NCBI GenBank assembly: GCA_028751095.1
Contig: JAQZCZ010000009.1
Coordinates: 1-35,370, forward strand
Reading direction: 5' to 3'
Length of the DNA: 35,370 bases
Origin: Euryarchaeota archaeon Ods01
GTDB taxonomy: Archaea; Halobacteriota; Halobacteria; Halobacteriales; Halorutilaceae
In this document: in pieces, positions 1 to 35,370 of the stretch
Numbering within the stretch: position 1 is the first letter of the stretch
How the letters are laid out: each line of letters starts with the position of its first letter
The notes under the pieces: generated by a model
Told to the model about the DNA's origin: nothing
Databases searched by the model: none
Seen by the model: only the letters and a program-made list of their open reading frames with translations
Position numbers and translations under genes: made by a program

Positions 1-1448
1 AAGAACTCCTCTGTCGCCGAGTCTTCCAGACCTTCTTCGTCCGTGACTGTGACCGTAACCGACCATTCGCCGCTCTCCTCGAAGATATGCTCGAAGCTCT
101 CGACCTCCGCGCCGAATCCGTTGCCTTCTTCGGACCGCAAGCTCCAGTCGTAGCTCTCTATCGGAGCCGTTCCTTCAGAACTCGATGAGCCGTCGAAAGA
201 GACTACCTCGTCTACCACAGGGGAGACGGGCGTCATGTCGAACGAGGCTGTCGGCGGCACCTCTTCGAGTTCCCCGAGCGCACGGACTCCTTCGACAGAC
301 GGTATGTAGGCGGTGCCTTCGGCAACCGTCGGACCTCCGTAGGGAATAACGGAGACGCCAAGAACCTCGTCGTCATCGTCGTCCTGTTCGACCTGTTCCT
401 GTCCGACGACGTACTCGCCGACTACCTCGCCGTCGGATGGGTCAACCGCGAGTAACGTCACCTTCGCTTCGTCGTCTACCGCGCCGTACAGGAGACCGTC
501 GACTACGACGGGGGCACCGATGAACTCGCCGTCGAACTCGACGTTCCAGTCTACGTTCCCGTCGTTCGAAAGGTCGACCGAGTAAATGAATCCGGAGTCG
601 GTTCCGACGTACATACTGCCGTTGTGTATCGCCGGTCCTCCGACGATATCCCCGCGGACCACCTGCGACCAACGGTCAACGCCGTTACGGAGACGTTGCG
701 TATGTATAGCGCTCCCGCCGACCGCGTACACTCGCGTTCCTTCGACTGTAACCTCATCCATCGAGCCGCCGACGTAGCTCGGTCCGTTCCATGCTTCGTC
801 GCCCGAGATACGGTCGTAGGCGAATACGAGGGCACCGTCGGCGAAGATAACCTTGTCGTCGGCGACGAGCGGACTCATCTCTGCCGCGACGCGCGTTTCG
901 ACGTTCCAGTTCTCTTCTCCTTCGAGGATATCGAGGCAGTAGTACCGGTTCTCGGTCCCGAACAGAACCTCAAGCTCGGTAACCATCGGTGAGGTCGTCA
1001 CGCCGCCGTCGACGCTCACCGACCACTCCTCTTCGCCCGTAATCTCGTCGACTGCGACGAACTCCTCGTCGTCCGTTCCGGCGTACACCGTTCCGTCTCT
1101 GACGCCGGGCGGCGCTTCTACCACCCCGTCGGTCTCGTGTTCCCATACCTCGTCTCCCGTATGCGCGTCGATAGCACGTAAGCCGTCCTCCGTGCCGAAG
1201 TAGAGGTTTCCGTCGTTAGCCACAGGGACGGTTTCCGGCTGAACTTCCGACTTCCACATCTCCTCGACCTCGTTGAGTTCGGGTAGTCGGACCCCGTTTG
1301 GGTTGTTGCGCGTTCTTTCGGCGTTATACGGATAGAGTCCCCAACCGCGGTCCTCGCCCGCCTGAGCGAGAGCGCGCTCCACACCCGAGTAGGAAAGAGC
1401 CGAGCCGGCGGCAAGCGCGCCTATGAAACCGCGTCTGTTGATATCCAT
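1..1448 (-). CDS. Tat-exported PQQ-like beta-propeller protein with C-terminal PKD domain (3' end outside window)
   Basis: Reading leftwards from ATG at 1448, the frame stays open to the window edge (482 codons), so the C-terminus is missing. The N-terminus reads MDINRRGFIGALAAG, a twin-arginine signal, with an AxA-type site near residue 27 (ALAQA). Residues about 55-385 hold repeated blade motifs such as LYFGTEDGLRAIDAHTG and VYAGTDDEEFVAVDEITG, typical of PQQ/BamB-like propellers. Residues about 405-482 look like a PKD domain (SFDGSSSSEG, IESYDW, WSVTVTVTDEEG). The protein is therefore probably exported folded and sits at the cell surface. I cannot assign an enzyme activity: most haloarchaeal relatives are not shown to bind PQQ. 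A Tat protein with PKD could carry a C-terminal sorting anchor beyond the edge. Confidence 0.85.
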   Translation of the reverse strand, partial: MDINRRGFIGALAAGSALSYSGVERALAQAGEDRGWGLYPYNAERTRNNPNGVRLPELNEVEEMWKSEVQPETVPVANDGNLYFGTEDGLRAIDAHTGDEVWEHETDGVVEAPPGVRDGTVYAGTDDEEFVAVDEITGEEEWSVSVDGGVTTSPMVTELEVLFGTENRYYCLDILEGEENWNVETRVAAEMSPLVADDKVIFADGALVFAYDRISGDEAWNGPSYVGGSMDEVTVEGTRVYAVGGSAIHTQRLRNGVDRWSQVVRGDIVGGPAIHNGSMYVGTDSGFIYSVDLSNDGNVDWNVEFDGEFIGAPVVVDGLLYGAVDDEAKVTLLAVDPSDGEVVGEYVVGQEQVEQDDDDDEVLGVSVIPYGGPTVAEGTAYIPSVEGVRALGELEEVPPTASFDMTPVSPVVDEVVSFDGSSSSEGTAPIESYDWSLRSEEGNGFGAEVESFEHIFEESGEWSVTVTVTDEEGLEDSATEEF

Positions 1449-1487
1449 AATGTCAGGCTTCTTTAATGTCTCCTACCGTCGCGCGAG

Positions 1488-1494
1488 TATATAA
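1488..1494 (-). promoter_or_regulatory. TATA box for the propeller gene
   Basis: TTATATA on the minus strand lies about 40 nt before the ATG at 1448, which would leave a leader of roughly 14 nt. It stands back to back with the plus-strand box at 1519. Confidence 0.6.
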
Positions 1495-1518
1495 CTTGTG
1501 TCACCTGCGCGTCCTCAG

Positions 1519-1525
1519 CTATAAG
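1519..1525 (+). promoter_or_regulatory. TATA box for the alpha/beta hydrolase
   Basis: CTATAAG is centred 27 nt before the ATG at 1549, the spacing expected for a leaderless archaeal transcript. Confidence 0.6.
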
Positions 1526-1548
1526 ACGGACGCGCGGGAAGGACGCGT

Positions 1549-2415
1549 ATGGAAGAGATACGTATAGAGACGCCGACCCTCGACTTCGACGCCCTCCGCG
1601 CAGGGGACGGAGACCGTTACGCCGTTCTTTTCCACGGCTTTCCTGACGACCCGCGCGGATTCGCTCCGCTGATGGAGAGGCTCGCAGACGCGGGATACAC
1701 TGCCGTAGCGCCATACATGCGCGGGTACGGCGGAACCGCGACGCCGCCGCTTGAGCCGTCGAACTACTCGGTGACCGCGCTCGGTAGCGACGTTATCTCC
1801 GTCCTGAACGCCCTCGACGCCGACGACCCGCTCGTCGTAGGACACGACTGGGGCGCTGTCGCCGTTACCGCCGTCTCGCGTCTCGACCCGTCCCTCATCG
1901 GCGAGGCGGTCGTCGCCGCCGTCCCGCCGAACATCGTCGAAGCCTTCGACGAGTATCCATCGCAGGTCATGCGTAGCTGGTACATGACATTCTTCCAGAT
2001 TCCTGGACTCGCCGAGGAGACGTTACGGCGCGACGACTTCGCCTTAATCGAGCGTCTCTGGAGCGCGTGGTCGCCCGACTGGGACTACGGCGAGCGCGTC
2101 GAGGAAGTCAAGGAGACGTTCCGCGAGGGCGACACCGTCGAGGCGTCGCTTCTCTACTACCGCGCCTTCTTCGACGACGTTCTCTCACGTCCCCCGGGTT
2201 CGATGCTCGTACAGGGAATAGATGTGCCAACGCTCCTCGTCGCCGGAAGAAACGACGGCTGTATAACCTCCGCCGCGTTTGAGGAAGCGACCGACTGCTA
2301 CGACGCGCGCGCCGAACTTGAGGTTGTCAACGGGGCGGGACATTTCGTCCACGCCGAGAAGCCCGACGAGGTCGCAGACCGTATCTTTGAGTTCGTCGGT
2401 GTGACGGATGTCTGA
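1549..2415 (+). CDS. alpha/beta-hydrolase, epoxide hydrolase / haloalkane dehalogenase-like
   Basis: This 288-residue protein has the oxyanion-hole motif HGFP at 29-32 and the nucleophile elbow VGHDWGA at 97-103. The nucleophile is Asp100, as in epoxide hydrolases and haloalkane dehalogenases, rather than the Ser of esterases. A cap region follows, then GRNDGC (candidate acid) and GAGHFVHAEKP with the catalytic His near the C-terminus. It is predicted to be a cytosolic hydrolase acting through an ester intermediate on Asp; the substrate is unknown. The gene stands alone: a divergent gene lies upstream and a minus-strand tRNA downstream. No signal peptide is seen. Confidence is high for the fold and moderate for the reaction class. 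Confidence 0.85.
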   Translation: MEEIRIETPTLDFDALRAGDGDRYAVLFHGFPDDPRGFAPLMERLADAGYTAVAPYMRGYGGTATPPLEPSNYSVTALGSDVISVLNALDADDPLVVGHDWGAVAVTAVSRLDPSLIGEAVVAAVPPNIVEAFDEYPSQVMRSWYMTFFQIPGLAEETLRRDDFALIERLWSAWSPDWDYGERVEEVKETFREGDTVEASLLYYRAFFDDVLSRPPGSMLVQGIDVPTLLVAGRNDGCITSAAFEEATDCYDARAELEVVNGAGHFVHAEKPDEVADRIFEFVGVTDV

Positions 2416-2452
2416 CTCAGGTTTAAGTTTCGGACGGTCAATCTTCCGTCAG

Positions 2453-2570
2453 TGGGTATGTGAGGATTCGAACCTCAGTCCATCCGGACGGGATGTCGAG
2501 GATGCGCCGCGCGGACCCGCATCCTGCCGGACCTCCCTCCGGTCGTTCTGCCGGACTGAACTACATACCC
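2453..2570 (-). tRNA. interrupted tRNA gene, isotype unresolved
   Basis: Minus-strand cloverleaf parts are clear. The acceptor stem is GGGTATG (2570-2564) with CATACCC (2460-2454) and discriminator A at 2453. The D arm is GTTC-AGTCCGGCA-GAAC. The T arm is TGAGG-TTCGAAT-CCTCA (2477-2461). Between D and T arms lie about 67 nt, so roughly 44 nt of intron is implied. The insert holds a strong hairpin, AGGATGCG with CGCATCCT. Pairing CCGG with CCGG as the anticodon stem gives a normal 74-nt tRNA only if the intron follows position 31 or 32; the loop is then ATCCCGT with anticodon CCC (Gly). No canonical bulge-helix-bulge was found at those sites, and the acceptor and D arm look more like archaeal Arg or Lys tRNAs. 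The gene could also be a degenerate tRNA. CCA is not encoded. Confidence 0.75.
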
Positions 2571-2613
2571 ATTCGGTCTTACCCACCCGTTCCCACCCCC
2601 TTAGTCTTTCCCC

Positions 2614-3255
2614 ATGACAGAGGAAGCAGTACGACGACAGTTCGACGAGTTCATCGACAGAATGCGTAGGTACGTTATAGAGGAGGTACAGCCTCTCAAC
2701 GCGGTTGGTCTGCCGTCCTTCATCGGGAAGCCGACACGACGCGCTACGCTTCCCGTCGCGCGGACCGAGGTCGACTCAGTCGGGCGGTCTTTCGAGCGTA
2801 AGTTCCGTATAGTCGCCGACTGTGCCGCCGACGGACGTGTCGAAGAACGCGTAGACGACTACCTTGCCGCCGATGTGTTCTACGTCAACTACTACGGTCC
2901 CGAGGAACGCAGAGAAGAGATGGCGGATGACCTCAGGGAACGTCTACACCGGATGACAAAAGCGGTTGAGCCTATGGCTGAGAGCGACCGAGACGGATTC
3001 TGGGAAGCCGTTGTCAACGCGTACGAACGCAAGGAGGCACACGACGCCCTCAACGGATGCTTCGACTACGCGGAGACGGCACGTAGGTACGAGGAAGGCG
3101 TCAAGCTAACCCTGACGCTCGACGTAGGACCGTTGAGCAAGACCGTCGACTACACGGGCGAAGCCGTCCGTGTCTTAGAGGTCTGTGAGAAACGTCTAAG
3201 TGACGAGGTCTACGCCGAAACCGACGAAGCGTTCGACCGTCTCAAGGACGGCTGA
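2614..3255 (+). CDS. uncharacterised acidic cytosolic protein
   Basis: A 213-residue reading frame with haloarchaeal composition (many D, E and R). I recognise no family. It seems largely helical with mixed beta, has no signal or membrane segment, and contains two Cys (about residues 70 and 148) that do not form a metal motif. The start is ATG at 2614, 43 nt past the tRNA 5' end on the other strand; no convincing TATA box sits 27 nt upstream. Its 3' end overlaps the convergent winged-helix gene by 14 bp. Codon use matches the neighbours, so I take it as a real gene of unknown function. Confidence 0.7.
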   Translation: MTEEAVRRQFDEFIDRMRRYVIEEVQPLNAVGLPSFIGKPTRRATLPVARTEVDSVGRSFERKFRIVADCAADGRVEERVDDYLAADVFYVNYYGPEERREEMADDLRERLHRMTKAVEPMAESDRDGFWEAVVNAYERKEAHDALNGCFDYAETARRYEEGVKLTLTLDVGPLSKTVDYTGEAVRVLEVCEKRLSDEVYAETDEAFDRLKDG

Positions 3256-3469
3256 CTTCGTATATCTCCTCGCCCGCGTGTTCGTGCTTCTCTACCATTT
3301 CGCGCTCCTCCAGAACGGCGAGCGCGTAGACCGCCTCCTCCTCCGATAGGTACGTCTCTTCAGTCAGTTCGTTCTGCGTGAACGGACCGCGTTTCTCCAG
3401 CACAACGAAGACGAGCTTTGCGTCACACGGCAGGTCACGAACCTGCTCCTCGAAAGCCGCCGAGTCCAT
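3242..3469 (-). CDS. small winged-helix (MarR/TrmB-type) DNA-binding protein
   Basis: Starting at the internal ATG at 3469 gives a 75-residue protein beginning MDSAAFEEQV. It reads as one winged helix: KLVFVVLEKRGPFTQNEL, then a recognition-helix region (SEEEAVYALAVLEERE) and a beta wing (MVEKHEHAGEEIYEVS). An upstream extension to 3592 would run into the carotenoid oxygenase gene and has a low-complexity non-conserved look, so I prefer the short form. The 28-nt gap upstream holds TTTAATAG on the minus strand, a possible box A. It could regulate the adjacent oxygenase gene, but that is inference from position only. Confidence 0.65.
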   Translation of the reverse strand: MDSAAFEEQVRDLPCDAKLVFVVLEKRGPFTQNELTEETYLSEEEAVYALAVLEEREMVEKHEHAGEEIYEVSRP

Positions 3470-3497
3470 ATCTGATACCAGTTCGGGTTCCTCCCTA

Positions 3498-4919
3498 TTA
3501 AACTCGTCGTCGGTAGAAGTCGCCGTGGAAGCCGTGAGGAACGGGGCGGTCCACGCGGCACCGTGCGACCTCTTCGAGTCCCTTGGCGTCAAGGACGAGT
3601 AGAAACGACGACTCCTCGGCGGGTTCGAGGACTACTGACAGGATGACGCCTTCGTCTTCTTCCGTGCCCTCGGGGTTAGGTACGAAGACAGGTTCGCTCG
3701 GATACGTCGCGTCTTCCTCCCATACCGTCGTCCCGTGTTCGACGGCGTCGAACTTTACGAGCCGGTTCGGGAACTCCTCCGGAGGACTGTTACGGTGACC
3801 GACTCCGTAGGCGTACCTGTACGCGCGTCCCTCGCGGTCGTCCCTTAGACGCGGAAGTTCGAAGGAGGTGTCGTGTAGGGTTTCGCCTGTAACAGTCTCG
3901 TCCTCGGTGTCCAGTCTGTAACGGCGTATCTCGGCGGCTGGCATACCGACGGGCGGTTCGCCGTGTAACGATTCGAGATATAGGTCTTCGACCACCGAAG
4001 CGTCCTCGTAAGCCGCGATATCGAGGACGACCTCCTCTCCCTCGTCGTACGCGTTTATGTGGTGGAAGGCGAAGAAGGCGGGCTCTTCCGGTGAGGCGAC
4101 GACCTCACCGTCCTCGCGGTCGATGACGACGAAACGCGTACCGCGGTCGGGCTTCCACCGGTACGACTCCGCGACGGTACCGTCTCCGAAACGTATCCGA
4201 AGCGGGTTCACGACGAACGGAAACTCGACAAGGACGACGTAACGCCGTGTCATACCGAAGCTGTGCATGTACGCCGGACGGTCGCGCTCCAGCTCCGCGA
4301 TGACTTCGCGGTCGACTCCCTCGTCATTCTCGACGTAGACGCGGTACTCGCTCTTCCTTCCGAAACGCGTCACGTAGTTCACACGCTCGCCTGTCTCGGG
4401 GTCTACGTGCGGATGCGGCGTCGTTAGCTCACCGAGGTCGTCGAGTTCGTCCGGCACGTTGACCGTCTCCAGCGTTTCGGGGTCGAACTCGACGGGCATC
4501 GTCGTCTCGGTCACAGCCTCGAAGCTGTCGCCCTTGCGTACGACGTTAACGCTCGCGTTGTCGGTCGGCTCGGGCGCGGTGAAGTAAGAGAAGAAACGTC
4601 CGAAGACGCCTGCGCACGGGTCGGTGGCGAACTCACTTCGGCGTATCTCGCCCTCTCTCATACCCTCGTATGCCGCTGTCCGCAGGAACCGCGCCGTATA
4701 CTTCACCTCGCCCTCCGCACCGTCGAACCCGAAACGGTGGAGCATCGCCATCCCGTCGAACCAGTGGTTCACCGACGCGCCGCCGTTCTCGTACATCGCG
4801 GGACCGTTCCGTATGAGGCTCCCTTCGAGCCAGTCAGGAAGGGTGCCGTCGACCTCCACGGGGGCGTCCACGACCTCGTCCGACTCGTCGAGGGACTCGA
4901 ATCCGAGGCGGTAGTCCAT
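3498..4919 (-). CDS. carotenoid cleavage oxygenase (RPE65/CCO family)
   Basis: At 473 residues this matches the usual length of carotenoid oxygenases, seven-bladed propellers with a non-haem iron held by four His. The N-terminal signature GTLPDWLEGSLIRNGPAMYE (residues 26-45) is typical. Candidate iron ligands lie in PHPHVDP, YMHSFGM, FFAFHHINAY and the C-terminal PHGFHGDF. These enzymes cleave a carotenoid double bond with O2 to give apocarotenals. Retinal from beta-carotene is the likely product in a halophile, but the substrate cannot be read from sequence. Other carotenoid genes lie 14-18 kb away (19134-23308). No rhodopsin gene or Brp/Blh-type enzyme is in the window. Confidence 0.9.
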   Translation of the reverse strand: MDYRLGFESLDESDEVVDAPVEVDGTLPDWLEGSLIRNGPAMYENGGASVNHWFDGMAMLHRFGFDGAEGEVKYTARFLRTAAYEGMREGEIRRSEFATDPCAGVFGRFFSYFTAPEPTDNASVNVVRKGDSFEAVTETTMPVEFDPETLETVNVPDELDDLGELTTPHPHVDPETGERVNYVTRFGRKSEYRVYVENDEGVDREVIAELERDRPAYMHSFGMTRRYVVLVEFPFVVNPLRIRFGDGTVAESYRWKPDRGTRFVVIDREDGEVVASPEEPAFFAFHHINAYDEGEEVVLDIAAYEDASVVEDLYLESLHGEPPVGMPAAEIRRYRLDTEDETVTGETLHDTSFELPRLRDDREGRAYRYAYGVGHRNSPPEEFPNRLVKFDAVEHGTTVWEEDATYPSEPVFVPNPEGTEEDEGVILSVVLEPAEESSFLLVLDAKGLEEVARCRVDRPVPHGFHGDFYRRRV

Positions 4920-4940
4920 GCGCCTGCTACGGTGCCGCCC

Positions 4941-4948
4941 CGCAAAAG
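4941..4948 (-). promoter_or_regulatory. CTTTTGCG-type box A for the carotenoid oxygenase gene
   Basis: CTTTTGCG on the minus strand is centred about 26 nt before the ATG at 4919. The same octamer lies 28 nt before the SRP RNA 5' end at 30048. Confidence 0.5.
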
Positions 4949-4958
4949 CCTTCGGCGG

Positions 4959-5585
4959 TTACGGACCGAGACGCGCGTAGTAGTTGCCGTCGCTCTCCCA
5001 GACGGTTCCGTCGAGCGCCGAATCCGTGACGAGAGACTCGAAGCCGTCGCGGTCGTAGATATGGTAGTAACGGTCACGTTCCTCGTCGCCGCGTTTCCAC
5101 GGAACGTAGAAGTCGCCTCCCGACGCGCGTATCTCATCGCGTACGCCGTCGAACTTGGGATGTTCGATAGCCCAGACCGAGACGAGCGCCTCGGCATCGT
5201 CGCGCAGGACCCGCGCTATTTCGTCGAGTGCCGAGAGGCGTCCGTCGCGCGAGGGGAGATGGTGGAGCGCGGCGACGCACAGAACGCAGTCGGCGGACGA
5301 GTCGGCGAAAGGAAGCGCCGACAGGTCGCCACGGACAACGGGCGCGTCGCAGAGTTCGAGCATCGAGCGCGAGAAGTCCAAGCCCACCGCCTCGTCGAAA
5401 CGTTCGCGTAGGGGGGCGAGATGGCGTCCGTTTCCGCATCCGAGGTCAAGCGCCGTCGTGCCGCCGCGTCCTTCGATAAACTCGGCAACATCCTCCCACG
5501 GTTCGGCGCGGGTTTCGTCGAAAGACGACGCTATTGCGTCGAAGGTTTCGCGTAGCCGTTCCTTCTCGTTGTCCGTGTCGGTCAC
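4959..5585 (-). CDS. Trm9/ALKBH8-like SAM-dependent tRNA methyltransferase
   Basis: The best start is GTG at 5585, overlapping the mutL stop as GTGA, giving 208 residues. Class I methyltransferase motif I is ALDLGCGNG at 45-53. The segment before it (FDAIASSFDETRAEPWEDV) and the later VWAIEHPKF and RYYHIYDRDGFESL closely follow the Trm9/ALKBH8 branch, which methylates the carboxymethyl group on wobble uridine. In H. volcanii such enzymes work with the small activator Trm112; no Trm112 gene is in this window. Co-expression with mutS-mutL is implied by the overlap. An alternative is a generic Methyltransf_11 enzyme on a small molecule. Confidence 0.75.
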   Translation of the reverse strand: MTDTDNEKERLRETFDAIASSFDETRAEPWEDVAEFIEGRGGTTALDLGCGNGRHLAPLRERFDEAVGLDFSRSMLELCDAPVVRGDLSALPFADSSADCVLCVAALHHLPSRDGRLSALDEIARVLRDDAEALVSVWAIEHPKFDGVRDEIRASGGDFYVPWKRGDEERDRYYHIYDRDGFESLVTDSALDGTVWESDGNYYARLGP

Positions 5586-7210
5586 AGACGCACCTCGCCG
5601 CGTTCGAAGCCTTCGGCGATACGGCGCTCGTTGACCGACAGGACCGTCGGTCTTCCGTGCGGACACGCGAAGGGCTGTTCGCAGTCGCCGAGCGCGCGGA
5701 CAAGCGATGTCGCCTCTTCGCGGCCGAGTTCGTCGCCCGCCTTGAGCGACGGATGACAGGCAACGTCCTTCAGAATCTCGTCGCGTAGGTCAACCTCCTC
5801 TCCCGCGACGAATCTGTCGAGAACATCGTGGACGAGTTCGGTGTCACCGGCACGTCCCATCGGAGCGGGGACGCCGCGGACGCGGTACATTCCTCCGCCG
5901 AACTCCTCGACACGGAAGCCGTTCGCGTGCAACGCGTCGGCGCGCTCCTCGACGACCGCCGCCTCCTCGGGCGATAGCTCGACCGTTACCGCCTCGTCGA
6001 GTTCGGTGGACGGCACCGTCCCGTTGAACTCGGCGCGCAGTTCCTCGTAGTTGACGCGTTCATGCGCGGCGTGCTGGTCGATTACGAGTAGGTCGTCGTC
6101 CGATTCGCACAGAAGATACAGGTCGCGGAACTGTCCGATGACCTCGGCGTCCGCAAACGCGGAGTCGCCCGACGTTTCGAGTTCATCGACGGGCGCGTCT
6201 AGGTCGAGAGCCTCGCGCCGCGTCAGGTCTTCGTTGGTCAACGCGTCGCGTACCGCCGCCGAGACGGCGCGTCGTACGGCGTCCTCGTCGGCGAAACGGA
6301 CCTCCTTCTTCGCCGGATGGACGTTGACATCGACGCGTTCGGGCGGGACATCGACGGTCACGACGGCGACGGGGTAACGGTCCTTCGGAAGGAGCGTTCC
6401 GTATCCATCGACCGTGGCACCCCTTACCGTCTCGTCGTCAAGGGCGCGTCCGTTTACCCCGGTGTAGACGTGGCGTCTCTCCGAACGCGTCACGGATGGC
6501 TGTACGAGAGCGCCTTCGACGGAGATGCGTCCGTCCTCGTGTGAGAAACGCACCGCCCGACTCGCTATATCGCGTCGGTAGACGGCGTAGAGAGCGTCAA
6601 CGGGGTCGCCCGAACCCGGCGTAGACAGAACTTCGCGTCCGTCGTGTTCGAGCGTGAACGCGACGCCGGGACGCGCAAGAGCGTAACGCGTCACGAGACG
6701 CGATACGCGGCGGAACTCGCGTTCAGCCGACGAAAGGGCGGCGCGGCGTGCGGGCGTCTTCTCGAACAGGCGCGCCACCTCGACCGTCGTTCCGCGGGCG
6801 CGACCCGTCTCATCGACGCGCTCACCGTCGGTTCCTACGCCCGTAACGACACGTGTCGCGCCGACGCCGTCCGACTTCGTCACCATCTCGACGCGCGCGA
6901 CACGCGCTATACTCGGAAGCGCCTCGCCGCGGAAGCCGAGCGTCTCGACGCGCGATACGTCCTCCGCGCCGTCTATCTTGCTCGTCGCGTGGCGTTCGAA
7001 CGCACGTACGGCGTTGTCGCGGTCCATCCCGCTCCCATCGTCTGCGACACGAACCCTCTCCTTCCCGCCGTTCTCGACCTCTATCCCGACCGACTCCGCG
7101 CCAGCGTCGAGCGCGTTTTCGACTAGTTCCTTGACGATGCTCGCGGGGTTCTCGACGACCTCTCCCGCGGCGATAAGCTCGACCGTTTCGTCGTCGAGTT
7201 TACGTATCAT
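5582..7210 (-). CDS. mutL: DNA mismatch repair protein MutL with latent endonuclease motif
   Basis: 542 residues. The N-terminal GHKL ATPase has ENALDAGA (31-38), DDGSGM (57-62), ATSK (75-78) and GFRGEAL (92-98). The C-terminal dimerisation domain carries [12 protein letters not shown] at 378-389, which fits DQHA(X)2E(X)4E, plus ACHPSLK (about 484) and CPHGRP (516-521). These mark a MutL-alpha-type nicking endonuclease, as in organisms without MutH/Dam strand discrimination. The start overlaps the mutS 3' end by 11 bp and the stop overlaps the methyltransferase start, so the three genes should be one transcript. The near absence of GATC in this genome segment also fits a non-Dam repair mode. 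Confidence 0.97.
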
Positions 7211-9842
7211 CGACCCTCTTGCTGAGCCTGTTGAGGATGTTCAACGCCTCGACGGGCGTCGTGTTCGCCGTGTCAACGCCCGCGAGTTCCTCGACGACCT
7301 CGTCCATATCGTCGCGGTTATCGCCCGCCCCATCGCCGTCTTCCTTTCCGTTCTCCGCGCCGTTCGTTTCCTCCACACCGACGGTTCCGTCGAGACGCGC
7401 CTGTTTCAGACCGTCGTCCGCCGAACCGTTCGACGCCTCGCCGAAGCCGCCGTCTACGAGTTCGTCGGCGCGCTTGACAACCTCGTCCGGGACGCCCGCC
7501 ATACGTGCGACCTCGACGCCGTACGACTCGCTCGCCGCCCCGTCAACGACCTCATGGAGGAAGACCATATCGCCGTCACGGCGGTCGGCGGCAAAATGTA
7601 GGTTACGGACGCCTTCGAGGTCATCCGCCGCCTCGGTGAGTTCGTGGTAATGGGTCGCAAACATCGTCTTAGCGCCTATCTCGTCGTGGATAAACTCGGT
7701 GACTGCGCGTGCTATCGACAGACCGTCTGCCGTACTTGTACCGCGTCCTACCTCGTCGAGGAGTACGAGCGACCGCGGCGTCGCGTTATGGAGAATCTCG
7801 GCGAGTTCGACCATCTCAACCATGAAGGTCGAACGTCCGCCCGCGATATCGTCGCTCGCGCCGACACGCGTAAAGACACGGTCAACGATCTCCAGATGCG
7901 CCTCGTCGGCGGGTACGAAGCTACCGACCTGTGCCAGCACGCTTACGAGGGCGACCGAGCGCATGTAGGTGGACTTACCCGACATATTCGGACCGGTCAC
8001 GACGGCGAACTCTGCCTCGTCGAACGACGCGTCGTTCGGGACGTACGAATCAACCGACCGTTCGACGACGGGATGCCGGACGCCTTCGAGGCGGTGTTCG
8101 TCACCGAACTCAGGACGCGTGTAACCGTTGTCGGAGGCGACGGCGGAGAGCGAACCGAGGGCGTCGAGCGCCGCGAGCGTCTCGGCGAGCGCCTGTATCT
8201 GTTCCGCCTCCTCGCCGACTTCGCCGCGGACCTGCTTGAACAGCCTGTACTCAAGCTTGTCGGCGCGCTCCTCGGCGCTAAGTATCTCGTCCTCGCGCTT
8301 CTTGAGTTCGGGCGTGTAGAAACGTTCCGAGTTCTTCAGCGTCTGCCGACGCGTATAGTCGTCGGGTACGTCGTCGAGGTTGGGGTTAGTGACCTCGATA
8401 TAGTAGCCGTGGACCTTGTTGAAGCCGACCTTGAGCGAGTCGATACCCGTCCGTTCGCGCTCGCGTTCCTCAAGCGACGCAACCCATTCGCGCCCCTCGT
8501 TCTCGACACGCCGGAGTTCGTCGAGTTCATCGTCAAATCCCTCACGTATCACGCCGCCTTCTGTAACTTCGATAGGCGGGTCGTCACGCACCGCGCGGTC
8601 GATAAGTCCACGTACCTCGTCCATCGTGTCGAGTTCGTCGCGGAGTTCGACGAGGCGCGGCGACTCAACGGGCGCGAGCGCTTCCTTGACCTCGGGCACG
8701 ACATCGAGCGTCTTCTTGAGCGCGAGCAGGTCGCGTGCGTTTGCTCGTCCGCGGGAGACACGCGTCACGAGACGTTCGATATCGTAGACATCGCGGAGTA
8801 GGTCACGTACCTCCTCGCGGACGAGCGTCCGACGTTTGAGTTCGCCGACGGCTTCCAGACGCGCCTCTATGTCCTCGATATCGAGGAGCGGATGCCTGAG
8901 CCACGACCTTAGCTTACGGCGTCCGAGCGCCGACGAGGTTTGGTCGAGAACGTCGAACAGGGTATCGTCGCCGCGCCGACTCTCGAAGACTTCGAGGCTT
9001 TCGAGAGCGACGGAGTCAAGGAGCATATGGTCGCGCGGGTCGTACCGCCGGAGACGGTTGACGTAGTCGAGACGGTCGTCGTCACGCTCCTCGTCCTCGC
9101 CTTCCTCGCCGCGCGTGTACTCGGCGTACGCGAGAAGGGTTCCACAAGCACGTACCTCGGCGTCGTTGTCGAGAAGCGCCTCGGAGTTTCCGAAGTACGA
9201 CTCGACGACTGCGCTCGGTTCGTTGGGTGCGAATGCGTCGTACGGCGTCACCATACAGTCGTCGTCGAAGAGGTCGCCGTCGGCGGCGACCGCCTCGGAC
9301 GGCGCGAAACGTTCGATTTCGTCGGCGAGCGTATCGGCGTCGCAGGAGGTGGCAACGAGTTCGCCTGTCGAAACGTCCATGAAAGCGACGCCGTATCCGT
9401 CGTCCTCGACGACGCACGCGACGTAGTTGTTGTCCTCGTCGAGAAGTTCGTCCTCGACGACCGTACCGGGCGTTACGACACGCGTAACGGCGCGCCGTAC
9501 CACGCCGGTCGTCTCGTCGGGGTCCTGTACCTGGTCCGCGACCGCGACACGGTAGCCCTCGTCCAGAAGCGTCTCGACGTATGACTCCGCCGAATCGACG
9601 GGGATACCCGCCATCGGATACTCGCCTGACGAGTCCTCTCGTTGGGTCAGGGTGATATCGAGTCTCCGCGACACGTCGCGCGCCGCCTCACAGAAGGTTT
9701 CGTAGAAGTCACCGACTTGGAACAGAACAACGCAGTCGTCGTACTCGTTACAGAGTTCGAAGTACTGCTCCATCATTGGCGTGAGTTCGTCGCGCCTCTC
9801 CGCCATCTTCTCCGGAGCGCCCGTCGCGGATATCTGTGTCAC
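7200..9842 (-). CDS. mutS: DNA mismatch recognition ATPase MutS (MutS1 type)
   Basis: 880 residues, full length. The mismatch-sensing motif GDFYETF has Phe46 and Glu48. The ABC ATPase shows Walker [11 protein letters not shown] (616-625), Walker [14 protein letters not shown] (around 692-704) and FATHYHEL (728-735), with the signature region between them. A low-complexity acidic stretch rich in G, E, D and N (about residues 795-850) separates the ATPase from a C-terminal helical tail, common in haloarchaeal MutS1. It is first in a mutS-mutL-methyltransferase operon. GGTAAAAAG on the plus strand at 9864 gives a minus-strand box A about 26 nt upstream, so the transcript is probably leaderless. 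Confidence 0.97.
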
Positions 9843-9863
9843 GGTAGGACTGTAACCTTCCGC

Positions 9864-9872
9864 GGTAAAAAG
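9864..9872 (-). promoter_or_regulatory. box A for the mutS operon
   Basis: CTTTTTACC on the minus strand is centred about 26 nt upstream of the mutS ATG at 9842. Confidence 0.5.
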
Positions 9873-9884
9873 TCTTCAGATGCT

Positions 9885-10238
9885 TTACATGTTGAGCCAC
9901 TCAACGGCGTAAGCGACGACGACCGCGGCGACGATACCCACGCCGTTCGCGGCAGCGTCAGCGGCGCTTGCCGTCCTGTACGGAACGAACGCCTGCGCCG
10001 CCTCGACACCCGCGCCGAGTGCGAAGACGCCAACGGCGACGGTGAGCCAACGGTCGCGTCCGGCGGCGTACAGTCCGACAGCGGTGACCGCGGCGTAGGT
10101 TACGGCGTGCCAGAGGAGGTTCGACGACGCGTGCGCATCCGCGGCGGCTTCGGGTGCCGTACCCACGGGTATCAGGGAGGCGACGACCACCGCTCCGGCG
10201 GCGACGGCGAAGACCGACCAGCGTACACGTTTCTCCAC
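9885..10238 (-). CDS. VanZ-like membrane protein
   Basis: With GTG at 10238 the product has 117 residues and four hydrophobic segments (about 7-26, 41-59, 63-85 and 92-114). The third and fourth carry GVEAAQAFVPYRTASAADAA followed by ANGVG, matching the VanZ-family pattern E..Q.f.p.R..s..D...N..G. VanZ proteins are small polytopic membrane proteins; the founding member gives low-level teicoplanin resistance, but the archaeal role is unknown. A longer start at 10322 would overlap the divergent glyA start and add a basic non-conserved leader. The GTG has GGAGGGT just before it and a weak AGATAC box about 27 nt upstream. Confidence 0.8.
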   Translation of the reverse strand: MEKRVRWSVFAVAAGAVVVASLIPVGTAPEAAADAHASSNLLWHAVTYAAVTAVGLYAAGRDRWLTVAVGVFALGAGVEAAQAFVPYRTASAADAAANGVGIVAAVVVAYAVEWLNM

Positions 10239-10283
10239 ACCCTCCTTTCGTCGCCCCTGCCTGTATCTCTTGTCTTCCGACGG

Positions 10284-10290
10284 CTTTATG
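10284..10290 (+). promoter_or_regulatory. TATA box for glyA
   Basis: CTTTATG is centred 27 nt before the glyA ATG at 10314; the transcript is probably leaderless. Confidence 0.6.
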
Positions 10291-10313
10291 CGCCTTCTAA
10301 ACGAGTTTGAGAC

Positions 10314-11558
10314 ATGGAACACCTTGAGGAGACAGCGCCACAGGTTGCCGACGCGATACGCGGAGAGCGGAGTCGTGAGGAGAACGGTCTCGAAATGATA
10401 GCCTCCGAGAACTTCGCCTCACGCGCCGTGATGGAGGCGCAGGGAAGCGTTATGACGAACAAGTACGCCGAAGGCTACCCGGGCGAGCGCTACTACGGCG
10501 GATGCGAGTATATGGACGATGTCGAGGAACTCGCCCGCGAGCGCGCACTCGACATATTCGGCGCGGACCATGTCAACGTCCAGCCGCATTCGGGGACGCA
10601 GGCGAACATGGCGACCTACCTCTCTATACTCGAACCTGGCGACCGAGTACTCGGGATGGACCTGACACACGGCGGGCATCTCTCGCACGGGCATCCCGCC
10701 AACTTCTCGGGCAAGCTCTACGACGTACAGCACTACCTTGTCGACGAGGAGACGGGGCGCATCGACTACGACGGACTCGCGGAACAGGCGCACGACTTCG
10801 AGCCGGACGTTATAGTAACGGGCGCGAGCGCATACCCGCGCGAGATAGACTTCGAACTCCTCGGCGAAATCGCCGACGAGGTCAACGCCTACCACCTCGC
10901 CGATATTGCGCATATCGCGGGTCTGGTCGCCGCCGGCGAACACGTCTCGCCTGTGCCGCACGCCGACTTCGTGACGACGACGACTCACAAGACGCTCCGT
11001 GGACCACGCGGCGGTATGATTCTGTGTGATGACGAACACGCGAGCGATATCGACTCGGCTGTCTTCCCGGGTTCTCAGGGCGGTCCTCTTATGCACGTCG
11101 TCGCGGCGAAGGCGGTCTGTTTCCGTGAGGCTCTGACCGACGACTTCGACAGCTATCAGGCACAGATAGCCGAGAACTCCCGCTCCCTCGCCGACGCGTT
11201 ACAGGAAGACGGCTGGACGCTCGTCAGCGGCGGCACCTACAACCATCTCGTTCTCGTCGACCTACGTGACGAGCCGATTACAGGAAAGGAAGCCGAGGAG
11301 GCTCTCGAAGACGTGGGAATCACCGTCAACAAGAACACGGTACCTGGCGAAGAGGAGCCGCCTACGATAACCTCGGGCGTCCGTATCGGCACGCCCGCTC
11401 TGACGACGCGCGGAATGGAGACCGAACAGCTTGAACGTATCGGCGCGTTAATCTCGCGCGTTCTCTCGAACCCCGACGATGAGACTGTCAAGGAGGAGGT
11501 CGCCGACGAGGTAGAGCGTCTCTGTGAGGAGTTTCCTCTTTACCCTGGCTTAGCGTAG
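10314..11558 (+). CDS. glyA: serine hydroxymethyltransferase
   Basis: 414 residues, the normal archaeal/bacterial length. It converts serine and a (tetrahydro)folate-type C1 carrier to glycine and the methylene carrier, using PLP. Family motifs run from [11 protein letters not shown] (27-37) through [13 protein letters not shown] (51-63) and HSGTQANM (92-99) to [14 protein letters not shown] (221-234), where Lys226 forms the PLP Schiff base. DIAHIAGL (197-204) holds the PLP-ring aspartate and histidine region. The gene is transcribed alone from a TATA box at 10284; the next gene has its own box. Nothing is unusual in length or active site. Confidence 0.97.
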
Positions 11559-11568
11559 GTCCCCCGAA

Positions 11569-11575
11569 CTTAATA
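11569..11575 (+). promoter_or_regulatory. TATA box for the RIO-like kinase gene
   Basis: CTTAATA is centred 29 nt before the ATG at 11601. Confidence 0.55.
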
Positions 11576-11600
11576 CGGTTCGACTCGCATTCCCGCATGG

Positions 11601-12392
11601 ATGTCTTTCAGGAGCTTCGTGCGCGGCGACTCGTCGGTTGACCTCGAAAGGGTGGAGCGACTCCTAAGCGACGAATGCGGTATGGACAACGTCGAACTCT
11701 CGACTATAGACGGCGAGAACTGGCTTTCTGTACCCCTCGTCGCCAACGACGAGTTCTTCGTCAAGGTCGTCACGTCGCAGAACGCAATGACGCACTCGCT
11801 CTTTACGACTCTCCGTAACCTTGGCGTCCGTGTCTCCGGAAACGGACCCTTCTTCGAAACCTACGACTCGCCCGCCGAGATGGCGCGCCACGAGTTCGAG
11901 GCGGCGCGCCGGATGCGCGAGATAGGCGTCCGTGTACCACGCCCCATAGATATCGTGGACGGCGAGGACGAGGCTCTGATACTTTTCGAGTACCTCGAAG
12001 GCTTTGACACGCTCTCGGACGTTGAGATAGACGCTGAGATGATACGGGAGGTCTTCGGTATCTTGCGTCGCCTCCACGAAAACGACCTCGCTCACGGCGA
12101 TTTCTCTCTCGAAAACGTTCTGGTCGTTGACGGCGAGGTCTACTTCATCGACTCGACCAACGTCAGCGACGACGGCTACGAAGACGCCGTTGCGTACGAC
12201 CTCGCGTGCGCTCTCGGCGCGTTTTCGGCACGCGTTGACCCTGCGGAGGTCGTCGAAGCCGCACTCGAATACTTCGACGGGGACGACCTACGCCACGCGC
12301 TCGACTTCCTCGTGGTCGCACGTCTCCGTCCCGGTCTCGAAGATAGCTTCGGCGTCCTCGAACTCCGGCGCGTCGTCAACGAGATGACCTAA
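11601..12392 (+). CDS. RIO/Bud32-like protein kinase
   Basis: 263 residues with a minimal kinase-like fold. Lys55 (FFVKVV) is a candidate ATP-binding lysine, and EFEAARRMREIGVRVPRP (98-115) resembles the alpha-C and hinge-side region of RIO and Bud32 kinases. The catalytic loop is AHGDFSLENVLV (164-175) with Asp167 and Asn172. The metal-binding strand is VYFIDSTN (180-187): Asp184 is kept but the following Phe-Gly of a DFG motif is replaced by Ser-Thr. No N-terminal Kae1-like or RIO-type wHTH domain is evident. Substrate is unknown; an aminoglycoside-phosphotransferase-like small-molecule kinase is an alternative. The stop interlocks with the convergent tyrA stop. Confidence 0.75.
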   Translation: MSFRSFVRGDSSVDLERVERLLSDECGMDNVELSTIDGENWLSVPLVANDEFFVKVVTSQNAMTHSLFTTLRNLGVRVSGNGPFFETYDSPAEMARHEFEAARRMREIGVRVPRPIDIVDGEDEALILFEYLEGFDTLSDVEIDAEMIREVFGILRRLHENDLAHGDFSLENVLVVDGEVYFIDSTNVSDDGYEDAVAYDLACALGAFSARVDPAEVVEAALEYFDGDDLRHALDFLVVARLRPGLEDSFGVLELRRVVNEMT

Positions 12393-13660
12393 CGTATCTC
12401 GCCGCCCATTCCTTCGAGAGTCTCCTGTGCCGTCTCGACCGCCTCTTCCACGGCACCGTCGTCGAGAACTTCGAGGCGGAGGCTGTAACTCGTCTTTCCG
12501 TCGGGTATCGCGTCCCCGTCGTAGATATCGAAGACGGAAGCCGAGAGGATATCGCGGTGGCACGACTCGACGACTTCTTCGAGAACCTCCTCGTCGAGCG
12601 TCGCCTCGAAGACCGCGGAGATATCGCGTTTCCGACGCGGTAGGCTGTTGCGTTTCCATTCGCGCGCCTCCTCGTCGTTCAGGAGTTCGACGTTCTCGGT
12701 CTTGAGTTCGACGACACCGCTCTCCTTTTCGAGTACGACGGTACGCCCCTCGATACGGCGCACCTCGCCGATATGGACGTTACCTGAGTAGATGTGGCGC
12801 AGGACGCGTTCCTCGCCGACGCTGGCGTGGAGTTCCTCGTACTCACGCACGTTCGCTTCGATAAGCTTGTCGGAGCGCCGTAACGCGCTCTTGGTGTCGC
12901 CGTAATGACGCGCGGCGTCGAGCATCTCGTCGGTGAATGCCTCAACGTCTTCGTCACTCACCGCGTCGCGTAATGTCTCCGCCGACTCTATGACGGCATC
13001 GTGTACGTCCCCGACAGGCTGGTTCATCTGTATCTCCGCGTACAGCTCGGGGTTCTGGTTGAGGACGCGTCCCACGAAGTCAAGGACGATTTCGTAAACG
13101 GGCGACATGAACCGCCGTGATTCGTCAACGTCAAAGTCGAGGCGTTCGAGAGCGCCCCCGATTGAGACGAGCGAGTAATGTGTCAGCCCTTGTACGACGC
13201 TCATCATCTCGTCGTGTTCGCGTGCCGTCGCCTCCTGTACGTTCGCGCCCGCGTCGCTGAACGCATCGACGACGCGCTCCGCGAGCGGACCGGACCGTTC
13301 ACGTACGACGATGACCGTCTGTCCACGCATCGAACGTACCGAGGGTCCGAACATAGGATGTGTGCCTAGGAGTTCGACATCGTCGGGCGCGGCACGCATC
13401 GCCTTGACGGGTTCACGTTTGACGCTCGTGATATCCATGAGCAAGCCGTCGGACATCCGGGACGCCACGTCCTTGATGACATCGGGCGTAGCGTCGATGG
13501 GGACCGCGACGGCAACAACGTCGTACTCGTCGGCGCGTTCGAGAGGAACGCTGTCATCGGCATCCGGGTCGGAAACGTCCACCGACCATCCGCAGTCACG
13601 GAAGAAGTCTACGAACCATCTTCCCATCGCACCCGCTCCGCCGACGACGAGTATCTTCAT
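12389..13660 (-). CDS. tyrA: prephenate dehydrogenase TyrA fused to an FDX-ACB-like domain
   Basis: From ATG at 13660 the protein has 423 residues; an upstream extension to 13768 would cross the divergent promoter region. Residues 1-250 are a TyrA-type dehydrogenase: the NAD site VVGGAGAMG (5-13), TSVKREPVKAM, GTHPMFGPSVRSMRGQ, and QGLTHYSLVSIGGAL. It should oxidatively decarboxylate prephenate to 4-hydroxyphenylpyruvate for tyrosine. Residues about 250-335 form a linker with a small beta-rich part (GNVHIGEVRRIEGRTVVLEK). Residues about 337-423 read PRRKRDISAVFEATLDEE, then VFDIYDGDAIPDGKTSYSLR, the hallmark of the ferredoxin-fold anticodon-binding domain at the end of bacterial PheRS beta chains. 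A role as a regulatory domain is inference. Confidence 0.85.
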   Translation of the reverse strand: MKILVVGGAGAMGRWFVDFFRDCGWSVDVSDPDADDSVPLERADEYDVVAVAVPIDATPDVIKDVASRMSDGLLMDITSVKREPVKAMRAAPDDVELLGTHPMFGPSVRSMRGQTVIVVRERSGPLAERVVDAFSDAGANVQEATAREHDEMMSVVQGLTHYSLVSIGGALERLDFDVDESRRFMSPVYEIVLDFVGRVLNQNPELYAEIQMNQPVGDVHDAVIESAETLRDAVSDEDVEAFTDEMLDAARHYGDTKSALRRSDKLIEANVREYEELHASVGEERVLRHIYSGNVHIGEVRRIEGRTVVLEKESGVVELKTENVELLNDEEAREWKRNSLPRRKRDISAVFEATLDEEVLEEVVESCHRDILSASVFDIYDGDAIPDGKTSYSLRLEVLDDGAVEEAVETAQETLEGMGGEIR

Positions 13661-13681
13661 ATTCGTCGTTAACCGGCGTCC

Positions 13682-13690
13682 GGTAAAAGA
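13682..13690 (-). promoter_or_regulatory. box A for tyrA
   Basis: TCTTTTACC on the minus strand is centred about 26 nt before the ATG at 13660, supporting the short start of tyrA. Confidence 0.45.
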
Positions 13691-13716
13691 TACGCGGTCG
13701 CGCTTCACAATCCGGT

Positions 13717-13723
13717 AGTAATA
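13717..13723 (+). promoter_or_regulatory. TATA box for thiD-thiN
   Basis: GTAATAT is centred 30 nt before the ATG at 13750. A second AT-rich word, GTTATAC at 13729, is too close to the start for a normal spacing. Confidence 0.45.
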
Positions 13724-13749
13724 TCCGGTTATACGACGTTTCTCAGAGT

Positions 13750-15087
13750 ATGCAAACCGATGTCGCACTTACTGTTGCTGGCTCCGACTCGGGCGGAGGC
13801 GCAGGGATACAGGCTGACCTCAAGACGATGGAGGCGTTCGGCGTCTTCGGAACGTCTGCGGTAACGAGCCTGACGGCGCAGAACTCGACGGGCGTCCGAG
13901 GGGCGCACGACGCGCCGCCGGAGTTCGTAGCGGAGCAGATAGACGCTGTCGTCGAGGACTTTGACGTTGGTGCGGCGAAGACCGGTATGCTGAGCAACGC
14001 CGAGACGGCGGGCGTTGTCGCTGAGAAGATTGGCGAACACGACCTCCGCGCAGTCGTCGACCCCGTGATGGTGGCGCAGAGCGGCGACCGTCTCCTGTCG
14101 CGCGACGCCGAGGAGGTGGTGCGCGACGAACTTCTGCCGGAGGCGACGCTCGTCACGCCGAACGCTCCCGAGGCTACTACACTCACCGGCGTCGAGGTGG
14201 AGACCCCTGACGCCGCCGCCGAAGCGGCGCGCGAACTCGTCTCTATGGGGGCGGAGGCGGCGCTCGTCACCGGCGGACATCTACAGGAGGACGAGGTCGT
14301 CGATGTACTCGCCGACGCCGAAGGAACGACCGAGTACGTTAAGCCGCGCGTCGAAGGCGGTGCGACACACGGAACGGGATGCGCGCTGTCGTCCGCCGTC
14401 GCCGCCGAACTTGCAAAGGGCGCTTCGTTACGCGACGCCGTCGCCCGCGCGGAGGAGTTTCTGTACCGCGCCGTCCGTTTCGGCGTCGATGTCGGCGAGG
14501 GTGCCGACAGCGTCCACCATCTCGTTGAGGCGCGTAACGACGCCGCACGCGCTGACGTTATCGCTGAGGCGCGCGACGCTCTCGACGAGTTCGCGGAAAC
14601 CGACGGCTTCCGCCATCTCATTCCGGAAGTCGGTATGAACGTCGGGGTTGCGACGCCGTATGCGCTCGAACAGGACGAGATAGCCGCCGTCGAAGGACGT
14701 ATCCGGCGCACGCGTGACGGATTCGTCGCCTCGTCCGTCCGTCTCGGCGCGTCGGGACACGTCGCACGGTATCTTCTCGCGCTACGTGAACACCTCGACG
14801 CCGGAGCGGCGTGTAACCTCCGTAACAACGCCGCGGTACGCGAGGCACTCGACGCAACCCCGCTCGAACTCATCAGTATCGACCGTTCCGAACAACCCGA
14901 CGAGGTCCGTGAGGGGGAGGGCGGCACGATGGAGTGGTCGGCGAGCGCCGCCGTCGAAGCCGCCGACGGATTCCCCGACGCGGTCGTTGACGCGGGCGCT
15001 GTCGGAAAGGAGCCGATGGTCCGTCTCGCGGCGCGCGACGCCGACGAACTCGTCGAACGGGTTAAGTCGGTCGCCGAAGAACCCTGA
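13750..15087 (+). CDS. thiD: bifunctional HMP(-P) kinase ThiD / thiamine-phosphate synthase ThiN
   Basis: 445 residues in two domains. Residues 1-265 are ThiD, a ribokinase-fold enzyme that phosphorylates hydroxymethylpyrimidine: [16 protein letters not shown] (10-25), [18 protein letters not shown] and the [14 protein letters not shown] anion hole near 200-213. Residues about 275-440 are ThiN, the archaeal-type thiamine phosphate synthase that replaces Thi[51 protein letters not shown]. This domain order is known in archaea. It supplies thiamine phosphate from HMP-PP and the thiazole phosphate. The following membrane-protein gene starts 3 bp after the stop, so the two are probably one transcript. 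Confidence 0.95.
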
Positions 15088-15090
15088 CGT

Positions 15091-15576
15091 ATGTCCGACG
15101 ACGCGGCGAAAGTCACCGTTGACGTGGATAGCCTTGGCGACCTGTTCAAACGCCTAATCCTCGTCTCCGTCGTCTCTGCGCCTGTCGTCGCCGCCGGAGC
15201 GGTCGCCGCCGCCTATCTTTTCGACGGCTCTTCCGGCACCGCCGCGGTCCTCCTCGTCGGCGTCCCTATGGCGCTGTTCCATCTCGTTCTCGGCGTCTTC
15301 GCGCTCTCGGTTCTCGGATACGGCGTCTGGGCGCTCAGGAAGGCGGGTCGTATCCGCGACGATGAACCGAACCTTCTACTCCGGCCTTTCCGTCTCCTCC
15401 ACGTCCTCTGGCTCGGCGGCGACCTCGGCGAGTACGAGGGGACGGTCAAGCGCGGCGTCATCGCCGTCCTCCTCGGCGTCTTCTCTGTCGCCGCCTTCCT
15501 CGAACTTCTCGGCGTCGGCGTGCCTCTCGACCCTCGCCGACCCCCGGAACCCGTCGTATGGATGACGAGCGTCTGA
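15091..15576 (+). CDS. small integral membrane protein of unknown function
   Basis: 161 residues with hydrophobic segments at about 20-45, 50-78 and 117-142, and a charged loop ([20 protein letters not shown]) between the second and third. The N-terminus ([20 protein letters not shown]) is acidic and probably cytosolic. I recognise no family. It begins 3 bp after thiD-thiN, so it is likely co-transcribed and could be a thiamine-related membrane partner, but no transporter motif is visible and that link rests only on position. Confidence 0.7.
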
Positions 15577-15582
15577 CGTAGG

Positions 15583-15589
15583 CTTATAC
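15583..15589 (+). promoter_or_regulatory. TATA box for the parA-like operon
   Basis: CTTATAC is centred 26 nt before the ATG at 15612. Confidence 0.6.
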
Positions 15590-15611
15590 GACTGCGCGAG
15601 AGTCTTTCGGT

Positions 15612-16502
15612 ATGCGCAGACCTTCGAGAGTCGCTACGTTCATAGACAAGGGAGGGACCGGAAAGACGACGGTCGCCGCACATCTCGGTGTCGCGCTCTC
15701 CGAGGCGGGCGACGACGTTCTACTCGTTGACCTCGCTGGCAAACAAGGCGACCTGAGCAAACATTTCGGCTTGTGGGACGAGGTCGAGGAGAGCATCGCC
15801 GAGGACGACGACTGGCCCAATATTTCGACCGTCTTTCAGGACGAATGGGATATAATCGTCGAGAAGCTTGGCGACGCCGCCGTACAGGACCTGATTCTCG
15901 AAACCGATGAGGGTCCCGACGTTATTCCGGCTCATCCGGGACTCGACTCGCTCGACGCCGAACTCGGCAATATCGACAAGCCGTCGGAGCGTTACTCGCG
16001 CCTCGACGACTTCCTGACCGAGTACGTTGACCCTCTCGGCTACGACGTGATTCTCGTTGACCTTCCGGGGATTACCAACAACGTCACGTACAACGGTCTC
16101 TGGGCGACCCGTAACGTCGTCGTCCCCGTTGAGGCGGGCGTCTTCGAGGCTAGCCAGTTAGCCGCGCTCGAAGAAGACCTCGACAAGATGGACGAGAACT
16201 TCGGCGTTGATGTCGGACTTTCGATGGTCGTGCCGAACAAGGTCGACCGCCGGACGAAGCTAGCTGACGAGTATCTCGCCGAGTTCCGTGAAGCCTATCC
16301 CGAGGTCGTCGCGCGCCCCGTCCCTGTCTCGCAGGAGATACGGAACGCGGCGAACGAAGGGCGGACCGTCTTCGACGTTGAGGAGCCTTCGCGTACCGGA
16401 GAGCGCGCACGCAAACGTTTCGCCGACAACGCCGACGAACTCCGGAGCCGTATAGCCGACAAGCCGACGCGTACGGGAGTGGAGGCGGTGTCGGATGACT
16501 GA
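15612..16502 (+). CDS. ParA/MinD-family ATPase (orphan, no ParB)
   Basis: 296 residues. The deviant Walker A motif is DKGGTGKTT (12-20), with the signature Lys13 of ParA/MinD ATPases, followed by VLLVDLAGKQGDLS (switch I region) and VILVDLPGITNN (switch II/Walker B). VVVPVEAGVFEASQLAALEE and VPNKVDRRTKLADEYLAEF match Soj/ParA proteins. No N-terminal HTH is present, as in chromosomal-type ParA. No parB-like gene follows; instead a Cys-rich acidic protein overlaps its end by 8 bp. Possible roles are positioning of a protein cargo or chromosome; the partner should be the next gene. No membrane-targeting helix typical of MinD is evident at the C-terminus. Confidence 0.9.
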   Translation: MRRPSRVATFIDKGGTGKTTVAAHLGVALSEAGDDVLLVDLAGKQGDLSKHFGLWDEVEESIAEDDDWPNISTVFQDEWDIIVEKLGDAAVQDLILETDEGPDVIPAHPGLDSLDAELGNIDKPSERYSRLDDFLTEYVDPLGYDVILVDLPGITNNVTYNGLWATRNVVVPVEAGVFEASQLAALEEDLDKMDENFGVDVGLSMVVPNKVDRRTKLADEYLAEFREAYPEVVARPVPVSQEIRNAANEGRTVFDVEEPSRTGERARKRFADNADELRSRIADKPTRTGVEAVSDD

Positions 16503-16902
16503 CGACCTTGAAGAACTCAAGAAGAAGACCTCGCGCGACGACCGTCTGAGCGAGACTGAGGAGGATGACGAGGAGGACGAGGTTGCTTACACGCCCGTTG
16601 AGGACGTTGTCCTGCGCGAGAACGCCGAACAAGGCGTCAAGACACTACGTGAACAGACGGAGCGCTCCGGACGCGTTGAGGGTGACGACGAACCCGATGA
16701 GGTCCAGCTTTCGCAGTACGAGGAACTTTTCGAGGAGGAAAGCCCCGTTGACGACCCCTACTGCGGAAACTGTGACCACGTCACGTTCAGGAAGCACAAC
16801 GGAGAGCCTGGACCCCACTGTTCTTTCTTTGACCTCAAGACACTTCTTGAGTCAGGAATGGTCTGCGGCGACTACGAGCCACAGACTCACGGCGGCGCGT
16901 AG
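16495..16902 (+). CDS. Cys-rich acidic protein paired with ParA
   Basis: 135 residues. Residues 1-85 are very acidic and probably disordered (TEEDDEEDE, EGDDEPDEV). Residues about 91-130 form a compact Cys/His module: DPYCGNCDHVTF, GPHCSFFDL, and GMVCGDYEP, giving four Cys and at least two His, consistent with a zinc or possibly iron-sulfur site. The gene overlaps parA by 8 bp, so translation is probably coupled. By analogy with ParA systems where a second protein stimulates the ATPase from a disordered, charged N-terminus, it may be the ParA partner; this is inference. Confidence 0.75.
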   Translation: MTDDLEELKKKTSRDDRLSETEEDDEEDEVAYTPVEDVVLRENAEQGVKTLREQTERSGRVEGDDEPDEVQLSQYEELFEEESPVDDPYCGNCDHVTFRKHNGEPGPHCSFFDLKTLLESGMVCGDYEPQTHGGA

Positions 16903-16911
16903 TACCGTCAT

Positions 16912-16919
16912 TCTTATTC
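16912..16919 (+). promoter_or_regulatory. TATA-like box before the small gene and rnz
   Basis: TCTTATTC is centred about 27 nt before the ATG at 16942. Confidence 0.4.
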
Positions 16920-16941
16920 GTCACTCTCGCGTACCGCGGGT

Positions 16942-17154
16942 ATGGAAGTGGAGCACTCGGGAACCGTCTTCTCATTCGACTCCGAGGGCGTCGACATACA
17001 GTACGAAGGGCACGAGTTCCGTATGCGCGCCGAGGTTATCGCCCGTGCCGCCGACAAGGAGTACCTTGACGTGACGGACCACGAGGTAGCGCGTATGGTC
17101 GACACGGATATCGAACTCGAATCGCCTCCTAAACGTATAGGCGACCATCTCTGA
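16942..17154 (+). CDS. small conserved-looking protein upstream of rnz
   Basis: 70 residues starting MEVEHSGTVFSF, with a short beta-rich first half (VFSFDSEGVDIQYEGHEFRM) and a helical second half (YLDVTDHEVARMV). It resembles short haloarchaeal proteins of unknown function, but I cannot name the family with certainty. Its TGA overlaps the rnz ATG by one base (TGATG), so the two are translationally linked. No metal-binding or DNA-binding motif is visible. Confidence 0.7.
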   Translation: MEVEHSGTVFSFDSEGVDIQYEGHEFRMRAEVIARAADKEYLDVTDHEVARMVDTDIELESPPKRIGDHL

Positions 17155-18095
17155 TGTTCCGCGTAACGTTCCTAGGTACGGGGGGTTCGATACCACAGGC
17201 GGCGCGTTCACCGAGCGCCGTCGGCGTTGAGTTTGAGGGCGACCTGATGCTTTTCGACGCGGGCGAGGGTACACAGCGTCAGATGATGAAGTACGGAACG
17301 GGGTTCACCGTCGACGACATCTTCGTGACCCATCAGCACGGCGACCACCTCCTCGGTATTCCTGGGCTGACACAGACGTGGACCTTCCAAGGACGTGACG
17401 CACCCCTGCGTATCTACTGCCCGCGTAACGTCGTCGAACACGTCCGCGACTGCGTCGAACTCGCCGGACATAACCCTCCGTACGACGTGACCGTAAAGCC
17501 CGTAGCCGACGGCACCGTAATCCGCCGAGACGGCTACGAGGTCGTCGCCTTCGAAACCGACCACGGTGCCGTCGATTCGTTCGGATACGCGCTTATTGAG
17601 GACGAACGCAAGGGGCGTTTCGACCGAGAGCGCGCCGAAGAACTCGGCGTGCCGCCTGGACCCAAGTTCTCTAAGCTACACGAGGGAGAGACGGTCGAAC
17701 TCGAAGACGGTACCGTCGTCGAACCCGACGAGGTCGTCGGAGAGCCGCGTCCAGGAAGAAAGTTCGTCTACACCGGCGACACGCGTCCGACGGACCGCAC
17801 CGTTGAGATGGCACAGGACGCGTCGGTTCTCGTACACGACGGCATGTTCGACGACGAGATGTCCGGACGGGCTATCGAGACGGGACATTCGACTGCGCGC
17901 GAAGCGGCAGAGGTCGCTCGCCGCGCCGAAGCCGAACTCCTTGCTTTGACACACGTGAGTTCGCGTTACTCCGACGACGTTTCGTCGCTCGAAAACGAGG
18001 CGAGACGTGAGTTCACCGACTCCTTCGTCGCTTCCGACGGAGACGAGGTCGTAGTAGAGTATCCCGAAAAGGACCGCGATACACGGGTCGTTTAG
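17154..18095 (+). CDS. rnz: ribonuclease Z (tRNA 3' endonuclease)
   Basis: 313 residues, the short-form RNase Z length. This metallo-beta-lactamase-fold enzyme cuts pre-tRNA after the discriminator base, needed here because the window's tRNA lacks an encoded CCA. The start FRVTFLGTGGSIPQAAR is typical. Zinc ligands are in THQHGDHLLG (His60, His62, Asp64, His65), with further ligands in ETDHGA, YTGDTRPT and LTHVSSRY. The insert RKGRFDRERAEELGVPPGPKFS is the RNase Z flexible-arm/substrate region (PxKxRN-like). It is linked to the small gene upstream by a 1-bp overlap. Confidence 0.95.
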   Translation: MFRVTFLGTGGSIPQAARSPSAVGVEFEGDLMLFDAGEGTQRQMMKYGTGFTVDDIFVTHQHGDHLLGIPGLTQTWTFQGRDAPLRIYCPRNVVEHVRDCVELAGHNPPYDVTVKPVADGTVIRRDGYEVVAFETDHGAVDSFGYALIEDERKGRFDRERAEELGVPPGPKFSKLHEGETVELEDGTVVEPDEVVGEPRPGRKFVYTGDTRPTDRTVEMAQDASVLVHDGMFDDEMSGRAIETGHSTAREAAEVARRAEAELLALTHVSSRYSDDVSSLENEARREFTDSFVASDGDEVVVEYPEKDRDTRVV

Positions 18096-19054
18096 AGCCT
18101 TTCGACGCCCGTTGCGGCGCTCATCACGTACTCGCCGGTTGCGACCATAGGGAGGCGGCGGGTGCGCCAGACGACGCCATCGACCGACGATTCGACCGTC
18201 TGCTTTTTCTCGCCGAATATATCGGTGACCTCGAAGAGTTCGTCGCCTTCTTCGACCCTGTCGTACAGGTCGGCTTTTCTTTCGACGAGACCTCCGCGGT
18301 CGGCGTGGAAGACCTCGAAGTCAGTGGCACGGAACTGTTCGCGGGGAAGCGACGGTTCGCGGTCGATGAAGCCGTACTCCGAGAGGACGTTGAAGACGCC
18401 ACGGACGCCTTTGTTTACCGACGTTCTGTCCCAGCCGACCGCTCCGCCCAGTTCGGGGTCGACGAGAGGAACTCCGTCGTCGGGTGCGGCGCGCGCTAAC
18501 TGCCCCTTCGGACCCTTCTTGTCAAGTACGTACTCGGTCCCGAATGCGCGTGCGAGTTCGAGGCATTCGTCGTGCAAACGGTGTCCGCGACCACAGCGTA
18601 CCCGCACCTCATCTATCATCCGGCTCGTCGAACCCTGATGAAGGTCGATTCCGAGGTCGGCGCGTTCGACGCCGTTTTCGTAGACGAGAGCCGCGAGACG
18701 CTCGCTACTGGAGCCGTCGGGATTTCCGGGAAAGGTTCTGTTCATCTTGTTGCTGTCTATCGGATTCCTGTGTTCGGCTACCTGAAAGCCGTGGTAGTTT
18801 AGAATCCCGACGACCAGCACCTGACCCGCAACCTCCTCGGGGGATATGCGCCGCATGACCTCGCGGACGACACCGACGCCGTTGAGTTCGTCGCCGTCGC
18901 TACCCGCCTGTATGTAAACCGTGTCTCCTTCCTCGGCTCCGTTGACGACGGCAACCGGAAGCCCGAAGCCGGAGCCGTCGCGTGTCTCTCCGGCGTGTAG
19001 GGCGCCGGTATCTGTCTCACCCTCCGCCGCTGTCGCGGTCCCGAACTCTAGCAT
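18092..19054 (-). CDS. succinylglutamate desuccinylase/aspartoacylase-family (AstE/AspA) hydrolase
   Basis: 320 residues. The family is zinc carboxypeptidase-like, with a His-x-x-Glu pair in a GxHGDE motif and a later His. Here the first motif is QAGSDGDELNGVG (49-61), so Asp53 stands where His is normal while Glu56 is kept. The later motif IDLHQGS (136-142) supplies His139. Other matches are ILNYHGFQVAEHRNP, NRTFPG, and the C-terminal beta/biotinyl-like domain with GLVERKADLYDRVEEGDELF. Typical substrates are N-acyl amino acids; this subgroup is unassigned. It is convergent with rnz and divergent from crtD. Confidence 0.8.
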   Translation of the reverse strand: MLEFGTATAAEGETDTGALHAGETRDGSGFGLPVAVVNGAEEGDTVYIQAGSDGDELNGVGVVREVMRRISPEEVAGQVLVVGILNYHGFQVAEHRNPIDSNKMNRTFPGNPDGSSSERLAALVYENGVERADLGIDLHQGSTSRMIDEVRVRCGRGHRLHDECLELARAFGTEYVLDKKGPKGQLARAAPDDGVPLVDPELGGAVGWDRTSVNKGVRGVFNVLSEYGFIDREPSLPREQFRATDFEVFHADRGGLVERKADLYDRVEEGDELFEVTDIFGEKKQTVESSVDGVVWRTRRLPMVATGEYVMSAATGVERL

Positions 19055-19079
19055 CTGTCCCTATATCTCGACGGCGCAA

Positions 19080-19087
19080 CATTACTT
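19080..19087 (-). promoter_or_regulatory. box A for the AstE/AspA-like gene
   Basis: AAGTAATG on the minus strand is centred about 29 nt before the ATG at 19054. Confidence 0.4.
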
Positions 19088-19103
19088 TCTCGGTTCGAAG
19101 CAC

Positions 19104-19110
19104 GTTTATA
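19104..19110 (+). promoter_or_regulatory. TATA box for the crtD-lyeJ-cruF operon
   Basis: GTTTATA is centred 27 nt before the ATG at 19134. This decides the start: the ATG at 19122 lies inside the expected TATA-to-start-site gap. Confidence 0.7.
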
Positions 19111-19133
19111 TCTCGGGCGCGATGTTGCATCAA

Positions 19134-20615
19134 ATGGGTTCTGAAGACCTTTCGGACGCCTCCGTAACGGTAGTTGGCGGCGGATTCGGTGGTTTGTCAG
19201 CGGCGTGTTACCTCGCAGACTCCGGCGCTGACGTGACCCTGCTCGAAAAGAACGAGCAGATGGGGGGACGCGCCAGCACGCTTGAGCGCGAGGGCTTCCG
19301 TTTTGACATGGGTCCGTCGTGGTATCTGATGCCCGATGTCTTCGAACGTTTCTTCGGACAGTTCGACCGTGAACCCTCTGACTACTATGAACTTGAACAC
19401 CTAGACCCGCACTACAAGATTTTCTTCAAGGACGGCGACGAGGTTGAGATACCGAGCGACCCGACCCTCGCCGCCGATGTCTTTGAGGAGTACGAGGAAG
19501 ACGGCGCTGAGAAGCTACGGCGTTACCTTGATGCGTCCGAAGACAACTACGAACTCGCTATGGACAACTTCATTTACAAGGACAGGTCGCGGGCACGTGA
19601 CTGGCTCGACCCTTCTGTCCTACGCGCCGCGCCTGTCGGTCTCCAGCTTCTTGGCTCTATGGAGGACTACGTCCACGACCGTTTCGAGAACAGTAAGCTC
19701 AGACAGATACTTCAGTACACTCTGGTCTTCCTCGGAGGCTCTCCCAAGAACACGCCCGCCCTGTACAACCTGATGAGCCACGTCGACTTCAACCTCGGCG
19801 TCTACTATCCCGAGGGCGGGATGACGGGTGTCGCCGACAGCGTCGCTGAGATGGCGCGCGAACTCGGCGTCGAAACCCACACCGGCGTTGAGGTCCGGCG
19901 CGTCAGGGACGGCGGACGCGTCGTAGAGACGAACGAAGGCGATTTCCGTGCCGATGCGACGGTCAGCGACGCTGACTACGCGCATTTCGAACTCGACGTT
20001 CTCGAAGACCATCAGCGTGCCTACGACGAGTCCTACTGGGAGTCCCGTACGTACGCGCCTTCCGCTTTCCTCGTCTACTGGGGGGTCGAAGGCGACGTTG
20101 ACGCTCTCGAACACCATACGCTGGTTCTCCCTGACGACTGGGACCAGCACTTCGCTAAGATATTCGACAGCCCTGGCTGGCCCATGGACCCGGCGTACTA
20201 TCTCTGCGTTCCGAGCCAGACTGACGACGACGTGGCTCCTGACGGACACTCGAACCTCTTCGTCCTTGTTCCGATAGCGTCGGACCTTGAGGACAACCCT
20301 AAGATACGCGAACGGTACAAGAACAAGATACTCGACGATATCGCCGAAAACACCGGCGCCGAGCTACACGACCGTATCGTTGTCGAGGAGACGTTCTGCG
20401 TCGACGACTTCTCTGAAAGGTACAACAGCTACAAGGGAACGGCACTCGGACTAGCGCACACGCTGACACAGACCGCGCTACTCCGTCCGTCGTACAGGTC
20501 TTCGAAAGTCGAACGCCTCTACTACACCGGCTCGTTCACTAATCCCGGGATAGGCGTACCGATGTGTCTCGTCAGCGGAGAACATACTGCTAACGCCGTG
20601 AAGAATGACCTCTAA
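19134..20615 (+). CDS. crtD: CrtI-family carotenoid desaturase, probable C-3',4' desaturase CrtD
   Basis: 493 residues from the ATG at 19134, chosen because the TATA box predicts a leaderless start there. The FAD dinucleotide site VVGGGFGGLSAACYLA (13-28) is followed by RASTLEREGFRFDMGPSWYL, typical of CrtI-type desaturases. The C-terminal FAD motif is YYTGSFTNPGIGVPM. Members include phytoene desaturase and CrtD. Placement directly before lyeJ and cruF matches the known haloarchaeal crtD-lyeJ-cruF order, where CrtD introduces the 3,4 double bonds on the way to bacterioruberin. If no second crtI exists in the genome, it may also desaturate phytoene. It overlaps lyeJ by 11 bp. Confidence 0.88.
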   Translation: MGSEDLSDASVTVVGGGFGGLSAACYLADSGADVTLLEKNEQMGGRASTLEREGFRFDMGPSWYLMPDVFERFFGQFDREPSDYYELEHLDPHYKIFFKDGDEVEIPSDPTLAADVFEEYEEDGAEKLRRYLDASEDNYELAMDNFIYKDRSRARDWLDPSVLRAAPVGLQLLGSMEDYVHDRFENSKLRQILQYTLVFLGGSPKNTPALYNLMSHVDFNLGVYYPEGGMTGVADSVAEMARELGVETHTGVEVRRVRDGGRVVETNEGDFRADATVSDADYAHFELDVLEDHQRAYDESYWESRTYAPSAFLVYWGVEGDVDALEHHTLVLPDDWDQHFAKIFDSPGWPMDPAYYLCVPSQTDDDVAPDGHSNLFVLVPIASDLEDNPKIRERYKNKILDDIAENTGAELHDRIVVEETFCVDDFSERYNSYKGTALGLAHTLTQTALLRPSYRSSKVERLYYTGSFTNPGIGVPMCLVSGEHTANAVKNDL

Positions 20616-21456
20616 CGCACGCGACCGCGCAGCGTACCTGTTCAAGCTTTCGCGTCCGCGTTTCTGGTTCTACCTCGCCGGACCCGTACTCGTCGGACTC
20701 GTCTACGCCGCCTCGTCGCCCCGTGAACTCCTGTCGCCTGTCTCGTACGCCCTCTTCCTATATTTTCTTCTCCCCGCGAACATATTCCTCTACGGCGTCA
20801 ACGACTACTTCGATGCCGATATAGACGCCGAGAACCCCAAGAAGGAGGATAAGGAGGTCCGTTACACCGACGACTCGGCTGTCGCGGCTGTCGTGGTCGC
20901 GTCGGGCGTTCTCGGCTTAGGCTTCGTCCCGTTTCTCCCCGCCGAGGCGCTCGTCGCCCTCGCCGTTTTCTACTTCCTCTCCGTCTTTTACAGCGCCCCG
21001 CCTCTCCGCCTCAAGACGACACCTTTCGCCGACTCGTTCTCGAACGGTCTGTATATCGTCCCGGGCGTCGTCGCCTTCCTCGCACTCGCGCCACTCAGCT
21101 CTCTTCCGCCGCTCGCGGTTGTCGGCGCGTGGCTGTGGGCGATGGGTATGCATACCTTCTCCGCCGTCCCTGACATACAGCCTGACAGCGCCGCGGGAAT
21201 CGAGACGACGGCGACCCTCCTCGGCGAAGAAGGTGCCCTCGGCTACTGTGGTCTAGTCTGGGCGGCGAGCGCCGTCGTATTCTCGTTCGTCTCACCCTCT
21301 TTCGCCGCCCTTCTTCTCGTCTACCCCGCGCTCGCACTTGGCGTCGCGTACACCGACGTTTCGGTTGACCGCGCCTACTGGTACTTCCCGCTTCTCAACA
21401 CCGGTGTCGGCGCGCTCGTCACCTTCGCGGGCTTGTGGGAGCTGGTATTCGGATGA
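20605..21456 (+). CDS. lyeJ: lycopene elongase/hydratase LyeJ (UbiA prenyltransferase family)
   Basis: 283 residues with seven to nine membrane helices. The first prenyl-diphosphate-binding motif is NDYFDADID (66-74) and the second lies in DIQPDSAAGIE (about 191-201), as in UbiA enzymes. In haloarchaea LyeJ adds C5 units from DMAPP to lycopene and hydrates them, giving dihydroisopentenyldehydrorhodopin-type C45/C50 intermediates. The assignment over other UbiA enzymes (menaquinone or digeranylgeranylglyceryl phosphate synthases) rests on the flanking crtD and cruF. Its start overlaps crtD by 11 bp and its stop overlaps the cruF start as ATGA. Confidence 0.9.
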   Translation: MTSNARDRAAYLFKLSRPRFWFYLAGPVLVGLVYAASSPRELLSPVSYALFLYFLLPANIFLYGVNDYFDADIDAENPKKEDKEVRYTDDSAVAAVVVASGVLGLGFVPFLPAEALVALAVFYFLSVFYSAPPLRLKTTPFADSFSNGLYIVPGVVAFLALAPLSSLPPLAVVGAWLWAMGMHTFSAVPDIQPDSAAGIETTATLLGEEGALGYCGLVWAASAVVFSFVSPSFAALLLVYPALALGVAYTDVSVDRAYWYFPLLNTGVGALVTFAGLWELVFG

Positions 21457-22310
21457 GCCACGGAGGCGGCGAGGCTCTCGAACGTCTCCCCTCCGACCGC
21501 AACGAGCTTCAGCGGAAACTCGACTCCACCATCCGTGACAACCGTTTCACTATCGCAGTCTTCTTCCCTGCCGTCGGCGCAGTTACCCTCGTCGCAAGCG
21601 CCGAGGGCGTTCTTCCCGACCCTCTTGCGTTCAACCCTTGGCTCCTTCTCCTCGGCGTCCTCGTGATGCGTTCGCCTCTCATCGCCGGCGTCCTACCTGT
21701 CTTCGACCGCCGTGCCGCCGCCGGTATCGGCGTACTCGTCGCCTACACCTATGCGGTCGAGATAATAGGCGTCTCGACGGGCTTCCCTTACGGCGAGTTC
21801 GAGTACGGCGTCTCTCTCGGACCCATGTTCGCGGGCGTCCCTCTCGCCCTCCCCGTCTTCTTCATCCCTCTCGTAATCAACGCTTACCTCCTCTGCCTCC
21901 TACTTCTCGGGGACCGTGCGTCGTCGCTCGCCGTCCGTCTCGGCGTCGTCATCCCCGCAGTTGTCGCCATGGACGTGGTCCTTGACCCGGGCGCTGTCGC
22001 ACTCGGCTTCTGGTCTTTCGCCGAAGGGACGTTCTACGGCGTCCCCCTCTCGAACTACTCAGGCTGGATACTGTCCGCCGCGGTCGCCGTCGTACTCCTT
22101 GACCTGTCTTTCGACCGTGACGAACTCGTTAGCCGTCTCCGGTCTTGCGACTTCATGTTAGACGACATGGTCAGCTTTGTGATTCTTTGGGGAGCAATAA
22201 ACCTCTGGTTCTGGAACCCCGTCCCCGCCGCAGTCGCCGTCATCTTCGGCATCGGGCTGGTCCGTGCCGACCGTTTCGATGCCCGTCTTCTTAACCCGTG
22301 GCGGGACTAG
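21453..22310 (+). CDS. cruF: bisanhydrobacterioruberin hydratase CruF
   Basis: 285 residues from the ATG at 21453, which overlaps the lyeJ TGA (ATGA). The N-terminal 30 residues are polar (HGGGEALERLPSDRNELQ), then seven hydrophobic helices follow. The segment EIIGVSTGFPYGEFEYG is the CruF/DUF422 signature, with later VINAYLL and VLDPGAVALGFW. The enzyme hydrates the terminal psi-ends to give bacterioruberin, the C50 carotenoid that stiffens haloarchaeal membranes and gives the red colour. Its stop codon interlocks with the convergent crtB stop at CTAG. Confidence 0.9.
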   Translation: MSHGGGEALERLPSDRNELQRKLDSTIRDNRFTIAVFFPAVGAVTLVASAEGVLPDPLAFNPWLLLLGVLVMRSPLIAGVLPVFDRRAAAGIGVLVAYTYAVEIIGVSTGFPYGEFEYGVSLGPMFAGVPLALPVFFIPLVINAYLLCLLLLGDRASSLAVRLGVVIPAVVAMDVVLDPGAVALGFWSFAEGTFYGVPLSNYSGWILSAAVAVVLLDLSFDRDELVSRLRSCDFMLDDMVSFVILWGAINLWFWNPVPAAVAVIFGIGLVRADRFDARLLNPWRD

Positions 22311-23308
22311 TCGCTCCTTTTCGTGTCGCTACCGAACGGAGACGCGACCCGTTCCTTCAGCCTCTCCATCCGTGTTGTTCTTTTTTCGTCCCCGACGGCG
22401 CTGACCTTGTCGAAGACAGCCTCGGGGTCCTTGCTCCGCGCCCAAGAAAGACGTGTCCGTGCGTAGACGAACAGCTTACGCGCCGTCCCGAGAGAAGGCT
22501 CCGAGGACAGAACGTCGTATCCCTGCGCCCGTATGAGACGGTGGTGTTCGGCGTACATGACCGACGCTAGAAGGACAGGGAAACGGCAGTCTTCGGGGAG
22601 GAGACGTATGCCTTCGACGCCTTCGCGGTATAGCTCCCCCGTCCTTTCGAGTTCGTCGCGGACCGCATCACGGAAGCCGCCGGTGGGTTTGAGGCTCAGA
22701 ACATCGTCGTCGCTGACGCCGTGCTTCCGTAACGTCTCCTGCGGGAAGTAGACGCGACCTCGTTTCTCGGCGTCCTCACGAACGTCCCGTATGAAGTTGG
22801 TCATCTGGAACGCCTCGCCGAGCCTTTCGGCGTGTGGCTTCGCCGTCTCGTAGTTGTCAACGTCCATTATACAGACCATCATGTTTCCGACCGCCGACGC
22901 CGAGCCGCGCATGTATCCGCGAAGCTCCTCGAAGCTCTCGTACCGCGACTTGGTGAGGTCGGTCTTCATCGCGTCGACGAACTCCTCCACTTCCACGTCC
23001 GGTATACTGTTCTCCTTACGAACCTCGTTGAACGCCTTGACTACAGGCTCGTCTGTCTCCTCGCGTCCGAGGGCACCCCGTCGGAGCGCGTCGAGTTCGC
23101 GTCTCTTTTCGTCTACGTCGTCCTCGGAACTGTAGTCGTCGACGACTTCGTCACATATACGGAAGAAGGCGTACAGAACATGCGTCCGTCTTCTGACGCG
23201 CTTAGGCAGGAACAGGGTTGCGAAGTAGAAGGTGCGACCCGTCTGTTTCTGTATGGCGCGGCTCAGCTTCACCTGTTCGCCGTCTACCTCATCCCCCGAT
23301 ATCGACAT
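22307..23308 (-). CDS. crtB: phytoene synthase CrtB
   Basis: 333 residues of the squalene/phytoene synthase family. The first Asp-rich motif is in FFRICDEVVDDYSSEDDVDE (about 48-67) and the second in LGEAFQMTNFIRDVREDAEK followed by GRVYFP (about 165-195). It condenses two geranylgeranyl diphosphates to phytoene, feeding the facing crtD-lyeJ-cruF operon. The N-terminal QKQTGRTFYFATLFLPKRVR is characteristic. A box A on the minus strand is centred 27 nt before its ATG. Length and motifs are complete. Confidence 0.95.
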   Translation of the reverse strand: MSISGDEVDGEQVKLSRAIQKQTGRTFYFATLFLPKRVRRRTHVLYAFFRICDEVVDDYSSEDDVDEKRRELDALRRGALGREETDEPVVKAFNEVRKENSIPDVEVEEFVDAMKTDLTKSRYESFEELRGYMRGSASAVGNMMVCIMDVDNYETAKPHAERLGEAFQMTNFIRDVREDAEKRGRVYFPQETLRKHGVSDDDVLSLKPTGGFRDAVRDELERTGELYREGVEGIRLLPEDCRFPVLLASVMYAEHHRLIRAQGYDVLSSEPSLGTARKLFVYARTRLSWARSKDPEAVFDKVSAVGDEKRTTRMERLKERVASPFGSDTKRSD

Positions 23309-23330
23309 AGAGAAGACAGGTCCGACAGCC

Positions 23331-23339
23331 GTTTAGTTC
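23331..23339 (-). promoter_or_regulatory. box A for crtB
   Basis: GAACTAAAC on the minus strand is centred 27 nt before the crtB ATG at 23308. Confidence 0.5.
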
Positions 23340-23349
23340 TTTCGCGCGT

Positions 23350-23604
23350 CTACTCGGCAGGCTCGACCTTCCATGTCGTCGCGCTCGCGTAGCTCCATTT
23401 CTCTATCGACAGACGTTCACACCGTTCGGAGAGACGTAGCATGTTCGTACCTATCTCTCTAGACGACATGTCGAGGTCGTCTGAGATGAACTTACTCTTG
23501 AAGTAGCACTTGCCGTCCTCGACACGGTCTTCGAGGTACTCTACTATCTCTGCCTGCTTGTCGTTCATGCCTTCGGTGCTTGTCTTCTGAATGGCTGTGG
23601 ACAT
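23350..23604 (-). CDS. small winged-helix protein, haloarchaeal type
   Basis: 84 residues. The core KQAEIVEYLEDRVEDGKCYFKSKFISDDLDMSSREIGTN (split here as continuous helices) fits a compact winged helix: a first helix, a KSKFISDDL segment, a recognition helix SSREIGTNMLRLSE, and a wing ending in YASATTWKVE. Similar short proteins are widespread in haloarchaea with no proven role. It may regulate crtB, 41 bp downstream on the same strand, but crtB has its own promoter. The promoter candidate is TTTAATTAG about 43 nt upstream. Confidence 0.8.
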   Translation of the reverse strand: MSTAIQKTSTEGMNDKQAEIVEYLEDRVEDGKCYFKSKFISDDLDMSSREIGTNMLRLSERCERLSIEKWSYASATTWKVEPAE

Positions 23605-23640
23605 CTTTTCTCAACCTCTCTACCCTCCTCTATGGACCCG

Positions 23641-23651
23641 TACTAATTAAA
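23641..23651 (-). promoter_or_regulatory. TATA box for the small winged-helix gene
   Basis: The minus strand reads GTTTAATTAGT here, about 42 nt before the ATG at 23604, implying a leader of about 15 nt. The rest of the 166-bp gap (23605-23770) shows only T-rich runs that may end the ATP-grasp transcript. Confidence 0.5.
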
Positions 23652-23770
23652 CACCCTTCAACGTTGGAATTTATTTCCGTTTATTCAGGCGTTTGCGGGA
23701 GTTCAACCGCCTTGATAACGACCTTAGACTGTTTTACAATGTTCAAAAGAGTCTCTCGTCCGTTTTCGGC

Positions 23771-24595
23771 TCATTCAGCGTTCTTCACCAACCGCGCGAG
23801 AACCTTGTAGAAACCGCCCTTGTACTTGTCGGCGTCGTCAACCGTCGGGCGCGCGTTGACCTCGTTTACCGTAGCGCCGTCTCCGAAAAGCACGTCGACG
23901 CCACAGAAGTCGATACCGAGGGCGCGCGCCGCTTCCACGGCGACCTCGCGGACCTCGTCAGGCGGCCCTACGCCGCTCGGCTCTGCGCCTGCGTGGACGT
24001 TCTTCTTCCAGCCGTCTGCGACTCTCTCGACAGCACCGACGTACTCTCCGTTGACGACCATGACACGGAAGTCGCGCGCGTCTTCAACGTACTCCTGTAC
24101 GACGAAGGAACGGTCTTCGACGAGCGAGGACTCGTGTACGATACCGAAGAGGTCGGCGACCCCCGTCGCCGTGTCGGTGTCGTGGACGAGTGCCGCGCCG
24201 CGTCCCGACGATGCTGAGTTGGGCTTGACCACCGCGGGCGGACCTACTGCCTCAAATGCCGCGCGCACCTCGTCGTCTGAGACGGGGTTCGAGAGGTAAC
24301 GCGTTTCGGGGACAGGGACGCCGGCACGACCGAGGAGTACGACCGTCCGCGCCTTGTTTCGCGTAGTTAGAACGTCGTCGGCTTCGTTCACCCACGAGAT
24401 GTTCCCGAGGGCATCGATTACGCCGCCCTCGGCGAGACGTGAAGGATAGACGAGTCCGGCGTCTGCGTCTACCGTCTCGTCGAGCGTGTACGCGCGCCCC
24501 GACGTTTCGAAGGTCACGCAGTCGATACCGTGTGGCTCTAACCCTCTCCGCATGCGTCGGTTTGACGCCTCGCCGTGGGTAAGCAGAAGCTTCAC
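23771..24595 (-). CDS. RimK-like ATP-grasp ligase
   Basis: 274 residues from GTG at 24595, whose box A is centred 26 nt upstream. The ATP-grasp core runs from NKARTVVLLGRAGVPVPETR (about 78-97) through VVKPNSASSGRGAALV, the glycine-rich loop, and VVQEYVEDARDFRVMVVNGE, to the metal-binding end GIDFCGVDVLFGDGATVNEV then NARPTVDDADKY. This arrangement matches RimK/LysX-type enzymes that add an amino acid to a carboxylate. The usual NEVN-(S/A)-(N/R)-PG ending is changed to NARPT. Substrate is unknown: tetrahydrosarcinapterin-type glutamylation, LysW-type ligation or peptide modification are all possible. Confidence 0.82.
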   Translation of the reverse strand: MKLLLTHGEASNRRMRRGLEPHGIDCVTFETSGRAYTLDETVDADAGLVYPSRLAEGGVIDALGNISWVNEADDVLTTRNKARTVVLLGRAGVPVPETRYLSNPVSDDEVRAAFEAVGPPAVVKPNSASSGRGAALVHDTDTATGVADLFGIVHESSLVEDRSFVVQEYVEDARDFRVMVVNGEYVGAVERVADGWKKNVHAGAEPSGVGPPDEVREVAVEAARALGIDFCGVDVLFGDGATVNEVNARPTVDDADKYKGGFYKVLARLVKNAE

Positions 24596-24617
24596 AAACT
24601 CCCGTGGTCTTCTGCCG

Positions 24618-24624
24618 TTATTAG
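24618..24624 (-). promoter_or_regulatory. TATA box for the ATP-grasp gene
   Basis: CTAATAA on the minus strand is centred 26 nt before the GTG at 24595, supporting that non-ATG start. Confidence 0.55.
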
Positions 24625-24645
24625 TCCTGCGAGCGCCCCCACAAG

Positions 24646-24652
24646 GTTAATA
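24646..24652 (+). promoter_or_regulatory. TATA box for the ribbon-helix-helix gene
   Basis: GTTAATA is centred 29 nt before the ATG at 24678. Confidence 0.55.
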
Positions 24653-24677
24653 CGGGGGGACGAACGAACCTCACTTG

Positions 24678-24890
24678 ATGGGTAAGATAGAGGTTGACCT
24701 CCCCGAGCGTCTCGAAATGCAGATAGCCCAGTTGATAGAAGAAGACGAGTATATCGATAGACAGGAAGCCGTAGAGGACCTGATATCGATAGGAATCAAG
24801 ACGTTACGGACGAGCGGCAGACGAGAGGAGGAAGAGTCCTTTGAGGAGTTCGAGGACACGATGGGAGGGGACGACGAGTACGCCTTTTAG
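24678..24890 (+). CDS. ribbon-helix-helix (CopG-like) protein
   Basis: 70 residues from the ATG at 24678. The N-terminal strand KIEVDLPERLEMQIAQLIEE followed by the helix-turn-helix EYIDRQEAVEDLISIGIKTL is a classic RHH pattern. The tail (about 48-70) is highly acidic (EEEESFEEFEDTMGGDDE), as often in haloarchaeal RHH proteins. It should dimerise and bind DNA; no toxin gene follows, so a toxin-antitoxin role is unlikely. It is divergent from the ATP-grasp gene and shares a 4-bp stop overlap (TTAG) with the convergent HD gene. Confidence 0.8.
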   Translation: MGKIEVDLPERLEMQIAQLIEEDEYIDRQEAVEDLISIGIKTLRTSGRREEEESFEEFEDTMGGDDEYAF

Positions 24891-26023
24891 ACGTACCTTT
24901 CCGACGACTTCCTGACATCTTCTAGCTTCTCTTCCGGTGCGTAGACACCGAACCGCCATTCGTCTTCGCTTACCTTCCTCAACGTGTTGACGAGGCGTGA
25001 GACGCGTTCCAGAGGTTTCTTTTCGCCGTCGACGACGACGCTTGCCTCCGTCTCAGCCATGCGAGGAGGCGTCGATACGTCGACGACGACCTCGTGAGGC
25101 TCTACGTCGGCATCCGCCGCTATCTCGCGTTCAAGCGCGCGCGGCTCCGCGTCAAGCGCGCCGTCGCTGACCTCATCGCGCGGTTTCCAGACGGCGCGTT
25201 TGTACAGGCGACGTTCTGCGAGGCGCGCACCGGTCTCGGCGGTCGCTTCGTTCTTCCGTAGGGCGACGACGAGTTCGTGGTCGTCCATACGCCGGACCCT
25301 CTCCGCCCGAACGCTGTCTTCGATTAAGCGCTCTGTCGCGCGTTTTAGCATCGCCTTAGAGATACGTGCGACGTGGTGGTTATAGACCGTCGGATGCATC
25401 AGGGCGCGGGCAAGGAGGAGAGCCTCCGCAGTCTGGACGTTCCCTTCACCCAAGACGAGTTCCTCGTCGACGAAGTCAAGTTCAAGGACGAGACGCCGGT
25501 TGTCGATAGTGCCGTAAGGGACGCCCGTATGGTGAGCGTCCCGCACGAGGTAGTCCATACGGTCGACGTCGAGTTCGCCCGAGACCAACTGCCCGTACTT
25601 CCCTTCGCCGCGGATGAGGGACGCGACCCTTTCGGGCGATAGACCGCGGTCTTCGAGTACGCGCGCGACGTTCCCTTCGAGTACGTCGTCGACCTCGTCG
25701 TGCCTCTTGCCGATGTGTTCCTCGACGATATCCTCGACGTTGTGCGAGAAAGGCGTATGTCCGACGTCGTGCAACAGCGCGGCGGCGCGCACCTCGTCGC
25801 GTTCGATGCCCGCGACGCCGAGGTTGTCGAGCGCCTGTACGGCGAGATGGTAGACGCCGAGAGAATGCTCGAAACGCGTATGGTTCGCCGACGGATAGAC
25901 GAGATACGCGGTGCCTAACTGCCGTATATGGCGCAGGCGCTGCATCTCGGGGGTGTCGAGAAGCGAGAGCGCGAAGTCATCGACGCGTATATGGTCGTGT
26001 ACGGCGTCCTTTATTGTCTTCAT
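24887..26023 (-). CDS. HD-domain phosphohydrolase (SAMHD1/dGTPase-like, COG1078 type)
   Basis: 378 residues. The N-terminal DAVHDHIRVDDFALSLLDTP then MQRLRHIRQLGTAYLVYP is the COG1078 signature. HD metal ligands lie at RFEHSLG (His53), LLHDVGHTPFSH (His85, Asp86) and DRMDYLVRD (about 154-162). Relatives hydrolyse dNTPs or other phosphoesters, so it may control nucleotide pools. The C-terminal 100 residues are helical and acidic with VVDVSTPP near 305. It ends in a 4-bp overlap with the RHH gene and starts 8 bp downstream of the XRE regulator stop, so it may be co-transcribed with the membrane-protein/regulator operon. Confidence 0.9.
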   Translation of the reverse strand: MKTIKDAVHDHIRVDDFALSLLDTPEMQRLRHIRQLGTAYLVYPSANHTRFEHSLGVYHLAVQALDNLGVAGIERDEVRAAALLHDVGHTPFSHNVEDIVEEHIGKRHDEVDDVLEGNVARVLEDRGLSPERVASLIRGEGKYGQLVSGELDVDRMDYLVRDAHHTGVPYGTIDNRRLVLELDFVDEELVLGEGNVQTAEALLLARALMHPTVYNHHVARISKAMLKRATERLIEDSVRAERVRRMDDHELVVALRKNEATAETGARLAERRLYKRAVWKPRDEVSDGALDAEPRALEREIAADADVEPHEVVVDVSTPPRMAETEASVVVDGEKKPLERVSRLVNTLRKVSEDEWRFGVYAPEEKLEDVRKSSERYV

Positions 26024-26031
26024 ACGCTGTC

Positions 26032-26229
26032 TTAGTCGGCGTCGTACAAGAATATGTCCTCTACGTGACAGTCGAACTCGTCGGCGAGGTCAAATGCGAG
26101 TTCGAGCGACGGGTTGTAACGCTCCCTTTCGACGGCATTTATCGTCTGCCGTGTCACCTCCACGCGTTCCGCAAGCTCCTGCTGGCTAAGACCGCGTTCC
26201 TCGCGCAGTTCGGGAAGTCGGTTTCTCAT
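26032..26229 (-). CDS. XRE-family transcription regulator
   Basis: 65 residues from the ATG at 26229, which overlaps the upstream stop as ATGA. Nearly the whole protein is a Cro/C1-type HTH: RNRLPELREERGLSQQEL, then AERVEVTRQTINAVERERYN (recognition helix TRQTINAVE) and the ending FDCHVEDIFLYD. Such single-domain regulators pair with small membrane proteins (DUF2178 type) in archaea and bacteria. It is the third gene of an operon whose promoter carries a palindromic operator (27071-27099), so autoregulation is likely. Confidence 0.92.
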   Translation of the reverse strand: MRNRLPELREERGLSQQELAERVEVTRQTINAVERERYNPSLELAFDLADEFDCHVEDIFLYDAD

Positions 26230-26654
26230 GCTCTGTATTTGTGATAGGTATACGCTACTCCCCATGTCAGGACGAAAGCCGCCCACGCGAGAAACAGCGT
26301 CTCGACCCGTTCGCCCATCTCGTAGACTCCGGCGAACTCCGCCGCTATGAGCGTAATGAAGACGATGAATCCACCGCCTCCGAAGATGTTGAAGGCTGTA
26401 CTGCTTGCTCTTTTTTCGAGTTCGTAGTAACGTTCGTCGTAGACCGTCACGGAGCTTCTCCGTACGACGAAGTCAGCGACTAAGCCGAGGACGAAGATGG
26501 CGACGAAAGCCAAGAATCCTTCGCGGGGGTAGCCGAGCGCCGTCGCCGCCATCCAGACGACTGCGGCGCTAAGGTAGATGCCGACTAGAAGACGCCCGTA
26601 GCTCTCGCCTCTGTACCTCTGCATGAGTCTGTCAATTCTTTCTGTTACCATCAT
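26226..26654 (-). CDS. four-helix membrane protein, DUF2178-like
   Basis: 142 residues from ATG at 26654 (a second ATG follows at 26651). The upstream sequence GGTGACATGATG offers a short Shine-Dalgarno match and favours one of these two over longer forms that enter the upstream gene. It has four hydrophobic helices: LLVGIYLSAAVVWMAATAL, FLAFVAIFVLGLVADFVV, a Gly-rich FNIFGGGGFIVFITLIAAEF, and LFLAWAAFVLTWGVAYTY. The loop VYDERYYELEKRASSTAFNI is the conserved cytosolic part seen in DUF2178-like proteins. It probably senses or binds a membrane signal for the coupled XRE regulator; function is unproven. Confidence 0.8.
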   Translation of the reverse strand: MMVTERIDRLMQRYRGESYGRLLVGIYLSAAVVWMAATALGYPREGFLAFVAIFVLGLVADFVVRRSSVTVYDERYYELEKRASSTAFNIFGGGGFIVFITLIAAEFAGVYEMGERVETLFLAWAAFVLTWGVAYTYHKYRA

Positions 26655-26655
26655 G

Positions 26656-27063
26656 TCACCTTCTGTAGTACAGATATCCCGAGATTGCGTAGTAGAGGCT
26701 GAAGACGGCAAGGAGCATCGCACCCGCGCCGGATACGAACGGCGTCCATTCAAACTCACCGAATCCGTACAGCACCGTCAGCACAGGGAAGACGACAGCG
26801 GCACCGTACGCGAAGATGAGTAGAGTGTAGCCGCTCGCAGAGTCAAGTATCCTCTCGTCGCCCTCGTCGAATAGGGTACCCGGGTAGAGGTACGAGATAC
26901 CGAACGAAGCTCCTACGAGTGCGAGGTATCCTGCTACACCAACGAACGGGTATCCTATGTTTGCGAGTACCACGAGACCCATCACTCCTGATATAACGAA
27001 GCCTACCGTTGCGTTTCTGTACAGCGTTTCGTTCGAACCGGTTGTGGTGGGGTTTACGCTCAT
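26656..27063 (-). CDS. four-helix membrane protein, first gene of the XRE operon
   Basis: 135 residues. Hydrophobic helices lie at about 20-37, 40-60, 78-100 and 108-132. The loop YPGTLFDEGDERILDSASGY resembles the loop of the next gene (DERYYELEKRASSTAFNI), so the two may be diverged copies of one four-helix family. The start at 27063 follows a TATA box and a palindromic operator. Its stop lies 1 bp before the ATG at 26654, so the genes are tightly coupled. The biochemical role is unknown. Confidence 0.75.
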   Translation of the reverse strand: MSVNPTTTGSNETLYRNATVGFVISGVMGLVVLANIGYPFVGVAGYLALVGASFGISYLYPGTLFDEGDERILDSASGYTLLIFAYGAAVVFPVLTVLYGFGEFEWTPFVSGAGAMLLAVFSLYYAISGYLYYRR

Positions 27064-27070
27064 GTCTGGT

Positions 27071-27099
27071 ATACTTTACACGTAAAGAATACTTTACAC
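27071..27099. promoter_or_regulatory. palindromic operator, probable XRE binding site
   Basis: Two direct copies of ATACTTTACAC start at 27071 and 27089, with an inverted GTAAAG between them at 27082-27087. Together they form overlapping palindromes (CTTTAC-AC-GTAAAG and GTAAAG-AATA-CTTTAC). The block lies just downstream of the minus-strand TATA box and covers the expected start site, so binding should block transcription. Confidence 0.65.
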
Positions 27100-27103
27100 C
27101 AAT

Positions 27104-27110
27104 GATAAAC
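27104..27110 (-). promoter_or_regulatory. TATA box of the membrane-protein/XRE operon
   Basis: TTTATCA on the minus strand lies about 44 nt before the ATG at 27063. A start site about 26 nt downstream falls in the middle of the operator. Confidence 0.6.
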
Positions 27111-27158
27111 TTTTCGGCTATACCCTAACTGAGAGACGAATAAGAACTGCTGACCCCT

Positions 27159-28262
27159 TCAGTACTCGCGCAGGACGTTGTACCGCTGGTCACGTAGAGC
27201 GGCAAGTTGTCCGGCGTCTTCGATGACGCTCACTATCTCGTCCTCGGTCATACGGAACTCCGCGCCTGCCTCGGCGACGACGTTCTCCTCCATCATCGTG
27301 CTTCCCATGTCGTTCGCGCCGTACGCGAGCGCCATCTGTCCTACCTTCGCGCCCTGCGTCACCCACGACGACTGCATATTCTCGAAGTTGTCGAGGACTA
27401 TACGCGCCGTGGCGAGCGTACGGAGGTAGTCGGTCGCGCTCGGACCCTTCGGACCCGTCTTGCGTGCAAGCGGCGTGTCTCCAGGCTGGAAGTCCCAGCA
27501 GATGAACGCCATGAAGCCGCCCGTCTCGTCCTGTAGGTCGCGGAGACGTAGGAGATGGTCGATACGCTCGTCCCATGTCTCGACCGTGCCGTACATCATG
27601 GTCGCAGTCGTCGAGATTCCGAGGTCGTGGGCGGCGCGCATCACGCCGAGCCATTCGCGCGTTGAGACCTTGTACGGCGAGATTTCGTCGCGGACGCGGT
27701 CGGCGAGAATCTCGCCGCCTCCTCCGGGGATGGAGTCGAGACCGGCGTCACGGAGTCGGCGTAAGACCTCACGGTACGAGAGGTTCTCCTTACGCGCGAG
27801 GTCGTTTATCTCCTCGGGCGAAAAGGCGTGCATATGGATATCGAAACGGTCCTTGATGTCGCGCAACATCTCCTCGAACCATTCGAGGTCGAGGTCGGGA
27901 TGGACGCCGCCCTGCATCAGTATCTGGACGCCGCCCGCATCGACCGTCTCCTGTATCTTCTCGTAGAGTTCGTCGCGTGAAAGGACGTAGCCCTCGTCGC
28001 TCCCCGGCTTACGGTAGAAGGCGCAGAACGAGCAGTAGGTGTCGCAGACGTTGGTGTAGTTGACGTTGCGGTCCTTGATGAAGGTTACAGTCTCCCCCGC
28101 ACGCCGCCGTCTGAGTTCGTCCGCGGCTTCGCCTAGGCGCGTTAACGGCGCGTCCTTGAGCGCGACGCCGTCCTCACGTGTCAGACGTTCGCCCCTCAGC
28201 GCCTTGTCGAGAACGTCCTCGTAGTCGCGCTCGGTCGCCGTCGCGGTCGCTGTCTTGCTCAT
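27159..28262 (-). CDS. mqnC: cyclic dehypoxanthinyl futalosine synthase MqnC
   Basis: 367 residues. The radical-SAM cluster motif is CDTYCSFC (Cys73, Cys77, Cys80). MqnC-type segments follow: QGGVHPDLDLEWFEEMLRDI, HMHAFSPEEIND, SIPGGGGEILADRVRDEISP, TTATMMYGTVETWDERIDHL, ETGGFMAFICWDFQPGDTPL and SSWVTQGAKVGQMALAYGAN. It cyclises dehypoxanthinyl futalosine in the futalosine route to menaquinone. CofG/CofH F0 synthases are the close alternative, but the HPDL and ETGGF-type motifs favour MqnC. Its ATG overlaps the mqnA stop (ATGA), placing it third in the operon after the MqnE-like gene and mqnA. Confidence 0.92.
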   Translation of the reverse strand: MSKTATATATERDYEDVLDKALRGERLTREDGVALKDAPLTRLGEAADELRRRRAGETVTFIKDRNVNYTNVCDTYCSFCAFYRKPGSDEGYVLSRDELYEKIQETVDAGGVQILMQGGVHPDLDLEWFEEMLRDIKDRFDIHMHAFSPEEINDLARKENLSYREVLRRLRDAGLDSIPGGGGEILADRVRDEISPYKVSTREWLGVMRAAHDLGISTTATMMYGTVETWDERIDHLLRLRDLQDETGGFMAFICWDFQPGDTPLARKTGPKGPSATDYLRTLATARIVLDNFENMQSSWVTQGAKVGQMALAYGANDMGSTMMEENVVAEAGAEFRMTEDEIVSVIEDAGQLAALRDQRYNVLREY

Positions 28263-29074
28263 TCTTTCACCGTTATTTCGGGGACTCTCTCTACCTCATC
28301 TATACGTTCCGCCGCTTCATAATACTTGGTAAGTCCTCGACGGTGCGCCGGCGTAAAGTCGTGGTCGAGCATACGCAGATACTCCTTGGCTTCGTTGGTA
28401 TCGAGTCCCATCCTATCCGCCATCTCCGACGCGATAACGTCGAGGCTGTCGTAGCCGACACGTTTCGACTCGTGGAGCGCCTCTGCGACCGCAAGCGCAT
28501 CCTCGCGTGGAACTTCGTCACGGACCGCCCAGACGGCGTAGACCATACGTTCGCCCGTATGGTCGCGCCATTCGCGCCCGAGGTCGTAGACGTACGCGTC
28601 GAGTCCGTCGCGCTCCGCGAGAAGGGCGTTGTCGCCGATAACCAGACCAGCGTCCGCCTCTTCGAGCATCGCGCTTGCGTCGGGTTCGCGGACGACGTAC
28701 TCGGGCGAGATGCCGTATCTTTCGCGTAAGAGAATCTTGAGAAGGACGACGCTCGTCGCGCTCGTTGAGGCGAGTGCAACCGTCCCGCCGTCGAGTTCTT
28801 CGGCAGGGACGGACGAAAACAGGAGTACGCTCCCGACCTCGGCGCGCGACGATACCGAGAGGTCGGGGAGGAGGTAGTAGTCTTCGGCGTTCCGCGCATA
28901 CTCGATGCTCGAAATGGGCGCTATATCGAGTTCGCCGCGCGCGAGCATCCGGTTTAGCGCAGTCGGAAACCCGTCTATGAGACGCAGGTTGGCGTCGACG
29001 GAGCCCGTCTCAATTCCGTGGTAGACGGGGTCGGAGTTGACGAAGTCGATACGTCCGACGCGCGTCTCAGACAC
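28259..29074 (-). CDS. mqnA: chorismate dehydratase MqnA
   Basis: The best start is GTG at 29074, giving 271 residues beginning VSETRVGRIDFVNSDPVYHG; longer forms enter the upstream gene in another frame. MqnA has a periplasmic-binding-protein fold and removes water from chorismate to give 3-[(1-carboxyvinyl)oxy]benzoate, the first step of the futalosine route. Typical elements are RIDFVNSDP near the start, ELDIAPISSIEYARNAEDY and LVIGDNALL. It overlaps the MqnE-like gene by 8 bp and mqnC by 4 bp. The later steps (MqnB or a nucleosidase, MqnD) are not in this window. Confidence 0.92.
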   Translation of the reverse strand: MSETRVGRIDFVNSDPVYHGIETGSVDANLRLIDGFPTALNRMLARGELDIAPISSIEYARNAEDYYLLPDLSVSSRAEVGSVLLFSSVPAEELDGGTVALASTSATSVVLLKILLRERYGISPEYVVREPDASAMLEEADAGLVIGDNALLAERDGLDAYVYDLGREWRDHTGERMVYAVWAVRDEVPREDALAVAEALHESKRVGYDSLDVIASEMADRMGLDTNEAKEYLRMLDHDFTPAHRRGLTKYYEAAERIDEVERVPEITVKE

Positions 29075-29690
29075 CGTAGCCTCCCGCGTCGGCGCGGTTG
29101 ACGGGCGTGAATCCGGCTTCGCGCGCCGCGAGTTCGGGGTCGAACCCCTCCCCGTCCACGAAGCCGAGGTCGTTCGTGCCGTACGCCAGCGCCGTCTGCG
29201 CAAGCTTATCGCCGACCTCGGCGCGTGAGACACGGACGCCGACGACATCTAGACAGAGACGCGCCGCGGCGACAGCCTTCAGGTCCGTGAAAGCCGTCGT
29301 CCGCCCATCGGGGACGAGGCTGACGGCGCGGACCTCAGAGTCGGCGGACAGGTCGTCTACGGCGTCGAGACGCCCGAGGAGATTCCCGTCTCCGTAGACG
29401 ACCGCTACGTCCACCGGCACGTCCACCTCGCGGTAGGCGTCGAATTCGTCGTCTGGTTCGCCGACGAAGACGTTAGCGTCGTCTTCGCTGACTATCCCAC
29501 GGTCTCTCAGCCGGAGTTCAGCGTACCCCTCTGTTTCGTCTGGCGATGACAGCCTTCCGTAGTAGACGCGGTCGCCGGTTAGGCGGCGAGCCTTCTCGCG
29601 CGCCGCGTCTCCGAGAGCGTTTACGTCGTCGGTCTCGAGAAGGTCGCCTGCGTCTTCCGGTTTCGCCGCTGAGGCTTCCGGTTTTCTCAT
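29067..29690 (-). CDS. MqnE/MqnC-like protein lacking the radical-SAM core
   Basis: 207 residues from ATG at 29690, whose TATA box is 27 nt upstream; an in-frame GTG at 29696 is less likely. The N-terminal LLETDDVNALGDAAREKARR then LTGDRVYYG resembles the segment just before the cluster in MqnE. The C-terminal AAARLCLDVVGVRVSRAEVG then DKLAQTALAYGTNDLG parallels MqnC in this window (ARIVLDNF, GAKVGQMALAYGANDMG). Between them only about 100 residues remain, with no CxxxCxxC and hardly any Cys, where the barrel should be. It is first in the operon with mqnA and mqnC. Aminofutalosine synthesis needs the missing cluster, so this protein may be a structural partner or have a changed activity. Confidence 0.75.
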   Translation of the reverse strand: MRKPEASAAKPEDAGDLLETDDVNALGDAAREKARRLTGDRVYYGRLSSPDETEGYAELRLRDRGIVSEDDANVFVGEPDDEFDAYREVDVPVDVAVVYGDGNLLGRLDAVDDLSADSEVRAVSLVPDGRTTAFTDLKAVAAARLCLDVVGVRVSRAEVGDKLAQTALAYGTNDLGFVDGEGFDPELAAREAGFTPVNRADAGGYGV

Positions 29691-29713
29691 CGCCACATAT
29701 ACGTGCGCGACGC

Positions 29714-29720
29714 GTAAATA
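29714..29720 (-). promoter_or_regulatory. TATA box for the menaquinone operon
   Basis: TATTTAC on the minus strand is centred 27 nt before the ATG at 29690. It lies 25 bp beyond the SRP RNA 3' end. Confidence 0.6.
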
Positions 29721-29732
29721 CGCTTCCTTCGA

Positions 29733-29744
29733 CGAATAAAGAAC
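29733..29744 (-). terminator. T-rich terminator after SRP RNA
   Basis: The minus strand reads GTTCTTTATTCG directly after the closing helix of the SRP RNA, consistent with archaeal termination at T-rich tracts. Confidence 0.4.
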
Positions 29745-30048
29745 GCGGACGCCCGGGTCGGCTCCGTCCGGACAGGGAGGCTACCCCGGTCGCCTCCTCC
29801 GCCCCGCGACCCCACGGGCGACAGATGTCGACGGATGGGATGCTCGCTTCCGCGCCTGACCCGTTGCCCGCCGTTAAGACGTGCCGGGCGCCCCTCCGGA
29901 CGCTGACACGCCACCTCTGCCCTCGTGGGACGAGGCTTCGACGTCGGCTTCCGGGACCTCCCCGCCATCGGGAGCCTTCCCGGGATTATCGCCCCCGCTA
30001 AAGACGGTTTGCGGTGGAGGTGACGCCTAACCACCCGGGCTAGTCCGC
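29745..30048 (-). ncRNA. archaeal 7S signal recognition particle RNA
   Basis: A 304-nt RNA read leftwards from 30048. The ends pair perfectly: GCGGAC (30048-30043) with GTCCGC (29750-29745), then GCCCGGGT (30040-30033) with ACCCGGGC (29758-29751), the archaeal helix 1/helix 5 closure. The 5' region GGTTAGGCGTCACC resembles the archaeal Alu domain. The SRP54-binding helix 8 is at 29862-29837: GTCAGGCGCGGAAGCGAGCA, with the GGAA tetraloop and the flanking CAGG/AGCA symmetric loop. A hairpin CCTCGTCCCACGAGG near 29920-29934 fits the region of helix 6. A box A lies 28 nt upstream and a T-rich run (TTCTTTATT) follows the 3' end. RNase P RNA was considered but its core motifs are absent. Confidence 0.93.
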
Positions 30049-30070
30049 TTCTGTTGCTACGTCGGACGGA

Positions 30071-30079
30071 CGCAAAAGG
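30071..30079 (-). promoter_or_regulatory. box A for SRP RNA
   Basis: CCTTTTGCG on the minus strand is centred about 27 nt before 30048, the 5' end deduced independently from the terminal helix. Confidence 0.55.
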
Positions 30080-30151
30080 GTTGTGGAACGAAACGCCCGA
30101 CAGAACCGACTCCGCCGAAATAGACAAGTGACGCGTCCGACGAATTGACGT

Positions 30152-30913
30152 ATGAAGACGCCCGTCACGCTCCTGACCGACTTCGACGACTTCTACGTCG
30201 CGGCGATGCGCGGCGTCGTCGTATCGCACGGCGTCCCCGTCTACGATATCTACCACGAGGTGCCGCCGCAGAACGTCCGCGCCGCGGCGTTCATTCTGCG
30301 CAACGTCGCGCCGTACTTCCCCGACGGCACGGTGCATTGCGTCGTCGTTGACCCCGGTGTAGGCACCGAACGCCGGTCGCTCGTCGTTGAGGCGGGCGAA
30401 CAGTACCTCGTCGGACCCGATAACGGCGTTCTCGTACCGGCGGCGCGCGAACTCGACGACGACCCAACGTTCTACGACGCGCCGTACGACGACCCCGAGT
30501 CGCACACCTTCCACGGACGCGACGTGTTCGCTCCGCAGGCGGCGCGTGTGGCGACGGAGGGTATCCGGTCGGTTGCCGGCGCACCCGTCGAACCCATCGA
30601 ACTCGACGTAGGCGCGCCCGCGTTCGACGGCGAGGCGCGCGCCGAGGTTGTCTACGTCGACCGTTTCGGAAACGCCGTCACGAACCTTGACGGCGACGAG
30701 GTCGTCCGGCGCGTCGGTTACGGCGGCGAGGTCGTGGTTGACGGACGCATCCTGCCTTTCGAACGGACGTACGCGGCGGTTGACCGCGGCGAAACCCTCG
30801 CTCTCGTCGGAAGCCACGGGGGGTTCGAGATTGCGGCGCGGGAGGCGAGCGGCGCGGACGCCCTCGGCGTCTCGGCGGGCGACGAGATTACCGTGGAGAC
30901 GAAAGAGGGATAA
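30152..30913 (+). CDS. SAM hydrolase (SAM hydroxide adenosyltransferase, DUF62)
   Basis: 253 residues. Motifs of the SAM_HAT family are all present: LLTDFDDFYVAAMRG (8-22), VVVDPGVGTERRSLVVE (about 64-80), YLVGPDNGVLVPA (about 85-97), TFHGRDVFAP, VYVDRFGNAVTNLDG, and the C-terminal GSHGGFEIA. These enzymes use water or hydroxide to split S-adenosylmethionine into adenosine and methionine; related fluorinases and chlorinases use halides. The hydroxide type is by far the commonest in archaea. The gene starts a plus-strand run with prs 24 bp downstream. A weak AAATAGAC box lies about 31 nt before the ATG. Confidence 0.92.
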   Translation: MKTPVTLLTDFDDFYVAAMRGVVVSHGVPVYDIYHEVPPQNVRAAAFILRNVAPYFPDGTVHCVVVDPGVGTERRSLVVEAGEQYLVGPDNGVLVPAARELDDDPTFYDAPYDDPESHTFHGRDVFAPQAARVATEGIRSVAGAPVEPIELDVGAPAFDGEARAEVVYVDRFGNAVTNLDGDEVVRRVGYGGEVVVDGRILPFERTYAAVDRGETLALVGSHGGFEIAAREASGADALGVSAGDEITVETKEG

Positions 30914-30936
30914 GAAAGACGCGCTAACCACGCGAC

Positions 30937-31767
30937 ATGATAGTAGCCGGTTCGGAGTCGCAGGTTCTTGCGGCACGCGTCGCACGCGAAACGGGGCGCG
31001 AACTCGCACGCGTCGAGTACGAACGTTTCCCTGACGGCGAGCGCCTCGTCCGCGTCCCAGGCGTCGAAGGCGAGGAGGTCGCTGTCGTCGCAAGCACGCC
31101 GACAGATGCCTCGTACGTCGAACTACTCCAGATACTCGACGCCTGCGCCGACGCGTCACGTATCGACCTCTTCGTTCCCTACATGGGTTATTCGCGGCAG
31201 GACAAGCAGTTCGGCGATGGTGAAGCAGTGTCGGCGCGCGCCCTCGCATCGGCGGTGCCGCCGGTCGAGTCGGTGACGACGGTCAACCTCCACGAAGACG
31301 ACGTTCTCGACTGGTTCGACGCCGAGACGGCGGACCTCGATGCCGCACCACTCCTTGCTGACTCTCTGGATGTTGCCTCGCCACTCGTCGTAGCCCCTGA
31401 CGAAAGCGCCTTTCCGCTCGCCGAAACCGTCGCGGACCGTCTCGGCGGCGACGCCGACTACCTCGTCAAGGAACGCGTTTCGGGCGACGAGGTACGTATC
31501 GAAACGCGCGAACTCGGTGCAGAAAGCCGCGATGTCGTCCTCGTTGACGATATGGTGGCGACCGGAGGGACGATGAGCGAGGCGATAGAGGTTCTTGGAG
31601 GAAACGGCGCGCGTTCCGTGCGCGTTGCCTGCGTCCATCCCGTCCTCGCGCGTAACGCCGTCCTCCGTCTCTACTCGGCGGGCGTCGAACGCGTCGTTGC
31701 GACCGACACGCTCGAAACAGCGGTCAGTGACGCGTCGGTTGCGTCCCTAATCGCGCGTCACCTCTGA
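30937..31767 (+). CDS. prs: ribose-phosphate pyrophosphokinase
   Basis: 276 residues, the short archaeal form. It makes PRPP from ribose 5-phosphate and ATP, needed for nucleotides, His and Trp. Visible motifs are YERFPDGERLVRVPG (28-42), VPYMGYSRQDKQF (about 80-92), TVNLHEDDVLDWFD (the NLH metal region) and the PRPP-binding loop VVLVDDMVATGGTMSEA (about 202-218). The flexible-loop region LVKERVSGDEVRIETR carries the catalytic Lys-Arg. It lies 23 bp after the SAM hydrolase, whose product adenosine can feed nucleotide salvage, so joint transcription makes sense but is not proven. Confidence 0.95.
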   Translation: MIVAGSESQVLAARVARETGRELARVEYERFPDGERLVRVPGVEGEEVAVVASTPTDASYVELLQILDACADASRIDLFVPYMGYSRQDKQFGDGEAVSARALASAVPPVESVTTVNLHEDDVLDWFDAETADLDAAPLLADSLDVASPLVVAPDESAFPLAETVADRLGGDADYLVKERVSGDEVRIETRELGAESRDVVLVDDMVATGGTMSEAIEVLGGNGARSVRVACVHPVLARNAVLRLYSAGVERVVATDTLETAVSDASVASLIARHL

Positions 31768-31777
31768 ACCGTCGGAG

Positions 31778-31784
31778 GTATACC
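31778..31784 (+). promoter_or_regulatory. TATA box for the CYTH gene
   Basis: GGTATAC is centred about 26 nt before the ATG at 31807. Confidence 0.55.
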
Positions 31785-31806
31785 GGCGCGGTCCCTCGGC
31801 TTCCGT

Positions 31807-32334
31807 ATGATAGAGGTTGAGGTCAAGGTACGTGCCCCGCATGACACCGTCAAGGAACGTCTCGAACAACTCGGCGCGGAACGTATCGCCGACAAGACGC
31901 AGGAAGACACCTACTTCGCCGCGCCACACCGCGACTTCGCCGAGACGGACGAGGCGTTACGCGTCCGTCGCCAGAACGGTGAGGCGCGCATCACCTACAA
32001 GGGACCTAAGATGGACGGCGAGACCAAGACGCGCGAAGAACACGAAACCGAGGTCGGCGACGCCGAGGCGGCGCGCGCAGTCTTCGAGTCGCTCGGCTTC
32101 GAGGAGTTCGGGACCGTTTCGAAGGACCGTCGTGTCTACTCGCTCGACGACGGAACGACTGTCACCCTTGACTCTGTCGAAGGACTCGGCAACTTCGTTG
32201 AGGTCGAGCGTGAAGCCGAGGCGGCTAATGACGTTGACGAGCCGCGCACCCTTGTCCTCGAAACGCTCGAAAGGCTCGGACTCGACGCCGACGACGGCAT
32301 ACGCGAGTCCTACCTCGAACTTCTGTACGGATAA
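31807..32334 (+). CDS. CYTH-domain phosphatase (CyaB/thiamine-triphosphatase-like)
   Basis: 175 residues making up one CYTH triphosphate-tunnel domain. The signature ExExK is EVEVK at 3-7. Further tunnel residues lie in EALRVRRQNGEARITYKGPK, then REEHETEVGD, VSKDRRVYSLDDGTTVTLDS and GLGNFVEVEREAE. Members include class IV adenylate cyclase CyaB and inorganic or thiamine triphosphatases; the sequence pattern (including DxxxxLGxFxEIE-like LGNFVEVE) is close to the archaeal CyaB group. Whether it makes cAMP or hydrolyses triphosphates cannot be decided here. It has its own promoter. Confidence 0.9.
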   Translation: MIEVEVKVRAPHDTVKERLEQLGAERIADKTQEDTYFAAPHRDFAETDEALRVRRQNGEARITYKGPKMDGETKTREEHETEVGDAEAARAVFESLGFEEFGTVSKDRRVYSLDDGTTVTLDSVEGLGNFVEVEREAEAANDVDEPRTLVLETLERLGLDADDGIRESYLELLYG

Positions 32335-32343
32335 CGCCCACAG

Positions 32344-32350
32344 CTTTATC
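32344..32350 (+). promoter_or_regulatory. TATA box for the flavoprotein-pssD operon
   Basis: CTTTATC is centred 27 nt before the ATG at 32374. Confidence 0.6.
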
Positions 32351-32373
32351 TTTCGCGCTCCCGTCGTTCCCGT

Positions 32374-32946
32374 ATGACGGTAGCAATCGTCGGCGGCGGA
32401 CCTGCCGGACTCTCTGCCGCCCTGTTCACGGCGAAGAACGGTCTCGAAACCGTCGTTTTCGACACCGACGGGACGTGGATGCACAAGGCACACCTGTTCA
32501 ACTATCCGGGAATAGGCTCGGTCGACGGCTCCGACTACATGGAGATACTCCGGAGTCAGGTCGACAGCTTCGGCGTCGAGAGGCGTGAGGAAGAGGTAAC
32601 TGACGTTTCGGCTGACGGTGACGGCTTCGCCGTCTCGGCTGACGACGACTACGACGCTGACTACCTCGTTCTTGCCACGGGCGCTAACCGCGACCTCGCC
32701 GAGTCACTCGGGTGTGGCTTCGACGACGAAGGCACGGTAGAGGTGGACGTTTCGATGGAGACCACGGTTGAAGACGCGTATGCGACGGGTGCGATGGTCC
32801 GTGCCGAGGAGTGGCAGGCGGTAATTTCGGCAGGTGACGGAGCCGCGGCGGCGTTGAATATACTTACCAAGGAGAAGGGCGAACACTTCCACGACTTCGA
32901 CGTGCCTGACGACGCCGACGCCGTCTTCGGCGGCATGGTCGACTGA
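32374..32946 (+). CDS. minimal FAD-dependent thioredoxin-reductase-like protein
   Basis: 190 residues. The FAD site is AIVGGGPAGLSAALFTAKNG (4-23), followed by VVFDTDGTWMHKAHLFNYPG, which lines up with the FAD domain of thioredoxin reductases. The second FAD region is DYLVLATGANRDLAE and the closing motif is AYATGAMVRAEEWQAVISAG then DGAAAALNI. The NADPH domain with its CxxC pair is entirely absent: the chain passes from one half of the FAD domain to the other. A full TrxR has about 310 residues. It therefore cannot reduce thioredoxin by the usual route and may be a flavin carrier or a geranylgeranyl-lipid-related oxidoreductase. pssD starts 2 bp later. Confidence 0.85.
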   Translation: MTVAIVGGGPAGLSAALFTAKNGLETVVFDTDGTWMHKAHLFNYPGIGSVDGSDYMEILRSQVDSFGVERREEEVTDVSADGDGFAVSADDDYDADYLVLATGANRDLAESLGCGFDDEGTVEVDVSMETTVEDAYATGAMVRAEEWQAVISAGDGAAAALNILTKEKGEHFHDFDVPDDADAVFGGMVD

Positions 32947-32948
32947 CC

Positions 32949-33554
32949 GTGGGCGTACCGCTCGCAGAGGGTGGCGGACGCTGGGTCGTCGTCGCTCTCG
33001 CGGTACCGGCTCTTGCACTCCTCCACTCGCCCGTAGCCGCCGCCGTAGCTCTCGCGGTGCCGGCTCTCGTCGCCGCCTTCTTCCGTGACCCCGACCGCGA
33101 ACCCGACGGCGATGGAGTCGTTTCGCCCGCCGACGGACGTGTCTCCGTACTGCGCGAGGAGGACGGGCGTCTACGCGTCGGCGTCTTCATGAATCTCCAC
33201 AACGTCCACGTCAACCGCGCGCCCGTAACCGGAGAGGTCGGCGGAGTCGTACACCACGGCGGCGCGCACCGTCCTGCCTTCTCAAAGGACAGCGACAGAA
33301 ACGAACGTGTCGAGACGACGGTGGGGGAGTTCGAGGTCGTCCAGATAGCGGGTGCGTTCGCGCGGCGTATAACGACATATGTCGATGAGGGCGACAAGGT
33401 CGAGCGCGGCGACCGTATCGGGCTAATCGCATTCGGTTCGCGCGCCGACGTTATCTTCCCCGAGACGTACACACGCGCCGACCTCCGAGTCGAAAAGGGC
33501 GACCGTGTCCGGGCGGGCGAGACCGTTCTCGCTCCGTGCAAGACCGAACAGTAA
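32949..33554 (+). CDS. pssD: archaetidylserine/phosphatidylserine decarboxylase
   Basis: 201 residues from GTG at 32949, two bases after the preceding stop. Short-form PSD-like enzymes cleave themselves to form a pyruvoyl group. Here the cleavage site is IAFGSRADVIFP with Gly163-Ser164. The Asp-His partners of self-cleavage are in VSPADGRV (Asp62) and MNLHNVHVNR (His84, His87), followed by APVTGEVGGVVHHGG. One or two hydrophobic segments at 12-45 anchor it to the membrane. It converts archaetidylserine to archaetidylethanolamine. In H. volcanii, PssA and PssD are needed for ArtA-dependent protein processing, which fits artA following 32 bp downstream. Confidence 0.92.
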   Translation: MGVPLAEGGGRWVVVALAVPALALLHSPVAAAVALAVPALVAAFFRDPDREPDGDGVVSPADGRVSVLREEDGRLRVGVFMNLHNVHVNRAPVTGEVGGVVHHGGAHRPAFSKDSDRNERVETTVGEFEVVQIAGAFARRITTYVDEGDKVERGDRIGLIAFGSRADVIFPETYTRADLRVEKGDRVRAGETVLAPCKTEQ

Positions 33555-33586
33555 GCTTTTGTCCGTCAACACCGTAGACGGTTCCG

Positions 33587-34429
33587 ATGGAAGGACTGAC
33601 GGAACTCCTATGGCTCTCGATAGGGCTGTTTCTCCTCGGCGTTCTGTTTGAGGACCGCGCCCGCCATCTCTCTGCCGCGGGCTGGCTCGCCTTCGGCACA
33701 TTCTGGACGTCACGTATCTCCGTCTACCTCGCCGAGAACAGCGCAATAAAGACGTTTCTCGCAGTCGTAGCGCTTCCCGTCTCGGCGTACGTAGCCTACC
33801 AGATAGTTGCCGAGGAACGCGACGCCCTCCTCAAGCTTAGTCAGGCGGTCGCCGCGATGGGTCTCATCTACATACCGTTCTACTCTGTCGGCTGGCTAAA
33901 CGCCGCACTCATCGAACATACTGCGGCTCAGACCGACCGTGCCCTGTCAGTTCTCGGTGTCAACGCCGAACTCGTTGAACGCGATGGGATGGACCGGCTG
34001 TTTATCGTCACGAACCCCGCGACAGGCGAGGAGTACCGTACGTATATCATACTCGCCTGTACGGGAATCGGAAGCATGGCTATGTTCGCCGGTCTCATCT
34101 CGGTGATACGCGCCCCTCTCCGCCGTAAGGCGCTCGCGTTCGCCGTCTCGATTCCGGTTATCTACGCCCTCAACCTCGTCCGTAACGTCTTCATAGCGAC
34201 CGCGTTCGGTCACCAGTGGTTCCCGTACGGCGAAAGCTACATCGTCGAGATGACGGGTACGTACGAGGGATACGCGAGCTTCTTCTGGGCGGACAAGGTT
34301 ATCTCGCAGGGGCTGAGCGTCGTGGTTCTCGTCGCCATACTGCTCGCAGTTATGCGTTTCCTCCCTGAGGTAACCGAGCTTCTCGACGAGGTTCTTGACC
34401 TTCTTGGGATTGACAAGAAGCCTGCATGA
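33587..34429 (+). CDS. artA: archaeosortase A
   Basis: 280 residues with about seven to eight membrane helices. The exosortase/archaeosortase active site is present: Cys158 in LACTGIGSMA (157-166) and Arg199 in NLVRNVF (196-202). The third basic position in SFFWADKVIS (231-240) is Lys237, where an Arg is expected from the H. volcanii enzyme (Cys173, Arg214, Arg253, from memory). ArtA cleaves near the C-terminus of PGF-CTERM proteins such as the S-layer glycoprotein and helps move them onto an archaeal lipid. A possible own promoter (AAGCTTTT, about 30 nt upstream) exists, but co-transcription with pssD is likely. The stop overlaps the next start as ATGA. Confidence 0.93.
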   Translation: MEGLTELLWLSIGLFLLGVLFEDRARHLSAAGWLAFGTFWTSRISVYLAENSAIKTFLAVVALPVSAYVAYQIVAEERDALLKLSQAVAAMGLIYIPFYSVGWLNAALIEHTAAQTDRALSVLGVNAELVERDGMDRLFIVTNPATGEEYRTYIILACTGIGSMAMFAGLISVIRAPLRRKALAFAVSIPVIYALNLVRNVFIATAFGHQWFPYGESYIVEMTGTYEGYASFFWADKVISQGLSVVVLVAILLAVMRFLPEVTELLDEVLDLLGIDKKPA

Positions 34430-35121
34430 CCGATAGCTTCGAGGAACTCGGCTTCGGTGCGCGCGCCGTATATCTGCCCGAGAGCGACACCGCCGCCGTC
34501 AGTGACCTACACGTCGGACTTGCCGATGCCGTGAGACGACAGGGCGCGTCTATCCCCGTCGATGAACGTACCGCGCTTGAGGAGGGGGTCCGTGACGTAC
34601 TGTCTCGTTTCGACCCCTCGACACTCGTCTTTAACGGCGACGTACAGCATTCATTCGGCGGAATAGGCGACGCGGGCGATACGGTACGGCGTCTGAAACG
34701 CGTCGCGGAGGCGTGGGGGGCGGAAACGGTCTTCGTCGAAGGCAACCACGACACCGACCTCGACGCTGTCGTGGAGACGACGACGGTGTACGACGAGGGC
34801 GACGCCGTCTTCGTCCACGGCGACACGCTCCCCGCGAACCTCCCCGATGCCTCGCTCTACGTCGTCGGACACGACCATCCGACGGTCGAGATAGAGGGAC
34901 AGAAGGAGCCGTGTTTCCTGTACGGACCATTCGAGGACGCCTCGGTCGCCATGACACCGGCGTTAAACCCGCTCTGTGAAGGCGTCGTCGTCAATGAGAT
35001 GCGCGCTTCCGACTTCATGTCGCCTTTCGTCCGACGTTTCGACGACTTCCGCGTCGCGGTTGAGGCGGACGGCGACGTGCTCCGTTTCCCGCCCATACGT
35101 GAGTTCCGGCGTATGCTGTGA
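34426..35121 (+). CDS. calcineurin-like metallophosphoesterase (COG1407 type)
   Basis: 231 residues. The five metal motifs appear in order: SDLHVGL (26-32), FNGDVQHSFGG (about 69-79), EGNHDTD (about 105-111), VFVHGD (about 128-133) and VGHDHPTVE (about 147-155). This pattern fits the archaeal/bacterial COG1407 group, often linked to DNA repair or nucleic-acid genes, with no signal peptide. The substrate is unknown. It is translationally coupled to artA by a 4-bp overlap (ATGA), an arrangement also reported around archaeosortase genes in haloarchaea as far as I recall. Confidence 0.9.
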   Translation: MTDSFEELGFGARAVYLPESDTAAVSDLHVGLADAVRRQGASIPVDERTALEEGVRDVLSRFDPSTLVFNGDVQHSFGGIGDAGDTVRRLKRVAEAWGAETVFVEGNHDTDLDAVVETTTVYDEGDAVFVHGDTLPANLPDASLYVVGHDHPTVEIEGQKEPCFLYGPFEDASVAMTPALNPLCEGVVVNEMRASDFMSPFVRRFDDFRVAVEADGDVLRFPPIREFRRML

Positions 35122-35140
35122 CCTGACCGAAGATTGAAGA

Positions 35141-35147
35141 CTTAACT
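35141..35147 (+). promoter_or_regulatory. TATA box for grpE
   Basis: CTTAACT is centred 29 nt before the GTG at 35173. A chaperone gene here may also be heat-induced, but I see no specific heat-shock element. Confidence 0.5.
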
Positions 35148-35172
35148 GTTGTCGCCGTGAACCAGTTCCAAG

Positions 35173-35370
35173 GTGACATCCGTGGGAAAGCAGGAGACTG
35201 ACGCCGACGCAAACGATGACGCTGACGCCGAGGAGCTACGCCGCCGTCTGGAGGAACGTGACGAACGTATCGAGGAACTCCAAGACGAAATCGAGGAGAA
35301 GGATGAACGTATCGACGACCTCGAATCCCGCGTCAAACGGGTGCAGGCGGACTTCCAGAACTACAAGAAA
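35173..35370 (+). CDS. grpE: nucleotide exchange factor GrpE (5' part, runs off the window)
   Basis: 66 codons from GTG at 35173 to the edge; a second in-frame GTG at 35182 is possible. The N-terminus is acidic (ETDADANDDADAEELRRRL), followed by a long coiled coil (EERDERIEELQDEIEEKDER) and the GrpE hallmark RVQADFQNYKK at the edge. GrpE releases ADP from the chaperone DnaK; dnaK and dnaJ usually follow in haloarchaea, beyond this window. The TATA box at 35141 supports the first GTG. Confidence 0.9.
   Translation, partial: MTSVGKQETDADANDDADAEELRRRLEERDERIEELQDEIEEKDERIDDLESRVKRVQADFQNYKK

Follow-up and report, generated by a model that had tools for sequence, protein, structure and literature searches.

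Genomic context of tr

What can a protein related to the radical-SAM enzyme MqnE still contribute to menaquinone (vitamin K2) synthesis once its radical-SAM core is gone? The question is raised by tr, a short gene in a 35,370-nucleotide stretch of DNA (the window) from the archaeon Ods01. The closest named relative, Halorutilus salinus F3-133 (class Halobacteria, order Halorutilales, family Halorutilaceae), belongs to the window's own genus. A preliminary description of the locus had placed tr in an overlapping operon with mqnA and mqnC, and this arrangement is real (Table 1). In the window, the tr/mqnA overlap measures 8 nt (GTGTCTGA) and the mqnA/mqnC overlap 4 nt; the former is kept in relatives, at 8 nt in H. 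salinus and about 7 nt in a third genome, MAG Ods02. The tr frame opens with an ATG at 29690, and an alternative GTG lies at 29696.

Part of the 455 bp upstream of tr is occupied by an archaeal SRP RNA gene, and the same gene lies directly upstream of the tr operon in H. salinus and MAG Ods02, a feature not remarked in the preliminary description. The TATA-like box TATTTA, which precedes tr in the window, recurs at an identical 24-nt spacing in H. salinus, and in MAG Ods02 CTTTTA occurs 25 nt before the ATG. The promoter earlier ascribed to tr is plausible as a prediction, because such a box, conserved in three genomes, fits a leaderless archaeal promoter; its spacing suggests that the tr transcript is leaderless. 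Beyond the SRP RNA lie three genes whose identities in Table 1 are our assumption. In a relative, locus L014 holds at 10545-11387, on the plus strand, what we take to be a phosphatidylserine decarboxylase-like gene, followed by a presumed exosortase/archaeosortase-like membrane protein.

Table 1. Features of the tr locus, in window coordinates.
Feature	Position	Strand	Description
mqnC	27159..28262	-	cyclic dehypoxanthinyl futalosine synthase; TIGR03699, 495.6 bits, over cut-off
mqnA	28259..29074	-	chorismate dehydratase; PF02621, 250.7 bits; GTG start inside the end of tr
tr gene	29067..29690	-	207 aa; putative half-barrel paralogue of MqnE; first in tr-mqnA-mqnC
tr residues 190-199	29094..29123	-	C-terminal tail matching MqnE 345-354 (AGxxPVxR)
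tr residues 130-175	29166..29303	-	CofH_C-like segment with GTNDLG; homologous to MqnE 268-314
tr residues 46-128	29307..29555	-	shortened middle in place of MqnE ~58-268; cluster loop and strands 2-4 missing
tr residues 12-44	29559..29657	-	N-terminal helices and strand 1; homologous to MqnE 25-57 (shuffle test, blastp)
TATA-like box TATTTA	29715..29720	-	24 nt before the tr ATG, between SRP RNA and ATG
archaeal SRP (7S) RNA gene	29743..30050	-	Rfam RF01857, 174.5 bits; upstream of the operon, same strand
SAM hydroxide adenosyltransferase-like (DUF62) gene	30152..30913	+	presumed identity; divergent from SRP RNA
PRPP synthetase-like gene	30937..31767		presumed identity; follows the DUF62 gene
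phosphatidylserine decarboxylase-like gene	32949..33554	+	presumed identity

Homology of tr to MqnE

Both ends of tr had been described as matching MqnE/MqnC-type enzymes, and three segments indeed align with MqnE above the maxima obtained by shuffling. Residues 12-44 score 35.0 against a shuffle maximum of 21.1, residues 130-175 score 76.9 against 22.9, and the C-terminal tail scores 20.8 against 19.1. The middle of the protein, residues 46-128, does not on its own rise above chance in this test against MqnE and is too diverged for homology to be proved from sequence. Colinear alignment with the MqnE proteins of the same genomes gives a matching picture, in which both ends align and a large deletion lies between them. 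Here and below, MqnE residues are numbered as in the full-length MqnE of the window genome, and invariant residues are those of a family sample.

Profile comparisons rank MqnE first throughout. Against the NCBIfam MqnE model TIGR03700, tr gave 34.4 bits (E 1.1e-8), best over residues 129-175, short of the equivalog cut-off of 434.55; the MqnC and CofH models matched the same C-terminal stretch more weakly, and CofH_C (PF19288) reached 16.3 bits (E 0.009), below its gathering threshold of 27 bits. The HMM libraries returned no family match for tr outside CofH/MqnE/MqnC, and all matches were sub-threshold. By profile-profile alignment with hhalign, MqnE (97.7%, E 1.3e-12) led MqnC (88.8%, 2.5e-6) and CofH (51.8%). 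In a tree built on 98 alignable columns, the tr sequences form a single clade (100/99) whose sister is the MqnE of Halorutilales (85/83); tr is a long branch, support for the sister grouping is moderate, and its joining of this clade is likely, not proven. Common descent with MqnE, as first proposed, is supported by the shuffle test, by the profile comparisons including hhalign and, moderately, by the tree. We read tr, with moderate confidence, as a single-origin duplicate of a Halorutilales MqnE. An origin from MqnC or CofH, which belong to the same superfamily (TIGR03699, TIGR03551), is less supported by profile scores, blastp, hhalign and tree; these enzymes match the C-terminal segment less well, carry the motifs that tr is missing and score below MqnE in every test.

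Residues lost and retained

By profile, tree and fold, the last taken from a predicted model, MqnE (TIGR03700; 6xi9/6xig) is the nearest known protein to tr. The two share the N-terminal helices, strand 1, a CofH_C-type segment with GxNDxG and a C-terminal tail. They differ in length (207 residues against about 373) and in the catalytic half. The CxxxCxxC motif of the 4Fe-4S cluster is absent from the tr translation and from all three orthologues, and with it are gone the GGxxP segment, strands 2-4 including PGGGAE, and the H and E of YGHxE (strand numbers follow the usual radical-SAM topology). N258, Y294 and E321 are likewise lost, so that each of these MqnE-invariant SAM- and substrate-binding positions is either deleted or substituted. 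The loss of the radical-SAM core noted in the preliminary description takes in both the cluster and the other SAM-binding motifs. Invariants that tr does keep include G299, K301, Q304, G310, D313 and R354, and the three orthologues share invariant residues of their own, YGD99-101, GRTTA129-133, R153 and R156. Homologous to an enzyme yet devoid of its catalytic motif, tr has the hallmark of a pseudoenzyme; without the cluster, aminofutalosine synthase activity is not expected of it.

Predicted structure

AlphaFold2 (AF2) given the three tr sequences alone produced a model with a pLDDT of 47.7, for which Foldseek found no significant match, and this model was dropped. With 17 MqnE/MqnC rows added to the alignment, the pLDDT rose to 84.1 and the pTM to 0.82. 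In the PDB, the second model matched the MqnE structures 6xig and 6xi9 best, with a query TM of 0.62-0.74 and E values from 6e-7 to 2e-6; other radical-SAM barrels came next. Two N-terminal helices and strand 1 lead in this model into strand-helix units corresponding to strands 5-8, two of the (beta-alpha) units falling within residues 46-128. The contiguous (beta-alpha)4 unit so predicted leans on the MqnE rows, given the poor three-row run (pLDDT 48, against 84 with them). We take the model as compatible with an MqnE half-barrel, not as proof of one, since its good pLDDT depends on those rows. An unrelated fold, which would have told against the initial reading, is not supported: with this same dependence on MqnE rows, AF2 model and Foldseek search both point to MqnE.

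Orthologues and selection

Syntenic orthologues of tr occur in H. salinus (64-65% identity) and in MAG Ods02, a member of a sister genus in the same family (41-46%). With the window's own, this makes three tr-bearing genomes out of the 59 searched. An alignment-based scan of 84,980 species genomes recovered two tr loci only, those of H. salinus and MAG Ods02, and a single-sequence scan of genome contigs with tr gave no match. A search of the phylum gave matches in many genomes; among the matches listed, one 111-aa open frame (L050) apart, there was no short homologue, and C-terminal segments there lay in long (>330 aa) frames of the CofH/MqnE/MqnC type. As far as these genomes show, tr appears restricted to Halorutilaceae, with three sequences known.

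The draft genome that contains the window is fragmented (133 contigs), a setting in which a normal mqnE might be shortened by an assembly or sequencing deletion. An equally short gene, with matching borders and synteny, is nevertheless found in the H. salinus isolate and in an independently assembled MAG, and no relative has a full-length copy at the tr locus. These observations refute an artefact, whose probability we regard as negligible.

Between the window and H. salinus, tr shows a dN of 0.26 and a dS of 1.06, a ratio of 0.25 (bootstrap 0.16-0.36) that indicates purifying selection; the point estimates for individual segments run from 0.15 to 0.32, every one below 1. The ratio and the synteny rule out pseudogene decay, and the conserved promoter and gene overlaps agree with the earlier judgement that tr is no pseudogene. 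Constraint is moderate, because tr evolves faster than mqnA, mqnC and mqnE: in the same genome pair it retains 64% identity against their 80-92%, and their dN/dS values are about 0.22, 0.08 and 0.10, respectively. As the fastest-evolving gene compared, tr could be a paralogue in decay that survives chiefly as a leader ORF; the stop/start overlap would couple its translation to mqnA and so preserve the frame, while the protein itself would do little. The conservation of that overlap in three genomes and the leaderless-type promoter fit such a role. However, a dN/dS with an upper bound of 0.36 and motifs conserved over about 200 codons argue for selection on the protein, and the gene has been kept across two genera. 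The genome of H. salinus is, moreover, streamlined (PMC10134839), which makes the keeping of a useless tr less likely. On balance, we consider a mere leader function quite improbable.

The futalosine pathway in tr-bearing genomes

A complete MqnE is encoded elsewhere in the window genome, on contig C112. Its score of 455 bits exceeds the equivalog cut-off, and every residue that is invariant in the family sample is present; full MqnE is also present in H. salinus and MAG Ods02. MqnA and MqnC lie on contig C62 of the window genome, and a second PF02621 protein, on contig C43, is MqnD. Next to it lies the futalosine hydrolase MqnB (TIGR03664, 131.9 bits, over cut-off), and the two genes make up a cluster of their own (L099 4842-6286, minus strand). 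The genome also encodes CofH (contig C101) and several amidohydrolases, which are deaminase candidates. The preliminary description had entertained the idea that tr replaces MqnE by a new route, and tr does sit where mqnE could sit in an mqn operon. The presence of full-length MqnE in every tr-bearing genome, with MqnB and MqnD also encoded in the window genome, refutes this idea, and tr itself lacks the cluster and SAM motifs. That tr replaces MqnE, or restores an incomplete one, is thus highly improbable.

The same inventory bears on whether tr has gained a new catalytic or ligand-specific function, in which the half-barrel's own strand-end site (YGD99-101, GRTTA129-133, R153 and R156) would carry out or assist a pathway step. 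In all three orthologues D101 and the five-residue GRTTA run take the place of MqnE strand-end residues, and every segment of tr is under purifying selection. Yet invariance across three sequences is weak, tr has no family match outside CofH/MqnE, and with MqnA, B, C, D and E and candidate deaminases present, no gap in the pathway is visible for it to fill. We judge this explanation unlikely.

Menaquinone routes divide the genomes searched. No menD above cut-off was found in the three tr-bearing genomes, and menD is present in 53 of the 59; strong PF02621 proteins were confined, among 98 genomes, to the same three, and every genome in which tr was found has the futalosine pathway. Co-conservation across haloarchaea, proposed at the outset as a check, does not hold at that breadth, tr having turned up, among the genomes searched, only in Halorutilaceae. 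A fourth genome of the family (G001, a MAG of the window's genus, 64% complete) has menD and yielded no PF02621 protein. On its contig C397 (L096 1-3149) the SRP RNA and the neighbouring SAM-hydrolase-like gene are both present, with a YbgC/MenI-like thioesterase between them and an unrelated ORF flanking the SRP RNA on its other side; beside the SRP RNA, this contig holds no tr, mqnA or mqnC. Since G001 has menD and lacks all three, tr and the futalosine genes are present or missing together in this sample of four. Comparison of G001 with its tr-bearing congeners raises the possibility of a within-genus switch of menaquinone route. The paper describing H. salinus does not mention quinones.

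A proposed role for tr

We consider it fairly probable that tr is a conserved, pathway-dedicated pseudoenzyme, derived from MqnE and acting by binding MqnE, MqnC or an intermediate. In this proposal, the duplication of mqnE would date back to the ancestor of Halorutilaceae, or would have happened in the organism that donated their futalosine pathway, and one copy would have come to adjoin mqnA-mqnC. That copy would then have lost the 4Fe-4S/SAM half of the barrel (the cluster loop and strands 2-4) and kept the N-terminal helices, strand 1 and strands 5-8. By binding MqnE or MqnC, the product may stabilise an oxygen-sensitive enzyme or regulate flux through a heteromer; alternatively, it may hold an intermediate passed between MqnA, MqnE and MqnC. 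Binding is the most likely mode of action because the outer helices and C-terminal element of MqnE are kept and the catalytic face is gone, and by ancestry MqnE is a more natural predicted partner than MqnC. Loss of the radical-making half, continuing selection and the presence of the normal enzymes suggest that tr probably works as a non-catalytic helper of those enzymes.

Precedents exist, none of them a relative of tr. Inactive paralogues that aid active enzymes have been reviewed as pseudoenzymes (PMC10211241), and plant PDX1.2 is a non-catalytic paralogue that aids its active paralogues in vitamin B6 synthesis (PMC5897740). Like these, tr is a presumably inactive copy of a pathway enzyme that selection has maintained although active paralogues are present. 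Unlike PDX1.2, whose help is documented, tr is a predicted helper, and it has lost about 45% of its length, not just catalytic residues. In its predicted fold, tr keeps one contiguous barrel half, as do the (beta-alpha)4 half-barrels reviewed as folding units of TIM-barrel proteins (PMC8250049); those cited are engineered or hypothetical ancestors, whereas tr would be a natural secondary reduction that retains strand 1 and the cap helices. In the literature that we searched, we came across no account of a truncated MqnE, nor of a pseudoenzyme formed by a radical-SAM half-barrel. A bolder claim, which we put forward only tentatively, is that tr is a natural, stand-alone half-barrel from a radical-SAM enzyme that has taken on a new task in the futalosine pathway. 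It would then be an obligate partner, completing or protecting MqnE or MqnC, or would work through a site of its own formed by D101, GRTTA and R156.

Should our reading of tr as a helper pseudoenzyme hold, the protein would represent a natural reduction of a radical-SAM enzyme, its catalytic half deleted and the remainder under selection, and it would offer a small test case of whether half-barrels are stable units in nature. As a futalosine-specific helper, it would also be a test case for the ways in which haloarchaea support radical-SAM enzymes that are sensitive to oxygen. The Halorutilaceae stand out, too, as haloarchaea that use the futalosine pathway; almost every other haloarchaeal genome searched has the classical menD.
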